Assembly: GCF_964222135.1 (NCBI RefSeq)
Contig: NZ_CAXQBR010000045.1
Span: forward strand, 62,001-126,000
Origin: Euzebya sp.
Lineage (GTDB): Bacteria; Actinomycetota; Nitriliruptoria; Euzebyales; Euzebyaceae
Reading direction: 5' to 3'
DNA: 64,000 nt
Below the pieces are notes generated by a model, which was not told where the DNA came from, ran no database searches, and saw nothing but the letters and a program-made list of their open reading frames with translations. The position numbers were made by a program, and so were the translations under genes. Shown here piece by piece: positions 1 through 64,000 of this stretch (within the stretch, counting starts at the first letter, position 1; every line of letters starts with the position of its first letter).

Positions 1-1
1 C

Positions 2-598
2 TTCGCCGCCGGCGCGGACATCAAGGCGATGCGCGAGATGTCCTTCACCGACGCGTTCGCCCACGCCGGCGAGCTGCAGGAGGCCTTCCGGACCCTGGCC
101 GAGGTCCCGAAGGTCGTCATCGCCGCGGTCAACGGCTACGCCCTGGGTGGCGGATGCGAGCTGGCGCTCACCGCGGACTTCCGGTACGCGGCGGACAACG
201 CGAAGTTCGGCCAGCCCGAGATCAAGCTGGGGCTGATCCCGGGCGCCGGCGGCACTCAGCGCCTCGCCCGGCTGATCGGTACCCAGGCGGCCAAGGAGTG
301 GGTCTACGGCGGGGAGATGTACGACGCCGAGACCTGCCGCCAGCTGGGCCTCGTCGACCGGATCTACCCGGCCGACGAGGTGTACGACCGCGCCGTCGAG
401 TCCGCCCGCGCCTACGCAGCCGGCCCCTACGCGCTGCGGATGGCGAAGAAGGCGATCGACGAGGGGATGGGCCTCGACCTGGCCTCGGCGCTCAAGCTCG
501 AGACCGAGCTGTTCGCCGCCACCTTCGCGACCCGGGACCGCGAGATCGGCATGGACGCGTTCCTCGCGAAGGACCGCGCCGAGTTCACCCAGCGCTGA
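2..598 (+). CDS. enoyl-CoA hydratase/isomerase family protein, 3' part
   Basis: The gene begins before the window; 198 codons are visible and open from base 2. Crotonase enzymes hydrate trans-2-enoyl-CoA thioesters in fatty-acid or amino-acid degradation. The fragment starts with an AAGADIKAM-like stretch, which in the family forms part of the CoA pocket and oxyanion hole. It continues with GGGCELALTADFR (second oxyanion-hole segment) and GQPEIKLGLIPGAGGTQRL (the catalytic Glu region), then the helical C-terminal trimerisation part. The next gene follows after 47 bp on the same strand. About 60 N-terminal residues appear to be missing, judged from the usual 260-residue length. Family assignment is secure; the exact substrate cannot be told. 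Confidence 0.93.
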   Translation, partial: FAAGADIKAMREMSFTDAFAHAGELQEAFRTLAEVPKVVIAAVNGYALGGGCELALTADFRYAADNAKFGQPEIKLGLIPGAGGTQRLARLIGTQAAKEWVYGGEMYDAETCRQLGLVDRIYPADEVYDRAVESARAYAAGPYALRMAKKAIDEGMGLDLASALKLETELFAATFATRDREIGMDAFLAKDRAEFTQR

Positions 599-645
599 GC
601 CGGCCGGATCCCCGACCCCCAGGCCCGACCACCCAGGAGCAGTCC

Positions 646-1593
646 ATGGCCGCACCCACCACCACCGACGTCCCGCGGGACCCCCGCCGGGACAACATCG
701 TCTACCACGACTGGGAGGCGCTGACCTACGACGAGAAGTGGTCGATCAGCTTCGACGAGCGCTGCATCGACTACGCGGTCGGCCGCTTCGCCGCGGCGCT
801 CGGCGGCACGCCGCGCCGCTTCGAGCGGGTCCTCGAGGTCGGCGGGGGGACCGGGTTCTTCCTGCTCAACGTCGCCCAGGCCGGCTACGTCGGCGAGGCG
901 TGGACGACCGACATCTCCGAGCAGATGGTGAAGACCTGCATCGCGAACGGGCGGCGCCTCGGCATCGAGGTGCAGGGTCGGGCGGCGGAGGCGGAGTCCC
1001 TCCCCTTCGACGACGCGAGCTTCGACCTGGTGATGGGCCACGCGTTCATCCACCACGTCCCCGACCTCGAGGCGGCGTTCGCCGAGTTCCGCCGGGTCCT
1101 GAAGCCCGGCGGTCGGCTGATCATCGCCGGCGAGCCGACGCTCCTCGGCGACGCGGTCGCCAACCAGTTCAAGCGGGTGACCCGCCTGGGCATCAAGGCC
1201 GCCGCGGCGGTCCTCGGCCACGACCGGGTCCTGGCCCCGCCCCACCACGCGCCGGAGGACGCCGACGCCGCGGCCCTCGAGCAGCACGTCGACCTCCACA
1301 TCTTCACCCCCGCGGAGCTGGAGCGGCTCGCCACCACCGGCGGGTTCACCGACGTGGAGACCGTCACCGAGGAGCTGACCGCGAACTGGTTCGGCTGGGT
1401 GACCCGCACGGCCGAGGCGATGCTCGCCGACGGCATCCTGCCGCCCAGCTACCCCCTGTTCGCCTACCGGGTGTGGCGGTCGCTGTTCTGGCTCGACTCC
1501 CACGTGCTCGACCGGGTCGTGCCGAAGGACCACTGCTACACCGCGATCCGGACCGCGGTGCGGCCGCCGGCGGGCGCGGACGACCGCGGCTGA
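646..1593 (+). CDS. class I SAM-dependent methyltransferase
   Basis: A 315-residue soluble protein with a Rossmann methyltransferase core. Motif I reads VLEVGGGTGFFLLN (about residues 66-79), the acidic end of strand 2 is TTDISEQM, and the post-I/II region has a Methyltransf_11 pattern with SFDLVMGHAFIHHVPD and RRVLKPGGRLIIAGEP. The ATG at 646 is chosen because a purine-rich CAGGAGCAG lies just upstream; the open frame runs further 5' only inside the preceding gene. The C-terminal 110 residues are not part of the core fold and probably bind the acceptor. The substrate is unknown. The acyltransferase 10 bp downstream suggests the pair modifies a lipid, sugar or secondary metabolite. Confidence 0.88.
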   Translation: MAAPTTTDVPRDPRRDNIVYHDWEALTYDEKWSISFDERCIDYAVGRFAAALGGTPRRFERVLEVGGGTGFFLLNVAQAGYVGEAWTTDISEQMVKTCIANGRRLGIEVQGRAAEAESLPFDDASFDLVMGHAFIHHVPDLEAAFAEFRRVLKPGGRLIIAGEPTLLGDAVANQFKRVTRLGIKAAAAVLGHDRVLAPPHHAPEDADAAALEQHVDLHIFTPAELERLATTGGFTDVETVTEELTANWFGWVTRTAEAMLADGILPPSYPLFAYRVWRSLFWLDSHVLDRVVPKDHCYTAIRTAVRPPAGADDRG

Positions 1594-1603
1594 GCGGGTC
1601 GGC

Positions 1604-2443
1604 GTGTCCGCGGAGCTCTCACCCTCCGAGGCCGAGCAGCTCGGCCGCGACATCGCCCACGCCCGCGCGGACGCCGCGGTGCGGGCCGCCACCGCCCGGG
1701 AGGCCACCGCCCGCGCGACGTTGATGGGCATCGACGCCGGCGTGCGGGTGCCCGGCGTCCCGCCCCTCCCCTCCCGCACCCGGTGGGGGTGGCGGCGCAG
1801 CGTCCGCTTCGCCGTCGAGCGGCGCATGGACACCCCGGAGTACCTGGCCCTCTACAGCCGCCACCTGGCCCAGCGCCTGCGCCACCCGCACGTCGTGATG
1901 GGCGGGATGGTGTTCATGGGCCGCCGCGTCGAGCTGCGTGCCCGCCGCGGCCACGGGAACCTCGAGCTGGGCGCCTGGTGCTGGATCGGCGACGACAACA
2001 AGCTGCGCGCCCACGAGGGGAACCTCCGCCTGGGCCCGAAGGTGGTCATGGGTCGCGACAACGTGATCAACACCTACCTCGACATCGAGATCGGCACGAA
2101 CGCGCTGCTCGGGGACTGGATCTACATCTGCGACTTCGACCACCTCTACGACCGCCTCGACGTCCCGATCAAGGCCCAGGGGCTGGTCAAGACGCCGGTG
2201 CGGGTGGGCGCGGACGTGTGGGTGGGGGAGAAGGCGTCGATCCTGCGCGGCGCCGACGTGGGGTCGGGGTCGGTCGTGGCCAGCCAGGCGCTGGTGAAGG
2301 ACCGGATCCCGCCGTTCTCCATCGTCGTCGGCACGCCGGCCCGGGTGATCCGGAGCCGCCTGCCCGACGGCATGACCGTCGAGGAGGGCCTGGCGCTGCA
2401 GCGCGCCGGCCACCCCCTCCCCGGCGACCCGCTGGAGGGTTGA
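1604..2443 (+). CDS. left-handed beta-helix (hexapeptide-repeat) acyltransferase
   Basis: A 279-residue protein starting at GTG 1604, 10 bp after the methyltransferase. The central part (about residues 95-255) shows hexapeptide rungs (GNLELGAWCWIGDDNKL, NLRLGPKVVMGRDNVI, DVWVGEKASILRGADVGSGS) and ends with IPPFSIVVGTPARVIRSR, the hallmark of CoA-dependent O- or N-acetyltransferases of the maa/nod type. A loop rich in Asp and His (YICDFDHLYDR) lies near the expected active site. The N-terminal 60 residues are charged and helical. The product is probably an acylated sugar or small metabolite; the acceptor is unknown. Co-transcription with the upstream methyltransferase is likely. The gene ends 6 bp from the convergent penicillin-binding protein gene. 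Confidence 0.85.
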   Translation: MSAELSPSEAEQLGRDIAHARADAAVRAATAREATARATLMGIDAGVRVPGVPPLPSRTRWGWRRSVRFAVERRMDTPEYLALYSRHLAQRLRHPHVVMGGMVFMGRRVELRARRGHGNLELGAWCWIGDDNKLRAHEGNLRLGPKVVMGRDNVINTYLDIEIGTNALLGDWIYICDFDHLYDRLDVPIKAQGLVKTPVRVGADVWVGEKASILRGADVGSGSVVASQALVKDRIPPFSIVVGTPARVIRSRLPDGMTVEEGLALQRAGHPLPGDPLEG

Positions 2444-2449
2444 GGGCGC

Positions 2450-4588
2450 TCAGCCGCCCAGCAGCTCGCCGATCAGCCCGCCGGGACCGGGCGGGTCCTC
2501 CTCGGGCGGCGGCTCCGGCTCTGGCGGTGGTGCGGCGGGCGGCGGAGGGGCGACCGGCTCGGGCTGGGGGTCCGGCTGGGGTGGCGCGGGAGGGGGCGGC
2601 GCGGGCGCCGGTGGTGGGGGAGGGGGCGGTGGCGGCGGTGCGGGACCGGCCGGCGGGGTGCGGCGTTCGACGCCGTCGTCGTCGCCGACCTCCGGCGCGG
2701 GGAAGTCGCGGGGCGCCACGTCCGCCAGCAGGCCGGTCGCGAGGTCGGCCCACATCCGCGCGGGCAGCTGCCCGCCGTAGCAGGCTCCGCCGCAGCCGTC
2801 GAGGCCGCGCAGCGGCACGTCGCCGTCGCGGTGGCTGACCATGACGGCGAGGGACAGGTCGGGGGTGTAGCCGGCGAACCACACCTGCGTCGAGTCGCTC
2901 GTGGTCCCGGTCTTGCCCGCCTGGGGACGGCCGATCGCCGCCCGCGTGCCGGTCCCGCCGTCGACGACCGCCCTGAGCGCGGTCGTGGCCCGTCGCGCCA
3001 CGCCGGCCGGGACGGCGCGGTGGCACCGACCGAGCTCCTCGGCCTCGGGCACCGCCCAGCCGGCCGCCACCATCGACAGGTGCCACGCCTCGACGTCTGC
3101 GGGGTCGGGCTGGCGCGGATCGGGGACCGCGACCGGCTGGCCGTCGGCGTCGGTGATCCCGCGGATGACCCGAGCGGGGCAGGCCACCCCGTCGTTCGCC
3201 AGCGCCCCGAACGCGCTGGCCATGTCGAGGGGGGTGACCGACGCGGTACCGAGCACCTGGGTCAGGTCGTCGTCGCGCAGCGTCGAGCGGACCCCGAGCC
3301 GTCCGGCGGCCTCGACCATCGCCGGGACGCCGACGGACTCGGCGACCTGGGCGAAGACGGTGTTGATCGAGCTCGACGTCGCCTGGGCGAGGCTGCAGCG
3401 GCCCCCGCACCCGCCGCCGCGGGGTTCCCAGTCGCCGATGCGGATCTGCGCGGGCGCCGCCCAGGACGAGTCGAGGGCGTACCCCTGCTCGAGGGCGGCC
3501 ACCAGCGCGAACACCTTGAACGTCGACCCGCTCGGCCGTCCGTAGTCGCTGGACAGGGCGAGGTCGACCTGGGACTCAGCGAAGTCCCGACCCGACCAGG
3601 CGGCGAGCACGTCCCCGGTGGAGGGGTCGAGGGCCACGGCGGCCGGTTCGACGGCGGGGTCGGCGGGCAGGTGGCCGGCCATGCGGCGCTCGAGCTCGTA
3701 CTGGTCGTCGAGGTCGACGGTCGACTGGATCGCCAGGCCGCCGTGGTACAGCCGGTCCGGGCCGATCGTCGCCAGCAGCTGGCGGCGGATCTCCTCGACC
3801 AGGTACGGCGCCGCCGGCGGGGGACGGCGGACGGGGGAGAGGCCGAGCGGCTCGGCCTGGGCCGCCGCGACGTCCGCGGCGCTCGCGAAGCCGTGCGCCG
3901 CCATCTCGGCCAGCACCACGTCGCGGCGCCGGCGGGTGCCCTCGGGATCGTCGACCGGCGACCAGTCGGCTGGCCGGCCGAGCGTCGACGCGAGCGTGGC
4001 GGCCTGCGCCAGCGTGAGGTCGGCCGCCGGCACCCCGAAGTAGGTGAGCGCTGCGGCCTGCGCCCCGTACGCCCCCTCCCCGAAGTACACCCGGTTGAGG
4101 TAGGCGGCGAGGATCTCGTCCTTCGACCGCTCCTTCTCGAGCTGGACGGCCAGCACCGCCTCGCGGACCTTGCGCCGGAACGTGCGCTCGGACCCGGTGA
4201 ACGTCAGCTTCACGTACTGCTGGGTCAGGGTCGACGCGCCCTCGACGATCTCCCCCCGCCGGACGTTCTGCCACACCGCCCGCAGCACGCCCGCCGGGTC
4301 GACCCCGCGGTGGTCGTAGAAGCGGTGGTCCTCGGTGGCGACCACCGCGTCGCGCAGGTGCGGGCTGATGCCGGCGAGGGCCACCTCGGCGTGGCTGACG
4401 TCGGCGACGAAGCTGTGCCAGGGCGTCCCGTCGGCGTCGAACAGCACCGAGGGCCGTCCGAGCGGCCGCTCGGGCGGGAGGTCCCAGTCGATGTGCAGCA
4501 CCGCCAGGGCGGCGACCAGCGCGAGCAGGGCACCGCCGACGACCACCACCCCGGTGGCGATCGCCAGCCGGACCACGATCCGCCGCAC
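2450..4588 (-). CDS. class A penicillin-binding protein (transglycosylase/transpeptidase)
   Basis: A 712-residue bifunctional peptidoglycan synthase anchored by one N-terminal membrane segment (about residues 5-32). The GT51 glycosyltransferase domain carries EDHRFYDHRG (catalytic Glu near 86) and EGASTLTQQYVK. The transpeptidase domain has SGSTFK (nucleophile Ser about 355), an SIN variant of SxN, and AGKTGTT near residue 570. The last about 80 residues are a Pro/Glu tail, common in actinobacterial PBPs of the PonA type. Extra cysteines (GGGCGGRCS and a C-GGAC-containing loop) may form extracytoplasmic disulfides. GTG 4588 sits 6 nt after a TAGGGT -10-like hexamer on the minus strand, so the mRNA may be leaderless. 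The gene is divergent from the GNAT gene. Confidence 0.93.
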   Translation of the reverse strand: MRRIVVRLAIATGVVVVGGALLALVAALAVLHIDWDLPPERPLGRPSVLFDADGTPWHSFVADVSHAEVALAGISPHLRDAVVATEDHRFYDHRGVDPAGVLRAVWQNVRRGEIVEGASTLTQQYVKLTFTGSERTFRRKVREAVLAVQLEKERSKDEILAAYLNRVYFGEGAYGAQAAALTYFGVPAADLTLAQAATLASTLGRPADWSPVDDPEGTRRRRDVVLAEMAAHGFASAADVAAAQAEPLGLSPVRRPPPAAPYLVEEIRRQLLATIGPDRLYHGGLAIQSTVDLDDQYELERRMAGHLPADPAVEPAAVALDPSTGDVLAAWSGRDFAESQVDLALSSDYGRPSGSTFKVFALVAALEQGYALDSSWAAPAQIRIGDWEPRGGGCGGRCSLAQATSSSINTVFAQVAESVGVPAMVEAAGRLGVRSTLRDDDLTQVLGTASVTPLDMASAFGALANDGVACPARVIRGITDADGQPVAVPDPRQPDPADVEAWHLSMVAAGWAVPEAEELGRCHRAVPAGVARRATTALRAVVDGGTGTRAAIGRPQAGKTGTTSDSTQVWFAGYTPDLSLAVMVSHRDGDVPLRGLDGCGGACYGGQLPARMWADLATGLLADVAPRDFPAPEVGDDDGVERRTPPAGPAPPPPPPPPPPAPAPPPPAPPQPDPQPEPVAPPPPAAPPPEPEPPPEEDPPGPGGLIGELLGG

Positions 4589-4594
4589 GACGCC

Positions 4595-4629
4595 ACCCTA
4601 CCCCCGCGCGAGGCGGGGGTGACTAGTCA
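4595..4629. promoter_or_regulatory. divergent promoter region with two inverted repeats
   Basis: Between the PBP gene and the GNAT gene lies ACCCCCGC-GCGAG-GCGGGGGT (4600-4620), directly abutting the perfect 10-bp palindrome TGACTAGTCA (4620-4629). The minus-strand -10-like TAGGGT (4595-4600) overlaps the first repeat. The layout would suit an operator controlling the PBP gene, or a hairpin. No regulator is encoded next to it. Confidence 0.4.
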
Positions 4630-4702
4630 TCTGCGGTGGTCGTCGCCATCCGTCCGTGCGCGGGGCTCGGTGCGGCCGCCGCCGCTGGTTACCGTGGTGG
4701 GT

Positions 4703-5509
4703 GTGGACCCCACCGAGGAGATCGACCCGTCGCCCGAGCGGGCTGCGCCGGCCCGTCGTCGGGTGCGGGGCGGGCGCGTGCCCGACGGCGTCCGCGAGGT
4801 GCCGCTGCGCGACGGCTCGCGGATGTGGGTCAGACCGATCCAGCCCGATGACCGCGAGCGGATCGTGGAGGGGCTCGCCCAGCTGTCCGCCCGGTCCCGC
4901 TACCTGCGCTTCCACAGCCAGGTGGACCACCTGACGCAGTCCCAGCTCGACTACCTCGTCGACGTCGACCACGTCGACCACGAGGCCCTGGTGGCCCTCG
5001 ACCCCGACGCCGAGGGGACGCCCGGGGTGGCGATCGCCCGGTACATCCGCCTGCGCGACGACCCCGACGTCGCCGAGGCCGCGATCACCGTCCTCGACGA
5101 GTACCAGGGGCGCGGGATCGGCACGTCGCTGGTCGGCCTGCTCGAGCAGGAGGCCCGCGAGCGGGGCATCGGGACCTTCCGCAACTACGTGCTCGCCGAG
5201 AACCAGCCGATGCTCGAGATCTTCCGCCAGCTCGGCGGGCACCTCGAGGTCGAGGGGCCGGGGCTGTACCGCGTCGACCTCCCCATCCCCGACGTCGACG
5301 AGGTCCGGCCGGACACCCCGGCCGGTCGTCTGGTCGCGTCCCTCGGGCGCAGCGGGGAGGAGCGCCACGACACCTGGCTCTACCCGATCATGTGGGCGGC
5401 CCGCAAGGTCATCGGCGCGGACGCCGGCCCGGCCCCCGATGTGGAGGGGATCGGGCCGGCGCGGCTGCTCAAGGCCCTGAAGCGGGAGCCCGGCGAGCGG
5501 GGCCGGTAG
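4703..5509 (+). CDS. GNAT-family N-acetyltransferase
   Basis: A 268-residue protein whose central part (about residues 45-195) is a GNAT fold. It has VRPIQPDDRERIVEG, then LSARSRYLRFHS, and the acetyl-CoA pyrophosphate-binding loop YQGRGIGTSLVG. The pattern resembles the GNAT domain of bacterial protein acetyltransferases of the Pat type, but without their cyclic-nucleotide or ligase-like domains. The C-terminal 70 residues (TWLYPIMWAARKVIG) are unassigned. I choose GTG 4703 because a TACCGT -10-like hexamer (4690-4695) ends 7 nt upstream, which predicts a leaderless start; GTG 4694 and 4697 are alternatives inside the hexamer region. The target may be a protein lysine or a small molecule. 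Confidence 0.82.
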   Translation: MDPTEEIDPSPERAAPARRRVRGGRVPDGVREVPLRDGSRMWVRPIQPDDRERIVEGLAQLSARSRYLRFHSQVDHLTQSQLDYLVDVDHVDHEALVALDPDAEGTPGVAIARYIRLRDDPDVAEAAITVLDEYQGRGIGTSLVGLLEQEARERGIGTFRNYVLAENQPMLEIFRQLGGHLEVEGPGLYRVDLPIPDVDEVRPDTPAGRLVASLGRSGEERHDTWLYPIMWAARKVIGADAGPAPDVEGIGPARLLKALKREPGERGR

Positions 5510-5521
5510 GCGAGCCCCCGG

Positions 5522-6646
5522 TCAGAGCTCGATGACGCTGATCTCGTACTCGCCGTAGCGCTCGCCGAAGGCCTGGGCGACGATCGTGTAGTTCCCGTCG
5601 ACCGGCAGGGTGATCTCCAGCCGCGAGTCGGGGAAGTCGCCGCCGTCGTCGTCACGACCGATCTCGACGCCGTTCGGGTCCTCGATCGAGACGACGGGGT
5701 CGACGGCGTCGTCGAGGCCGCGCATCGAGATGACGATCGTCTGGCCCGCCGTGCCGGCGTAGTCGTAGACGATCTGCGGGGTGGAGGCGCTCAGCACGTC
5801 GACGGCGGACAGCACCGACGGGAAGTCGAGGGTGATCTCGAAGGTGCCGGTGGTGCCGGCGAACGACGTCGCCTCGATCCGGTACTCGCCGTCGGCCGGC
5901 AGGTTCGCCTGGATGCGGGAGTCGAACGCGTCCGGCAGCCCCGCCGCGTCGTCGTTCTCCGCCACGATCGCGCCGTCGGGTCCGTACAGCACCAGCTTCG
6001 GGTCGAGCGCGTCGTCGGTCGCGATCATCGTGATCACGACCTCCTCGCCGGTGACGCCGTCGAAGAAGAAGTCCACCGTGGGTGCGGAGGCCGTGATCTG
6101 CCCGGTCGCGACGTCGCCCATCGCCATCCCGTCCCCGCCCGCGGGCGGTGCGGGCGGCACGGCCGGCGGGGCCGGCGGCGGCTCGGGAGCGGTCGCGGTC
6201 GCCGTCGGCTCCGGCTCGTCCGTGGGCTCGTCGGTCGGCTCGTCCGTGGGCTCGTCGGTGGGCTCCTCGGTCGGCTCGTCGGTCTCGGTGGCCTCGTCGG
6301 TCTCCTCGGTCTCGGTGTCGCTGAGGGCGACGTCGCCGTCGTCGTCGCCGCGCAGCAGGAAGAACGCGCCCGCCGCGCCGGCCAGGATCAGCACGCCGGC
6401 GATGATCCCGACGATCAGCGGCGTGTTGGACTTCTTCTCCGGGCCCTGGAAGCCACCGGGTCCGCCGTAGCCCGGGGGTGGACCGCCGCCGTAGCCGGGG
6501 GGCTGGCCGCCGCCGTAGCCCGGGGGCGGCGCACCGCCGTAGCCGGGCGGCGGCTGCTGGCCGGGGAACGGCTGCGTCGGGGGGTTCTGCTGGCCGGGGT
6601 TGTACCCACCGGGCTGCCCGAACGGCGGGGGAGGCTGGTTCGACAC
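5522..6646 (-). CDS. membrane-anchored protein with two PPC-like beta-sandwich repeats
   Basis: A 374-residue protein in four parts. A cytoplasmic N-terminus of about 75 residues is made of PPGYGG repeats. One transmembrane helix follows (IVGIIAGVLILAGAAGAFFLL). Then come an acidic linker of TDEP repeats and two extracellular modules of about 95 residues each. Both modules share the pattern of bacterial pre-peptidase C-terminal domains: strand-rich, with DDALDPKLVLYGPDG and DDAVDPVVSIEDPNG, and ending LPADGEYRIEATS and LPVDGNYTIVAQA. No enzyme motif is present, so a binding or structural role at the surface is inferred. The start is GTG 6646, preceded by a GAAGGA ribosome-binding site. Gly/Pro/Tyr-rich N-termini of this kind are common in actinobacterial single-pass proteins. 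Confidence 0.75.
   Translation of the reverse strand: MSNQPPPPFGQPGGYNPGQQNPPTQPFPGQQPPPGYGGAPPPGYGGGQPPGYGGGPPPGYGGPGGFQGPEKKSNTPLIVGIIAGVLILAGAAGAFFLLRGDDDGDVALSDTETEETDEATETDEPTEEPTDEPTDEPTDEPTDEPEPTATATAPEPPPAPPAVPPAPPAGGDGMAMGDVATGQITASAPTVDFFFDGVTGEEVVITMIATDDALDPKLVLYGPDGAIVAENDDAAGLPDAFDSRIQANLPADGEYRIEATSFAGTTGTFEITLDFPSVLSAVDVLSASTPQIVYDYAGTAGQTIVISMRGLDDAVDPVVSIEDPNGVEIGRDDDGGDFPDSRLEITLPVDGNYTIVAQAFGERYGEYEISVIEL
6213..6284 (-). repeat. six 12-bp coding repeats (TDEP linker)
   Basis: Six consecutive 12-bp units of the form GGCTCGTCSGTS lie inside the anchored-protein gene. On the coding strand each unit encodes one T-D/E-E-P tetrapeptide. The array sets the length of the wall-spanning acidic linker and is a likely site of slippage-driven length variation. 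Confidence 0.8.
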
Positions 6647-6769
6647 ACGACGTCCTTCTGCTGCGGGTTGCGGTCACCGCCGAGGGCGCCACGCCCCCCG
6701 ATGACCGGGGAGCAGAGTGCCCCACGCCTGCGCAGCGGGCAAGCCAGGTCACCCAGCGTCAGGGAGTTG

Positions 6770-8389
6770 TCATCCGCCGATCGGGACCGGGCAGGGGCGT
6801 CGGCTGGGGTCGTCGTGCCAGGCCAGCTCCTCGAGGTCCTGGCCGGCGCAGGCCTGCTCGAAGCGGGCGAGGTGGGTCTTGACCCGCTCGACGGCGTACT
6901 GCGTGGACTGGTCGCGGGCGATCATGAACGGCCAATCGGACGCCTGCAGCATGGTCAGCTGACGCCACGCCGCGTCCCGGGCCGGTCCGTCGGCGAGGGT
7001 CGCGAAGCGGTCCTCGGCCGCCCGGATCTCCTGCCAGATCCACCGGGTCTCGTCGGTGACCCACGCCGCGTGCCCCTTGCCCCAGCCCCAGGAGGACTCG
7101 GGGAGCCGCAACCTGGCGGCCGGGGGCCGGCGCGCGAGGTGACCCGCGAGGGTGGTCGTGCCCACGGTCGGGTCGTCCGCCAGCCGGCGCAGCACGGCCT
7201 CGAGCCACTGCGGGCCCTCGTACCACCAGTGACCGAACAGCTCGGTGTCGTAGGCGGCCACGACGACGGCGTCGTCGTCCCGCGGGTCGAGGTGGGCGTG
7301 GAGCAGCCCGACGAAGTCGTCGGCGTGTGCGGCGACGCGGGCCGCGGCGGCATCCGGCTCGTAGGGCTGCTTGGCGAGGCTCGAGGTGTCGGTCACCCGC
7401 CACGACTTGAAGCCGCCCTCGAGGTCGATCGCGTGGAAGTCGCGGTACCACACGTCCGCCGGGTACCCGCCGTGGGGGTTCCACACCGCGTACGACACCG
7501 CGAGGTTCCGCCCGAACGCCGCGACGTCGGAGTCGGCGATCCACACCGGCCGGTCGAGCACGTCGAGGGGATCGCCGACCGCGTGGAGGTCCCGGGCCGT
7601 CCGCGCCCACTCGCGGTCGGCCGCGCCGGCCGGACGGGCGAGGGTCGGCCCGTCGAGGACCAGGTGGTCGACACCCGCTTCGGCCCAGAACGCCTCGAGC
7701 CCGGGCAGGTCGACCGCCGAGGGGACGAGCAGCGGCGTGCCGTCCGGCCGCACGTCGTGGGGCGGGGCGGTCGGGTCGCCGACCGGACCGGCCGGCCGGT
7801 AGCCGCACTCGGGAGCCCACACGCCCGTGGGTCGCCGCCCGGTCAGGGCCTCCCCCACGTCGAGGCCGGCGCTGATCTGCCCGCGGATCAGCGAGGGGTC
7901 CGCCATCAGCGGCAGGTACGGGTGGGTCGCCGGGCCGCCGAGGAGCTCGATGACGCCGGCGTCGGCGAGCCGGGCGAACGGCGCCACCAGCCCCTCGCCG
8001 AGGAGCCCGTCCTCGAGCTGGGTGAGGAGCCGGGCCTGGCGCTGTGCGTGGTGCCGCCAGACCGGCCCGAGCACGGCCTTGTCCGACGCCGGGGCCGCGG
8101 ACATGGTCCACTGCAGGTCGAGGACGCGCCGGCCCAGCCAGGAGTGGAACTCCGCGAGCAGGTACGGGTCGGCCATCTGCTCGGCCAGGACGGGCGTGAA
8201 CCCGATCGTCATCACGTCGGTCAGGCCGTCGGCGGCCAGGCGCTCGAGGGTGTCGAGGAGCGGCAGGTAGGACTCCGACCAGGACTGGAACAGCCACTCC
8301 TCCCCGACCGGGAAGACCCCGTTGCGCCGGAACCACGGCAGGTGGCTGTGGAGGACGAACGCGACCGACCCGCCCCCTCCCCCGCTCAC
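6770..8389 (-). CDS. GH57 alpha-1,4-glucan branching enzyme (DUF1957 type)
   Basis: A 539-residue glycoside hydrolase family 57 protein. Family-conserved regions are visible: LHSHLPW at the N-terminus, TGVWAPECGYRP carrying the catalytic Glu nucleophile, YDTELFGHWWYEG carrying the acid/base Asp, and the helical C-terminal region with ESSWGWGKGHAAWV. These match branching enzymes of the TK1436/Thermus type that introduce alpha-1,6 branches into glycogen, rather than GH57 amylases. GTG 8389 overlaps the stop of the upstream methyltransferase by 4 bp (GTGA), so the two are translationally coupled. The usual GH13 glgB is not in the window. Glycogen or a methylated glucan are the likely substrates; the latter is inference from the neighbour. 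Confidence 0.88.
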   Translation of the reverse strand: MSGGGGGSVAFVLHSHLPWFRRNGVFPVGEEWLFQSWSESYLPLLDTLERLAADGLTDVMTIGFTPVLAEQMADPYLLAEFHSWLGRRVLDLQWTMSAAPASDKAVLGPVWRHHAQRQARLLTQLEDGLLGEGLVAPFARLADAGVIELLGGPATHPYLPLMADPSLIRGQISAGLDVGEALTGRRPTGVWAPECGYRPAGPVGDPTAPPHDVRPDGTPLLVPSAVDLPGLEAFWAEAGVDHLVLDGPTLARPAGAADREWARTARDLHAVGDPLDVLDRPVWIADSDVAAFGRNLAVSYAVWNPHGGYPADVWYRDFHAIDLEGGFKSWRVTDTSSLAKQPYEPDAAAARVAAHADDFVGLLHAHLDPRDDDAVVVAAYDTELFGHWWYEGPQWLEAVLRRLADDPTVGTTTLAGHLARRPPAARLRLPESSWGWGKGHAAWVTDETRWIWQEIRAAEDRFATLADGPARDAAWRQLTMLQASDWPFMIARDQSTQYAVERVKTHLARFEQACAGQDLEELAWHDDPSRRPCPVPIGG

Positions 8390-9177
8390 GTCCCGTCACC
8401 CCGCCGGGCGATGACGAGGAGGTCCAGGCAGTCGTCGACCTCCGGTGCCTCGGGCGGCGTGTCGACCCAGCGGAAGTCCGCCGGGGTGGTGCGGCGGACC
8501 GCGGCGTGCAGCCACGGCTCCCAGGACTCGGGTGGGCTCAGGACGAGGTCGGTGAACCGCGCGCCCGTGGCCCGCTCGACGGCCCGGATGCGGGGTCCGT
8601 GGTACAGCCCGAGGACCCGCGTGACGTCGAAGGACCCCACGTCGCGGAGCCGGGCGACCAGCTCGTCGGCGGTGAACTCCTCGACGTGGAAGATGTTGGT
8701 CGGCTCGTGGCTGTGCGGGGTGAACGTGAGGCGGTTGGGCGTGGCGACGCACAGCTCGCCACCGGGTCGCAGCAGCCGGCGGGACTCGGCGAGGAAGCGC
8801 GGGACGTCGGGGAGGTGCTCGATGACCTGGAGGTTGACGACCACGTCGGCGCGGCCCGGCTCCAGGCCGGTGTCGCAGATGTCGGCCTGCACGAACCTCC
8901 GGGACGGGTAGGCGCGGCGGGCGTGGGCGACGACGTCGGCGACCAGCTCCACGCCGACGACGTCCGCGGCGGTCCGGCCCAGCAGGTCGGTCCCGTACCC
9001 CTCGCCGGCGCCGGCGTCCACCACCACGCGGCCCCGGTAGCGGGCGGCGGCGAGCTCGTAGGCGACGACGTGGCGCTGGAACCAGTAGTTCTCGACCGCG
9101 ACGCCCGGCACGGTCCGCTCGCCGGTGAGGGGCAGGGTCGAGACGGTCTGGGTCTCGGCGGTGGGGGTCGCGGACAT
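8386..9177 (-). CDS. class I SAM-dependent methyltransferase coupled to GH57
   Basis: A 263-residue methyltransferase. It contains VVVDAGAGEGYGTDLLG (motif I, about residues 47-63), GVELVADVV, FVQADICDTGLE, VNLQVIEHLPD and LLRPGGELCVATPN, a Methyltransf_11/23 pattern. ATG 9177 is preceded by a minus-strand TACCCT -10-like hexamer (9186-9191) 8 nt away, so the transcript may be leaderless. The 4-bp overlap with the GH57 gene implies a shared process. In actinobacteria, methyltransferases next to glucan enzymes can act on polymethylated polysaccharides, and that is the tentative reading here. The gene is divergent from the Ser/Thr kinase gene, with 57 bp between starts. Confidence 0.84.
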   Translation of the reverse strand: MSATPTAETQTVSTLPLTGERTVPGVAVENYWFQRHVVAYELAAARYRGRVVVDAGAGEGYGTDLLGRTAADVVGVELVADVVAHARRAYPSRRFVQADICDTGLEPGRADVVVNLQVIEHLPDVPRFLAESRRLLRPGGELCVATPNRLTFTPHSHEPTNIFHVEEFTADELVARLRDVGSFDVTRVLGLYHGPRIRAVERATGARFTDLVLSPPESWEPWLHAAVRRTTPADFRWVDTPPEAPEVDDCLDLLVIARRGDGT

Positions 9178-9234
9178 GGCGGACGAGGGTACCTCCGGGT
9201 GCGTCGCGCCCTGCCCGGGTACACCAGCGGGGAC

Positions 9235-10857
9235 ATGGCCGACGTCGACCGCGGGCGCGAGCCCACCATGATCGATCCGCTGCGCGCGGACACCGCGCGG
9301 GTGCCGCTGCGCCCGGCCGGGCGCGAGGCCAGCCGGGACGTCATCGCCGGCCGGTACGCGCTGGGCGAGCGGATCGGCCGCGGCGGCATGGGGGAGGTGT
9401 GGCGCGCCCACGACCGGACGCTCCAGCGGGACGTCGCGGTCAAGCTGCTCCACGACCACCTCGCCGACGACGCCGACGCCCGCGAGCGGTTCGCGGCCGA
9501 GGCGACCCGGTCCGCCCGCCTGACCCACCCGCGCGTCGTCCGGATCCTCGACGCCGGGGAGGACGGCGACGACGCCTTCCTGGTGATGGAGCTGATCGAC
9601 GGCGCCTCCCTCGACGAGGTGATCGGCGCGCCGCTCGGCTCCGACGTGGTCCGCCAGCTCGGCATCGACCTCGCCGAGGCGCTGGCCGCCGCCCACGCCG
9701 CCGGGATCGTCCACCGGGACGTCAAGCCGTCGAACGTGCTGCTCGCCGCCGACGGGGCCAGGCTCAGCGACTTCGGGGTCGCCCGCGCGGTGGACGAGAC
9801 CTCCCGGACGGCCCCCGGCCAGCTGCTCGGGACCGCGGCCTACCTCTCGCCGGAGCAGGCGCAGGGCGGTGACGCGTCCCCGGCCAGCGACGTGTACGCG
9901 CTCGGCTGCGTGCTCTACGAGGCGGCGACCGGCCGTCGCCGCTACGACGTGGAGGGGCCGCTGCAGGTCGCGCTGGCGCGCGTGGGCGCCGACACCCCGG
10001 TGGATGACCTGACCCCGCACGTGGACGTCGACCTCGCCCGGGCGATCGTCGCGCTGCTGCACCCCGACCCGACGGTGCGGCCCGCCGACGGCGCGGCGGC
10101 CGCGGCCCTGCTGGACGCCGGGGGCGGACCGGCTGCTCGCCAGCCCGCGCCGGTGGCCGGGTCGTCGGTGGCTGGGGCGCCTGCGCCGGCGCCTCGCCCG
10201 GTGCCGCCCGCGGGGGAGGGCGACGACGACCCCACCCTGGCCCCGCGTGGTGGGGCGCCTGCGGGGGTCGCTGAACGGCCGGGCGGCAGGCGGGCGTGGT
10301 GGGTGCTGGCACTGCTCGGGGTGGTCGCGGCGGTCGTCATCGGCCTGGCGGCCCTCGAGGGTGCCGACGACACCGGGGGCGCGGGTGCGCCGGCGGTGGG
10401 CGATGCGGCACCCGCCGCGCCGGTGACCGCCCAGCTGACGTCCTTCGACCCGGCCGGAGGGGGTGCGGAGCACGAGGACGAGGTCCCGCTGCTGACCGAC
10501 GGCGACCCCGCCACCGCCTGGACGACCGAGGGGTACGACACCGCCGCGTTCGGGAACCTCAAGCCCGGGGTGGGCATCCTCGTCGACCTCGGCCAGCCCG
10601 TCGCCGTCGCCGAGGTCCGCCTGGACGGGATGGCGGCCGGCCAGGACCTCCAGCTCCGCACCGCCGAGTCCCGGCCGACGGGCATCGACGCCACGACCGA
10701 GGTGGCGGCGGTCACCGACGCGGGTGCGGCCGCGTCCCTCACCCCGCCGGAGCCGATCACGACCCGGTGGCTGGTGGTGTGGCTGACCGGGGAGCTGCCC
10801 GCCGGCGACGGCCGCTTCCGCGGGCAGGTCGGCGAGCTCGAGGTCGTCCCGGGCTGA
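9235..10857 (+). CDS. Ser/Thr protein kinase with a discoidin-like extracellular domain
   Basis: A 540-residue transmembrane kinase of the Pkn type. The kinase domain (about residues 41-300) has the Gly loop IGRGGMGEVW, the catalytic lysine in VAVKLL (about 70), HRDVKPSN (about 160-167), DFGVARA (about 179) and the activation-segment GTAAYLSPEQAQ, so it should be active. A Pro/Ala-rich juxtamembrane region leads to one membrane helix (WWVLALLGVVAAVVIGLAAL). The external part of about 165 residues has LTDGDPATAWTTEGY and GVGILVDLGQPVAVAEVRL, as in F5/8 type C discoidin-like modules, and there are no PASTA repeats. ATG 9235 follows AGCGGGG. The sensor may read a carbohydrate or cell-wall ligand; this is inferred from the fold only. 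Confidence 0.9.
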   Translation: MADVDRGREPTMIDPLRADTARVPLRPAGREASRDVIAGRYALGERIGRGGMGEVWRAHDRTLQRDVAVKLLHDHLADDADARERFAAEATRSARLTHPRVVRILDAGEDGDDAFLVMELIDGASLDEVIGAPLGSDVVRQLGIDLAEALAAAHAAGIVHRDVKPSNVLLAADGARLSDFGVARAVDETSRTAPGQLLGTAAYLSPEQAQGGDASPASDVYALGCVLYEAATGRRRYDVEGPLQVALARVGADTPVDDLTPHVDVDLARAIVALLHPDPTVRPADGAAAAALLDAGGGPAARQPAPVAGSSVAGAPAPAPRPVPPAGEGDDDPTLAPRGGAPAGVAERPGGRRAWWVLALLGVVAAVVIGLAALEGADDTGGAGAPAVGDAAPAAPVTAQLTSFDPAGGGAEHEDEVPLLTDGDPATAWTTEGYDTAAFGNLKPGVGILVDLGQPVAVAEVRLDGMAAGQDLQLRTAESRPTGIDATTEVAAVTDAGAAASLTPPEPITTRWLVVWLTGELPAGDGRFRGQVGELEVVPG

Positions 10858-10866
10858 GCGGGCCCC

Positions 10867-11730
10867 TCAGCGGTAGCGGTCGACCGCCGCCTGGGTGCGG
10901 GCGACGTAGCTGCCGCCGAACCGGATCGCGTGGACCGCCAGTGGAGGGATCTGGTGCAGCGCGACCCGGTCCCGCCAGCCGTCGGCCAGCGGGTGCACCT
11001 CGTCGTAGGCCGCCCAGCAGACCGCGTCGAACCCGCCGAACAGGGCCATCATCGCCAGGTCGGCCTCACGGTGGCCGCCGTGGGCCTGCGGATCGATCAG
11101 CCAGCTCGCCCCGGTCGCGTCGACCACCCGGTTGCCGGCCCACAGGTCGCCGTGCAGCCGGGCAGGCGGCTCCACGGGCACGTCGAGCCGATCGACGGCG
11201 TCCGCCAGGTCCTCGAGACCGCGCACGAGTGCGTCCGGCAGCGCGCCGCGGTCGCGGCCGCTGCGGGCGAGGGGGCGCAGCCGCCGCTCTGCGAAGAAGG
11301 CCGCCCAGGTCCCACAGGGGTCGTTCGGCACGGCCAACGACCCGGTCGTGCGGCCGTCGGTGCGGCCGAAGGTGTCCGCGCCGACGGCGTGGAGGGTTGC
11401 CAACCCCCGTCCGAACGCCGCCTCGTCCGCCCGGGTCCGTCCGCCCTCGTCGACCCACTCGAGCACCAGGTGGGCGGGCGTCGCGTCGTCGGCGGCGAGG
11501 ACCGCCGGCACCGGGAGCGCCCGCGCGTCGGCCAGCCAGCGGAGGTCGGACGCCTCGGTCGTGAACATGCCGGGCGGCGGGTCGGCGAGGGTCTTCGCGA
11601 ACGCCGTCCGCCCGTCGGCCAGGTCGAGCGCCCACGCCTCGGCCACGTCGCCGCCCGCGATGCGCCGCCCACCGCGAACCTCGACGCCGAGGCGGGCGTC
11701 CAGGCCGGCGCGGGTCCACCAGCCGGTCAT
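10867..11730 (-). CDS. fructosamine-kinase-family / APH-like phosphotransferase
   Basis: A 287-residue kinase-like protein. The sequence FAKTLADPPPGMFTTEASDLRWLA resembles the N-lobe of fructosamine-3-kinase (split by me as FAKTL, ATP-lysine region, and TEASDLRWL). The C-lobe carries ARLHGDLWAGN (catalytic HGDLW..N loop) and SWLIDPQAHGGHREADLAM (metal-binding Asp). Members phosphorylate ketoamine adducts on proteins or small molecules so that they detach. ATG 11730 gives the full family length. A TACCGT-like minus-strand hexamer lies about 50 bp upstream. The gene is convergent with the kinase gene, 9 bp away. The family call is good; the deglycation role is inferred from the family. Confidence 0.86.
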   Translation of the reverse strand: MTGWWTRAGLDARLGVEVRGGRRIAGGDVAEAWALDLADGRTAFAKTLADPPPGMFTTEASDLRWLADARALPVPAVLAADDATPAHLVLEWVDEGGRTRADEAAFGRGLATLHAVGADTFGRTDGRTTGSLAVPNDPCGTWAAFFAERRLRPLARSGRDRGALPDALVRGLEDLADAVDRLDVPVEPPARLHGDLWAGNRVVDATGASWLIDPQAHGGHREADLAMMALFGGFDAVCWAAYDEVHPLADGWRDRVALHQIPPLAVHAIRFGGSYVARTQAAVDRYR

Positions 11731-11810
11731 CGACCGGTGGTCCGCGTCGATCCCACCGGCGCGTGCAGCACATCGCCCACGGTAGTCGGGTCGTCTGCGC
11801 CGGCTGCCTC

Positions 11811-13604
11811 CTAGAAGCCCAGCGACCAGCTGGCGATCGTGCCGGTGTCCTGGCGGTACACGTCGGCGACGCGGAGGGTCCAGGTGCCCGCCGCCGCGAC
11901 CGATGACGCGTCGACGGTCCAGGTCTGCACCACGTCGTCGGCGCTGTCGCCGGCGCTCGGCGCCTTCAGCTCGACCGAGGCGCCGCCGGGGGCGATCAGG
12001 GTGATGCGCAGGTCGCCGCGATAGGTGTGGGCGATGTCGACCGACACCTCGAGGTCCGCGGGCGCGGTGCCCGCGCGGTCCACCTGCAGCGGCGCGTCGA
12101 CGCTGCCGGCGTCGGGGATCGCGAGCGGGCCGGTGAACGTCACGACGTCGCCGCTGCCGCCGTCGTCCCCGCCGCCGTCGCCCCCGCCGCCGGACAGGCC
12201 GAGCGCGCCCGGGGCGTCGAGGATGCCCGCCCCGCAGCCGCTGCAGGATGCCGGGAACGCCCGGGCGCTGCTCACGAGCGCGTCGGACACCTCGGCCGGG
12301 GTGATCGCCGGGTCGTCGGCGTACAGCAGGGCCGCGACGCCCGCGACGTGCGGGGTGGCCATCGACGTGCCGTTGTACTGGGCGTACCCGGGGCCCGCCG
12401 GCGAGGTCGCGCCGACGTCGACGGTGGACAGGACCCCGCCGCCGGCGCCGCCGCCGGGTGCCGCCAGCTCGACGACGCTCCCGTGGTTCGCGTAGGAGGC
12501 CCGACCCCCGTCCCGGTTCGTCGCCGCGACCGTCACCACGCCGTCGCAGTTCGCCGGCGTCGCACCGGAGGCGTCGGTCGAGGAGTTCCCGGCCGCGACG
12601 ACCACGGTGGCGCCGGCGGCCCGCGCGGCGTCGATCGCCGACTGGTAGGTGGCCGGGCACGAGCCGGACCCGCCGAGGCTGAGGTTCAGGACATCCGCCG
12701 GGTTCGGGTTGGCCGGGACGCCGGACACCGAGCCGCCGGCGGCCCAGGTGATCGCCGCGGCGATGTCGGAGTCGTAGCCGCCGCAGCGCCCGAGGACCCG
12801 GGCCACGACCACGTCCGCATCGGGGGCGACGCCGAGGCCGCCCTCGCCGTTGCCGCTGATCGCGGCGCCCGTGCCGGCCACGTGGCTGCCGTGCCAGGAG
12901 GAGTCGCGGGCGGAGCTGAGGAACCCGCACTCGCCGGCGGCGCTCCAGTCGCCCGGGTCGGCGTAGTCGGCGTCACGTCCGCCGCCATCGCGGGAGACGA
13001 AGGAGTCCGAGATGAAGTCGTATCCGCCGACCACCTGCGCGTCGAGGTCGGGGTGGCTGACGATGCCGGTGTCGATCACCGCGACCGTCGCGCCGGCGCC
13101 GGTCGAGGTGCCGTGGGCCGTCGACAGCCCGATCCCGCCGGTCGGCTCGGAGTAGTGCCACTGCTGCCCGGCGAGCGGGTCGGTCTGGGCGATCGTGCGC
13201 AGGTGGTCCTCCTCGACGCGCAGGACCCCGTCGGCAGCGGCGAGCTCTGCCTCGAACGCGGCCTTCTCGTCGTCGTCGAGCTGGCGGTCGAGGGTGATCA
13301 CCGCGGCGTCGCCGACGGTCCGGCCGACCAGCGTCGCCTCGGCGTCCACCGACGCGGCGGCCTGGTCCGCCTGGGCGTCGGCCGCGCCGCTGCTCGACTG
13401 CTGGCTGGCCTTCGGGGCGTAGGTCACGACGTAGCGGGTCGGCAGTTCGGGCACGCGCTCGGGCTGGTCCGGCGACGGCTCGAAGGTCCGGCCCCCGGGG
13501 GCCGGCTCGTCCGAGCCGCCGTCGTCCTGGCCGGCGGCCGGGACGGCGGTCAGCGCGAGCAGCGCGGCGAGCAGGATCGGCAGCGCACGGCGCTGCCCCG
13601 GCAG
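11811..13604 (-). CDS. secreted subtilase (S8) with C-terminal P domain; probable CTG start
   Basis: The catalytic domain has all subtilase residues: Asp in AVIDTGIVSHPDL, His in SWHGSHVAGTGA, the oxyanion Asn in VVAAGNSS and Ser in NGTSMATPHVAG. An inhibitor-I9-like prodomain precedes it, starting TRYVVTYAP. A Gly/Asp linker leads to a proprotein-convertase P domain (LEVSVDIAHTYRGDLRI to TWTLRVADV). The first ATG/GTG/TTG in frame is GTG 13454, which would delete the export signal. The frame stays open upstream to a stop at 13758 and encodes PGQRRALPILLAALLALTAV followed by PAAGQ, a clear signal peptide. No ATG, GTG or TTG lies in that stretch, so I place the start at CTG 13604 (597 residues). 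A GGAAGGGG tract lies about 15 nt upstream. A sequencing error is the alternative. Confidence 0.85.
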   Translation of the reverse strand: MPGQRRALPILLAALLALTAVPAAGQDDGGSDEPAPGGRTFEPSPDQPERVPELPTRYVVTYAPKASQQSSSGAADAQADQAAASVDAEATLVGRTVGDAAVITLDRQLDDDEKAAFEAELAAADGVLRVEEDHLRTIAQTDPLAGQQWHYSEPTGGIGLSTAHGTSTGAGATVAVIDTGIVSHPDLDAQVVGGYDFISDSFVSRDGGGRDADYADPGDWSAAGECGFLSSARDSSWHGSHVAGTGAAISGNGEGGLGVAPDADVVVARVLGRCGGYDSDIAAAITWAAGGSVSGVPANPNPADVLNLSLGGSGSCPATYQSAIDAARAAGATVVVAAGNSSTDASGATPANCDGVVTVAATNRDGGRASYANHGSVVELAAPGGGAGGGVLSTVDVGATSPAGPGYAQYNGTSMATPHVAGVAALLYADDPAITPAEVSDALVSSARAFPASCSGCGAGILDAPGALGLSGGGGDGGGDDGGSGDVVTFTGPLAIPDAGSVDAPLQVDRAGTAPADLEVSVDIAHTYRGDLRITLIAPGGASVELKAPSAGDSADDVVQTWTVDASSVAAAGTWTLRVADVYRQDTGTIASWSLGF

Positions 13605-13731
13605 GTGGGTCCGGGTCTGTCCCCTTCCGGCGCGGGGGCCGCCCGGAGCTGGCTGTGCGGCGCGCTCGCGCGGTGCGCCTCGACCCCGTACGACCCCACG
13701 TCCCCCGTGGTGTTCGCGGCGAGCGACACCG

Positions 13732-13761
13732 ACGCTACGGAGCGCGACGCGACCGGCTCAA
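13732..13761 (-). promoter_or_regulatory. putative promoter of the subtilase gene
   Basis: Read on the minus strand: TTGAGC (13756-13761), an 18-nt spacer and TAGCGT (13732-13737). Transcription would begin near 13725, about 120 nt before the proposed CTG start at 13604, so the signal-peptide region would be transcribed. Confidence 0.5.
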
Positions 13762-13798
13762 GGGGCGCGACGTGCCGACCTGACCACCCCGCCCCCGG

Positions 13799-13889
13799 TT
13801 GACTCGCGGGGTGTCGTGGACTAGTGCGCGCGAGGGACCTCGATTTCTGGCAGTGGTTCGAGGGCTGTTACCGTTGGGTAACCAGCCTC
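13799..13889 (+). promoter_or_regulatory. putative etfBA promoter with leader inverted repeat
   Basis: TTGACT (13799-13804) is separated by 17 nt from TAGTGC (13822-13827). Downstream, 13860-13889 forms an imperfect dyad: GAGGGCTGTTACC, loop GTTG, GGTAACCAGCCTC, with one bulged base. It could be a regulator site or a hairpin in the etfB leader, which would be about 115 nt long. Confidence 0.5.
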
Positions 13890-13946
13890 TCGCCGGATCA
13901 CACCGGCTCGCTCTCCCTCCACCCCCCGACAGCGAGGTCAGCCACA

Positions 13947-14738
13947 GTGCGAATCATCTGCCCTGTCAAGCGCGTGCCGGACACGGCCGCTGAGAAGAAG
14001 GTCCACGACGACCTGACCGTCGACCGCGACTCGGTCGAGGCGATCCTCAACGCCAACGACGAGTGGTCCATCGAAGAGGCCATGCGGATCAAGGAGTCCC
14101 GCGACGGCGTCGAGGTCATCGCCCTGTGCATGGGCCCCGACTCCGCCCAGCAGACCGTCCGCAAGGCCCTGTCCTACGGCCTCGACGGCGCCATCCAGAT
14201 CACCGACGAGGCGCTGGCCGGCTCCGACGCGACCGTGACCGCGAAGGTGCTCGCGGCGGCGCTCGAGGGTGAGGAGTGGGACCTCATCATCATGGGGAAC
14301 CAGTCCTCGGACGCCCGGTCGATGCTGGTCCCCGCGATGCTGGCGGAGTACCTCGACGTCCCGGCGCTGACCTACGCGAAGCGCCTCGAGGTGTCCGAGG
14401 ACGGCAGCGTCGAGGCGGACCGCGAGACCTCCGGCGGCCACGAGACGGTCCAGTCGACCCTCCCCGCGGTCGTCAGCGTGGTCGAGGCGATCAACGAGCC
14501 GCGCTACCCCTCCTTCACGGGGATCATGGCGGCGAAGAAGAAGCCGCTCGAGACCAAGGACCTGGCCGCGATCGGCCTGTCCGCGGACCAGGTGGGCCAC
14601 GCCGGCTCGGCGACCACCATCCTCGAGGCCACCCCCAAGCCGCCCAAGCAGGCCGGTGACAAGGTCGAGGACGACGGGTCGGGTCAGGTCGGCGCCAAGG
14701 CGCTGGTGGACTTCCTCGTCCAGAAGAAGTTCATCTAG
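13947..14738 (+). CDS. etfB: electron transfer flavoprotein beta subunit
   Basis: A 263-residue ETF beta subunit. With EtfA it takes electrons from acyl-CoA and other dehydrogenases to the respiratory chain through a quinone oxidoreductase. Hallmarks are ICPVKRVPD at the N-terminus, AMRIKE, GSDATVTAKVLAAALE, the AMP-binding loop region IIMGNQSSDARSMLVPAMLAE, and VVSVVEAINEPRYPSFTGIMAAKKKP near the C-terminus (quoted in two halves in the family: VVSVVEAINEP and RYPSFTGIMAAKKKP). GTG 13947 is chosen over upstream starts because it gives the standard N-terminus and follows AGCGAGGT. etfA follows after 35 bp. A dehydrogenase partner could be encoded elsewhere. Confidence 0.95.
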   Translation: MRIICPVKRVPDTAAEKKVHDDLTVDRDSVEAILNANDEWSIEEAMRIKESRDGVEVIALCMGPDSAQQTVRKALSYGLDGAIQITDEALAGSDATVTAKVLAAALEGEEWDLIIMGNQSSDARSMLVPAMLAEYLDVPALTYAKRLEVSEDGSVEADRETSGGHETVQSTLPAVVSVVEAINEPRYPSFTGIMAAKKKPLETKDLAAIGLSADQVGHAGSATTILEATPKPPKQAGDKVEDDGSGQVGAKALVDFLVQKKFI

Positions 14739-14773
14739 GCGCGCTCGCGACGGACCGAGAAGGGACACACCAC

Positions 14774-15748
14774 ATGACTGACATCCTCGTCCTCGTCGAG
14801 CACGACGAGGGGACCCCGAAGAAGATCTCCAACCAGATCCTCACCGCCGCCAAGACGATCGGCGACGGCCAGGTCGTCGCCGCCATCTTCGGCCCCGGCG
14901 CCGCCGGTGCGGCCGACAAGGTCGGCGAGTACGGCGCCTCCACGGCCTACGTCTGGGAGGGCAGCGAGGTCACCGAGTACGCCACCGAGCCGCAGGTCGC
15001 CGCGCTCGCCGCCGCGATCGAGGCGTCCGGCGCCCAGGCGGTGCTGTACGCCTCCGACCCGTTCGTCACCGACATCGTGGCCCGCACCGCCATCCGCGTC
15101 GGCGGCGGGGTCGTGGCGGACGCGGTCGACCTCGAGCTCGACGGCGACCGGGTCGTCGCCACCAAGGCGATCTTCGGCGGTGACATGAACAGCCGCTGCC
15201 AGGTCGACGGCGACCGCACCCAGTTCGTCGGCGTGAAGCCGAACAGCTTCCAGGCCGAGCCCTCCGGCGGCGGCGCCGCCGAGGTCGTGCAGCTCGACGT
15301 GACGCTGCCCGAGTCGGCCACCCGCGCGAAGATCACCGGTCGTGAGGAGGCCGGCAGCTCCGGTCGTCCCGAGATGACCGAGGCCGCCATCATCGTCTCC
15401 GGCGGCCGCGGTCTGGGCGACGCCGACGGCTTCGACCTGATCGGCCAGCTCGCCGACGCCCTCGGCGGCGCGGTCGGCGCGTCCCGCGCGGCGACGGACG
15501 CCGGCTGGATCGCCCACAGCCACCAGATCGGCCAGACCGGCAAGACGGTCTCGCCGCAGCTGTACCTGGCCAACGGGATCTCCGGCGCCATCCAGCACCG
15601 CGCCGGGATGCAGACGTCCCAGACCATCGCGGTCATCAACAAGGACCCGGAGGCCCCGATCTTCTCCATCGCCGACATCGGCATCGTGGGCGATCTCTAC
15701 AAGGTCATCCCGCCGCTGATCGAGGAGATCAACAAGCGCAAGGACTGA
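14774..15748 (+). CDS. etfA: electron transfer flavoprotein alpha subunit
   Basis: A 324-residue subunit that carries the FAD. The N-terminal domain starts MTDILVLVEHDEG. The C-terminal FAD domain (about residues 195-320) has SGGRGLGDADGF, GASRAATDAGW, HSHQIGQTGKTVSP (Arg/Ser/Gln/His contacts to FAD) and LYLANGISGAIQHRAGM, followed by INKDPEAPIFSIADIGIVGD. A GAAGGGA ribosome-binding site precedes the ATG. A perfect hairpin 24 bp after the stop probably ends the etfBA transcript. Confidence 0.96.
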   Translation: MTDILVLVEHDEGTPKKISNQILTAAKTIGDGQVVAAIFGPGAAGAADKVGEYGASTAYVWEGSEVTEYATEPQVAALAAAIEASGAQAVLYASDPFVTDIVARTAIRVGGGVVADAVDLELDGDRVVATKAIFGGDMNSRCQVDGDRTQFVGVKPNSFQAEPSGGGAAEVVQLDVTLPESATRAKITGREEAGSSGRPEMTEAAIIVSGGRGLGDADGFDLIGQLADALGGAVGASRAATDAGWIAHSHQIGQTGKTVSPQLYLANGISGAIQHRAGMQTSQTIAVINKDPEAPIFSIADIGIVGDLYKVIPPLIEEINKRKD

Positions 15749-15772
15749 CCGAGGCCCGCTAGGATCTGCGTC

Positions 15773-15805
15773 GACGCCCCCCGTGACCCACTCACGGGGG
15801 GCGTC
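15773..15805 (+). terminator. etfBA terminator hairpin
   Basis: A perfect 14-bp stem (GACGCCCCCCGTGA with TCACGGGGGGCGTC) closes a 5-nt loop. No T-tract follows, as is usual for high-GC actinobacterial terminators. Confidence 0.75.
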
Positions 15806-15854
15806 CTCGTGCCCGGGGAGGGGTGGGGGCTGGGGACGGCGCGGTCCTCGCCCG

Positions 15855-16010
15855 GTGGATGGACTCGACACCGTCCGGGGTCCCCCAGTGAATGGATTCG
15901 ACATCCTCGGAGGGGGAGGGGTGGGTCTGGTGAGGCCTGGGTGCACCGACGTGGTGGCAGATGCCGGGAGTGGGGCACCGGTCCACGTCGTAGATGTCGA
16001 TTCCATCCAG
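15855..16010. repeat. three copies of a GGATGGANTCGACA motif in the gap after etfA
   Basis: The 315-bp gap between etfA and the next gene holds no gene I can support. Besides the terminator it contains GGATGGACTCGACACC (from 15857), GAATGGATTCGACATCC (from 15890) and, inverted, AGATGTCGATTCCATCC (to 16008). The shared core GGANTCGAY also fits the 14-bp motif family found at 23.4-23.5 kb and 53.9-54.2 kb. Confidence 0.55.
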
Positions 16011-16063
16011 CCAATGTCGGGGGGAGGGGTGGGGGGCTGCGCGGCCCGTAGGATCGCCGGTCG

Positions 16064-17479
16064 ATGGCGACGACCCCGTGGTTCAGGCGACGGCCCAAGG
16101 AGCTCGAGCGCGAGCAGGCCCGGGTCCTGCGCGAGTGGCTGCGCGGCGAGGTGCTGCCGTTCAACCGGTTCTGGGCCGCCCGGTTGCGCGGTGTGGAGAA
16201 GGCGGTCAGCCACGTCGGGGCCCTCGACGTCGTCCCCGTCGCCGACGAGGCGGACCTCGCCGGGGTCGGCGGGCCCGGCAACCCCGGGCTGGTCCTCAGC
16301 CCGACCGAGGACCAGTTCAAGCGGCACGCCCGCCGCGGTGACCTGCTCGACGCCGCCCGCCGGGCCGGCGGGTCCGGTGCCACCGGCCGCCGCCAGGCCC
16401 TCTGGTACCGCTACAAGCCCGTCCACGTCCACGAGGCCGGTGTCGAGCGGCTGCTGGCGATCGCGTACACCAGGGCCGACCTCGACCTCCTCCACCTCGG
16501 CGGGGCCCGGCTGGCGGAGGTGATGGGCTGGGGCGCCGAGGACGCCCTCGTGAACCTGGTCCCCGCCGGCCCGTCGGTGCGGTTCTGGGGGCTGTACCAC
16601 GCCGCGCTCGCGACCCGGATGACCGCCCTGCACCCCCGCGGGGCGGGGCAGCCGGCACTCGCCGCCGCGCGACGGGGCTTCGCCCTGCTGCCCGCCTCGA
16701 TCCTCGCCGCGCCGGTCGGTGAGCTCGAGGCGGTCCTCGGCGAGCTCGCCGACGCCGGCGTGACCAGCCCCAACCTGCGGATGGTCGCCCCGGTCGGACC
16801 CCCTCCCTCCCCGGAGACCCGGGTCCGCCTCGTCGAGCTGGCCGAGCGGATCGCCGGACGCCCGGTCCAGGTGCAGGCGATCTGGGCGCCGGAGACGTCC
16901 CGGGTGCTCTACGGCGAGGCGCCCGCCGCGGCCGACGACCCGCCGGAGGCCACCTACGGTCTGTTGACCTACCCCGACCTCGAGCTGCTGCAGGTCCGAC
17001 GGCCGGGCATCGCGACCACCGACCGCGAGGGAGGGGAGGGTGAGCTCGTCGTCACCTCCCTCGGCTGGCGGGGCACCGCGCTGATCCGGCTGGCCACCGG
17101 TGCCTGGGTCGGGGGGATCGAGTCGCGGACCGTCCACCCCGTCACCGGCGCCACCGTCCCCCGCATCGCGCCCCAGGTCGCCGACGCCGCCTGGCAGCCG
17201 CGGGTCCGGACGGCCGTCGGGACGGTGCGGGTCGACCTCCGCGGCGCCGACCGCGTCGTGGCCGACGGCACCGCGACGATCCCGGTGCGCGACTGGTCCC
17301 TCCGCGTCGTGGACGAGGTCCTGGTGCTGGCCCTCGACGTCGAGCGGCCCCCGGACGACGGCACCGTCCGCGCGCTGGCCACCCGGGTCGGGGAGGCCGT
17401 CGGCGCGATCCCCGACGTCCGGCTCGACCCCGCCCTCGCCGCCGCGCGGCCGCAGGTCGGCGACGCCGGTCCCGGGTGA
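16064..17479 (+). CDS. divergent PaaK-like adenylate-forming enzyme
   Basis: A 471-residue protein that looks like a remote member of the phenylacetate-CoA ligase/AMP-forming family. The C-terminal half has the core order seen there: VQVQAIWAPETSRVLYGE, then ATYGLLTYPDLELLQV, GELVVTSLGWRGTALIRLATG (quoted as GELVVTSLGWRGT and LIRLATG), and a final small domain with VRDWSLRVVDEVLVLALDV. The N-terminal 75 residues include a Trp/Arg-rich start (PWFRRRPKELERE). The canonical Ser/Thr/Gly-rich P-loop is not obvious, so AMP formation is uncertain. ATG 16064 lies 9 nt after TAGGAT (16049-16054), suggesting a near-leaderless mRNA. Activation of an aryl or fatty acid is the working guess. Confidence 0.6.
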   Translation: MATTPWFRRRPKELEREQARVLREWLRGEVLPFNRFWAARLRGVEKAVSHVGALDVVPVADEADLAGVGGPGNPGLVLSPTEDQFKRHARRGDLLDAARRAGGSGATGRRQALWYRYKPVHVHEAGVERLLAIAYTRADLDLLHLGGARLAEVMGWGAEDALVNLVPAGPSVRFWGLYHAALATRMTALHPRGAGQPALAAARRGFALLPASILAAPVGELEAVLGELADAGVTSPNLRMVAPVGPPPSPETRVRLVELAERIAGRPVQVQAIWAPETSRVLYGEAPAAADDPPEATYGLLTYPDLELLQVRRPGIATTDREGGEGELVVTSLGWRGTALIRLATGAWVGGIESRTVHPVTGATVPRIAPQVADAAWQPRVRTAVGTVRVDLRGADRVVADGTATIPVRDWSLRVVDEVLVLALDVERPPDDGTVRALATRVGEAVGAIPDVRLDPALAAARPQVGDAGPG

Positions 17480-17547
17480 ACCGAACGCGGTTCGGCCGGT
17501 GCGACCCGCGCCGTTAGGCGACGGCGTCGGGTGGGAATGGACCGCCC

Positions 17548-17769
17548 ATGAGCCACCAGCGCGACGACCGTGTGACCGGCGACGAGAAGAGCCCGCGCAA
17601 CCTGTTCACGCACGGGCGCAGCGGCGAGGACCTCCACCGCGCCCCGGCCGCGGCGGACGCCGCGGACGCGCGGGAGTCCGCCGGACCGGACGTCGCCGAC
17701 GTCGAACCCGGTGACGACCAGGCCGAGGAGGCGCCGTCGGAGACCGCTGAGCGCGGGGAGGGCGGCTGA
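17548..17769 (+). CDS. small acidic hypothetical protein coupled to glutamate dehydrogenase
   Basis: A 73-residue hydrophilic protein, Asp/Glu/Ala-rich with no hydrophobic segment or cysteine, so it is probably disordered. It starts MSHQRDDRVTGDEKSPRNLF. Its stop TGA shares its last base with the ATG of the dehydrogenase gene (TGATG), so translation of the two should be coupled. A GGTGGGA element lies upstream, and a small inverted repeat CCGAAC-GCG-GTTCGG occurs at 17481-17495 just after the preceding gene. I recognise no family. A regulatory partner of the enzyme is possible but not shown. Confidence 0.6.
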   Translation: MSHQRDDRVTGDEKSPRNLFTHGRSGEDLHRAPAAADAADARESAGPDVADVEPGDDQAEEAPSETAERGEGG

Positions 17770-19016
17770 TGGGGCTGAGCGACGACCTCGACGTCTTCGT
17801 CTCCGACGCGATGCGCGGGCTCGCGATGTCCGACGACGAGTGCCGCCTGCTGAACACCCCCTTCCGGGAGGTGTCCTTCGAGGTGCCCCTGCGCCGCGAC
17901 GACGGGTCCCTGCACGTCTTCCGCGGGTACCGCGTCCAGCACGACCGGGCCCGCGGGCCGTTCAAGGGCGGGATGCGCTTCCACCCCGGCGTGGACCTCG
18001 ACCACTTCCGCGCGTTCGCGACGCTGATGACCTACAAGACCGCGCTGGTCGACGTCCCCTTCGGCGGCGCGAAGGGCGGGGTGGCCTGCGACCCGACGTC
18101 GCTCAGCGCCGCCGAGCTCGAGCGCCTGGTCAAGGGCGTCACCCAGCGGCTGGACCCGATCATCGGACCCGACGACGACATCCCCGCGCCCGACATGGGC
18201 ACCGGGCCCCAGGAGATGGCGTGGATGATGGACGCCTACTCCGACGCCCACGGCTACTCCCCGTCGGTGGTCACCGGCAAGCCGCTCGTGCTCGGCGGCT
18301 GCCCTGGTCGGGCCAGCGCGACGGGCACCGGCGTGGCGGTCGCCACCGAGCGGGCGTGCGCCCACATCGGGTTGGACCTCGACGGGGCGACGGTGGCCAT
18401 CCAGGGCTTCGGCAACGTCGGGGCGCACGCCGCGCTGCAGCTGCGGGCGCGGGGCGCGCGGATCGTGGCGGTCAGCGACGTCGACGACGCACGCCGGTCG
18501 GCGGGCGGCCTCGACCTCGACGACGTCGCCCGCGCCGTGCGGGAGGACCCGGAGGGGGATCCGCCCACCGTCGCCGAGGCGTTCGGCGACGCCGAGCCGT
18601 TCGACATCGGTGATCTCCTCACCCAGGACGTCGACATCGTCGTCCCGGCGGCCATCGGCGGCGTCATCGACGGCGACGTCGGCGCGGCCCTGCGGTGCCG
18701 GCTGGTGGTGGAGGGGGCCAACAACCCCACGACGCCGGAAGGCCACGCGGCGATGCGCGACGCCGGCATCACCGCGGTGCCGGACATCCTCGCCAACGCC
18801 GGCGGGGTGACCGTGTCGTACTTCGAGTGGGCCGGCAACCGCGGCGGGCGGCCCTGGAGCGCCGCGCAGGTCGACGAGGAGCTCGAGGCCGTCATGGTCC
18901 GCGCCTTCGACGCCACCGCGGACCGGGCCGGCGAGGACGGGACCGACCTCCGCACCGCCGCCTTCCGCATCGCGGTGGACCGGGTCCGCCACGCGCAGGC
19001 GCTCAGGGGGGTGTAG
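17769..19016 (+). CDS. gdhA: Glu/Leu/Phe/Val dehydrogenase (glutamate dehydrogenase)
   Basis: A 415-residue dehydrogenase interconverting glutamate and 2-oxoglutarate plus ammonia. The substrate domain has YRVQHDRARGPFKGGMRFHP and MTYKTALVDVPFGGAKGG, with the substrate-binding and catalytic lysines, then APDMGTGPQEMAWMMD. The nucleotide domain has the Rossmann signature VAIQGFGNVGAHAALQL, followed by VVEGANNPTTPEGHAAM and PDILANAGGVTVSYFEW. The length fits the short hexameric GDH group. The start overlaps the small acidic gene by one base. Leucine- or valine-specific activity cannot be excluded by eye. Confidence 0.93.
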   Translation: MGLSDDLDVFVSDAMRGLAMSDDECRLLNTPFREVSFEVPLRRDDGSLHVFRGYRVQHDRARGPFKGGMRFHPGVDLDHFRAFATLMTYKTALVDVPFGGAKGGVACDPTSLSAAELERLVKGVTQRLDPIIGPDDDIPAPDMGTGPQEMAWMMDAYSDAHGYSPSVVTGKPLVLGGCPGRASATGTGVAVATERACAHIGLDLDGATVAIQGFGNVGAHAALQLRARGARIVAVSDVDDARRSAGGLDLDDVARAVREDPEGDPPTVAEAFGDAEPFDIGDLLTQDVDIVVPAAIGGVIDGDVGAALRCRLVVEGANNPTTPEGHAAMRDAGITAVPDILANAGGVTVSYFEWAGNRGGRPWSAAQVDEELEAVMVRAFDATADRAGEDGTDLRTAAFRIAVDRVRHAQALRGV

Positions 19017-19064
19017 GGCCCGGGGCTCGAGGGAGCAGGGCGTGTGGGGAGTAGCTTCGGCGGG

Positions 19065-20252
19065 GTGATCTACCTCGACCACGCCGCCACCACCCCCCTC
19101 GCCCCCGAGGTCGCCGAGGCCATGGCGCCCTGGCTCACCGCCGGCGCGGTGGGGAACGCCTCGTCGCTGCACGCCGCCGGCCGGCGTGCGCGCGCCGCCG
19201 TCGAGGACGCCCGGGACCGGGTGGCGGCCGCCGTCGGCGTCACCCCGCTCGAGGTCCTCTTCACCTCCGGCGGGACCGAAGCGGACGGCAGCGCGATCAA
19301 GGGGCTGGTCTGGGCGGCCCGCCAGGCCGGGCGCGGGACGGCGGTCGTGACCACCGCGATCGAGCACCACGCCGTCCTCGAGTCCTGTGAGTGGCTCGCC
19401 GACCACCAGGGCGTGGACGTCACCGCCGTCGGGGTCGAGCCGGACGGCATCGTGGACGCCGACCGCCTGCTCGACGCCGTCGACGACGCGGGCGCGGGCG
19501 ACACCGCCCTGGTCAGCGTCATGGCGGCCAACAACGAGCTCGGCACCCTCCAGCCCCTCGACGTCATCGGGCCGGCGCTCGCCGAGCGGGGTGTCGCCCT
19601 CCACACCGACGCGGTGCAGGCCTTCGGGAGGATCCCGCTCGCCGTCGACGTGTGGCAGCCGACCGCGATGGCGCTCAGCGCGCACAAGTTCGGCGGTCCG
19701 ACCGGCGTCGGCGTGCTCGTGCTGCGGCGCGACGCCACCCCCCACCCGCTGCTGCACGGCGGCGCGCAGGAGCGCGGGGTCCGGTCGGGGACCCTCAACG
19801 TCGCGGGGATCGTCGGCCTGGGCGTCGCGGCCGAGCTGGCCGCGCGGCGCCAGCCAGCCGAGCACGACCGGGTGTCCGCCCTGCGCGACCGGATGATCGC
19901 GGCCCTGACCGCCATCGACGGGATCGCGCTCAACGGGCACCCCGAGCGGCGCCTCCCCGGCCACGTGCACCTCGCGGTGACGGGGGTGGACGCCGAGACG
20001 CTGCTCATGGCGCTCGACCGGGCCGGGGTCGCCTGCTCGACGGGGTCGGCCTGCCAGTCCGGTGCCGCCCGGCGCAGCCACGTGCTCGACGCCATCGGTG
20101 CGGCAGCCGACGCCGCGCACATCCGCCTGACCCTCGGGGCGACCACCACCGCAGACGACGTCGACGCCGCCACCCGGATCGTCGCGGACGCGGTCGCCGG
20201 GCTGACCGCCGATAGCGTGGGAGCGGTGAGCGGCCCGGACGGCGAGGGGTAG
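19065..20252 (+). CDS. cysteine desulfurase (IscS/NifS family)
   Basis: A 395-residue PLP enzyme that takes sulfur from cysteine as a persulfide, most likely to feed MnmA encoded 5 bp downstream. Seen are IYLDHAATTPLAPEV, TSGGTEADGSAIKG, ITAIEHHAVLE-like TTAIEHHAVLESCEW, MAANNELGTLQP, the PLP lysine in LSAHKFGGPTGVG, and the persulfide Cys in STGSACQSGAARRSH. GTG 19065 gives the family N-terminus directly, and TAGCTT (19052-19057) ends 7 nt before it, which suggests a leaderless transcript. GTG 19044 in the same frame is the alternative. In actinobacteria this gene often serves tRNA thiolation, separate from the suf system. Confidence 0.94.
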   Translation: MIYLDHAATTPLAPEVAEAMAPWLTAGAVGNASSLHAAGRRARAAVEDARDRVAAAVGVTPLEVLFTSGGTEADGSAIKGLVWAARQAGRGTAVVTTAIEHHAVLESCEWLADHQGVDVTAVGVEPDGIVDADRLLDAVDDAGAGDTALVSVMAANNELGTLQPLDVIGPALAERGVALHTDAVQAFGRIPLAVDVWQPTAMALSAHKFGGPTGVGVLVLRRDATPHPLLHGGAQERGVRSGTLNVAGIVGLGVAAELAARRQPAEHDRVSALRDRMIAALTAIDGIALNGHPERRLPGHVHLAVTGVDAETLLMALDRAGVACSTGSACQSGAARRSHVLDAIGAAADAAHIRLTLGATTTADDVDAATRIVADAVAGLTADSVGAVSGPDGEG

Positions 20253-20257
20253 CGGCG

Positions 20258-21322
20258 ATGGCGCAGGTCATGGTCGCCATGTCGGGCGGCCTCGACTCGA
20301 CGATGGCCGCCGCGCTGCTCGTCGAGCAGGGCCACGACGTCACCGGCGTGCACCTCAAGATGGCCGACACCCCGTCGGGGTTGCCCGGGAAGGGCTGCTG
20401 CACCCTCGACGACGCGCGTGACGCCCGCCGCGTCGCCGACCGGCTCGGCATCGCCTTCTACGTGTGGGACTTCGCCGACGCGTTCGCCGAGCGGGTCGTC
20501 GAGGACTTCGTCGACGCCTACGCCGCCGGCCGGACCCCCAACCCGTGCGTCCGCTGCAACGAGCGGGTGAAGTACGCCGCGCTGATGGAGCGGGCGCTGG
20601 GCGCGGGCTTCGACCGGCTCGCCACCGGCCACCACGTGCGGCTGCGGACCGACGCCGACGGGACGGTCCACCTGCACCGCCCGGTCGACGACGGCAAGGA
20701 CCAGACCTACGTGCTGTACATGGCGGGCCAGGACCAGCTGCGGCGCTCGGCGTTCCCCGTGGGGGAGCACCGCAAGTCCGAGCTCCGCGCGATGGCCGCC
20801 GAGCGCGGGTTCGTGACCGCCGCCAAGCCGGACAGCCACGACATCTGCTTCATCCCCTCCGGGGACACCGCCGGGTTCCTCTCCGCGCGCCTCGGCCGGC
20901 GACCGGGCCCGATCGTGGACGTCGACGGCACGCGGCTGGGCTCCCACGACGGCGCCTACCGCTTCACCGTCGGCCAGCGGCGGGGGCTCGGCATCGGCGG
21001 GCTCGACGAGCCCCGCTTCGTCACCGGGACCCGCGGCGACACGATCACCGTCGGGCGCCGCGCCGACCTGGCCGTGACGTCGGTGACCGCCGAGGACGTG
21101 ACCTGGACGACGGCGGCCCCCGCGCCGGGTCAGGGCGGGTTGACCGCCCAGGTCCGCTACCACGGCGCGCCGCTGCCGGTGGCGCTGGACCTCGACGGCG
21201 ACCGGATGGCCGTGACGTTCACCGGCGAACAGCCCCTCGGCGTCGCCCCGGGCCAGGCCCTCGTGGTGTACCGGGACGACGAGTGCCTGGGTGGCGGCAC
21301 CATCACCGCGACGGCCCGCTGA
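20258..21322 (+). CDS. mnmA: tRNA-specific 2-thiouridylase
   Basis: A 354-residue enzyme that adds sulfur to wobble U34 of Lys/Glu/Gln tRNAs. It has the PP-loop MVAMSGGLDSTMAAAL, catalytic cysteines in TPNPCVRCNERVKY and in DSHDICFIPSGD, FDRLATGHHVR, and KDQTYVLYM. The C-terminal beta-barrel has FTVGQRRGLGIG. It sits 5 bp behind the cysteine desulfurase that would supply sulfur; the ribosome-binding site (GAGGGG) is in the tail of that gene. Confidence 0.96.
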   Translation: MAQVMVAMSGGLDSTMAAALLVEQGHDVTGVHLKMADTPSGLPGKGCCTLDDARDARRVADRLGIAFYVWDFADAFAERVVEDFVDAYAAGRTPNPCVRCNERVKYAALMERALGAGFDRLATGHHVRLRTDADGTVHLHRPVDDGKDQTYVLYMAGQDQLRRSAFPVGEHRKSELRAMAAERGFVTAAKPDSHDICFIPSGDTAGFLSARLGRRPGPIVDVDGTRLGSHDGAYRFTVGQRRGLGIGGLDEPRFVTGTRGDTITVGRRADLAVTSVTAEDVTWTTAAPAPGQGGLTAQVRYHGAPLPVALDLDGDRMAVTFTGEQPLGVAPGQALVVYRDDECLGGGTITATAR

Positions 21323-21372
21323 CCGGTCTGCGCGGTGTGTGCCCGTCGGGCGCAGCGGCAAGGATCGGGACC

Positions 21373-22356
21373 ATGCAGACGCGGACGCTTGGCAGGACTG
21401 GGTACGAGATCTCCGAGGTGGGCCTCGGGGCGTGGCAGATCGGCGGTGACTGGGGCCACACCTCCGAGGAGGACGCGATGGCGACCCTCCACGCCGCCGT
21501 CGACGCGGGGATGACGTTCATCGACACCGCCGACGTGTACGGCGACGGCCGGTCCGAGCGCCTCGTCGGCCGCCTGCTCGCCGACCGCGACGACGTCGAC
21601 CTGACCGTCGCGACGAAGGCCGGCCGGCGCCTGGACCCCCACACCGCCGACGGGTACACGCGGGAGAACCTCGAGGGCTTCGTCGACCGCAGCCTGTCGA
21701 ACCTGGGGGTCGAGCGCCTGGACCTGGTCCAGCTCCACTGCCCGCCGACCGACGCCTACTACCGGCCCGAGCTGTACGAGGCGCTCGAGGCGATCCGGGA
21801 CACCGGCAAGGTCGCCCACTGGGGCGTCAGCGTCGAGAAGGTCGAGGAGGGCCTGAAGGCCATCACCCACCCGGTGGTCGAGACCGTCCAGATCATCTTC
21901 AACGCCTTCCGCCAGCGGCCGGCGGACCTGTTCCTCGACCAGGCCGCCGCCCGCGACGTCGGGGTGATCGTGCGCGTGCCCCTCGCCAGCGGGCTGCTGA
22001 CCGGCAAGCTGTCGCGCGACAGCGACTTCGCCGCCGACGACCACCGGAACTTCAACCGGCACGGCGAGGCGTTCGACGTGGGGGAGACCTTCGCCGGCGT
22101 GCCCTACGAGGTCGGCCTGGATGCCGTCGACCGGCTGCGCCCGATCGCCGGTGACGAGCCGCTGGTCCGCTTCGCCCTCCGCTGGGTGTTGAGCCACCCC
22201 GCGGTGTCCGTCGTGATCCCCGGTGCGCGCAACCGCGAGCAGGCCGGTCAGAACGCGGCGGCCAGCGACGCCGGCCCGCTGACCGACGACCAGGTGGCCG
22301 CCGTCCGCGAGGTCTACGAGGACCTCGTCGCCGAGCACGTCGAGGTCCGCTGGTAG
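21373..22356 (+). CDS. aldo/keto reductase
   Basis: A 327-residue NAD(P)H-dependent TIM-barrel oxidoreductase. The catalytic tetrad is recognisable: Asp and Tyr in FIDTADVYGDGRSE, Lys in VATKAG and His in LDLVQLHCPP. The C-terminal cofactor-binding region has ALRWVLSHPAVSVVIPGARNREQ. It belongs to the general AKR group of stress or sugar-aldehyde reductases; the substrate cannot be assigned. ATG 21373 follows AAGGAT, which could act as ribosome-binding site or as a -10-like element with a leaderless start. A hairpin follows the stop. Confidence 0.92.
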   Translation: MQTRTLGRTGYEISEVGLGAWQIGGDWGHTSEEDAMATLHAAVDAGMTFIDTADVYGDGRSERLVGRLLADRDDVDLTVATKAGRRLDPHTADGYTRENLEGFVDRSLSNLGVERLDLVQLHCPPTDAYYRPELYEALEAIRDTGKVAHWGVSVEKVEEGLKAITHPVVETVQIIFNAFRQRPADLFLDQAAARDVGVIVRVPLASGLLTGKLSRDSDFAADDHRNFNRHGEAFDVGETFAGVPYEVGLDAVDRLRPIAGDEPLVRFALRWVLSHPAVSVVIPGARNREQAGQNAAASDAGPLTDDQVAAVREVYEDLVAEHVEVRW

Positions 22357-22357
22357 C

Positions 22358-22397
22358 CCGGCGACTCCCGAGCGCCAGCGAGGTCACGAGTCGCCGG
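22358..22397 (+). terminator. hairpin after the aldo/keto reductase gene
   Basis: CCGGCGACTC (22358-22367) pairs perfectly with GAGTCGCCGG (22388-22397) across a 20-nt loop, just after the stop and before the convergent MarR-GNAT gene. It is a likely bidirectional terminator without a T-tract. Confidence 0.6.
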
Positions 22398-22436
22398 AAC
22401 GGCGGAACGCGCCTTAGGCTCCTCGCCCTCCGGGGG

Positions 22437-23348
22437 TCAGGGGGCGGAGCCCCCTGGGATGAGGGACTTCTCGAAGAACAGGTCGGGGTACGGGTTGTCG
22501 TTGTACCGCTCGATCTCGACGTAGCCGGCCCGTCGGTACATGGCGATCGCCTCGACCAGGGTGGCGTTCGTGTCGAGGCGCATGACCCGGTGGCCCAGCC
22601 GCCGGCCGTGGTCCTCGAGCGCGGCCAGGAGGCGCGGGCCGAGCCCCATGCCGCGGGTCGCCGGGTCGACCCACATGCGCTTCACCTCGCCGACGCCCGC
22701 CCCGATCGTCTGCACGCCGCCGCAGCCCACGACCCGGCCGTCGAGGCGGACGACGACGAACACGCCGTGGGGAGGAGCGAGCCCGTCGAGGCCCCAGTCC
22801 CCACCCGGGTCGAACCCGCCGGGGAACCGGTCGTCCAGCTCGGCCACGTAGGCGCGCATCGCGGCGAGCGCGTCCTCGTCGTGCGGGTCGACGACGTCGA
22901 AGGACGCAGCCGCGGCGGCCAGCAGCCGGTCCGCCTCGGCGAGCGCCGCGGCCAGCCGCTCCCGCTGGCGCGGGCCCAGCCCGCCGAGGACCCGGTCGGC
23001 GAGCTCGTCGGAGCGGGCGTCCAGCCGCCGCCACTCCTCCCACCCGTCGGCGGTGAGCACCGCCCGCCGCTGCCGGCCGTCGTCGGGGTCGGGGGAGACG
23101 GTGACCAGCCCGTCGCCCTCGAGGCTCCGCAGGACCCGGCTGACGTACCCGGAGTCCAGGGCCAGGCGGGCCCGCAGATCGCGGACCGACGCGCCGTCAG
23201 GCCCCTCGGCCCCGATCTCGAACAGCATCCGGGCGTGCCCGACGGGTCGGTCGCCGCCCAGGAAGCGGTCGTCCAGCACACCGATCCGGGCGGTGAACGA
23301 CCGGTTGAACCGGCGGAGGACCTCGGTGTGCGGGACATGTCGAGCCAC
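22437..23348 (-). CDS. MarR-type regulator fused to a GNAT acetyltransferase
   Basis: A 303-residue two-domain protein. Residues 1-145 form a MarR winged helix: FNRSFTARIGVLDDRFLG, LLFEIG-like MLFEIGAEG, LRARLALDSGYVSRVLRSLE (recognition helix) and the wing LVTVSPDPDDGRQRRAVLT. Residues 155-303 form a GNAT domain: VVVRLDGRVVGCGGVQTI, GEVKRMWVDPATRGMGLGPR (acetyl-CoA loop) and AIAMYRRAGYVEIERYNDNP. This fusion exists in many bacteria as a MarR family regulator with acetyltransferase activity. GTG 23348 is chosen because the open frame further upstream is repeat-derived. A perfect palindrome lies 22 bp upstream, so autoregulation is likely. The signal and targets are unknown. Confidence 0.88.
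   Translation of the reverse strand: MARHVPHTEVLRRFNRSFTARIGVLDDRFLGGDRPVGHARMLFEIGAEGPDGASVRDLRARLALDSGYVSRVLRSLEGDGLVTVSPDPDDGRQRRAVLTADGWEEWRRLDARSDELADRVLGGLGPRQRERLAAALAEADRLLAAAAASFDVVDPHDEDALAAMRAYVAELDDRFPGGFDPGGDWGLDGLAPPHGVFVVVRLDGRVVGCGGVQTIGAGVGEVKRMWVDPATRGMGLGPRLLAALEDHGRRLGHRVMRLDTNATLVEAIAMYRRAGYVEIERYNDNPYPDLFFEKSLIPGGSAP
22438..22456 (-). terminator. hairpin overlapping the 3' end of the MarR-GNAT gene
   Basis: CAGGGGGC-GGA-GCCCCCTG is a perfect 8-bp stem with a 3-nt loop. It includes the stop codon and the last six codons of the minus-strand gene. Confidence 0.45.
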
Positions 23349-23369
23349 ACCGCGAGCATAGCCCAGATG

Positions 23370-23385
23370 TCTGACCGCGGTCAGA
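23370..23385. promoter_or_regulatory. perfect 16-bp palindrome, likely MarR operator
   Basis: TCTGACCGCGGTCAGA is fully self-complementary and lies 22-37 bp upstream of the MarR-GNAT start codon. This is the usual size and place for a MarR dimer site. It may also affect the divergent SDR gene 245 bp away. Confidence 0.65.
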
Positions 23386-23413
23386 GGATTGGTCGCGCGG
23401 CCTTCCCCCACCC

Positions 23414-23602
23414 CACGAATCGACTCCGCTGCCCCACCGATGGGCTCCGCAGTCGGACCCGGCGCACCCGTGACCTGCACCTCCACCCACGGATGTGCAC
23501 CGCGACGGTGATCGGGGCACGGTCTCGGAGTCGATCCGTGCCAGATGACCGTGCCAGCCGACCGTGCCAGCCGACCGTGCCAGACGACCGTGCCAGACGA
23601 CC
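23414..23602. repeat. 14-bp motif pair and five 13-bp iterons upstream of an SDR gene
   Basis: The 281-bp gap between divergent genes contains CACGAATCGACTCC (23414-23427) and, inverted, GGAGTCGATCCGTG (23527-23540), members of the dispersed motif family. The second overlaps five tandem 13-bp units starting at 23538, 23551, 23564, 23577 and 23590, of the form GTGCCAGNYGACC. The last unit ends 27 bp before the SDR start codon. I see no gene in the gap. Confidence 0.8.
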
Positions 23603-23629
23603 CCGACCCCACCCCCAGGAGCACCGACG

Positions 23630-24610
23630 ATGTTCACCCTCGCCGACATGCCCGACCTGATCGGCCGCACCGCCGTGGTCACCGGTGCGAACTCCGGCCT
23701 CGGCCTGCAGACGGTCAAGGCGCTGGCGGGCGCCGGCGCGACGGTCGTGATGACCGCCCGCACCCGTGAGAAGTTCGACGCCGCCGAGGCCGAGATCCGT
23801 CCCCTCAACCGCCGGGCGGACCTGCGGTTCGTCGAGCTCGACCTGGCCGACCTGTCGAGCGTCCGAACCGCGGCGGACGCGATCGCCGCCGCGCACGAGC
23901 GGGTGGACATCCTGGTCAACAACGCCGGGGTGATGTTCCCGCCGGAGTCCCCGACCGCCGACGGCCTCGAGCTGCAGCTGGGCACGAACCACTTCGGGCA
24001 CTTCGCGCTGACCGGCCTGCTCCTCGGCCCGCTGCTGGCCGCGGACGCCGCCCGGGTCGTGACCGTGTCCTCCGGCGCCCACCACATGGGGGAGATGGAC
24101 TTCGACGACCTCCACCAGCAGCGCCGCGACGGCTTCGACACCATCCGCCAGTACGGGCGCTCGAAGCTCGCCAACCTGCTGTTCGCCCTCGAGCTGCACC
24201 GCCGGTTCGACGCCGCCGGCGTGGCTGCCCGCAGCGTGGCGGCGCACCCGGGCTACACCGCGACGAACCTGCAGTCCGCCGGCGTGCGCCTTCCCGGCGG
24301 CGGGTGGGTGCACCGCATCGCCGACTGGGGTTCACGCGTGCTGAACCCGCTCGTCGGGATGGACGTCGAGCAGGGCGCGCTGCCCCAGATCCACGCCGCC
24401 GTCGGCGACGTCGAGGGCGGGACGTACTGGGGTCCGCAGGGGTTCGGTGAGCTGCGGGGCCCGGTGGGTCGGGCGGGGATCAGCCGGGCGGCGAGGGACG
24501 AGGACGTCGCCAGGCGGCTGTGGGAGGTCTCGGTGGAGACCACCGGCGTGGACTACGCGGCGCTGGCCGCGACGGGCCGGACCGCGAACGGCCCCTCGAC
24601 CGCGTCCTGA
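23630..24610 (+). CDS. short-chain dehydrogenase/reductase
   Basis: A 326-residue SDR with the extended substrate region seen in retinol-dehydrogenase-like and protochlorophyllide-reductase-like members. It has the cofactor motif VTGANSGLGLQTV (about residues 18-30), DILVNNAGVMFPP, the catalytic Ser in VTVSSGAHHMG and YGRSKLANLLF (Tyr-x-x-x-Lys). RSVAAHPGYTATNLQ follows, as in that group. ATG 23630 has a CAGGAG ribosome-binding site 8 nt upstream. The five 13-bp iterons lie immediately before this gene and may control it. Substrate unknown. Confidence 0.92.
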   Translation: MFTLADMPDLIGRTAVVTGANSGLGLQTVKALAGAGATVVMTARTREKFDAAEAEIRPLNRRADLRFVELDLADLSSVRTAADAIAAAHERVDILVNNAGVMFPPESPTADGLELQLGTNHFGHFALTGLLLGPLLAADAARVVTVSSGAHHMGEMDFDDLHQQRRDGFDTIRQYGRSKLANLLFALELHRRFDAAGVAARSVAAHPGYTATNLQSAGVRLPGGGWVHRIADWGSRVLNPLVGMDVEQGALPQIHAAVGDVEGGTYWGPQGFGELRGPVGRAGISRAARDEDVARRLWEVSVETTGVDYAALAATGRTANGPSTAS

Positions 24611-24638
24611 GGGGCGGTCGTCGGGGGCAGGACGTGGA

Positions 24639-24788
24639 CTAGCTGTCCCGCCAGTCGTGGATCTCCTCTTCCCAGCGGGTCCACTCGTCGTCGACGGGGA
24701 CCTTGACCTCGGCCTCCTCCAGGCTGTTGCGCGACTGGAGCCACGCGAGCCCGGCGCCGAAGAGGGTCACCCAGAGCACTTCAACCAT
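24639..24788 (-). CDS. 49-residue single-pass membrane protein (hypothetical)
   Basis: A short minus-strand gene starting ATG 24788 and ending TAG 24639. The N-terminus is one hydrophobic helix (VEVLWVTLFGAGLAWL), followed by a charged, Trp-rich tail with EWDRWEEEIHDWRDS. A GGAGG element lies 11 nt upstream of the ATG. Hydrophobic-then-amphipathic composition and a strong ribosome-binding site argue for a real gene, in a 350-bp stretch otherwise without genes. The function is unknown; small proteins of this type often bind membrane complexes. The gene is convergent with the SDR gene. Confidence 0.6.
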   Translation of the reverse strand: MVEVLWVTLFGAGLAWLQSRNSLEEAEVKVPVDDEWTRWEEEIHDWRDS

Positions 24789-24867
24789 CGCGTCGGTGTC
24801 CTCCACACTCCGTCAGGGTCTGCGTACCCTAACCGGCTCGGTCGGCTCCTACACGTCGCGGGTGAGG

Positions 24868-27061
<2,194 letters not shown>

Positions 27062-27073
27062 TGCGCCGCAGGC

Positions 27074-27152
27074 CCGCCGAGCCCCGACCGGAGGGAGGCT
27101 GCGGCTCGGCGGAAGAGCAAGGAACGGCCCCGAAGGGGCGCCAGGCGTTCCT
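27074..27152 (+). terminator. two hairpins downstream of ligA
   Basis: CCGCCGAGCC (27074-27083) pairs with GGCTCGGCGG (27103-27112). Next, AGGAACG (27120-27126) pairs with CGTTCCT (27146-27152), enclosing an inner GCCCC-GAA-GGGGC stem. Together they are a likely ligA terminator insulating the next operon. Confidence 0.6.
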
Positions 27153-27158
27153 GGTGGT

Positions 27159-27191
27159 TTGACTGCCGCTTTACCGCTGTGCCGATACCGT
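27159..27191 (+). promoter_or_regulatory. putative promoter of the MoxR operon
   Basis: TTGACT (27159-27164) is followed by GATACC (27184-27189) or TACCGT (27186-27191) at a spacing of 19-21 nt. Either hexamer places transcription start a few bases before ATG 27201, which has no ribosome-binding site, so a leaderless start is likely. Confidence 0.5.
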
Positions 27192-27200
27192 CATCGCCGT

Positions 27201-28157
27201 ATGTCGACGACCGACGCTGCTGGCGCGCCGTCCGGGGCGCCCGGCGGCGGACCGGTCCACCCCACCTGGCGCGACCTGCCGGGCGAGCCGCCCTACGGAC
27301 CCGTCCCCCCACCGCGGACGGCCCACATCGGCCCGGTCCCGGCCACCGCCCCCGTCGACGAGGGCTCGGCGATCAGCCCTGGCCAGATCGCCCTCGCGGT
27401 CGGCGGGGTCCTGCTGCTGGTGGCCATCGGCATCGGGGCCGCGCTGTTCCTGCTCGGCGACGACGACCCCGAGGTGGCGCAGGACGACCCCGCCCCCGAC
27501 GTCACCGTGGCGCCCGACGACCCGTTCGACCCCGATCCCCCAGACCAGACGGCACCCCAGGCCGACCCGCCGCAGGGCCAGCTCGAACCGGGCCCCGCGG
27601 CGTCGGGGACCGAGGAGCCGGAGGTCGAGGGGCCCGACTCGCCGGAGGGCGAGCTCGCCCCGGAGGGTGACGCCGAGCCCGGTGGTGAGGCACTGCCGCA
27701 GGAGCCGGGGGCCGCGCCCGCGCCGTCCCTCCCCCCGCTGCCACCCTCCCAGCCCGACGCCGACGCCGATGCGGGCGACGTCGACCTGCCCCGGCTGTTC
27801 GCCCTCCGCACGCTGCCGGCGGGCATGGGGGAGGAGTCGACCACCGTCCGCCAGACCACCAGGGACGACGAGGTCGTCACCGAGCAGACCACGATCCTCT
27901 CCGTCGACGACGGCGGCGAGGTGACCGTCCGCGCCACCCGCGCCGAGGACGCCCAGGCGCGCCTCGACGGGCTGCTCGAGGGGGAGACCACCGAGGACGT
28001 CACGATCGCCGGCGAGCCCGCGCACCTGTTCGAGGACGGCAGGCTGGTGTGGCTGGTGCCCGGCGACCCCGACACCCTCATCGAGGTCACCGGGCCCGAG
28101 GACGTCCGCACCTCGGATCTGGTCACGATCGCCCAGGGGCTGGAGCTCCTCCGGTAG
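27201..28157 (+). CDS. anchored acidic protein, first gene of a Bat-like operon
   Basis: A 318-residue protein that I do not recognise as a named family. A Pro/Gly-rich cytoplasmic N-terminus (about 60 residues) is followed by one membrane helix (IALAVGGVLLLVAIGIGAALFLL). A long Pro/Glu/Asp linker (about residues 85-195) leads to a compact C-terminal domain of about 120 residues with LRTLPAGMGEESTTVRQT, AQARLDGLLEGETTEDVTI and VWLVPGDPDTLIEVTGPEDV. Orientation suggests the C-terminal domain lies outside. It is 9 bp upstream of moxR, so it is probably a client or surface component of that system. Confidence 0.7.
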   Translation: MSTTDAAGAPSGAPGGGPVHPTWRDLPGEPPYGPVPPPRTAHIGPVPATAPVDEGSAISPGQIALAVGGVLLLVAIGIGAALFLLGDDDPEVAQDDPAPDVTVAPDDPFDPDPPDQTAPQADPPQGQLEPGPAASGTEEPEVEGPDSPEGELAPEGDAEPGGEALPQEPGAAPAPSLPPLPPSQPDADADAGDVDLPRLFALRTLPAGMGEESTTVRQTTRDDEVVTEQTTILSVDDGGEVTVRATRAEDAQARLDGLLEGETTEDVTIAGEPAHLFEDGRLVWLVPGDPDTLIEVTGPEDVRTSDLVTIAQGLELLR

Positions 28158-28166
28158 GGGGCCGAC

Positions 28167-29450
28167 ATGGACGAACCCGAGATGATGACACCGGCCGAGT
28201 CCGGGGAGGCGCTGACCCGCGTCCGCGCCGAGATCGGGCGGATCATGGTCGGCCAGCAGCGCGTGGTCGAGCGGGTGCTGGTGGCGCTGCTGTCCGGCGG
28301 CCACTGCCTGCTCGAGGGGGCGCCCGGCCTGGGGAAGACCCGGCTGCTCACCACCCTCGCGACGACGCTCGGTGGGTCGTTCAACCGCATCCAGTTCACC
28401 CCGGACCTGCTGCCGAGCGACATCGTCGGCACCCGGATCTGGCGCCAGGAGGAGAGCCGGTTCACCGTCGAGCGCGGCCCGGTGTTCGCGAACTTCGTGC
28501 TGACCGACGAGATCAACCGCGCCCCCGCCAAGGTCCAGTCGGCCCTGCTCGAGGTCATGGCGGAGAAGCAGGTGACCATCGGCGGGGAGACCTTCGCGGT
28601 CGACCGGCCGTTCCTGGTCCTCGCCACCCAGAACCCGATCGAGTCCGAGGGCGTCTACCAGCTGCCCGAGGCCCAGCGCGACCGGTTCCTGATGAAGATC
28701 CCGGTGGACTACCCGGCGGGTCCCCACGAGGAGCTCGAGATCGTCCGCCGCGCCGCCGGCGACCCCGTCGAGCCGCGCCGGATCCTCAGCCTCGACGAGG
28801 TGCGCAGCCTGCAGGCGACCACCCGCGGCGTCCACGTCGACCCGCGCGTCGCCGACTACGCGGTCCGGCTGGTGATGGCCACCCGTGACCCGGTCCGGTA
28901 CGGCCTCGACAGCCTGGGGGACATGATCGCGTTCGGGGCCAGCCCCCGCGCCTCGATCGGCCTGGTGGAGGGGGCGCGGGCGATGGCGCTGATGCGCGGT
29001 CGGGGGAGCGTCGACGCCCAGGACATCTACGACATCGCCTACGACGTGCTCAACCACCGGCTGGTGCTGTCCTTCGACGCGGTGGCCGACGGCGTGACCG
29101 TCGACGAGGTGCTGTACCACCTGCTGACGACGATCCCGGCGCCGAGCCTCGGCGGGTACCAGCCGACCCCCCACCCCTCCGCCCGTCACCACCCCGCCCA
29201 CGTGGCGGCACCCCAGGGTCCGCCCCCGCCGTCCCCCGCCCTCGACGGCCCGCCGGTGCCGACCGAGGTCGGCGAGCGCGCGCAGCTGGCGACGCCCTAC
29301 GGCGTCGCTGCGGTCACCGGCGAGTTCCAGGGCCAGCGCGACGCCGCCCGAGGGGTGGACCGACCCGCAGCGGACCGCGAGCCGCCGGAGGCCGCGAGCG
29401 GTGCGGACGACGCCGACGGCTCCGGCGGCCCGCTCGCGCCGCCCCCATGA
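28167..29450 (+). CDS. MoxR-family AAA+ ATPase
   Basis: A 427-residue AAA+ protein. It has RIMVGQQRVVERVLVALLSG, Walker A EGAPGLGKTRLL, the family signature RIQFTPDLLPSDIVGT, Walker B FVLTDEINRAPAKVQSALLE, sensor 1 LATQNPIESEG and the arginine-rich YQLPEAQRDRF. The last 100 residues form a Pro/Ala-rich tail not usual for MoxR. MoxR proteins act as chaperones with VWA-domain partners, and here genes for a DUF58 protein and a VWA protein follow directly. The stop overlaps the DUF58 start (ATGA). Confidence 0.94.
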   Translation: MDEPEMMTPAESGEALTRVRAEIGRIMVGQQRVVERVLVALLSGGHCLLEGAPGLGKTRLLTTLATTLGGSFNRIQFTPDLLPSDIVGTRIWRQEESRFTVERGPVFANFVLTDEINRAPAKVQSALLEVMAEKQVTIGGETFAVDRPFLVLATQNPIESEGVYQLPEAQRDRFLMKIPVDYPAGPHEELEIVRRAAGDPVEPRRILSLDEVRSLQATTRGVHVDPRVADYAVRLVMATRDPVRYGLDSLGDMIAFGASPRASIGLVEGARAMALMRGRGSVDAQDIYDIAYDVLNHRLVLSFDAVADGVTVDEVLYHLLTTIPAPSLGGYQPTPHPSARHHPAHVAAPQGPPPPSPALDGPPVPTEVGERAQLATPYGVAAVTGEFQGQRDAARGVDRPAADREPPEAASGADDADGSGGPLAPPP

Positions 29451-30394
29451 GCCAGCCGGCGACCACCCCCGCGGGCCGGGCCCCGCGGCTGGACGCGTTC
29501 GGCCGTCTGGAGCTCGCCATCCAGCGCCGGCTCGAGGGGCGCCTCCACGGCGACCACCTCGGCCTCCTGCCGGGGCACGGCAGCGAGCTCGGCGAGGCGC
29601 GGCGCTACCGGCCCGGGGACGACGTCCGGCGCATCGACTGGGCGGTGACCGCCAGGACGACCGCCACCCACGTGCGGGACACCATCGCCGACCACGAGCT
29701 GACCACGATCGGGGTGCTCGACCTCTCAGGCTCGATCCACTTCGGCACCGGCCGGCGGATCAAGCGCGACGTCGCGATCGAGGTGCTCGGCGGCCTCGGG
29801 TTCGTCACCGCCCACGGCGTCAACCGGTTCGGGGCGCTGGCCCTGCACCCGGCGGGGGAGCGCTGGTACCCGCCGGCGAGCGGGCGCCACCACGTGCACG
29901 CCACCCTCCGCCGCATCGCCCGCCTGCCCCGTGCGAACGCCGCGACCGCGGGGGAGGGGTCGGCCGAGGTCGACCTCGCCCGCGGCCTCGCCCGCGCCGG
30001 ACGTCTGGCCCGCCGCCGCGGGTTCGTGGTGGTGATCAGCGACTTCATGGGCACGCCGGCCTGGAGCCGCCGGCTGCGGGCTCTCGTCGAGCGCCACGAC
30101 GTCATGGCCGTCGAGGTCGTCGACCCCCGCGAGCTGACGCTCCCGGACGTCGGCTACCTGACCGTCGCGGACCCCGAGACGGGTCGCCGGCGGGTCGTCG
30201 ACACCGGAGACGCCCGCCTGCGCGAGCGCTACGCCCGCGCGGCCGCCGCCCAGCGCGCCGCCGTCGCCGCGGACATACGCCGCGCCGGCGCGGACCACCT
30301 GCAGGTCCGGACCGACGCCGACTGGCTGGCCGACCTGCTGCGGCACATCGAGGTGCGGCGCCGGTCGCGCATGACCCGGTCGGCGAGGCGCTAG
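29447..30394 (+). CDS. DUF58 domain protein (VWA-like MoxR partner)
   Basis: A 315-residue protein with the DUF58 signature GEARRYRPGDDVRRIDWAVTART (quoted as RRYRPGDDVRRIDW), then a VWA-like core starting IGVLDLSGSIHFGTG, in which the metal-site DxSxS is DLSGS. Later, RGFVVVISDFMGTPAW and VEVVDPRELTLPDVGYLTV are typical of the family. There are no membrane helices. It overlaps moxR by 4 bp and the VWA gene follows after 2 bp. The order MoxR-DUF58-VWA is the conserved Bat/MoxR arrangement. Confidence 0.92.
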   Translation: MSQPATTPAGRAPRLDAFGRLELAIQRRLEGRLHGDHLGLLPGHGSELGEARRYRPGDDVRRIDWAVTARTTATHVRDTIADHELTTIGVLDLSGSIHFGTGRRIKRDVAIEVLGGLGFVTAHGVNRFGALALHPAGERWYPPASGRHHVHATLRRIARLPRANAATAGEGSAEVDLARGLARAGRLARRRGFVVVISDFMGTPAWSRRLRALVERHDVMAVEVVDPRELTLPDVGYLTVADPETGRRRVVDTGDARLRERYARAAAAQRAAVAADIRRAGADHLQVRTDADWLADLLRHIEVRRRSRMTRSARR

Positions 30395-30396
30395 CG

Positions 30397-31356
30397 GTGT
30401 TCGTCGCGCCGTGGCTGCTGGGCCTGCTGGTCCTGCCCCTCGCCCTCGTCATCGCCTACGCGATCCGCCAGCGCCGGCGGAGCGCGTACGCGGTGCAGTT
30501 CACGAACCTGGACCTGCTCGACGAGATCGCGCCCGACTCCCCGGGCTGGCGCCGCCACCTGCCGGCCGCCGCCCTGGTCCTGGCCCTCACGGTCCTGGTG
30601 GTCGGCCTGGCCCGCCCGACCCGCGAGGTGGAGGTGCCGGTGGAGGCCTCGACGGTCGTCCTGGCCCTGGACGTGTCCATCTCGATGGACGCGAGCGACG
30701 TGGAGCCGCGACGGCTGGAGGCCGCCCAGCAGGCCGCCTACCGGTTCCTCGACCAGGTCCCCGACCAGGTCCGCGTCGGCCTGGTGTCCTTCGCCGAGAC
30801 CGCGGTCGCCAACGTGGCGCCGACCGAGGACCGCAGCACGATCCGCTCGGCCATCGAGCGGCTCCAGCTGCGGCCCGGCACCGCGATCGGCGAGGCGATC
30901 CTCACCGCTGTCGACCTGATCCAGGCCGACCTGGCTGCCCTCCAGGCCGAGCAGACCGACCCCGAGGAGAACCCCGCGACCATCGTGGTGCTGTCCGACG
31001 GCGACACGACGGCGGGACGGCCCGACGCGGTCGGCGTGGAGGCGGCGCAGGAGGCCGACATCGCGGTGTCGACGATCAGCTTCGGCACCCGCGAGGGGAT
31101 CATCGTCTTCCAGGGCCAGATCGTCCCGGTCCCCGCGAACGGCGAGGCGCTGCAGCGGATCGCCGACGAGACCGGCGGGCGGTTCTTCGACGCCGAGAGC
31201 GCCGAGGCCCTCACCGAGGTGTTCGAGACCCTCGGCGTCGCCGTCGGGGTCCGCACCGAGCAGGTCGAGGTCGTGGTCCCGTTCATGGTCGCCGCCCTGA
31301 TCCTCGGGACCGCCGCGGCGGTCATGTCCCTCATCTGGTTCAGCCGGCTGCCCTGA
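30397..31356 (+). CDS. BatA-like membrane protein with VWA domain
   Basis: A 319-residue protein with two N-terminal membrane segments ([20 protein letters not shown] and [18 protein letters not shown]). A VWA domain follows, with an intact [15 protein letters not shown], the Thr in [10 protein letters not shown] and the Asp in [13 protein letters not shown]-terminal helix ([19 protein letters not shown]) closes it. Start GTG 30397 is two bases after the DUF58 stop. BatA proteins work with MoxR in envelope stress, but no BatB/BatD partner follows. Instead a promoter and gatC come next. Confidence 0.91.
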
Positions 31357-31371
31357 CCCCGCGCGAGCGGG

Positions 31372-31410
31372 TAGCGTCGGGCGCCGATCCGACCCGTCCC
31401 CGACGGAGGT
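31372..31410 (+). promoter_or_regulatory. putative gatCAB promoter and ribosome-binding site
   Basis: TAGCGT (31372-31377) is a -10-like hexamer in the gap before gatC. A strong GGAGGT (31405-31410) precedes the GTG start at 31422 by 11 nt. Confidence 0.4.
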
Positions 31411-31421
31411 CCCGCTCCACC

Positions 31422-31721
31422 GTGGCACTCACCGAGTCCGAAGTCCGGCACGTCGCGATGCTGGCCCAGATCGCCCTCACCGACGACGAGGTGCACGACC
31501 TCGCGCCGCAGCTGGCCGAGATCCTGACCTACGCCGAGGCGGTGTCGGAGGTCGCGGCCGCCGACGTGCCGCCGACCTCCCACCCCTACCCGCTGCGCAA
31601 CGTGTTCCGCGACGACGACGAGGTCGCCGAGCCCCTCCCCCCGGCGCAGGTCGTCGCCAACGCCCCACAGGCCGAGGACGACCAGTTCCGCGTCCCGCGC
31701 ATCGTGGGGGAGGGGGCGTGA
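31422..31721 (+). CDS. gatC: Asp-tRNA(Asn)/Glu-tRNA(Gln) amidotransferase subunit C
   Basis: A 99-residue subunit that tethers GatA and GatB. It shows [21 protein letters not shown] (first 20 residues of the family domain), [29 protein letters not shown] and a C-terminus ending [11 protein letters not shown]. Start GTG 31422 follows GGAGGT. The stop overlaps the gatA start by 4 bp (GTGA), as expected for stoichiometric subunits. Confidence 0.95.
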
Positions 31722-33241
31722 GCCTCGTCACCCGCACCGCCGCCCCGCTCGCCGAGCTGATGGCCGCCGGCGAGGTCTCCGCCGTCGAGGTGACGCGGGC
31801 CCACCTCGACCGGATCGCCGAGACCGACGACCGCACCGGCGCGTGGCTCACCGTCACCGCCGACGCCGCGCTGGACGCCGCTAGGGCCGTCGACGAACGC
31901 CGGGCCGCCGGCGATGCCCTCGGCCCGCTCGCAGGGATCCCCGTCGCGGTCAAGGACGTGATGTGCACCGAGGGGGTCACGACGACCGCCGGCTCGAAGA
32001 TCCTCGAGACGTTCGTCCCGCCCTACGACGCGACGGTCGTCGCCAAGGTCAAGGCCGCCGGCGGGATAGTCCTCGGCAAGACCAACATGGACGAGTTCGC
32101 GATGGGCTCGTCGACCGAGAACTCGGCGTTCGGGGACTGCCACAACCCCTGGGACCTCGGCCGGATCCCGGGCGGCTCCTCCGGCGGGTCGGCGGCCGCG
32201 GTCGCGGCGTTCCAGGCGCCGCTCGGGCTCGGCACCGACACCGGCGGGTCCATCCGGCAGCCGGCCAGCGTCACCGGCACGGTCGGGATCAAGCCGACCT
32301 ACGGGCGGGCGTCGCGGTACGGGCTGATCGCCTTCGCCTCGTCCCTCGACCAGGCCGGCACCTTCGGCCGCACCGTCCGCGACGCCGCCGCCGGCCTCGA
32401 GGTGATCTGCGGCCACGACCCACGGGACTCCACCTCGATCCCCGATCCGGTCGGCTCCTACGTCGACGCCCTCGACGGCGGCGTGGAGGGCCTGCGGGTC
32501 GGCGTGGTCACCGACTTCATGGCCGAGGGCGCCGAGCCCGGCGTCGTCGCCGCGGTCCGGGCGGCGATCGACCGGCTGGACGCGCTCGGGGCCGAGGTCG
32601 TGGAGGTGTCCCTCCCCCACGCCTCCTACGGGCTGCCGGCCTACTACCTGATCGCCCCGTCGGAGGCGTCGGCGAACCTCAGCCGCTACGACGGGGTGCG
32701 CTACGGCCTGCGCGTCGACGCCGACACCACCGCAGAGATGATGGCCGCCACGCGCGCCGCCGGGTTCGGACCGGAGGTCAAGCGCCGCGTCATGATCGGC
32801 ACCTACGCGCTGTCCGCAGGCTACTACGACGCCTACTACGGGCAGGCCCAGAAGGTCCGCACGCTGATCATCCGGGACTTCGAGGCCGCGTTCGCGACGG
32901 CCGACGTCCTGGTCGGTCCGACGTGTCCCACCACCGCGTTCCCGCTCGGCGCGAAGACCGCCGACCCGCTCGCGATGTACCTGAACGACGTCTACGCGGT
33001 GCCGGCCAGCCTGGCCGGGATGCCCGCGATGAGCCTGCCGGTGGGCCTTGACGACGCGTCGCCGGAGGCGGCAGGACGACACGGCCTGCCGGTCGGGCTG
33101 CAGCTGGTCGCCCCCCTCCTCGGCGAGGCGCGCATGCTGCGCGCCGCCGCCGCGCTCGAGGCCGACCTCGACCTGGACCTGACCCCGCGCGGTCCGAACG
33201 CGCTGCCGGCCCCGACCGCTGAGGAGGTGACGCCCCGATGA
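31718..33241 (+). CDS. gatA: Asp-tRNA(Asn)/Glu-tRNA(Gln) amidotransferase subunit A
   Basis: A 507-residue amidase-signature glutaminase. It releases ammonia from glutamine, which GatB uses to amidate mischarged Glu-tRNA(Gln) or Asp-tRNA(Asn). The triad is visible: Lys in [12 protein letters not shown], the cis-Ser in [14 protein letters not shown] and the nucleophile Ser in [29 protein letters not shown] and [20 protein letters not shown] (substrate pocket) are also present. It overlaps gatC and gatB by 4 bp each. Confidence 0.97.
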
Positions 33242-34677
33242 GCGACTGGGAGGCCGTGATCGGGCTCGAGGTCCACGTCGAGCTCGCCACGAAGACCAAG
33301 ATGTTCTCGGCGTGCCCCAACGCGTTCGGCGGGGACCCCAACACGCGGGTGACCGCGGTCGACCTCGGCCTGCCCGGCACGCTGCCCGTGGTCAACGGCC
33401 GCGCGGTGGAGTACGCGATCCGCCTGGGCCTGGCGCTCGACTGCGACATCGCCCCGTCCAGCCAGTTCCACCGGAAGAACTACTTCTACCCGGACATGCC
33501 GAAGAACTACCAGATCAGCCAGTACGACGTGCCGATCTGCGCCGACGGGCACCTGGACGTCACCCTCGCAGACGGCACCACCACCCGCGTCGGCATCACC
33601 CGGGTGCACATGGAGGAGGACACCGGCAAGTCCACGCACGTCGGTGGATCCGGTCGCATCCACGGGGCCGAGCACTCCCTCGTCGACTACAACCGCGCGG
33701 GGGTGCCGCTGCTCGAGTGCGTCTCCGAGCCGGACATCCGCAGCCCGGAGGAGGCCCAGGCCTACCTGACCGAGCTGCGGGCGATCGTCCTCGCCCTCGG
33801 CATCTCCGACGCGAAGCTCGAGGAGGGGTCGATGCGGTGCGACGCGAACGTCAGCGTCCACCGGGCCGGGACCCCCTACGGCACCCGTGCGGAGATCAAG
33901 AACATGAACTCCGTCCGCTCCCTCGGTCGGGCGATCAGCTACGAGATCACCCGCCAGATCGACGTGCTCGAGGCCGGCGGCGAGGTCGTCCAGGAGACCC
34001 GCCACTGGGACGAGGACGCCGGGGTCACCTCGACGCTCCGCCGCAAGGAGACCCTCGAGGACTACCGCTACTTCCCCGACCCCGACCTGGTCGAGGTGGC
34101 GCCCGACCCGTCGTGGGTGGAGGAGATCCGGGCGTCCCTGCCCGAGCTGCCCGCACAGACCCGCGCCCGGCTGGTGGCCGAGGTCGGGTTGTCGGCCGCC
34201 GACGCCACCGTGCTGCACGACGCCGGCCTGGTCCCGCTGCTCGACGCCACGGTCGCCGAGGGCGGGGACGCCGTGGAGGCCGCCAAGTGGCTCGCGAACG
34301 AGGTCGCCGGCTGGCAGAACGAGACCGGGCGGACCGCGGTCGAGGCCATCTCCGGCGCGCACCTGGCCCAGCTGCTCACGCTCATCGCCGACGGCACCCT
34401 CGCCAAGGGCGGAGCGCGGAGGGTCCTCGCCGACGTCCTCGACGGCAAGGGCACCCCGGCCGAGCTGGCGGAGGGGCACGCCCAGATCTCCGACACCTCC
34501 GAGATCGAGCGGATCGTCGACCAGGTCATCGCCGAGCAGGCCGACGCCGCCCAGAAGGTGCGGGAGGGGAACGCCAAGGCGATCGGCGCCCTCGTCGGGG
34601 GTGTGATGCGCGCCTCGGGCGGGAAGGCCAACCCCGGCGTCGTCAACCGGCTCCTCGCCGAGAAGCTGTCGAGCTGA
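33238..34677 (+). CDS. gatB: Asp-tRNA(Asn)/Glu-tRNA(Gln) amidotransferase subunit B
   Basis: A 479-residue kinase/amidotransferase subunit. It starts [20 protein letters not shown] and has the zinc/Mg region CPNAFGG, the family signature [41 protein letters not shown] and [10 protein letters not shown]. The tRNA-binding tail (YqeY-like) ends [20 protein letters not shown]. The ATG overlaps the gatA stop (ATGA). Like most actinobacteria, this organism probably makes Gln-tRNA by transamidation. Confidence 0.97.
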
Positions 34678-34762
34678 CCGCCCCCCCGGACGCCACGATC
34701 GTGCCGACCCCAACGGTTTTAGCAGACGTTCGTCCTGTCCTCTTCGTGGGGAGCCTGGGACC

Positions 34763-35953
34763 ATGTCGACACCGCTTGCAGACCGGACCGCCCCCGCCGG
34801 TCCCGACGTCATCCACCTGACCAGCCCCCACCTTGGATTCCGATCGATGACCCCGACCGCACGGACCGACGGCGCCACCGATCTGGCGGAGCCGTCCGGC
34901 GGTGCGGTCCTGGGTGAGGTGGCGAGCCGCGTCGACGCGGTGCTCGAGTCGTTCCTCGCGGGTCGGGCGGCGGACCTCGCGGCGCTCGACGATGCCCTGG
35001 TCCCGGTCGCCGACTCGGTGACCGCCCTCGTCCGCGCGGGGGGCAAGCGGCTCCGCCCCGCGTTCGTCTGGTGGGGGTACCGCGCGGCGACCGCCGACCT
35101 CGACGAAGAGGTGCTGAAGCCCGCCGGGGCGGTGGAGCTCCTCCACACCTTCGCCCTCATCCACGACGACATCATGGACCGGTCGGCGACCCGGCGTGGC
35201 CTCCCCGCCGTGCACGCGGCGCTGGCCGACCACCACCGGAGGGCCGGGCTGACGGGCGACCCGGACTGGTTCGGCATCGGCGGCGGGATCCTCGCCGGCG
35301 ACATCGTGTTCGTGTGGGCCGACGAGCTGTTCGAGGACGCCCGGCTCGACGACGCGGCGAAGACGCGCGCCCGGCGGGTGTTCGGGACCCTCCGGACCGA
35401 GGTCATGGCGGGCCAGTACCTCGACCTGCGCCTGTCCGGGCTGCCGACGGCGACCGACGAGGACTCCCTCCGCGTGTCGCTGCTCAAGTCGGGCCGCTAC
35501 ACGGTGACGCGCCCCCTCCAGATGGGTGCGGCGCTGGGACGCCCCGATCCCGAGCTCGTCGAGCGGCTGTCCGCCTTCGGCGACGCGATCGGGGTGGCGT
35601 TCCAGCTGCGCGACGACGGGCTGGGTCTGATGGGCGACCCCGACACGACCGGCAAGGGCGCCCTCGAGGACGTCCGGGAGGGCAAGCGCACCCTCCTGGT
35701 CCTGCGCGCGCGGGAGCTCGCCGGCGCAGCTGGCCGTCGCCGCCTCGACGCCGTCCTCGGCGACCCGGCGGCGACCGCCGACGACGTCGACGCCATCCGC
35801 GAGCTCGTCGAGGGGACGGGGGCGCTGGACGAGGTCGAGCGGCGCGTGTCCGCGCTGCGAGCCGATGCCGAGGCGGCGCTGGTCGGGATCGACGGCCCTG
35901 CGCGCAGCGCGCTGCTCGAGCTGGCCGCCGAGGCGATCGACCGGAGTGCCTGA
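34763..35953 (+). CDS. crtE: polyprenyl (geranylgeranyl) diphosphate synthase
   Basis: A 396-residue all-trans polyprenyl synthase, with about 60 extra N-terminal residues before GKRLRPAFVWWG. The first Asp-rich motif is LIHDDIMDRSATRRG. The second is FQLRDDGLGLMGD, in which the usual last Asp of DDxxD is Gly, a variant seen in several actinobacterial IdsA-like enzymes. KSGRYTVTRPLQMG and GKGALEDVREGKRTLLVL are also present. Being first in an operon with crtI and crtB, it most likely makes C20 GGPP for phytoene. ATG 34763 has GGGAG 9 nt upstream; the inner ATG 34847 is an alternative start. An AT-richer pocket (CGGTTTTAGCAGACGTT, 34714-34730) may be the promoter. Confidence 0.9.
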   Translation: MSTPLADRTAPAGPDVIHLTSPHLGFRSMTPTARTDGATDLAEPSGGAVLGEVASRVDAVLESFLAGRAADLAALDDALVPVADSVTALVRAGGKRLRPAFVWWGYRAATADLDEEVLKPAGAVELLHTFALIHDDIMDRSATRRGLPAVHAALADHHRRAGLTGDPDWFGIGGGILAGDIVFVWADELFEDARLDDAAKTRARRVFGTLRTEVMAGQYLDLRLSGLPTATDEDSLRVSLLKSGRYTVTRPLQMGAALGRPDPELVERLSAFGDAIGVAFQLRDDGLGLMGDPDTTGKGALEDVREGKRTLLVLRARELAGAAGRRRLDAVLGDPAATADDVDAIRELVEGTGALDEVERRVSALRADAEAALVGIDGPARSALLELAAEAIDRSA

Positions 35954-35954
35954 C

Positions 35955-37451
35955 GTGACGGATCGCACGGGCGGGGGACGGGTCGTCGTGGTGGGTGCCG
36001 GACTCGGCGGACTGGCCACCGCCATCCGCCTGGCCGCGGACGGGCGGGCGGTCACCGTCGTCGAGCGCGAGGCCATCCCCGGCGGTCGGGCGGGGCGGAT
36101 CACCGACGCCGGGTTCGCCTTCGACACCGGCCCGAGCGTGCTGACCATGCCGGCGCTGGTCGCCGAGCTGTTCGCCCTGCACGGTGAGGACCTGGCCGAC
36201 CACCTCGAGGTGGAGCGGCTCGACCCCGCCTACCGGGCGGTGTTCCACGACGGGTCGGTGGTGCGGATCCGCGGGTCGGTCGAGGCCATGCGGGAGGAGG
36301 TGCGGGCGGTCATCGGCGCGGCCGAGGCCGACCGGTTCACCCGCTTCGCCGCCCACCTCGAGCGGCTGTACCACGCCGAGTACGACACGTTCATCGACGC
36401 GAACTTCGACTCGCCCCTCGACCTGGTCCGCCCCGCCAAGTTGGCCGAGCTGATCCGCCTCGGCGGGTTCCGCCGGGTCCACCACCTGGTCGCCAGCCAC
36501 CTGACCGACTGGCGGCTCCAGCGGCTGTTCACGTTCCAGTCGATGTACGCGGGCATGAGCCCGTACGAGGCGCTCGGCGTCTACGCCGTGATCGCGTACA
36601 TGGACGCCGTCGCCGGCGTGTTCAGCGCGAAGGGGGGCGTCCACGCGGTGAGCACCGCCCTGGCGGACCTCGCGGCACGCCACGGCGTGGAGCTGCGCTA
36701 CGGCGCGGAGGTCGCCCGCGTCACGGGCCGCGGGCGGCGGGCGACCGGTGTGGAGCTGGTCGACGGCACCCGCTTCGACGCCGACGTCGTGGTCCTCAAC
36801 CCCGACCTGCCGGTCGCCTACGACGAGCTGCTGCCCGCCTGGGCCACGCCGCGGCGGGTCCGCCGGCTGCGGTACTCGCCGTCCTGCGTCGTGGTCCACC
36901 TGGGCCTCGACCGGCGCCTGCTCGACGCCGCCCACCACAACATCCACTTCGCCGAGGACTACCAGGCGTCGTTCGACGACATCCTCGCCGGGCGGATGCA
37001 GCGGGACCCGTCGTGGTTCCTGACCGTCCCGACCGCGAGCGACCCCGACCTGGCGCCCCCCGGCGGCGAGGTCGGCTTCGTGCTGGTCCCCGCCCCCAAC
37101 CTGTGTGGCGCGCCGATCGACTGGCGGACCCAGGCACCCCGGGAGGCGGCCGCGGCGATCCGCCGGATGGAGGACGCGAAGTACGGGCCGGTGTCCGAGT
37201 CCGTCGTCACGAGCCGGGTCGTCACCCCGCAGGACTGGGCGGACCAGGGCATGGCGGCGGGCACCCCGTTCGCGGCCAGCCACCACTTCCGCCAGACCGG
37301 TCCGTTCCGCCCCGCCAACGTCGCGCCGACGGTCGACGGCGTGGTCTTCGTCGGGTCGTCCACGACCCCCGGCGTGGGCGTGCCGATGGTGCTCGTGTCC
37401 GGCCGCCTGGCCGCGGAGCGGGTCGCCCAGCAACTCGAGGACAGGCGGTGA
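35955..37451 (+). CDS. crtI: phytoene desaturase
   Basis: A 498-residue FAD-dependent desaturase. The N-terminal dinucleotide fold reads VVVVGAGLGGLATAIRL, then VTVVEREAIPGGRAGRI and FDTGPSVLTMPALV. The middle has RLFTFQSMYAGMSPYEALG and GVHAVSTALADLA. The C-terminal FAD signature is DGVVFVGSSTTPGVGVPMVL. GTG 35955 lies one base after the crtE stop, and the stop overlaps crtB by 4 bp. The number of desaturation steps, and so the final carotenoid, cannot be told from sequence. Confidence 0.95.
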   Translation: MTDRTGGGRVVVVGAGLGGLATAIRLAADGRAVTVVEREAIPGGRAGRITDAGFAFDTGPSVLTMPALVAELFALHGEDLADHLEVERLDPAYRAVFHDGSVVRIRGSVEAMREEVRAVIGAAEADRFTRFAAHLERLYHAEYDTFIDANFDSPLDLVRPAKLAELIRLGGFRRVHHLVASHLTDWRLQRLFTFQSMYAGMSPYEALGVYAVIAYMDAVAGVFSAKGGVHAVSTALADLAARHGVELRYGAEVARVTGRGRRATGVELVDGTRFDADVVVLNPDLPVAYDELLPAWATPRRVRRLRYSPSCVVVHLGLDRRLLDAAHHNIHFAEDYQASFDDILAGRMQRDPSWFLTVPTASDPDLAPPGGEVGFVLVPAPNLCGAPIDWRTQAPREAAAAIRRMEDAKYGPVSESVVTSRVVTPQDWADQGMAAGTPFAASHHFRQTGPFRPANVAPTVDGVVFVGSSTTPGVGVPMVLVSGRLAAERVAQQLEDRR

Positions 37452-38428
37452 GCGCGCCGACGGTCATCGGACAGGGCGGTGGGCCGGCGGTCGCGGGCGG
37501 GTACGCCCACCCCTCCCCCTCGACTGCCATCGTCGACGCGGTCCTCGGCGGCCGCGACGGGCGGGTGGTCGACCTCGCGACCTCGTACGAGATCTGCCGG
37601 CGGATCAACGCCGCCCACGGCCGGACGTACTACGCGGCGACGCGGCTGCTGCCCCCCGACAAGCGGCCGCACGTCCACGCCCTGTACGCCTTCGCCCGCT
37701 ACGCCGACGACCTGGTCGACCACCTCGACCTGGCCTGGACGCCGGCCGAGCGCCGCCGGGCGCTCGAGTCCTGGAGCGACGCGTTCCTCGCCGACCTCCG
37801 GGCCGGGCGGTCGGACGACCCGGTCGGCAAGGCGGTCGTGCACACGATGCAGGTGATGGCGGTCGACCACGCCGACGTCGAGGCGTTCCTCCGCTCGATG
37901 GCGATGGACCTGACCGTGACCCGGTACGAGACCTACGACGACCTGGCCGTCTACGTCCACGGATCGGCCGCGGTGATCGGCACGATGACCCTGCCGGTCC
38001 TCGAGCCGCTGACCCCCGAGGCCCGCCGGCCGGCCATGCAGCTCGGCATCGCCTTCCAGCTGACCAACTTCATCCGCGACGTCGCCGAGGACCACGCCCG
38101 CGGCCGCATCTACCTGCCGCTCGAGGACCTGGATCGCTTCGGGGTGACCGAGGCGCACCTCCGGAGCCGGCAGGTCGGCCCGGAGCTGCGCCGCCTGCTC
38201 GCCTTCGAGATCGCCCGCACCCGCGCGCTGTACCGCAGGGCCGAGGACGGCTGGGCGATGCTGCCGCCCGCGAGCGCGCGGTGCATCAGGACCGCCCACC
38301 GGCTCTACGCCGGGATCCTCGACCGCGTCGAGGCGAGCGACTACCAGGTCTTCCGGGACCGGGCGGTCGTGCCGACGTGGCAGAAGGCGACCGTCGTGGC
38401 CCACGAGCTGCTGCGCCCGGCTGGCTGA
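37448..38428 (+). CDS. crtB: phytoene synthase
   Basis: A 326-residue squalene/phytoene synthase joining two GGPP molecules. Substrate-Mg motifs are YADDLVDHLD (first, DDxxD) and LTNFIRDVAEDHARGRIYLP (second, DxxxD). FARYADD and YAATRLLPPDKR are typical of CrtB rather than squalene synthase. GTG 37448 forms GTGA with the crtI stop. The N-terminal 45 residues are an extension without known motifs. The type II IPP isomerase gene follows after 2 bp. Confidence 0.95.
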   Translation: MSAPTVIGQGGGPAVAGGYAHPSPSTAIVDAVLGGRDGRVVDLATSYEICRRINAAHGRTYYAATRLLPPDKRPHVHALYAFARYADDLVDHLDLAWTPAERRRALESWSDAFLADLRAGRSDDPVGKAVVHTMQVMAVDHADVEAFLRSMAMDLTVTRYETYDDLAVYVHGSAAVIGTMTLPVLEPLTPEARRPAMQLGIAFQLTNFIRDVAEDHARGRIYLPLEDLDRFGVTEAHLRSRQVGPELRRLLAFEIARTRALYRRAEDGWAMLPPASARCIRTAHRLYAGILDRVEASDYQVFRDRAVVPTWQKATVVAHELLRPAG

Positions 38429-38430
38429 GG

Positions 38431-39456
38431 GTGGACGACGCCACCGCGCGCCGGAAGGCCGACCACCTGCGGGTCGCCCTCGACGAGGACGTCGGCCACA
38501 TCGGCATCACCACCGGGTTGGAGCGGCTGCGCCTGAACGCCCGGGCCCTGCCGGGACGGGCGCTCGACGAGGTGTCCACCGCGGTGACCGCGTTCGGGCG
38601 GGAGCTCGCCGCGCCGCTGCTGGTCAGCTGCATGACCGGCGGGACCAGCGAGGCCGGTCGGGTGAACGTCGCGCTCGCGACCGCCGCGCAGCGGCACCAC
38701 GTCGCGGTGGGCCTGGGCTCGGGGCGGATCCTGCTCGAGGGCGGGGACGCGGGCTCCTTCGCGGTCCGGGAGGTCGCGCCGGACGTGCCGCTGCTCGCGA
38801 ACCTCGGCGCGGTCCAGCTGGCCGAGGTCGGCGTCGACGGGTGCGTCGAGCTGGTCGACCGCACCGGCGCCGACGTGCTGGTCCTGCACCTCAACCCGGT
38901 CCAGGAGGCGGTGCAACCCGGCGGCGACACCGACTTCGGCGGCGTGGCCGAGCGGATCGCCGAGGTGGTCGCCGGCGTCGGCGTGCCGGTGGTCGCGAAG
39001 GAGGTCGGGTTCGGGCTGGCGCCGGCGGACGTCGCAGAGCTGCTCGCGGCCGGTGTGGCCGGGATCGACGTGGCCGGCGCGGGCGGGACGAACTGGGCCA
39101 CGGTCGAGGGCCACCGCGACGACCGGGCCGGTCGGGTCGCCTCGGCCTTCGCCGGGTGGGGGTGGTCCACCGTCGAGTCGCTGCGCGCCGCCGTGGCCGC
39201 TCGGACCGCGGGCCGCCCGCTGACCGTGATCGCCTCGGGAGGCCTGGCCGACGGCGTCGACGCGGTGAAGTGCCTCGCCCTGGGCGCGGACCTGGCCGGG
39301 TTCGGCCGCCGGCTGCTGCCCGCCGCGGCGGAGGGACCCGAACCCGCGGCGGAGGCCCTCGGCGTCCTCGTCGACCAGCTCCGCATCGCGACCTGGGCCG
39401 TGGGAACGGAGTCGGTGACCGAGCTCCACCCGTCCGTCCTGCGGGAGGTCGAGTAG
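38431..39456 (+). CDS. fni: type 2 isopentenyl-diphosphate isomerase
   Basis: A 341-residue FMN/NADPH-dependent IPP isomerase that balances IPP and DMAPP. It starts with RKADHLRVALDED, then has VSCMTGGTSEAGRVN (substrate loop), VGLGSGR, LHLNPVQEAVQPGGDTDF (Gln-Glu acid/base and Mg site), KEVGFG, DVAGAGGTNWATVE and IASGGLADGVD with LGADLAGFGRRLL. It has no sequence relation to the type 1 Nudix isomerase. Position as last gene of crtEIB shows its role: supply of starter units for carotenoid synthesis. Confidence 0.93.
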   Translation: MDDATARRKADHLRVALDEDVGHIGITTGLERLRLNARALPGRALDEVSTAVTAFGRELAAPLLVSCMTGGTSEAGRVNVALATAAQRHHVAVGLGSGRILLEGGDAGSFAVREVAPDVPLLANLGAVQLAEVGVDGCVELVDRTGADVLVLHLNPVQEAVQPGGDTDFGGVAERIAEVVAGVGVPVVAKEVGFGLAPADVAELLAAGVAGIDVAGAGGTNWATVEGHRDDRAGRVASAFAGWGWSTVESLRAAVAARTAGRPLTVIASGGLADGVDAVKCLALGADLAGFGRRLLPAAAEGPEPAAEALGVLVDQLRIATWAVGTESVTELHPSVLREVE

Positions 39457-39471
39457 CACCGGTCTGCTGAA

Positions 39472-39603
39472 CCCAGATCTGGGTTCTGGTGACGCCGGCG
39501 GAGCTGCGGCCCAGATCTGGGAGTTCGTGGGCCGGAGCGTGACCTTGGATCTGAGCTTCGGTGCCGCCGGCGGAGCTGCGGCCCAGATCTGGGAGTTCGT
39601 GGG
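39472..39603. repeat. CCCAGATCTGGG palindromes in a 72-bp-period repeat
   Basis: The 183-bp gap between fni and the GH3 gene holds three perfect 12-bp palindromes CCCAGATCTGGG at 39472, 39510 and 39582. The last two are embedded in a 38-bp perfect direct repeat (39494-39531 and 39566-39603), offset 72 bp. A decayed palindrome (TTGGATCTGAG) lies at about 39545. The array ends 36 bp before the GH3 start. Confidence 0.8.
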
Positions 39604-39639
39604 TGAGAGCTCACCGGCACGGCGACCTACGGTGGCCGG

Positions 39640-40797
39640 GTGCCGTCTCGCCGCCGTCCTGCCGCAGTCCTGGGGGTGCTGGCCGTCCTCTGCGTGACGC
39701 TGGCCACCCCCGCTCCCGCCACCTCCCCCGCCCCCGCCGCCGGCTGCGCGCGGCTCTCGGACGCCCGGCTCGTCGCCCAGCTGATCGGGGCGCCGGTGCG
39801 GACCACGACGGCGACGCCCGAGGTGCGGGCGATGGTCGCCGACCACGCCGGGACCGCGGTGCTGTTCGGCGCGGCGATCGAGTCCGCGGACCAGGTGCGG
39901 GCGCTGGTGCAGGACCTCGACGAGGCCGCGCCCGACGGGGTGGCGCCGCTGGTCGCCGTCGACGAGGAGGGTGGACGGGTCGCCCGGTTCGGCCGTGCCG
40001 GCGTGACCGCGCACCTCCCGTCCGCCCGCGACCAGGCCGCGACGCAGACCCCCGAGCAGGTCCGGGCGGCTGCCGCCGGCCTGGCCCAGCAGCTCGCGTC
40101 GATGGGGGTCGACCTGAACCTCGCGCCGGTCGCGGACCTGTCGGACGACCCGGCCACGACGATCGTGGGCGACCGGTCCTTCTCCGCCGACCCCGCGACC
40201 GCCGGCGCCTACGTGCGCGCGTTCGCCGCCGGCATGGGTGACGGCGCCATCGCCACGACCGGCAAGCACCTGCCCGACCACGGGTTGACCACGACCGACA
40301 CCCACACGGCCAGCGCCACCGTCGACGTCAGCGTCGAGGCCCTGGCCGCGGTCCACCTCGCGCCCTACCGCCGGGCGATCGACCACCTCGACGCGGTGAT
40401 GATGAGCCACCTCGTGGTCCCCGCGATCGATCCCGACCGGCCGTTCGGGCTGAGCCCCGACGCGGTCGAGTTCGTCAGGACCCAGCTCGGGACCGACGGT
40501 CGGCCCTACGACGGCGTCGTGATGACCGACGACCTGTCGATGCAGGCCGTCGCCGCCGTCGCCGACCAGCCGACCGCCGCGCTGACGGCGATCACGGCGG
40601 GCGTGGACCTGGTCCTGGTCGGCTCGACCGGCGCCGCCGGCCCCGTCCACTCCCACCTGCTCGCCGCGCTGGAGGACGGGACCCTCCCGCGATCACGGGT
40701 GGTCGAGGCCGCCGCCCGCGTGCTGGACCTGAAGGTCGACGACCCCGCACAGGTCGCCTGCCTGGTCGGGCCGACCCACTACGCGCGCCCGCGCTGA
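39640..40797 (+). CDS. secreted GH3 glycosidase (NagZ-like beta-N-acetylhexosaminidase)
   Basis: A 385-residue GH3 enzyme with a signal peptide (AVLGVLAVLCVTLATPAPA). Hallmarks are VAVDEEGGRVARFG, NLAPVADLSDDP, GDRSFSADP, the general acid/base loop with TTTDTH (Asp-His dyad) and the nucleophile in GVVMTDDLSMQAV. The usual KHFPGHG motif reads KHLPDHG, an unusual Gly-to-Asp change. NagZ enzymes remove GlcNAc from muropeptides or glycans; here it acts outside the membrane or as a surface protein. GTG 39640 gives a complete signal peptide. The CCCAGATCTGGG array lies just upstream. Confidence 0.88.
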   Translation: MPSRRRPAAVLGVLAVLCVTLATPAPATSPAPAAGCARLSDARLVAQLIGAPVRTTTATPEVRAMVADHAGTAVLFGAAIESADQVRALVQDLDEAAPDGVAPLVAVDEEGGRVARFGRAGVTAHLPSARDQAATQTPEQVRAAAAGLAQQLASMGVDLNLAPVADLSDDPATTIVGDRSFSADPATAGAYVRAFAAGMGDGAIATTGKHLPDHGLTTTDTHTASATVDVSVEALAAVHLAPYRRAIDHLDAVMMSHLVVPAIDPDRPFGLSPDAVEFVRTQLGTDGRPYDGVVMTDDLSMQAVAAVADQPTAALTAITAGVDLVLVGSTGAAGPVHSHLLAALEDGTLPRSRVVEAAARVLDLKVDDPAQVACLVGPTHYARPR

Positions 40798-40900
40798 GCG
40801 CGCAGCAACCGCCCGGCCTGGATGTGCAGCAGGGCCCTCCACGTGGCCCAAGTGCACATCGTGCAGCGGTCGGGGGCGACCGGGCGACGAAGTCCCAAAA

Positions 40901-40973
40901 CCAGACCGACACACCGTTGCGCAGCGAGGGGGCGGGAACCCGCGCTACGCATGGTGTGTCGTGGTAGGTCTGG
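40901..40973. other. large interrupted hairpin in a gene-free gap
   Basis: The stretch 40798-41103 has no gene I can support. Within it, CCAGACC (40901-40907) pairs with GGTCTGG (40967-40973), GACACACC (40908-40915) pairs with GGTGTGTC (40953-40960), and GCG/AGCG pairs with CGCT/CGC further in. At the tip is GCGGG-AA-CCCGC. The structure has about 27 base pairs with a 6-nt bulge. It may be a terminator for the GH3 gene, a small RNA or a mobile-element relic. Confidence 0.45.
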
Positions 40974-41103
40974 CTGTCTGCAGCGGTGCAGGTGAACCCC
41001 GTCTGTGGCCCTCCATCCCCGCGTTGAGCCCACGGTACCAGCCGCGACCACGGCGTCCACCACTGTCTCCGCTGGGCCATCCGGCCGGGTCCCCTCCGAC
41101 GGG

Positions 41104-41132
41104 TTGATCTGACGCGCCCCGGCGCGCAGACT
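41104..41132 (+). promoter_or_regulatory. putative ilv operon promoter
   Basis: TTGATC (41104-41109), a 17-nt spacer and CAGACT (41127-41132). The spacer holds the inverted repeat CGCGCC-CC-GGCGCG (41113-41126), a possible repressor site. Transcription would start about 41139-41140, exactly at the leader-peptide GTG. Confidence 0.55.
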
Positions 41133-41139
41133 GGAGGCC

Positions 41140-41226
41140 GTGACGCATCGCGTGGTTGGGTACGGCACCCGGTCCTACGGCATCCTCGTAGTAGCCCGGG
41201 CGTCTGGCCCTGCCCTCGGTGTGTGA
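41140..41226 (+). CDS. ilv leader peptide (attenuation)
   Basis: A 28-codon open frame starting GTG 41140 and ending TGA 41224-41226. Codons 15-18 (ATC CTC GTA GTA) encode Ile-Leu-Val-Val, followed by Ala-Arg. This resembles the Ile/Leu/Val-rich leader peptides of actinobacterial ilvBNC operons such as that of Corynebacterium glutamicum. No spaced Shine-Dalgarno is present (GGAGG is only 2 nt away), but the promoter places transcription start at the GTG, so leaderless translation is likely. Stalling at the branched-chain codons would change folding of the downstream hairpins. Confidence 0.65.
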
Positions 41227-41277
41227 CCCCGCACACACGACCACGGATCAGACGCGACCTCCCGGACCGGGAGGTCG
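41219..41277 (+). terminator. ilv attenuator hairpins
   Basis: GTGTGTG (41219-41225) pairs with CACACAC (41232-41238) across the leader stop codon. Downstream, CGACCTCCC (41255-41263) pairs with GGGAGGTCG (41269-41277) around GGACC, the likely terminator. No T-run follows. GAGGAGG and the ilvB ATG lie 62 nt further on. I did not resolve the antiterminator pairing. Confidence 0.6.
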
Positions 41278-41338
41278 TCGGCGTATACGGGGCGGAACCG
41301 GGATCCCTCACAGGACCCCGCCGAGGAGGATCGATCAC

Positions 41339-43120
41339 ATGGAGATGACAGGAGCGCAGGCGGTCATCACGTCCCTGGAGCGCGCCGGCGTGGAGGTCGT
41401 CTTCGGCCACCCCGGCGGGGCGATCCTGCCGGCGTACGACCCGATGCTCGGGTCGTCGATCCGCCACGTGCTGGCCCGCCACGAGCAGGGGGCGGGGCAC
41501 ATGGCGGAGGGGTACGCGCACGCCACCGGCCGCGTGGGCGTCTGCATCGCGACCTCCGGCCCCGGCGGGACCAACCTCGTCACGCCGCTGGCCGACGCGA
41601 TGATGGACTCCGTCCCGATCGTGGCGATCACCGGGCAGGTGGCGACCTCGGCGGTGGGCGGCGACGCCTTCCAGGAGGCCGACATCACCGGCATCACCAT
41701 GCCGGTCACCAAGCACAACGAGATGGTGTCGAGCCCCGACCGCATCCCGGGCGCGATCGCCGAGGCGTTCCACATCGCCTCCACCGGCCGCACGGGCCCC
41801 GTCCTGATCGACATCCCGAAGGACGTCCTGGCCGCCACCCTCACCCGGTTCGAGTGGCCCGAGCGGGTCTCCCTGCCGGGCTACAAGCCGACGGTCCGCG
41901 GCCACTCGAAGATGGTCCGCGAGGCGGCGGACGCGATCCTCGCCGCTGAGCGGCCGGTCATCTACGCCGGCGGCGGGATCATCGCCTCCGGTGCCGAGGA
42001 GGTGCTCGCGCAGTTCGCCGAGCTCCTCGAGCTGCCCGTCGTCACCACCCTGATGGCGCGCGGCGCGTTCCCCGACAGCCACGCACAGCACCTCGGCATG
42101 CCAGGCATGCACGGCCACTGGACCGCCGTCACCGCGCTGCAGCGGGCCGACCTGCTGATCGGCCTCGGCACCCGCTTCGACGACCGGGTCACCGGCAAGC
42201 TCGACGCCTTCGCGCCGCACGCCAAGGTGATCCACGTCGACGTCGACCCGGCCGAGATCGGCAAGAACAAGCTCGTCGACGTGCCGATCGTCGGGGACGT
42301 CGGGACCGTCCTCGGCCAGCTCGTCGAGGCCCTCGGCAAGCTGCTCGACGGCGGTGCGACCCAGGCCGACCTGTCGGCGTGGTGGGACACCCTGCGCGGA
42401 TGGAAGGCCGATCACCCCCTCCGCCACGTCCAGGAGCCCGACGGCCCCCTCAAGCCCCAGACCGTGGTGCGCGCGATCGACGCGGCACGGGCGGAGGACT
42501 CGATCATCGTCACCGGCGTCGGCCAGCACCAGATGTGGGCCAGCCAGCTGATCACCTACGACCGGTCCCGCCAGTGGATCAACTCCGGTGGCCTCGGGAC
42601 GATGGGCTTCGGCGTCCCCGCGTCGATCGGCGCGAAGGCCGGACGGCCCGATGCGCAGGTCATCCTCATCGACGGGGACGGGTCGTTCCAGATGACCCTG
42701 CAGGAGCTGGCCACCGCCTCCACCGAGGGGATCCCGGTCATCTTCACCGTCCTCAACAACGGCGTCCTCGGCATGGTCCGCCAGTGGCAGGAGCTGTTCT
42801 ACGACCGCCGCTTCTCCTCGATCGACCTGGGCCAGGACGTGCCCGACCTCGTGAAGCTGGCTGAGGCGATGGGCTGTGAGGGGTTCCGCGTCTCCACCGT
42901 CGCCGAGCTCGAGCCGACGCTCGAGAAGGCCTTCGCCGTGCGGGACCGGCCCGTGGTCATCGACTTCCGGGTCGACCCCGAGGAGAAGGTGTTCCCGATG
43001 ATCCCCGCCGGCCAGTCGAACGACTCGATCATCGAGTCCATGGAGGACTGGGTGGCCCGCAAGCAGGCCGCGGAACGCGGTGAGGGCGAGGACCTCACCT
43101 CCGCCGGCCCGCCGAGCTAG
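41339..43120 (+). CDS. ilvB: acetolactate synthase large (catalytic) subunit
   Basis: A 593-residue ThDP/FAD enzyme making acetolactate or acetohydroxybutyrate, the first common step to Ile, Leu and Val. It has [14 protein letters not shown], the ThDP-activating Glu in [32 protein letters not shown], the FAD region [15 protein letters not shown], and the ThDP/Mg motif [17 protein letters not shown] with [14 protein letters not shown]. The ATG has a strong GAGGAGG site. Biosynthetic (not catabolic) type is indicated by ilvN downstream and the attenuator upstream. Confidence 0.97.
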
Positions 43121-43161
43121 CGCCTGCCCGGCCAGCACCCCTCCGCAGAGGACCAGACCCC

Positions 43162-44785
<1,624 letters not shown>

Positions 44786-44818
44786 GCGACGTCACCGAAA
44801 TGTCGTCGACGTGACACC

Positions 44819-44852
44819 GCCGGCGTGGTTGAGTGCGCAGCACCACGCCGGC
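44819..44852 (+). terminator. ilvBNC terminator hairpin
   Basis: GCCGGCGTGGT (44819-44829) pairs perfectly over 11 bp with ACCACGCCGGC (44842-44852) around a 12-nt loop, 33 bp after ilvC. No T-tract follows. It lies upstream of GTG 44890, which supports starting the next gene there. Confidence 0.6.
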
Positions 44853-44889
44853 TCCCGACCCCCGACAACCGGCGTGCGAGGTGGGTCCA

Positions 44890-45648
44890 GTGAAGACCGT
44901 CGTCGGCGTCGTCCTGAGCGCGGTGGCGGGCGCATCGTTCGCCTACGGGATCACCGAGGTGATCGACTCCGCGTCCCTCGAGCGCTGCTTCGCGGGGTGC
45001 GCGCCGCCCACGGCCGCGCTCGGGGCGATGGGCGCCGGCTTCGTGCTGTTCATCGTGTCGGCGTTCACCTGGGGACCCCGGACCTGGTTCGTGGCCCCGC
45101 CGGTCGGTCTGGTGACGGCCCTCGTCCTCGCCCTCGGCAACGGGGTGGAGCTGACCGGCTCGACGCTCGGGTGGGCGGCGTTCATCGCCCTCAGCGTCCT
45201 GGCGGGCCCCCTCCTGCTCGGCGCGTTCGTCCTGCGCGGCCGGGCGAAGGCGAAGCAGGCCGCCCACCTCGTCGCGACGGGCCAGCGGGCCGTCGCGCAC
45301 GTGCAGGGGGCACGCCAGACCGGCGTCTACATCAACAACCAGCCCCAGGTCCGCGTCGACTACCTCATCCGACCCCTCGACGGCAGCGCGCCGTTCGGCC
45401 ACCAGAAGGCCATGACGATCGGGTACGCGGCGATCCCCCCGCGGCCAGGGCTGCTGTGGCCGGCCTGGTACGACCCGGCTGATCCGTCGAAGGTGGCGAT
45501 CGGCGCCCCGTCCGGGCAGGCGATCGACGCCCAGACCGAGGCGACGCTGCGGGAGTTCGGCATCAGCCTGGTGCAGGCGTTCGGCTACGACCCGCGTGGC
45601 GGGCAGCCCGCCGGCTGGGGCACGCCGCCGCCGATCGTGCAGGCCTGA
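44890..45648 (+). CDS. membrane protein with four helices and a soluble C-terminal domain
   Basis: A 252-residue protein I cannot assign to a named family. Four membrane segments are visible: VVGVVLSAVAGASFAYG, ALGAMGAGFVLFIVSAF, PVGLVTALVLALGNG and FIALSVLAGPLLLGAFVL. A soluble part of about 130 residues follows (HVQGARQTGVYINNQPQVRV, GLLWPAWYDPADPSKVAIG) and recalls DUF3592-type proteins, in which short domains after membrane helices contain PAWYDPADPS-like signatures. GTG 44890 has GAGGTGGG 4 nt upstream and lies after the ilvC terminator hairpin. GTG 44833 is an alternative start inside that hairpin. Confidence 0.7.
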   Translation: MKTVVGVVLSAVAGASFAYGITEVIDSASLERCFAGCAPPTAALGAMGAGFVLFIVSAFTWGPRTWFVAPPVGLVTALVLALGNGVELTGSTLGWAAFIALSVLAGPLLLGAFVLRGRAKAKQAAHLVATGQRAVAHVQGARQTGVYINNQPQVRVDYLIRPLDGSAPFGHQKAMTIGYAAIPPRPGLLWPAWYDPADPSKVAIGAPSGQAIDAQTEATLREFGISLVQAFGYDPRGGQPAGWGTPPPIVQA

Positions 45649-45672
45649 CCCCCGCGGGACCGGCCGTCGGCG

Positions 45673-46221
45673 TCACCCCCGCCCCTCCTCTGCCCGCTTC
45701 CGGGCGCGCCAGGCGGCCACGTTCGCGCGGTTGGCGCAGGTCTCGGAGCAGTAGCGGCGCGTGCGGCCGGGGGAGAGGTCGAGGTAGAGGTCGGCGCACC
45801 GGTCGTGGGCGCACACCCCACGGCGGTCGAGGCCGGCGTCGAGCAGCGTCGCCACCAGGCCGACGAGCGCCACGGACGTGACCCGCTCGGCGACCGCCAC
45901 CCCCTCTCGGGTGAGGTGGAGGTGCCAGTGGGGCTCGCCGTCCGCCGCCGCGGCGTGGCCCGAGATCTGGGGGCTGACCGGGTGGGCGGCGAGGAGCGCG
46001 TTGAGCCGTTCGACGGCCGAGGCGTCGTCGTCGTCCGCCAGCGCCTCCCGGAGCTCGACGTGGACCGCCCGCAGGGCCACGAGGTCCGCGTCGACCAGGT
46101 CGTCGAGCCACCCGGGGAAGTGGCGGCCGACGAAGGCCCGCAGCGCATCGTCGCCCGGCTCGTCGTAGGGCTCGAGGTTCGCCAGCTCGAACCCGACGTC
46201 GCCGTAATACCCGAAATCCAC
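45673..46221 (-). CDS. CGNR zinc-finger transcription regulator (ABATE domain)
   Basis: A 182-residue regulator. The N-terminal ABATE domain has ELANLEPYDEP, WLDDLVDADLVALRAVHVEL and HLHLTREGVAVAERV. The C-terminal CGNR zinc finger has Cys pairs in GVCAHDRCADLYLD and RYCSETCANRANVAAWRARK; here the namesake CGNR reads CANR. Such proteins are stress or metabolism regulators, usually autoregulated. GTG 46221 follows AAGGA. The gene is divergent from a 45-residue basic protein, and a 24-bp dyad lies between. Confidence 0.9.
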   Translation of the reverse strand: MDFGYYGDVGFELANLEPYDEPGDDALRAFVGRHFPGWLDDLVDADLVALRAVHVELREALADDDDASAVERLNALLAAHPVSPQISGHAAAADGEPHWHLHLTREGVAVAERVTSVALVGLVATLLDAGLDRRGVCAHDRCADLYLDLSPGRTRRYCSETCANRANVAAWRARKRAEEGRG

Positions 46222-46254
46222 TTGAAGTCCTTACTCCTAACGCGTACGGTGTAA
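46222..46254. promoter_or_regulatory. divergent promoter with 24-bp dyad
   Basis: On the plus strand TTGAAG (46222-46227), a 17-nt spacer and TACGGT (46245-46250) form a good promoter for the small ORF. The dyad TTAC-N-CC-NN-ACGCGT-NN-GG-N-GTAA (46231-46254) matches in 18 of 24 positions and overlaps the -10. It is the obvious candidate site for the CGNR regulator. Confidence 0.6.
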
Positions 46255-46307
46255 CCACCATCAGAGGCACAAGACCCTTACAGCACCATCGTACCGAGGA
46301 GCGCACC

Positions 46308-46445
46308 ATGCAAGCCCTGTCCTACGAGATGGCCCGGCAGCGCGCAGCCGACCTCGACGCGGTCACCCGTCGCACCACCCGAAGCGGGCCCCTCCCGCGC
46401 CTCCGCGCCCGCCGGCGCCGCCGGGGGAGCGAGCCCCGGAGCTGA
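46308..46445 (+). CDS. 45-residue basic protein (hypothetical)
   Basis: An ATG at 46308 with a strong CGAGGAG ribosome-binding site opens a 45-codon frame ending TGA 46443-46445. The protein starts MQALSYEMARQRAADLDAVT and ends in an Arg-rich tail ([15 protein letters not shown]). Actinobacteria have many similar short Arg-rich proteins behind regulated promoters. A consensus-like promoter and a regulator-sized dyad precede it, which supports a real transcript. No family is recognised; a nucleic-acid or membrane partner is only a guess. Confidence 0.55.
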   Translation: MQALSYEMARQRAADLDAVTRRTTRSGPLPRLRARRRRRGSEPRS

Positions 46446-46488
46446 CCCGCGTCGGTGATCCGCCGACCGGTCCGGACCCGATCCCCGG

Positions 46489-49119
46489 TCAGGCCGTCGC
46501 GGGGAGGGGGGTCGCGCTGGCCGGGGCCGGCAGCGGGCCGGGCCGTCCGACCAGGAAGCCCTGCGCGAGGTCGCAGCCGATCCGGGCCGCCGCGCGCATC
46601 TGCGCCTCGGTCTCGATCCCGGCCGCGACCGTCCGCACACCTCGGCTGGCCGCCACGCGGACCGCGGCCGCGGCCAGGGCTTCGTCGGCGTCGTCGCTGC
46701 CGAACCCCGCGACGACGCTCCGGTGCACCTTGACGACGTCGAGCGGCATCCCCCGCAGGTGGCTGAGGGACGCGGTGCGCACGCCGAAGTCGTCGAGGGC
46801 CAACCGGACGCCCGTCGCCGACAGCCCCCGCAGGGTCTCGACGACGTCGGGTGCCCCACCGTCCAGGACGGTCTCGCCGACCTCGAGGCAGAGGCGCTCC
46901 GGCGCCAGGTCGTGGCGGGCGAGGGTCAAGGCCACCTGCCGCATGAGGTCCGGGCGCGCCAGCGTCCGGCTCGCGAGGTTCACGTGGACCGACGGGCGCG
47001 ACGGCGCCGCGGCGACCGCGCGACACGCGAGGTCGAGGACCAGCAGGTCGATCTCCGGGGTCAGGGCGGCCTCGTCCGCCAGGGGGAGGAACGACGCCGG
47101 CGTCAGGACGAGCCCGCCGTGGTGCCAGCGCACGAGCGCCTCGACGGCCTCGACCTGCCCCCCGGGGATCGTGGTGATCGGCTGGAAGACGAGGTCGAGG
47201 GTGCGGTCGGCGACGGCCACGCGCAGCGCGGACTCCGTCGCGAACTCGATGACCGCGTCCTGGTCCAGGCGCGGCTCGTACACCCGGATGGCGGACCCGC
47301 TGTCCCGCTTGGCCTCGTACATCGCCAGGTCGGCCTGGCGCAGCACGTCCTCGACGTCGGCCCCGCGATCGGGGCGGACCACGCCGATGCTCGCGCCGGT
47401 GCGGACCGGCTGCGCCCCCTCGACGACGAGCGCCGGCTGCACCGCCGCGGTGATGCGGTGGGCCAGCGCGCGGGCCTCGGCGGTCGAGGTCGCGTGGCGG
47501 CAGAGGATGACGAACTCGTCACCACCCATGCGGGCGGCGACGTCACCGTCGTGGACCGCCTCCTCCAGGTGGCGAGCGATCTCGACCAGCATGTGGTCGC
47601 CCCGGTGGTGGCCGTTGGTGTCGTTCACCAGCTTGAACCGGTCGAGGTCCATGAACAGCAGGGTGACGTCCCTGCCGCCGTCGCGGTGGTCGGCCAGCGC
47701 TGCGGCCAGGTCGACCGTCAGCCGTCGGCGGTTCGCCAGACCCGTCAGGTCGTCGCGCAGGGCCTGGCGGCTGGTCTCGGCCTCCGCGGCCTTGCGGTCG
47801 GTGATGTCGTTCATCGCCAGCACGGCACCGGCGACGCGCTGCGCGTCGCCGTGCAGCGGCTTGGCCTGCACGAGGTAGGTGCGCGGACCACCGCCGTCGT
47901 CGACCACGACCTCCTCGTCGTGCACGTCCTCCCCGCGCAGCGCCCGGAACAGCGGCATGCGCTCGAGCTCGAGGGGGTCCCCGTCCAGGTCTCTGAGCGT
48001 GTCGGCCTGCAGCCAGGCGTCGGGCGTGCCGGTGGGTGCCACGCCCCCGTTCATCTGCACCGCCGCGTCGTTCACGACGACGATCTGCCCGCGGTCGTCG
48101 CAGGCGATGATGCCCACCCCCACCGTGGCCAGCATCGTGTCGATGAACATCGCGTAGCGGTCGCGGTCCCGGCGGACGGAGTCGGCGTCGGACACCAGCC
48201 GCCGGCGGCTCTGCTGGACCACCGCGACCGCCAGCGCCGCCGACAGGGCGAGGAGCCCGCAGATCACCAGCGCGGCCCCTCCCACGAACGGGGTCGGTGC
48301 GTGGTCGACGATCTGCCAGGTGCGCCCCATCGCCTCCAAGGTGGCGGTCCGCTGCAGGTGCCCCTCCGGCACCGCCTCGCCGATCACCGGCAGGTTGTGG
48401 TCGGTGATGGTCAGCGCCGCCTCGCCGTCGCTGGCTGCCACGACCTGGTCGACGGCGACGCGCGTGCCGATCCACCCCAGGCCCTCGCCGCTGCGGCTGA
48501 TGATCGGCCCGTAGATGTTGACGACGCGGGCGCCGTCGACGATGCCCCGGACCGGCGGGGTCATCATCACCTCGTCGAGGCGCAGGGACTCCTCGAGCAC
48601 CGTCGCCCGCTCCGGGTCGACGTCCAGCCGGGCGCCGTGCGCCCCCACGTCGGCCGACTGGGCCCAGATGATCGCCTGGTGGACCCGGAACGGACCGTCC
48701 TGCACCTCGAAGCGGGGCCGGCCCATCTGCCGGCGGAACTCGTAGGACTCGACCTGGTCCTCGCGGACGCGGGCGATGTAGGTGAGGCCGTGGGGGAGGT
48801 CGTCGTACCGCTCGTCCGCCCCGACCGAGCGCATGTACCGCTGCAGCTCGGTGTCGGTGACCATCGCCGGGTCGTGGCGGGTCTGGGAGTAGTGCGCTGC
48901 CGCGCCGGCGACCAGGCTGCCGAACCGCTCGATGCGCGCCTCGGTCACACCGACCTGCTCGGCCAGGTCGCGGTCGAGCATCGCCTCACGGTCGCGCACG
49001 GCGATGCGGTGGGCGGCCAGCAGCGAGAGCACCCCGACGAGGAGGAAGACCACGAGGGGCGCGGCGAGTCGCCGGAGCGCCGGGAGGGCTCCGCGATCAC
49101 GATCTGGCGTGACGGCCAT
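46489..49119 (-). CDS. CHASE-PAS-GGDEF-EAL cyclic-di-GMP protein with degenerate EAL
   Basis: An 876-residue membrane sensor. One N-terminal helix (LAAPLVVFLLVGVLSLLAA) is followed by an external CHASE domain (VTEARIERFGSLVAGAAA, LTYIARVREDQ, YGPIISRSGEGLGWIGTRVA), a second helix (VGGAALVICGLLALSAALAV), a PAS domain, GGDEF (ARMGGDEFVILC, intact) and EAL. The EAL domain keeps EALVRW, VNLAS, LEVGETVL and LDDFG. However, the loop after DDFG is VRTASL instead of TGYSSL, KVD is KVH, and the AEGVE motif is AAGIE, losing a metal-site Glu. Diguanylate cyclase activity is likely and phosphodiesterase activity doubtful. ATG 49119 is preferred over GTG/ATG starts that overlap the divergent gene. Confidence 0.9.
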   Translation of the reverse strand: MAVTPDRDRGALPALRRLAAPLVVFLLVGVLSLLAAHRIAVRDREAMLDRDLAEQVGVTEARIERFGSLVAGAAAHYSQTRHDPAMVTDTELQRYMRSVGADERYDDLPHGLTYIARVREDQVESYEFRRQMGRPRFEVQDGPFRVHQAIIWAQSADVGAHGARLDVDPERATVLEESLRLDEVMMTPPVRGIVDGARVVNIYGPIISRSGEGLGWIGTRVAVDQVVAASDGEAALTITDHNLPVIGEAVPEGHLQRTATLEAMGRTWQIVDHAPTPFVGGAALVICGLLALSAALAVAVVQQSRRRLVSDADSVRRDRDRYAMFIDTMLATVGVGIIACDDRGQIVVVNDAAVQMNGGVAPTGTPDAWLQADTLRDLDGDPLELERMPLFRALRGEDVHDEEVVVDDGGGPRTYLVQAKPLHGDAQRVAGAVLAMNDITDRKAAEAETSRQALRDDLTGLANRRRLTVDLAAALADHRDGGRDVTLLFMDLDRFKLVNDTNGHHRGDHMLVEIARHLEEAVHDGDVAARMGGDEFVILCRHATSTAEARALAHRITAAVQPALVVEGAQPVRTGASIGVVRPDRGADVEDVLRQADLAMYEAKRDSGSAIRVYEPRLDQDAVIEFATESALRVAVADRTLDLVFQPITTIPGGQVEAVEALVRWHHGGLVLTPASFLPLADEAALTPEIDLLVLDLACRAVAAAPSRPSVHVNLASRTLARPDLMRQVALTLARHDLAPERLCLEVGETVLDGGAPDVVETLRGLSATGVRLALDDFGVRTASLSHLRGMPLDVVKVHRSVVAGFGSDDADEALAAAAVRVAASRGVRTVAAGIETEAQMRAAARIGCDLAQGFLVGRPGPLPAPASATPLPATA

Positions 49120-49199
49120 CACGGCTCTGATCGGCAGGTTCGACGCCGGGTGAACCACAACGGCGCAGGTCGTGGCGGTGATGCGGCAAGCTGGACGTG

Positions 49200-49958
49200 A
49201 TGGGACGTCCGCCACGGCTCCTCGCCGTCGCCGTCATCGCGCTCGCGGTGATCGGGTGGGCCGGCGTCGTGGACGGCGGCCGTGTGGGGCCCGAGCGCAC
49301 CGGCGGCGTGGGGGCACGCCCGAGCGTCGCGGCCGTCTCGTCAGCCACCGCCACACCCGCGCCCACCGTGCCGCCCACCCCCGCGCCCACCGTGGAGCCC
49401 TCGGCCGCGGAGCCCGCGGACGCGGTCGTGGTGATCCCGTACCGCATCGAGCTGGCCACGACCGACCCCGCCGTGGCCGATGCGCTCGAGGTCATCCCGG
49501 CCGTCCTCGAGGACCCCCGCGGCTGGCAGCAGGCCGGCTTCGACTTCGTCCTCGAACCGGACGCGCCGCACGTGATCGTCCTGGCCGAGGGGCCGGACGC
49601 GCAGCGGCTGTGCGAGCCCTACGACGTCGGCGAGGAGTTCTCGTGCCAGATCGGCGCTCGCGTGGTCCTGAACGCCATCCGGTGGCGTGAGGCCGTCCCG
49701 CACTGGCCGGATCTCGGGGCCGGTGGCCTGGCCACCTACCGCACCATGCTGATCAACCACGAGGTCGGTCACCTCCTCGGCATGCACCACCTCCGCTGCA
49801 CCACACCGGGTGCGGTCGCGCCGGTGATGGAGCAGCAGAGCGGCACGCTCCGCGGCTGCACCGCCAACGCGTGGCCGACCGCCGTCGAGCTGCGCCTGGC
49901 CGCGACCCACCAGTTCGAGCTCGCGCCCGGCCCGCTGGACGTGCCGTTCGAGCCGTAG
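49200..49958 (+). CDS. secreted DUF3152 metalloprotease-like protein
   Basis: A 252-residue exported protein. A signal/anchor helix (LLAVAVIALAVIGWAGVV) leads to a Thr/Pro linker (TPAPTVPPTPAPTVEPS) and a DUF3152 domain of about 165 residues. It contains NHEVGHLLGMHH, which fits the HExxHxxGxxH zinc signature of metzincins. Cysteines in RLCEPYDVGEEFSCQ, HLRCTTPG and LRGCTANA could form disulfides, as in related actinobacterial proteins. ATG 49200 is preceded directly by an in-frame GTG (49197). It is divergent from one GGDEF/EAL gene and 61 bp upstream of the other. Protease activity is inferred from the motif only. Confidence 0.85.
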   Translation: MGRPPRLLAVAVIALAVIGWAGVVDGGRVGPERTGGVGARPSVAAVSSATATPAPTVPPTPAPTVEPSAAEPADAVVVIPYRIELATTDPAVADALEVIPAVLEDPRGWQQAGFDFVLEPDAPHVIVLAEGPDAQRLCEPYDVGEEFSCQIGARVVLNAIRWREAVPHWPDLGAGGLATYRTMLINHEVGHLLGMHHLRCTTPGAVAPVMEQQSGTLRGCTANAWPTAVELRLAATHQFELAPGPLDVPFEP

Positions 49959-50019
49959 CCCGCGGCGGGATCCGGCCGGAGTGGTCAGGTGGCGCCCGTC
50001 CCGGCCGATCACAGGTGCG

Positions 50020-52140
50020 ATGGGCACGGGACCTGGGTCGACGGTGGCCCCGGGTGACCGATCGGCGCGCCGGGGCGCGTTCGTCGACCTCGCGCTCGCC
50101 ATGGCCTCGCTGGGGTTGGCGATCGGCATCGTCTTCCCGTTCTTCGCCCTGCTGCTCGGCGTGCCGGCCACCTACGCGCTCGCGCCGCGGTTCTGGGCCA
50201 GCTGCCTCGCCGCTGGCCTGCTCCTCGCCCTGCTCAACTGGCTGGTCGCCCGAGGCGTCGTGGGGCGTCGCCTGGACGCCCTCGTGGTGAGGATGGCGCG
50301 GGTGGCGGAGTCGCTGCGGACCGGGGCCGCTAGCGGTGCCGTCGAGCTGGCGCCGGCGGCGCACGCGCTGGTGGTGGACTCGGCGGACGGCCTGGGCCGC
50401 ACGGCGCAGGCCTTCAACGACCTGCTCGGCGCGCTCGCCGTCGAGCACCGCTTCCGGTCCCTCGTCCACGCGTCGTCCGACCTGACCTGGCTGGTCGCCG
50501 CCGACCGCAGGATCAGCTTCGCGTCGCGATCGGTCGGCGACGTGCTCGGGTGGCCTCCCGAACACGCCGTCGGGATGGTGGCGCGCGACGCCGTGCACCC
50601 CGACGACGCCGCGGCGATCGACGGCCTCCTCGACGGGGTGACCGACGACCAGGCGGCCGTGGTCACCGTGCGGATCGCGCACGCGACCGGGGGGTGGCGT
50701 CACATCGAGGTGCAGGCGACCGATCGGCGTGCCGACCCGCTGATCGACGCGGTCGTCCTGACCGGCCGCGACGTGACCGAGCGCGTCGAGCTGCAGGCCG
50801 AGCTGACGCACCAGGCCCACCACGACGAGCTGACCGGCCTGCCCAACCGCGCGGCCCTGCTCGATCGGGGCGCGGCCCTGGTGGCCACCGCGACCCCTGC
50901 GGAACCCCTCGCCGTGCTCGTCATGGACCTCGACCGCTTCAAGGAGATCAACGACACCCTGGGCCACGCCTACGGCGACCGGCTGCTCGTCGAGGTCGCC
51001 GCGCGGATCACCGCGGAGCTGCGCGACGATGACGTCGTGGCGCGCCTGGGCGGGGACGAGTTCGCGGTGCTCGTGCCCGGCGTGGACCCCGCGACGGCCT
51101 GCGCGGCAGCCGAGCGGCTGGTCGCCGCCCTCACCGCGCCGTTCAGCATCGACGGGTTCGAGCTCGCCGTCGACGCGAGCGTCGGGGTCGCGGTGAGCGA
51201 CGGCCAGACGGGTCGCCCGACGATCGACGCCTGCCTGCGGGAGGCCGACATCGCCATGTACACCGCGAAGGACCTGAAGACCGGCGTGGAGGTCTACGAC
51301 CCGTCGGCCGACACCAACACGCCGTCGCGGCTCGGGCTCCTCGCCGAGCTGCGGCGCGGCCTGATCGACGACCAGCTGGTGCTCCACTACCAGCCGAAGC
51401 TGTCCCTGCGGACCGGGGCGCTCGCGGGGGTCGAGGCGCTGGTCCGCTGGCAGCACCCGACCCGCGGCCTGCTGCCGCCCGCGGCGTTCCTGCCGGTGGT
51501 CGAGCAGACCGGGCTGATCGACGGGCTGACCGACGTCGTCCTGGACCTCGCCCTCCACCAGGTCCGCGACTGGTTGGACGAGGGTCAGCCGGTCCAGGTG
51601 GCGGTCAACGTCTCACCGCGGTCGCTGCACCGCGACGACCTGCCCGACCGCGTCGAGCGGGCCCTGGCCGCCCACGACGTGCCGCCGGCCCTCCTGCGGC
51701 TCGAGATCACCGAGAGCTCGATCACCGCGGACCCCGCCAAGGCCCTCGTGATCCTCGAGCGGCTGCACGACGCCGGCATCACCCTGTCCATCGACGACTT
51801 CGGGACCGGGTACTCCTCGATGGGCTTCATGCGCCGGCTGCCGGTCTCGGAGCTGAAGGTCGACCGCACGTTCGTCGCGGCGATGCTCGACTCGCCCGAG
51901 GACACCGCGCTGGTCCGCTCGGTCATCGAGCTCGGGCACAACCTGGGGCTGACGGTCGTGGCGGAGGGCATCGAGGACGCGACCGCGTCCGCCGAGCTGG
52001 CGGGGCTCTCCTGCGACGTCGGGCAGGGCTTCCTGTTCGCCCGCCCCCAGCCCGCCGCGGAGGTGACCCGCTGGCTGCGCGCCCGCGACCGCGACCTGGT
52101 GGCGGGGCCGGTCGGACCCGCGATCCCCGCTCCCCGCTGA
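50020..52140 (+). CDS. membrane PAS-GGDEF-EAL cyclic-di-GMP protein
   Basis: A 706-residue protein with two N-terminal helices (ALAMASLGLAIGIVFPFFALLL and CLAAGLLLALLNWLVA; first quoted from MASLGLAIGIVFPFFALLLG). A HAMP-like linker leads to PAS (SDLTWLVAADRRISFASRSV), GGDEF (VARLGGDEFAVLV, with MDLDRFKEINDTLGHAYGD) and EAL. All EAL catalytic motifs are standard: VEALVRWQHP, AVNVSPRSL, LEITESSI, IDDFGTGYSSMGF, ELKVDRTF and VAEGIED. It may therefore both make and degrade cyclic-di-GMP. ATG 50020 has AGGTG upstream; GTG 49981 in the same frame is an alternative start. Confidence 0.9.
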   Translation: MGTGPGSTVAPGDRSARRGAFVDLALAMASLGLAIGIVFPFFALLLGVPATYALAPRFWASCLAAGLLLALLNWLVARGVVGRRLDALVVRMARVAESLRTGAASGAVELAPAAHALVVDSADGLGRTAQAFNDLLGALAVEHRFRSLVHASSDLTWLVAADRRISFASRSVGDVLGWPPEHAVGMVARDAVHPDDAAAIDGLLDGVTDDQAAVVTVRIAHATGGWRHIEVQATDRRADPLIDAVVLTGRDVTERVELQAELTHQAHHDELTGLPNRAALLDRGAALVATATPAEPLAVLVMDLDRFKEINDTLGHAYGDRLLVEVAARITAELRDDDVVARLGGDEFAVLVPGVDPATACAAAERLVAALTAPFSIDGFELAVDASVGVAVSDGQTGRPTIDACLREADIAMYTAKDLKTGVEVYDPSADTNTPSRLGLLAELRRGLIDDQLVLHYQPKLSLRTGALAGVEALVRWQHPTRGLLPPAAFLPVVEQTGLIDGLTDVVLDLALHQVRDWLDEGQPVQVAVNVSPRSLHRDDLPDRVERALAAHDVPPALLRLEITESSITADPAKALVILERLHDAGITLSIDDFGTGYSSMGFMRRLPVSELKVDRTFVAAMLDSPEDTALVRSVIELGHNLGLTVVAEGIEDATASAELAGLSCDVGQGFLFARPQPAAEVTRWLRARDRDLVAGPVGPAIPAPR

Positions 52141-52255
52141 CGCGGCGACGGGCCTCGGCCGGGTTGCCACGGTTCGGCGACGTGCCGGGCGGGCCGACCC
52201 GCCTATCGTTGGGCGCCGCACCGGTGGTCAGAGTCTCGGAAGGTTGTGCTGCCCA

Positions 52256-53830
52256 GTGAAGGTCCTCGTTGCCGACGCCCTCAGCGACGCCGGCGTGTCG
52301 CTGCTCAGCGAGCGCTTCGACGTCGACGTGCGCACCGGGCTGCCCAAGGACGAGCTGGTCGCGGCCATCGGCGCCTACGACGCCGTGGTCGTGCGGTCGG
52401 CCACGACCATCGACGCCGACGTCCTGGCCGCGGCGGACAACCTCAAGGTCGTCGCGCGCGCGGGGATCGGCCTCGACAACGTCGACATCGAGGCGGCGAC
52501 CGCCCGCGGCGTCCTGGTCTGCAACGCCCCGCAGTCCAACATCATCTCCGCCGCCGAGCACGCGGTGGCGCTCCTCCTCAGCCTGGCCCGGAGGGTCCCC
52601 GAGGCGGACGCGTCCCTCCGCCGGGGGGAGTGGCTGCGGTCGACGCTGCAGGGCGTCGAGCTGGCCGGCAAGACCGTCGGGGTGCTGGGCCTCGGGCGCA
52701 TCGGGACCCTGGTCGCCCAGCGGCTGATGGCCTTCGGCGTCCGCCTGGTCGCCTACGACCCCTACGTCACGCCTGAGCGGGCGGCCCGGCTGGGCGTGGA
52801 GCTCGTCCCCACCGTCCTGGGCGTCTGCGAGGCGGCGGACATCATCACGATCCACCTGCCGAAGACGCCGGAGACGACCGGCATCGTCTCGAAGGCCGAG
52901 CTGCAGGCCCTCGGACCCGGCGGGCTGGTCGTCAACGCCGCCCGCGGCGGGCTGGTCGACGAGTCGGCGCTGCACGCGGCCCTGACCGAGGGGTGGATCC
53001 GCGGGGCCGCCCTCGACGTCTTCGACAGCGAACCGCCCGGGGACAGCCCGCTCCTCGGCCTGCCGAACCTGGTGGCGACCCCGCACCTCGGCGCATCGAC
53101 CGACGAGGCGCAGGACAAGGCCGGCACCCAGGTCGCCGAGGCGGTCGCCCTGGCCCTCGACGGCGAGTTCGTCCCCTCCGCGGTCAACGTCCAGGTCGGC
53201 GGCGGCATCCCCGAGGCGGTCAAGCCCTACATGCCGCTGACCGAGACCCTCGGCCGCCTGCTCACCGCGATCGCCGGCGGCCACGGGACCACCGGTGACG
53301 TCACGGTCGAGTACCGCGGCCGGATCGCCGGCGAGGAGACCCAGGCGCTGAACCTGTCAGCGCTCCGCGGGCTCCTGACCGACGTGGTGCACGAGCCGGT
53401 GACGTTCGTCAACGCCCCCCTCATCGCGAGCGACCGCGACCTGGTGCTGTCCACCCTCACCTCCGAGGAGTCGGTCGACTTCGTGTCCCTCGTCCGGCTC
53501 ACGGCGGGGGAGGACGCGGTGGCCGGCACCCTCGTCGGCCCCGCCCACAAGCCGCGGCTCGTTCAGGTGTGGGACTTCGACATCGACACCGAGCCGGCGG
53601 ACCACATGGTGTTCTTCCGCTACACCGACAAACCCGGCGTGGTCGGCATCATCGGCGGCAAGCTCGGCGACGCCGGGATCAACATCGCGTCGATGCAGGT
53701 GGGGCGTCGTGACACCGGGGGCGAGGCCCTCGTCGTCATGACCGTCGACTCCGCCATCCCCGCCGACGTCCTCGACGACATCGCGTCGGCGATCGGCGCC
53801 TCGGGGGTCCGGGCGGTCAGCCTGGTCTGA
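52256..53830 (+). CDS. serA: D-3-phosphoglycerate dehydrogenase
   Basis: A 524-residue enzyme for the first step of serine synthesis. The catalytic part has VVARAGIGLDNVDIEAATARG (family signature, quoted as ARAGIGLDNVDIEAATARG), the NAD fold VGVLGLGRIGTLVAQRL, the active Arg in VNAARGGLVDE and His in ATPHLGASTDEAQ. It then has the allosteric substrate-binding domain and a C-terminal ACT domain (KPGVVGIIGGKLGDAGINIA), so serine feedback is expected, as in mycobacterial SerA. GTG 52256 gives the standard N-terminus KVLVADALSDAG; TTG 52244 is possible. TATCGT (52204-52209) is a -10-like element and GGAAGG lies upstream. Confidence 0.96.
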   Translation: MKVLVADALSDAGVSLLSERFDVDVRTGLPKDELVAAIGAYDAVVVRSATTIDADVLAAADNLKVVARAGIGLDNVDIEAATARGVLVCNAPQSNIISAAEHAVALLLSLARRVPEADASLRRGEWLRSTLQGVELAGKTVGVLGLGRIGTLVAQRLMAFGVRLVAYDPYVTPERAARLGVELVPTVLGVCEAADIITIHLPKTPETTGIVSKAELQALGPGGLVVNAARGGLVDESALHAALTEGWIRGAALDVFDSEPPGDSPLLGLPNLVATPHLGASTDEAQDKAGTQVAEAVALALDGEFVPSAVNVQVGGGIPEAVKPYMPLTETLGRLLTAIAGGHGTTGDVTVEYRGRIAGEETQALNLSALRGLLTDVVHEPVTFVNAPLIASDRDLVLSTLTSEESVDFVSLVRLTAGEDAVAGTLVGPAHKPRLVQVWDFDIDTEPADHMVFFRYTDKPGVVGIIGGKLGDAGINIASMQVGRRDTGGEALVVMTVDSAIPADVLDDIASAIGASGVRAVSLV

Positions 53831-53853
53831 CCGGGCCCTGGTCTGACCGGGCC
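53821..53853. repeat. tandem duplication of the serA 3' end
   Basis: The 17-bp sequence CCTGGTCTGACCGGGCC (53821-53837), which contains the serA stop codon, is repeated from 53837 to 53853 with a 16-bp period. Confidence 0.8.
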
Positions 53854-54205
53854 CGTCAGGCGCCGGCGCCGGGCACCAGCAGTCCGCGCCCACCTCCCAC
53901 GGATCGACTCCGACGGCCCCTCCCGGAGGGGTCTGGTCGGCCCCACGACCGTGGGCAGGCGCGCCTCGCGAGCACGGATCGACTCCGGGAGAGGGGCTCG
54001 GTCCACGGGTGAGTGCCGATCTGTGCCCGGACTCCCTGGTCAGCGGGTTTCCACCCCCTCCAGTGGAGTCGATCCGTGGGGGTGCGGAGTCGATCCGTGC
54101 CCCGGGGAGGGCGGGGCGCCTGACCCTCCGGAGTCGATCCGTGCAGGTGCGGAGTCGATCCGTGCCCGAGGGAGGGGAGAGCCGTCAGGCGCCGGCGCCG
54201 GGCAC
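53854..54205. repeat. inverted array of a 14-bp motif between two copies of a gene end
   Basis: The 354-bp gap after serA carries no gene. It contains CACGGATCGACTCC at 53898 and 53973, and its exact inverse GGAGTCGATCCGTG at 54065, 54086, 54130 and 54151. The block is bracketed by a 23-bp perfect direct repeat, 53854-53876 and 54183-54205. The right copy is the last codons of the response-regulator gene; the left copy, read further, still encodes GRGLLVPGAGA and a stop, a relic of the same C-terminus. Confidence 0.85.
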
Positions 54206-54844
54206 GAGCAGGCCCCGCTCGAAGCCCTCGGCGACCGCGGCCGCCCGGTCGTTGACGCCGAGCTTCGCGTAGAGGTGGACCAGGTGGGTCTTGACGGTCG
54301 CTTCGCTGATGAACAGGGCGCGGGCGATCTGGCCGTTGGTCTCGCCGCGTGCGACGGCGCGGAGGATCTCGAGCTCCCGGTCGCTGACCCCAGCGCCCGC
54401 CGGGCGGCGCACCTGCCCCATCAACCGCGTCGCCACCGGCGGTGACAGGACCGCCTCGCCGGCGGCGGCCGCCCGGACGGCGCGGAGCAGCTCGTCCCGC
54501 GGCGCGTCCTTCAGCAGGTAGCCGGTGGCGCCGGCCTCGATGGCGGGCAGCACGTCGGAGTCGGTGTCGTACGTGGTCAGCACCACCACACGGGCCGCCA
54601 CGCCGTTCTCGGCCAGCGCGCGGATGGCCGACACCCCGTCGACGCCCGGCATCCGGAGGTCCATCAGCACCACGTCCGGGTCGAGCGCGCGGGAGCGGGC
54701 CACCGCCTCGGCGCCGTCCCCCGCGTCTCCCACGACCTCGATGCCCTCGGTGCCGGCGAACATGCCCCGCAGCCCGTCGCGGACAACCGGGTGGTCATCG
54801 ACGATCAGCACCCGGACGGGGCGCGTGCCCTCGGCCTCACCCAC
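54185..54844 (-). CDS. LuxR/NarL-type response regulator
   Basis: A 219-residue regulator. The receiver domain starts VRVLIVDDHPVVRDGLRG, with the phosphorylated Asp in VVLMDLRMPGVDG, Thr in VVVLTTYDTDSD and Lys in GYLLKDAPRDE. The C-terminal LuxR helix-turn-helix has VSDRELEILRAVARGETNGQ and FISEATVKTHLVHLYAKLGV. GTG 54844 is chosen: it gives the normal N-terminus and overlaps the kinase gene by 8 bp. The partner is the DesK/NarX-type kinase just upstream. The four-gene operon suggests that it controls the linked ABC transporter. Confidence 0.95.
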   Translation of the reverse strand: MGEAEGTRPVRVLIVDDHPVVRDGLRGMFAGTEGIEVVGDAGDGAEAVARSRALDPDVVLMDLRMPGVDGVSAIRALAENGVAARVVVLTTYDTDSDVLPAIEAGATGYLLKDAPRDELLRAVRAAAAGEAVLSPPVATRLMGQVRRPAGAGVSDRELEILRAVARGETNGQIARALFISEATVKTHLVHLYAKLGVNDRAAAVAEGFERGLLVPGAGA

Positions 54845-56111
54845 CCGTCGCCCCCACGGATCCGGCGACGGCCGAGGTCCCCTCCGCTGCGGCACCTGGG
54901 GACACCGGGACGGTGGCGGACACCGCCGTCCCCTCCCCTGGGGTCGACTCGACGCTGAGCCGGCCGCCGACGTGCCCCGCCCGCTCGCGCATGCCGACGA
55001 GCCCGAAGCCGTGCCGGGCGCCGGGGTCGTCCGCGACGAAGCCGACCCCGTCGTCGACCACGTCGATCGAGACCTCGTCGTCCATGAAGGACAGGGTGAC
55101 CGCGACGCGGCTGGCGGCGGCGTGCCGCTCGACGTTCGCGAGCGCCTCCTGGGCGATCCGCAGCAGCGCGACCTCGACGTCGGGGTCGAGGGGGTGCGCG
55201 GTCCCCGTCGTGGCCACCTCTGCGGCGACGCCGGTCCGAGCGGCCCACCCGCCGGCCACCTCGGCCAGGGCGCCGGCGAGCCGCGTGACCTCGAGCACTC
55301 CCGGCCGGAGCGCGTCGACGGAGCGCCGGGCCTCGGCGAGGGTCTCGCGGGCGAGCTGCGCGGCCACGCCGACGTGGCGGTCCCGGTCGGCGGGCTCGCC
55401 GGCCTGACGGGACGCCTCGAGCTGGGTGATGATGCCGGTCAGCCCCTGGGCGAGGGTGTCGTGGATCTCCTGGGCCATCCGCTGGCGCTCGTCGAGGATC
55501 CCGGCCTCCCGCGCCTGGGCGAGCAGGCGGGCGTGGAGGCCCTCGTTCTCCCGCTGGGCCGCCTCGAGCTCGGCGAGGGCCCCGCGCCGCTGCTCGCTCA
55601 GCTCGTTCAGCTTCTCGCCGCCGAGCATCCCCATGGTGATCGCCGCGGTCTGGATGGCGACGACGATGCCGTAGGTGGTCCAGCTCTCCCCGGTCGGGTC
55701 GTGCGCCACGATCTGGATGTTCACCAGCAGCGAGGTCGCGGCCACGCCGGCCGTGGTCAGCCACCAGCTCCGCATCACGTGGGCCTGGAAGAAGCCGCTG
55801 ATGACGTAGACGAAGTAGACCGGCTCCCGCAGGCTGAGGACGAGCCCGAACGCGAGCATGCCGGCGTAGTGGAGCCTGACCAGCCCCACGGGCCGGTCGG
55901 CGCGTGCCGGATCGACGCCCACCAGCACCCCCGACCAGGCGGCGGCCAGCGCGGCCAGCCCGAGCGTGCCGGCGGCACCGTCCCGCGGGCCGGAGACGGT
56001 CATGGCGACCGCGGTCGCGACCGCCAGCGTGAGGTACGGGGACCACGCGGCGAGGCGGTCGAACCCCCGGTCCCACGGGCTGGGTGCGGCGAGACCGCCG
56101 GGAGTGCTCAT
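54837..56111 (-). CDS. sensor histidine kinase (HisKA_3, DesK/LiaS type)
   Basis: A 424-residue kinase. About six membrane helices fill residues 20-180 (YLTLAVATAVAMTV, VYFVYVISGFFQAHV, AIQTAAITMGML among them) with no large external domain, so the signal is probably sensed in the membrane. A coiled coil (RGALAELEAAQRENEGLHAR) precedes the HisKA_3 box QRMAQEIHDTLAQGLTGII, with the phosphorylated His. The HATPase domain has IAQEALANVERHA, VDDGVGF and GFGLVGMRERAG. The ATG overlaps the permease stop (ATGA). The family often senses membrane fluidity or antibiotics acting on the membrane. Confidence 0.93.
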   Translation of the reverse strand: MSTPGGLAAPSPWDRGFDRLAAWSPYLTLAVATAVAMTVSGPRDGAAGTLGLAALAAAWSGVLVGVDPARADRPVGLVRLHYAGMLAFGLVLSLREPVYFVYVISGFFQAHVMRSWWLTTAGVAATSLLVNIQIVAHDPTGESWTTYGIVVAIQTAAITMGMLGGEKLNELSEQRRGALAELEAAQRENEGLHARLLAQAREAGILDERQRMAQEIHDTLAQGLTGIITQLEASRQAGEPADRDRHVGVAAQLARETLAEARRSVDALRPGVLEVTRLAGALAEVAGGWAARTGVAAEVATTGTAHPLDPDVEVALLRIAQEALANVERHAAASRVAVTLSFMDDEVSIDVVDDGVGFVADDPGARHGFGLVGMRERAGHVGGRLSVESTPGEGTAVSATVPVSPGAAAEGTSAVAGSVGATGG

Positions 56112-56851
56112 CCCCAGCGGAACAGCCGTGCGGCCACGGCTCCGGTGACGACCGTCCAGGCGAGCATGACGAGCAGGCTAGACGCCGTCGGCGGGCTGCC
56201 CCACCAGCTGTCCTGCAGGGCCTGGACCGCCGCGCCAGCCGGCGTCAGGTCGCTGACGAGCCGCAACCCGTCGGGCATGACCTCGCGGGGGAAGTACACG
56301 CCGGCGAAGAACAGCAGCGGGAAGTAGACCGCCATGCCGATGCCCTGGCCGGCCGCCGTCGTCCGCGCCGTCGACCCGATCAGCAGCCCGATCGAGAGCG
56401 ACGCCGCGGCCGCCAGCACGAACGCGACGGCGAACCACAGCGGCGCCTCGGGCACCGGCAGGTCGAAGGCCACCACGCCGACGGCCACGGCGATCACCGC
56501 CGCGGTGACGGCCGCACCCACCTGGACCGCGAGGTGCGCCGCCAGCAGGGACCGGGGGTGGACGGGGGTGATCGACAGGCGCCGGAACACGCCGAGCTCG
56601 CGGGACGTGGCGAGCGCGACCGGCAGCGTGTTCGTGCCGACGGTCAGCAGGCCGAGGGTCAGCGCGATCGGCGCGTACAGGTCGACCAGCCGGGCCCCGC
56701 CGAGGTCCTCGCTCGGGTCCTGCGCCCCCGGGAAGACCGTCCCCAGGACGACGAGGAGCAGCGCTGGGAAGGCCAGGGCCCAGAACACCGCACCGGGCTC
56801 GCGCAGGAACAGCCGGGTCTCGGTGGCGGTCATGGTGGTGGTCGCGCTCAC
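56108..56851 (-). CDS. ABC-2 type transporter permease
   Basis: A 247-residue permease with six predicted helices, for example GAVFWALAFPALLLVVLGTV, VGAAVTAAVIAVAVGVVAF, LWFAVAFVLAAAASLSIGLL and YFPLLFFAGVYFP. It has the ABC-2 pattern ELGVFRRLSITPVHPRSLL and FFAGVYFPREVMPDGLR with SDLTPAGAAVQAL. GTG 56851 overlaps the ATPase stop by 4 bp. Such DrrB-type exporters move drugs or lipids outward. The substrate is unknown. Confidence 0.92.
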   Translation of the reverse strand: MSATTTMTATETRLFLREPGAVFWALAFPALLLVVLGTVFPGAQDPSEDLGGARLVDLYAPIALTLGLLTVGTNTLPVALATSRELGVFRRLSITPVHPRSLLAAHLAVQVGAAVTAAVIAVAVGVVAFDLPVPEAPLWFAVAFVLAAAASLSIGLLIGSTARTTAAGQGIGMAVYFPLLFFAGVYFPREVMPDGLRLVSDLTPAGAAVQALQDSWWGSPPTASSLLVMLAWTVVTGAVAARLFRWG

Positions 56852-57780
56852 TGGGTGCTCCTCTGCAGCTGGTCGGCGTGCGACGGGCGGCCGGTGAGGG
56901 CCACGAACGCGTCGTCGAGGGAGGGCTGGTCGACGCGGAGCTCCTCGGCCACGACGCCGTCGCGGGTGAGGGCCGCCAGGACGGCCTGGATGACGCCGCC
57001 GGTGCCGAGGACCTCGACCCGGTCGCCGTGCCGCGCGACGTCGCTGACGTCGTCCACGGCGCGCAGCACCGCGTCGTCGACCGGCTGGGAGGGCCGGAAG
57101 CGGAGCCGCTGCTCGGCGGACGCGCCGGTCGTGAGCGACGTCGGCGTGCCCGTGGCGATGATCCGGCCGGCGTCGAACACCGCGACGCGGTCGGCGAGCC
57201 GCTCGGCCTCCTCCATGAAGTGGGTGACCAGCACGACGGTGACGCCGCGGTCGCGGATCCGCTCGACCAGCCACCAGGTCTCGCGCCGGGCCTGCGGGTC
57301 GAGGCCGGTGGTCAGCTCGTCCAGCACGGCGATCTCGGGGTTGCCGATCAGCGCGAGCGCGACGTTGACCCGCTGGCGCTGCCCGCCGGACAGCTGGGCG
57401 TAGCGGCCGTCGGCCTTCTCGGTCAGCCCGAGGTCCGCGAGCAGCTCCTCGCCGTCGAGGGGGTCGGGGTAGAACGACGCGTACAGCTCGAGCGCCTCGG
57501 TGACGGTGATCTTCGCCGGCAGGCGGCTCTCCTGCAGCTGGGCGCCCACGCGCAGGGCGACCGCCGCCCGATCCCGCTGGGGATCCATCCCGAGGACGCG
57601 GATCGTGCCGGCATCCGGGCGGCGGAGCCCGAGGATCGACTCGACCGTCGTGGTCTTGCCGGCCCCGTTGGTGCCGACGATGGCGAAGACCTCACCGGCG
57701 TCGACGGTGAGGGACACGCCGTCGACGACGGGCCTGCCGTCGTAGGACTTGACCAGATCGCGGACCTCGATGACCGCCAT
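56848..57780 (-). CDS. ABC transporter ATP-binding protein (DrrA type)
   Basis: A 310-residue ATPase. Walker A is GTNGAGKTTTVESILGL, the Q-loop region is GAQLQESRLPAKITV, the signature is QLSGGQRQRVNVALAL, Walker B is IAVLDELTTGLDPQARR and the switch His is in VLVTHFMEEAERLADRV. The C-terminal 90 residues (VDDAVLRAVDDVSDVARHGD, QPSLDDAFVALTGR) are the DUF4162-like regulatory end of DrrA/CcmA proteins. ATG 57780 follows GGGAG, and TACCGT lies about 30 nt upstream. First gene of the ATPase-permease-kinase-regulator operon. Confidence 0.95.
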   Translation of the reverse strand: MAVIEVRDLVKSYDGRPVVDGVSLTVDAGEVFAIVGTNGAGKTTTVESILGLRRPDAGTIRVLGMDPQRDRAAVALRVGAQLQESRLPAKITVTEALELYASFYPDPLDGEELLADLGLTEKADGRYAQLSGGQRQRVNVALALIGNPEIAVLDELTTGLDPQARRETWWLVERIRDRGVTVVLVTHFMEEAERLADRVAVFDAGRIIATGTPTSLTTGASAEQRLRFRPSQPVDDAVLRAVDDVSDVARHGDRVEVLGTGGVIQAVLAALTRDGVVAEELRVDQPSLDDAFVALTGRPSHADQLQRSTQ

Positions 57781-57875
57781 GCGCACGCTCCCAGCTCGAC
57801 TGTGCGCTCGACGGTAGGTGCGGCCCCAGGCCCGCCACATCCCCTCCCCGGCGGTCCCGGGATGGCCGGGTGGCG

Positions 57876-57895
57876 CGATCGGGATCAACCGATCG
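57876..57895 (-). terminator. hairpin after the SDR gene
   Basis: CGATCGG-GATCAA-CCGATCG is a perfect 7-bp stem, 17 bp beyond the stop of the minus-strand SDR gene and before the ABC operon promoter. Confidence 0.5.
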
Positions 57896-57912
57896 GATGA
57901 TGGGCGGTCAGG

Positions 57913-58674
57913 TCATGTCAGGAGGATCCCGCCGTCCACGGGCAGGCAAGCGCCGGTGCAGTAGCCGGACGCGTCGCTGGCCAGGAACACGACCGCGGCG
58001 ACGAACTCCTCGGGGTTGCCCGTCCGACCCGCGGGGACGCGGTGCATCACCTGGTCGAGGTAGCCGTCGGGGTACTGGTCGGTCATCTCGGATTCGAAGA
58101 AGCCCGGCGCGATCGCGTTCACGCGGATGCCCTTCCGACCGGTCCACTGCTGGGCGAGGTCGCGGGTCAGCCCGAGCACCCCGGCCTTCGACGACGCGTA
58201 GGCGGCCTGGGGCAGGCCGCCGGTGGTGATGCCGAGGATGGAGGAGATGTTGATGATCGACGACCCCGGCTCCATGACCCGCCCGCACGCCTGGGCCATC
58301 CAGTAGGAGCCGTTGAGGTTGATGTCGATGACCTGGCGGAACTGCTCCGGCGTCTCGCGCGTGGCCGGGACCGCGGTCCCGATCCCGGCGTTGTTGACCA
58401 GCACGTCGACCTTGCCGTAGGCCTCCATCGCCGCCTCGACGGCCCGGGTGCCGGTCACGGGGTCCGCCACGTCCCCGGTGACGACGACGCACTCGCGACC
58501 CGCCGCCTCGACCGCGGCCTTGGTGTCCGCCAGCTTCTCCGCCCGGCGGGCGACCACCACCAGGTCCGCGCCGGCCTCCGCCATCCCCGTCGCCGCGTGC
58601 ACGCCCAGGCCCGAGGAGGCGCCCGTGACGATGGCCACGCGGCCGTTCAGGCTGAAGAGGTCGAGGACGGACAT
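57913..58674 (-). CDS. short-chain dehydrogenase/reductase (FabG-like)
   Basis: A 253-residue classical SDR. It has VAIVTGASSGLGVHAA, VVARRAEKLADT, GDVADPVTG, DVLVNNAGIGTAV, the catalytic Ser in SIINISSILG, YASSKAGVLGLTRDLAQQW (Tyr and Lys) and RVNAIAPGFFESEM. ATG 58674 has an excellent AAGGAG ribosome-binding site 8 nt upstream; the longer frame to 58698 is not needed. The substrate is probably an acyl-CoA, alcohol or glucose-like compound. It lies downstream of the MFS gene direction but has its own leader. Confidence 0.94.
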   Translation of the reverse strand: MSVLDLFSLNGRVAIVTGASSGLGVHAATGMAEAGADLVVVARRAEKLADTKAAVEAAGRECVVVTGDVADPVTGTRAVEAAMEAYGKVDVLVNNAGIGTAVPATRETPEQFRQVIDINLNGSYWMAQACGRVMEPGSSIINISSILGITTGGLPQAAYASSKAGVLGLTRDLAQQWTGRKGIRVNAIAPGFFESEMTDQYPDGYLDQVMHRVPAGRTGNPEEFVAAVVFLASDASGYCTGACLPVDGGILLT

Positions 58675-58733
58675 GGCGGCGGCTCCTTGGATCGGCACGG
58701 ATCGGCTCGGGTCGGCAGGCGGTCGCGGTGAGC

Positions 58734-59954
58734 CTAGGGGGTCGCGCCGCCGTCCGGCACGTCGGCGGGCTCGGGCACCGCGACGGCCATCACCACCGCC
58801 CCGACGGCCGCGCAGGCCGCGGCGGCCGCTCCGGCCAGGGCGATGCCGCCGGCGGTGAACAGCGCCGGTGCGATCAGCGCCCCCGCGGCGCGGGCGATCG
58901 CGATGACCGCGACCATCGCGCCCAGCAGGCGGTCACGGCCGGCCCCGCCCAGCTCGGTCGCCAGCGGGATCGAGGCGACGATGCTGACCTCGTAGCCGAC
59001 GAACCACACCACCACGACGGCGATCGCGCCGGCCAGGGCTCCACCGACCAGGCCGAGGGCGGCGTAGGCCACGGCCGACACGACCAGCGCGCCGATGACC
59101 GAGCGCCGCAGGCCGACGCGGTCGCCGACGGCGGCGACCCACCCCTCCCCGGCCAGCTCCGAGCCGACGACCACCAGGGTGAACAGGCCGATGCCGGCGA
59201 CGTCGAGGCCGATGTCGGTCTCGAGCCACGCGCCGTAGACGACGAAGAGGCCCTGCGCGGCCAGGCTGAAGAGGCCGACGACGACGAGGAGGGCGATGCG
59301 CGGCCGGGTCCAGCGGAGGTCGGCGCGGCGGCCCTCGGCGCGGTGGTCCTGCCCGTCCATGAGGGTCGTGACGGCCACGAGCCCCACGACGACCAGGACC
59401 GCGACGACGGCGAACTGCGCCCGCCACGAGGTCCGGGCGATCAGCCACCCGCTGAGCGGCACGCTGGCGAGCAGGCCGCCGGCCCACGTGAGCTCGACCG
59501 TCCCGAGCACCCGTCCGCGCCGCTCGTAGGGCACCCGGGCGCCGAACCACCCCTGCATGGGCACGTCGAAGCCGGGCTTGCCGAGGCCGATCAGCGCGAA
59601 CCCGACCGCGGCGACCGCGACCGACGGGGCCACCCCGAGCGTGGCGGCCCCGGCCAGGGTGGCCGCCAGCGCGCCGAGCATGACCGCGCGGCGCCCGACG
59701 CGCTCGGCCAGCCGGCTGGCGAGGGGCGCGAGCACGCCGACGATGCTGCCGAGCGCCGTCAGGTCGGCCACCCGGTCGAGGGTCGTCCCGAGCCCCCGGG
59801 CGATCGCGGGCGGGAACGGGTACACGACCCGGATGCCGGCGTTGATGCCGACGCGCGCGATCACGACCGCCGCGACGGCGCGCCTGACCTCCGGGGGGAG
59901 GGGTGCGCGGTCGACCTGGCCGTCGGGGGAGGGGGAGGGATCGACGGCGGCCAT
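58734..59954 (-). CDS. MFS transporter
   Basis: A 406-residue major-facilitator protein with about 12 membrane helices, for example VAVAAVGFALIGLGKPGF, FAVVAVLVVVGLVAVTTL and IALLVVVGLFSLAAQGLFVVY. The loop 2-3 motif appears as SRLAERVGRRAVMLG. A charged central loop (DGQDHRAEGRRADLRWTRPR) separates the two halves. Its substrate is unknown; drug or sugar export/import are both possible. ATG 59954 starts after a short, acidic cytoplasmic N-terminus. malQ lies 33 bp upstream in the same direction. Confidence 0.9.
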   Translation of the reverse strand: MAAVDPSPSPDGQVDRAPLPPEVRRAVAAVVIARVGINAGIRVVYPFPPAIARGLGTTLDRVADLTALGSIVGVLAPLASRLAERVGRRAVMLGALAATLAGAATLGVAPSVAVAAVGFALIGLGKPGFDVPMQGWFGARVPYERRGRVLGTVELTWAGGLLASVPLSGWLIARTSWRAQFAVVAVLVVVGLVAVTTLMDGQDHRAEGRRADLRWTRPRIALLVVVGLFSLAAQGLFVVYGAWLETDIGLDVAGIGLFTLVVVGSELAGEGWVAAVGDRVGLRRSVIGALVVSAVAYAALGLVGGALAGAIAVVVVWFVGYEVSIVASIPLATELGGAGRDRLLGAMVAVIAIARAAGALIAPALFTAGGIALAGAAAAACAAVGAVVMAVAVPEPADVPDGGATP

Positions 59955-59987
59955 GCGGCGCCCGAGTGTGGCACGTCCCCCGTGGGC

Positions 59988-62194
59988 TCAGCGCTGCCGC
60001 CCGGCGGACAGGACGGCGGCGAGCTCGGTGACGCCGGGGTCGGCGAGGAGCTCGCCGAGCAGCAGGGGGGCCGAGCGGGGCAGCAGGCCGCCGATGTCGT
60101 CGCCGCGGGGGTGGGGCACGGCGAGGGGGAGGCGCCAGTTGGGGTAGGTCTCCTGGCCGGTCCCGGGCAGGTTCGGCTGGCGGAGGTCCCCGATGGCGTC
60201 CGCCAGGCCCGCCCCGACCAGCAGGGACGGGGTGCGGGCCACGAAGGCGTGGACCGCGCTGGCGATCGCCCCGGCGTCCGTGCGCGCCCCCTCGTCGAGC
60301 ACCCCCTCGGCGACGAGCAGGTCGAGCAGCGCGGTCCGCTCCTCGGCGGCCCTGGCGGCGTCCTCCTCCGCGCTGGTGGTCAGCTGCCCGGTGGCGGCGC
60401 GGATGCGGCTCGGCTCACCGACCGCCCACCCGGCGACGGTCGGCAGGTCGTGGGTGGTCACCGACGTGAGGGCCAGCTGCCGGTACTCCCGGGTCGTCGC
60501 GGGCCGGTCCAGGTCGGACCCCTGCGTGGCCCCTGCCGGCTGCTCGAACCAGAACACGGCCGAGCCGAGGATCCCCCGCTCCGCCATCGCCTCGCGGACC
60601 CCCTCCTCCACCGTGCCGAGGTCCTCGCCGACGACGACCGCCCCGGCGCGGTGGGCCTCGAGGGCCAGGCAGCCGAGCATCGCCTCGGCGTCGGTGTAGA
60701 CGTAGGTCCCGTCGGTCGCCTCCACGCCCTCGGGGATCCAGAACAGGCGGAACAGGCCCATGACGTGGTCGATCCGGAGGCCGCCGGCGTGGCGGACGTT
60801 CTGGCCGATGAGCTCGCGGAACGCCGCGTACCCGGTCGCCGCCAGCCGGTCCGGGCGCAGCGGGGGCAGCCGCCAGTCCTGGCCCCGCTGGGCCAGGGGG
60901 TCCGGGGGCGCGCCGACGGTGATGCCCGTCGCGAGGGTGCCGGCGAGGGTCCAGCCGTCCGCCCCCTCGGCGTCGACCCCGACGGCGAGTCGGTCATCAG
61001 GCCCATCGCCATGCCCGCCTCGGTCGCCGTGCGCTGGGCGGCGGCCAGCTGGACGTCGCACTGCCACTGCAGCCAGCGCTGGTGGTCGACCTCGTCGGCC
61101 AGCTCGTCTGCGGCGGCGTCGACCGCGTCGGCGTCGCCGCGGCGGAGCGGCTCGGGCCACCCGCTCACCTCCGCGCCGTGGGCGCGAGCCAGCGCGAAGG
61201 CCAGCGCGAGCCGGTCGAGCGCCTCGCCGCCACGGGCGACGTAGGTCTCGAACGCGGTCTGCTGCTCGGCCCCCCGCGGCTGCGCCGCGCAGATCCTGAG
61301 CGCCGCGTCCTTGACCTCGAAGACGGCGTCCCGGTCGATCAGGGGGGTCTGGGTCAGGTCGAGCCCCCGGCGCTGGAGGGCGAGGAGGCGGTCGCGGTCC
61401 TCGCCCTCGGCCACGTCCCAGCCGTCGCAGCGCTCGGGTCGCAGGTAGAGGGGGTTCCAGGCCCGCCGGCTCGAGGGGTAGTAGGGGCTCGGCTCCTGCG
61501 GCACCACGGGCGTGGCGGCGTGCAGCGGGTTGAGCAGGATGAAGTCGGCCCCGTGGGTCCGCCCGGCCTCGCGGGCCAGGACGGCGAGGTCGACCAGGTC
61601 CCCGATGCCCCAGGACGACCGGCTGCGCATCGCGTAGAGCTGGACCTGCCAGCCCCAGCGCCGGCGGTCGTCCGGTGCGGGGCAGGTGGCCGGGACGACC
61701 AGGAGGTGGGCCTCGTCGCGCTGCTCGGCGTCGCCCACGCGAGCCGTGACGACCAGCCGGTGCACGCCGAGGGGCAGGTCGTCGGGCAGTTCGACCGTGC
61801 AGCGGATCCGGTCGACGCCGTCGAGGGTGCGGCGCTCGTCGGTCGGGGTCGGGTCCAGCACCACCGGGTCGGCGCCGGACTCCGGGTGGACCGCCACCTC
61901 CCCCTCCCCGTCGGGGAGGGTCACGGTCACCGACCGGTCGCCGTCGGCGCGCACGACCACGGTGGGCGCGACCGTGCGGCGCCAGGGCGCCTCCTCGGCG
62001 GCGGCGAGGGACGCCGCGACCTGCTCGTCGTCGGCGCAGGGGACGTCCATCGCCTCGAGCACCGCCCGCACCGTGGTCGCCGGCGGGGTGTGCGGCACGT
62101 CGTCGGCGTCGAGGTAGCGGGTGGCGACGCCGTGCGCCGCGGCCAGCTCGGCCAGCGGCCCGGGGATGTCGCTGGGTGCGGGGTCAGGGGCCAT
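59988..62194 (-). pseudogene. malQ: 4-alpha-glucanotransferase (amylomaltase), broken by a frameshift
   Basis: GH77 amylomaltase, which shuffles alpha-1,4 glucan chains. The upstream frame (62194 to about 60990) contains the N-terminal module, WGWQVQLYAMRSRSSWGIGD, DFILLNPLHAATPV, SPYYPSSRRAWNPLYL and AGMAMGLMTD. The homologous text then continues in another frame: LAVGVDAEGADGW, VGAPPDPLAQRGQDW, GLRIDHVMGLFRLFW (catalytic Asp), VVGEDLGTVEEGVREAM (catalytic Glu) and TTHDLPTVAGWA to the stop at 59988. The switch is at about 60987-60992, where GACTCGCC would need one more C to read Asp-Leu-Ala. Everything else is intact, so it is either a recent 1-bp deletion or a sequencing error. Confidence 0.88.
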
Positions 62195-62393
62195 CGGTGC
62201 TCCGGGGGATCGTGATGGGCAGCGCCGCGTCCTGCCCGTCGGGGGTGCGGGCGCTGATGCAGATCGGCTCGCCGTGGTCGTCGAGGTCCAGGCCGGCGAG
62301 GTGGACGAAGGGCTCGACGTGGACCCGCTCCAGGTCGACGGGGGAGGCGCCGTCGGATGGACGGCCGCGGGCGGCCCGGGGGCGCGAGGGCAT
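62184..62393 (-). CDS. small hypothetical protein upstream of malQ
   Basis: A 69-codon minus-strand frame, ATG 62393 to a stop at 62184, overlapping the malQ start by 11 bp. The sequence from residue 18 (PVDLERVHVEPFVHLAGLDL, then GEPICISARTPDGQDAALPI) reads like a beta-rich domain and not like a chance frame. It is the only candidate in the 276-bp gap between malQ and the hydrolase operator. CGGAGG is only 1 nt from the ATG, so initiation is doubtful. Function unknown. Confidence 0.4.
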   Translation of the reverse strand: MPSRPRAARGRPSDGASPVDLERVHVEPFVHLAGLDLDDHGEPICISARTPDGQDAALPITIPRSTDGP

Positions 62394-62445
62394 GCCTCCG
62401 GACTGCCCCTCGTCGTCGGCCGCGAAACCGGGTGTTGCGCAGCTA

Positions 62446-62464
62446 ATACTAATAGGGTTAGTAT
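62446..62464. promoter_or_regulatory. AT-rich TetR operator over the hydrolase promoter
   Basis: ATACTAA-TAGGG-TTAGTAT is a perfect 7-bp inverted repeat in very GC-rich surroundings. It overlaps TAGGGT (62453-62458), a -10-like hexamer, and lies 7 bp before the hydrolase ATG. The linked tetR gene is the obvious source of the repressor. Confidence 0.7.
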
Positions 62465-62470
62465 GGCGGC

Positions 62471-63334
62471 ATGGACGAGATCACCACCACCGCACCCGCC
62501 GCTGACCGCCTCCCGCGCCCCGGCGGAACCCTCGCCTACGACGTCCGCGGCGCCGGCCCCCTGGTCGTGTGCGTGCCCGGCATGGGCGACACGCGGCGGG
62601 ACTACGACGCCCTCGCCGACGCCCTCGTCGCCGCCGGGCACCGCGTCGCCACGCTCGACCTCCGCGGGCACGGGGGATCTGACACGACCTTCACCGACCA
62701 CACCCGCCCCGAGGCCGGCGCGGACGTCGTCGCCCTCGTCGAGCACCTCATCGAGCACCCGGTCGGGCACCCGGCCGAACCGGATGGGCGTGCCCACCTG
62801 ATCGGCTGCTCCTACGGCGCCTCGGCCGTCGCCTGGGCGGCGGGCACCCGCCCAGACCTCGTCGCCGGGCTGACCCTCATCGGCCCGTTCGTCCGGGACC
62901 TCCCCGTCCCCGCCGTCCAGCGCCTCGCCCTGTCGGCGATGCTGGCCCGCCCCTGGGGCGCGCGCGCCTGGACCGCCTGGTTCCGCCGCCTGCACCGCCG
63001 CCCGCCGGCGGACCTCGACGCGAGGGTCGCGCACGTCGGCGCGATGATCCGCGAGCCGGGCCGGCTTGCGGCCCTCCGGGCGATGGCGGCCACCGACTGC
63101 GTCGAGGTCGACGCCGCCCTCGACGGCATCACCGCGCCGACCCTCGTCGTCATGGGGACCGCCGACCCCGACTTCGGTGACCCCGCCGCCGAGGCGGCAG
63201 CCATCGCGGCCCGCGTCGACGGGCGCGCACGCGGACGGGTCCACCTGGTCGAGGGCGCTGGCCACTACCCGCACGTCGAGGCGCCCGACGAGGCGCTCCC
63301 CGCCATCGTCGCCCACGTGGCGGAGACCCGCTGA
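62471..63334 (+). CDS. alpha/beta hydrolase
   Basis: A 287-residue alpha/beta-fold hydrolase. It has VCVPGMGDTRRDY (oxyanion strand), VATLDLRGHGGSD, the nucleophile elbow GCSYGASA (Ser), the acid in VVMGTADPDFGDP and the base in VEGAGHYPHVEAP. The substrate is likely an ester or small lipid; epoxide or haloalkane activity is not indicated by extra motifs. The first gene of a two-gene operon with tetR (TGATG overlap), it is controlled from an AT-rich palindrome directly upstream. The operon logic suggests that the regulator responds to the enzyme's substrate. Confidence 0.92.
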   Translation: MDEITTTAPAADRLPRPGGTLAYDVRGAGPLVVCVPGMGDTRRDYDALADALVAAGHRVATLDLRGHGGSDTTFTDHTRPEAGADVVALVEHLIEHPVGHPAEPDGRAHLIGCSYGASAVAWAAGTRPDLVAGLTLIGPFVRDLPVPAVQRLALSAMLARPWGARAWTAWFRRLHRRPPADLDARVAHVGAMIREPGRLAALRAMAATDCVEVDAALDGITAPTLVVMGTADPDFGDPAAEAAAIAARVDGRARGRVHLVEGAGHYPHVEAPDEALPAIVAHVAETR

Positions 63335-63903
63335 TGCCGCGTCGCGGGGTCACGCGGGACCGCGTCGTCGACGCGGCTGCGGCGCTCGTCGACGCCGGCG
63401 GGCCGGAGGCGGTGACGCTGGCCGCCGTCGCCGACGCGGTCGGGATCCGCACCCCCTCGCTGTACAACCACGTCGAGGGGCTGGCCGGGCTGCGGCGCGA
63501 CCTGGCGGTGCACGCGGTGCGGCAGTTGGGCGGGGCCCTGTCCGCGGCTGCCGACGGGGCGGGGGAGGGGGAGCGGGTGGTCGCCCTCGGCCGCGCCTAC
63601 CGGGGGTTCGCGCTGGCCCACCCCGGCCTGCACGCCATGGCCGTGCGGGCACCCGAGCCCGACGACGCCGAGCACGCCGCCGCCGCCGCAGAGGTCGTCG
63701 ACGTCGTCATCGGTGCGCTCGGCGACCACGGCGTGGGGGGGACCGAGGCGATCCACGCCACCCGCGGGCTCCGCAGCGTCCTGCACGGGTTCGCCGCCAT
63801 CGAGCTCGGCGGCGGCTTCGGGCTGGACGTCGACGTCGACGCGTCCTTCGAGTGGGTGCTCGGCGTGTTCGTGGCCGGCCTCTCCGCCCGGGCTCGCGGC
63901 TGA
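63334..63903 (+). CDS. TetR/AcrR regulator with WHG-type C-terminal domain
   Basis: A 189-residue repressor. The N-terminal helix-turn-helix reads VTRDRVVDAAAALVDAGG, LAAVADAVGIRTPSLYNHVE (recognition helix). The C-terminal domain has YRGFALAHPGLHAMAVRAPE and LRSVLHGFAAIELGGGFGLD, matching the TetR C-terminal WHG group. It overlaps the hydrolase stop by one base. It most likely binds ATACTAA-N5-TTAGTAT at 62446-62464 and so controls its own operon. Confidence 0.93.
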   Translation: MPRRGVTRDRVVDAAAALVDAGGPEAVTLAAVADAVGIRTPSLYNHVEGLAGLRRDLAVHAVRQLGGALSAAADGAGEGERVVALGRAYRGFALAHPGLHAMAVRAPEPDDAEHAAAAAEVVDVVIGALGDHGVGGTEAIHATRGLRSVLHGFAAIELGGGFGLDVDVDASFEWVLGVFVAGLSARARG

Positions 63904-63904
63904 G

Positions 63905-64000
63905 CTACCGGGCGGCCCAGCGCCAGGTCGTCTGCGCGGTCAGGGACTCGCCGCGCGCCAGGGTCACGACCCCCGTGTCGTGGCCGGCGGCCGCCAGGCG
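63905..64000 (-). CDS. C-terminus of a probable aldose 1-epimerase
   Basis: A minus-strand frame stays open from the window edge to TAG at 63905-63907 and encodes 31 residues, ending VVTLARGESLTAQTTWRWAA and Arg. The pattern (hydrophobic-LaPGES-hydrophobic-W) is that of the last strand of aldose 1-epimerase-like proteins. It is convergent with tetR, with 1 bp between stop codons. Only the tail is visible, so the family call is tentative. Confidence 0.5.
   Translation of the reverse strand, partial: RLAAAGHDTGVVTLARGESLTAQTTWRWAAR

Follow-up and report, generated by a model that had tools for sequence, protein, structure and literature searches.

The repeat block at positions 53898-54164 of the window (the whole 64,000-nucleotide stretch of DNA that was analysed) is one of about 17 dispersed multi-box sites in the host genome and not an isolated insertion. 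Together with a gene on the same contig, outside the window (C45:15582-16568), whose product combines an AbiEi-like winged helix with a predicted nuclease domain, these sites probably constitute a repeat-plus-enzyme system working by the mechanism that we propose below; that the nuclease gene and the boxes form one system is very likely. Since related enzymes in other bacteria are each bracketed by repeats of their own, which differ from enzyme to enzyme, the system seems to be of an undescribed type, and a search of open-access literature found no published description of the gene-repeat pairing.

A direct search of the window reproduced the six exact copies of GGAGTCGATCCGTG that the earlier note had counted, arranged as an inverted array (Table 1) with serA (52244-53830, + strand) on one side and a response-regulator gene (54185-54895, - strand) on the other. 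When up to two mismatches are allowed the window contains 9 box matches against a shuffle mean of 2.0, and 9 were reached in none of 100 shuffles. The locus resolves into one core element (53973-54099) with additional outer boxes. Neither a promoter-like nor a terminator-like site was found in the block. Inverted boxes fold strongly as a single strand (z -4.5, DNA parameters).

Table 1. Coordinates of the boxes, core motifs and duplicated gene ends in the window
Feature	Position	Strand	Remarks
Second element, box L2	23414..23427	-	1 mismatch
Second element, box L1	23435..23448	-	degenerate, CACCGATGGGCTCC
Second element, core motif	23470..23477	+	GTGACCTG
Second element, box C	23487..23499	-	CCACGGATGTGCA on + strand
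Second element, box R	23527..23540	+	exact
Detached last codons and stop of response-regulator gene	53853..53889	-	local duplication, not seen at other elements
Outer box	53898..53911	-	exact copy; 75 bp from R
Core element, box R	53973..53986	-	CACGGATCGACTCC on + strand; exact copy and place in architecture
Core element, box C (within core)	54014..54026	-	degenerate; columns aligned over 13 elements
Core element, CTGASSWG core motif	54036..54043	-	CTGACCAG on - strand; 0.86 mean pairwise identity among elements
Core element, box L1	54065..54078	+	exact copy; 92 bp from R
Core element, box L2	54086..54099	+	exact copy; 21 bp from L1
Outer box	54130..54143	+	exact copy; 44 bp from L2
Outer box	54151..54164	+	exact copy; 21 bp beyond outer box 54130..54143
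Matching 3' end of the intact response-regulator gene	54182..54218	-	

Across the host genome (5.06 Mb in 111 contigs) there are 41 exact copies of GGAGTCGATCCGTG, against 0 for the reversed pattern used as a control. These copies group into about 17 elements of one common build, in which inverted, helically phased boxes surround a 77-78 bp core that contains a degenerate fourth box and the motif CTGASSWG. With the core motif taken as giving the orientation, the order is L2, L1, CTGASSWG, the degenerate C (CCACGGATGTGCA) and the inverted R, with spacings of 21 bp from L2 to L1, 53 bp from L1 to C and 39-40 bp from C to R; the inner distance from L1 to R is 91-92 bp in most elements, and extra outer boxes occur at 32-33, 43-44, 53-54, 64 or 75 bp. 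A sequence model built from 13 elements gives 16 strong matches in the host (57.9 bits or more), which with one degenerate element (L031, at C1:13528) bring the number to about 17. The elements lie at gene 3' ends (several of them just downstream), at gene starts, between convergent genes and, in some cases, between divergent ones. The description in the earlier note of a small repeat element belonging to a dispersed family is thereby borne out, including by a second full element at 23.4-23.5 kb of the window; that note saw the repeats, but neither their constant build, nor the motifs of the core, nor the nuclease gene linked to them. A paired-box scan over 84,980 species returned just two matches, both in coding-like sequence and judged to be due to chance. 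The contig that holds the window (C45, 137.7 kb) carries 5 of the roughly 17 elements, far above its share of the 5.06 Mb, as if elements clustered close to the nuclease gene. We also observed five tandem 13-bp units (CCGTGCCAGACGA and variants) at 23536-23600; they begin within box R of the second element and stop shortly before the following gene.

Comparison of the host elements with one another showed a marked difference between boxes and the sequence separating them: mean pairwise identity is 0.96 for L2, 0.89 for L1, 0.95 for R, 0.81 for C and 0.86 for CTGASSWG, against 0.37-0.49 for the four spacers. The spacings fall on multiples of the helical turn, with a best period of 10.9 bp (R=0.77) in the host and of 10.55 bp (R=0.97) in the sister species. 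That boxes and phasing are conserved while the spacers drift fits a protein bound to double-stranded DNA; it does not fit recent copying of entire elements. The helical phasing and the random spacers likewise speak against reading the elements as transcribed hairpins that would, for instance, protect mRNA ends or terminate transcription. The strong single-stranded folding of the inverted boxes and the position of several elements just downstream of genes would suit such a role, but there is no Rfam match at the gathering threshold, the window block has no terminator-like site and some elements lie between divergent genes, all of which makes an RNA function very unlikely.

The perfect 23-bp repeat that the earlier note placed on either side of the array is real: 53853-53902 and 54182-54231 are 82% identical across 50 bp, with a perfect run of about 24 bp. 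Both copies encode RGLLVPGAGA followed by a stop, and the last 10 codons differ only synonymously. The left copy does encode the end of the gene, as had been claimed, with frame and stop kept, but it is the right copy that belongs to the intact gene, the left being detached. The further step, that an insertion had duplicated its target, finds no support, as flanking direct repeats exceed background at only one of 16 host elements, the window locus with its 37-bp repeat (score 29.5, against at most 11.5 for the other 15 and a 99% background level of 13.5). A miniature transposon that duplicates its target upon insertion would account for this one repeat and for dispersed elements with inverted ends; with 15 of 16 elements lacking a flanking repeat above background, and with spacers not common to the copies, we consider it extremely unlikely. 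Given this ratio, the gene-end duplication is a local event. As the reading frame is kept and the differences are synonymous only, the left copy (53853-53889) may represent an end of the same response-regulator gene that is older or came from elsewhere. The gene serA is conserved in all three sister species but the adjoining response regulator is not, its nearest homologue being 58% identical. In one of these species (G002) the gap downstream of serA (L093) is filled by tandem 19-20 bp units, GGTGGGGAACCTGACCT, which contain CTGACCT and so resemble the core motif of the host element.

The nuclease gene lies between two elements (C45:15397-16947). In the sister species G003 a homologous gene, whose product is 39% identical to the host protein, likewise lies between two elements, and neighbouring genes are common to both. 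Profile searches with 27 homologues recovered an N-terminal AbiEi-like winged helix (AbiEi_4 in 12 of 27, PADLOC AbiEi in up to 25 of 27); the host protein itself matches PADLOC AbiEi weakly (E 0.0019). In the C-terminal domain E205, Q223, D233, E244-Y245, H251 and D258 are invariant in all 27, and E205, D233, H251 and D258 correspond to the E, D, H, D of the EDxHD pattern. DUF559 matches 12 and MTES_1575 10 of the 27 homologues, and the best solved relatives are the endonuclease-like protein 3hrl and the mobile-intron endonuclease 3r3p, at E values around 0.001 (0.0012 for 3r3p). From the invariant residues and these weak profile matches, the domain is predicted to be a Vsr/EDxHD-type nuclease.

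We then find that the pairing of gene and boxes extends to the close homologues, 8 in total (4 in the host, leaving out a fifth, distant match, 1 each in G001 and G003 and 2 in G002). For the comparison, architecture and flank-alignment tests replaced an initial repeat-count statistic that was too noisy. The results were: 1) all 8, from four genomes, are flanked on both sides by inverted box arrays, and the box differs from gene to gene. 2) In 4 of the 8 both flanks fit the R-C-L1-L2 architecture better than all of 139 control windows. 3) GTGYACCGAGAGTY, the box of the orthologues L127 (G002) and L128 (host, G000), has 16 and 7 copies in those genomes and 0 in G001 and G003, both of which lack this paralogue; hence, for the one family tested across species, dispersed boxes are found only where the matching gene is present. 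4) The more nearly identical the winged helices, the more similar the boxes (Mantel r=0.49, p=0.012, among only 8 proteins); for the nuclease part of the same 8 proteins there is no such correlation (r=0.19, p=0.13). These observations bear on the possibility that the sites serve a chromosome-organising protein unrelated to the nuclease gene. Dispersed, conserved and orientation-bearing sites would be in keeping with such a protein, but gene-specific boxes flanking 8 of 8 close homologues, a box family that tracks the paralogue and the statistical association in distant homologues described below render it quite unlikely.

Two of the three congeneric genomes, G001 and G003, contain the same four-box build with a different box, GGAGKCGATTCCRTC, present in 21 and 25 exact copies respectively and absent from the host, G002 and 62 other relatives. 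In these two genomes C is present as a complete box, with spacings of 21/22, 53 or 64, and 40. At least seven element loci and the nuclease locus match between G001 and G003 by their flanking genes. Alignment of six such orthologous loci gave 87% identity in the boxes and 72% in the spacers, the latter figure being inflated by gapped alignment. Further related box families, GGGGACGATTCC and GGGTCAAGATCCGTC, occur at some sister-species loci, and the box flanking the G001 nuclease gene differs from the main dispersed family of that genome. In G003, element boxes also surround a gene that resembles a transposase, apparently one of the mutator (IS256) type; at this locus (L106, G003:C1:1954500-1961500) the further box families GGGGACGATTCC and GGGTCAAGATCCG are interleaved.

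Beyond the genus, we took the best local alignment between the 450 bp upstream and the 450 bp downstream of each gene as a measure of shared flanks. Within the class, 15 of 24 homologues scored above all 105 control genes. In the phylum, where the family is found at E<=1e-25 in 71 of 296 genomes, 14 of 40 homologues exceeded the 99th percentile of 193 controls and 17 of 40 reached p<0.05; about half of the distant homologues have no shared flanks. One non-family control among the phylum loci (L209-L248) had a very high score, 86.8, and could likewise be a gene flanked by repeats. Hairpins, single or in tandem, make up many of the shared stretches; the hairpin next to the homologue of one class member (G039) has 19 copies, with up to one mismatch, in its own genome, and three other genomes contain none of it or no more than expected by chance. 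A search of plasmids found no relatives of the long AbiEi-nuclease protein. With a hand-written DUF559 consensus as query, plasmids of Alphaproteobacteria, Deinococcus and a cyanobacterium yielded DUF559 genes that stand alone; 5 of 10 of these scored above all 95 controls, and 7 of 10 reached p<=0.021. One of these genes (L274, Sinorhizobium meliloti CP090106.1, 2669845-2672538) is bracketed by near-identical blocks, 114 bp long, of CCCTCTCCCC-type hairpins; the record contains this block at 26 places, and parts of the block turn up in 161 plasmid records.

We propose that the AbiEi-like winged helix would bind the boxes on one face of the helix, that copies bound at L2, L1, C and R would fold the approximately 127-bp site into a nucleoprotein complex joined across the core, and that the Vsr/EDxHD-type domain would nick or cut at the core or at similar sequences. 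Past cutting and repair might have seeded the dispersed copies, and most sites would now be passed on where they stand, with selection on binding preserving them; the random-like spacers argue against recent copying of whole elements. Judged from sequence, it is quite likely that the winged helix binds the boxes and reasonably likely that the nuclease activity is used, while we consider the chances that the enzyme spread the elements to be evenly balanced. The strongest rival is a pure operator role, in which the boxes are operators, the AbiEi-like protein is an (auto)regulator, the dispersed sites are its regulon, and the nuclease-like part is vestigial or otherwise used. Phased boxes do resemble protein sites, and the promoters of the genes for AbiEi and Rv2827c contain two or four 23-bp inverted repeats to which these proteins themselves bind (PMC7319586). 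However, arrays are also present downstream of the gene, elements occur at gene 3' ends and between convergent genes and not just at starts, the window block has no promoter-like site, and the catalytic residues E, D, H, D do not vary among 27 homologues. A role confined to regulation is thus unlikely, though less so than the other alternatives, and a repeat-plus-enzyme system is the reading that we prefer.

Many short bacterial palindromic repeats have no known maker, and the nuclease family in question, annotated as 'DUF559' or 'AbiEi antitoxin', is very common. More tentatively, and with slightly less than even confidence, we suggest that AbiEi-Vsr/DUF559 nucleases represent a second, non-HUH class of enzymes, each maintaining and spreading its own palindromic or multi-box repeats across phyla. 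If true, this class would explain many orphan REP-like families, including the CCCTCTCCCC-type hairpins around the rhizobial stand-alone DUF559 gene. If each gene so annotated is accompanied by a repeat family of its own, it becomes possible to test which enzyme lies behind such repeats, and many 'AbiEi antitoxin' annotations may denote something else. As each protein adjoins its own presumed recognition sequence, the system would also give a ready table of winged-helix specificity.

In its overall organisation the system recalls REP/REPIN sequences and their RAYT (TnpA-REP) enzymes, the 'REPtrons' (PMC3116915, PMC3733652, PMC8266576): both consist of short, dispersed, intergenic inverted repeats with a single enzyme gene flanked by its own repeats, and in both different enzymes go with different repeats. 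An enzyme flanked by a dispersed repeat is thus present in the host, but the enzyme is unrelated, the host element has four phased boxes over about 127 bp rather than being a single tagged hairpin, and the box GGAGTCGATCCGTG has no GTAG tag. The Y1 (HUH) transposase domain, PF01797, has 0 matches in the host genome in a search that was positive in 5 of 14 control genomes, and a RAYT partner for the elements was accordingly rejected; lacking Y1 transposase and GTAG tag, the family falls outside REP/RAYT. Palindromic repeats without a dedicated transposase have been reported in the CGTC-tagged REPs (Di Nocera 2013, PMC3733652), and some boxes here end in CGTC, a link that we treat as a lead only. 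With the EDxHD homing endonucleases, such as I-Bth0305I (PMC3943268), the protein shares the E, D, H, D pattern, the weak profile match to 3r3p and the tethering of a DNA-binding domain to a nuclease. I-Bth0305I reportedly forms a dimer on a target that spans nearly 60 bp (PMC3943268). Homing genes, however, interrupt their own target, whereas here an intact gene has an array on either side, and the array recurs many times elsewhere. With the AbiE type IV toxin-antitoxin systems it shares the AbiEi kind of N-terminal winged helix, and the AbiEi antitoxin is known to bind inverted repeats near its own gene (PMC7319586, PMC3985639); in the present family, by contrast, a predicted Vsr-like nuclease domain replaces the C-terminal antitoxin domain, and the arrays lie on both sides of the gene and are dispersed through the genome.
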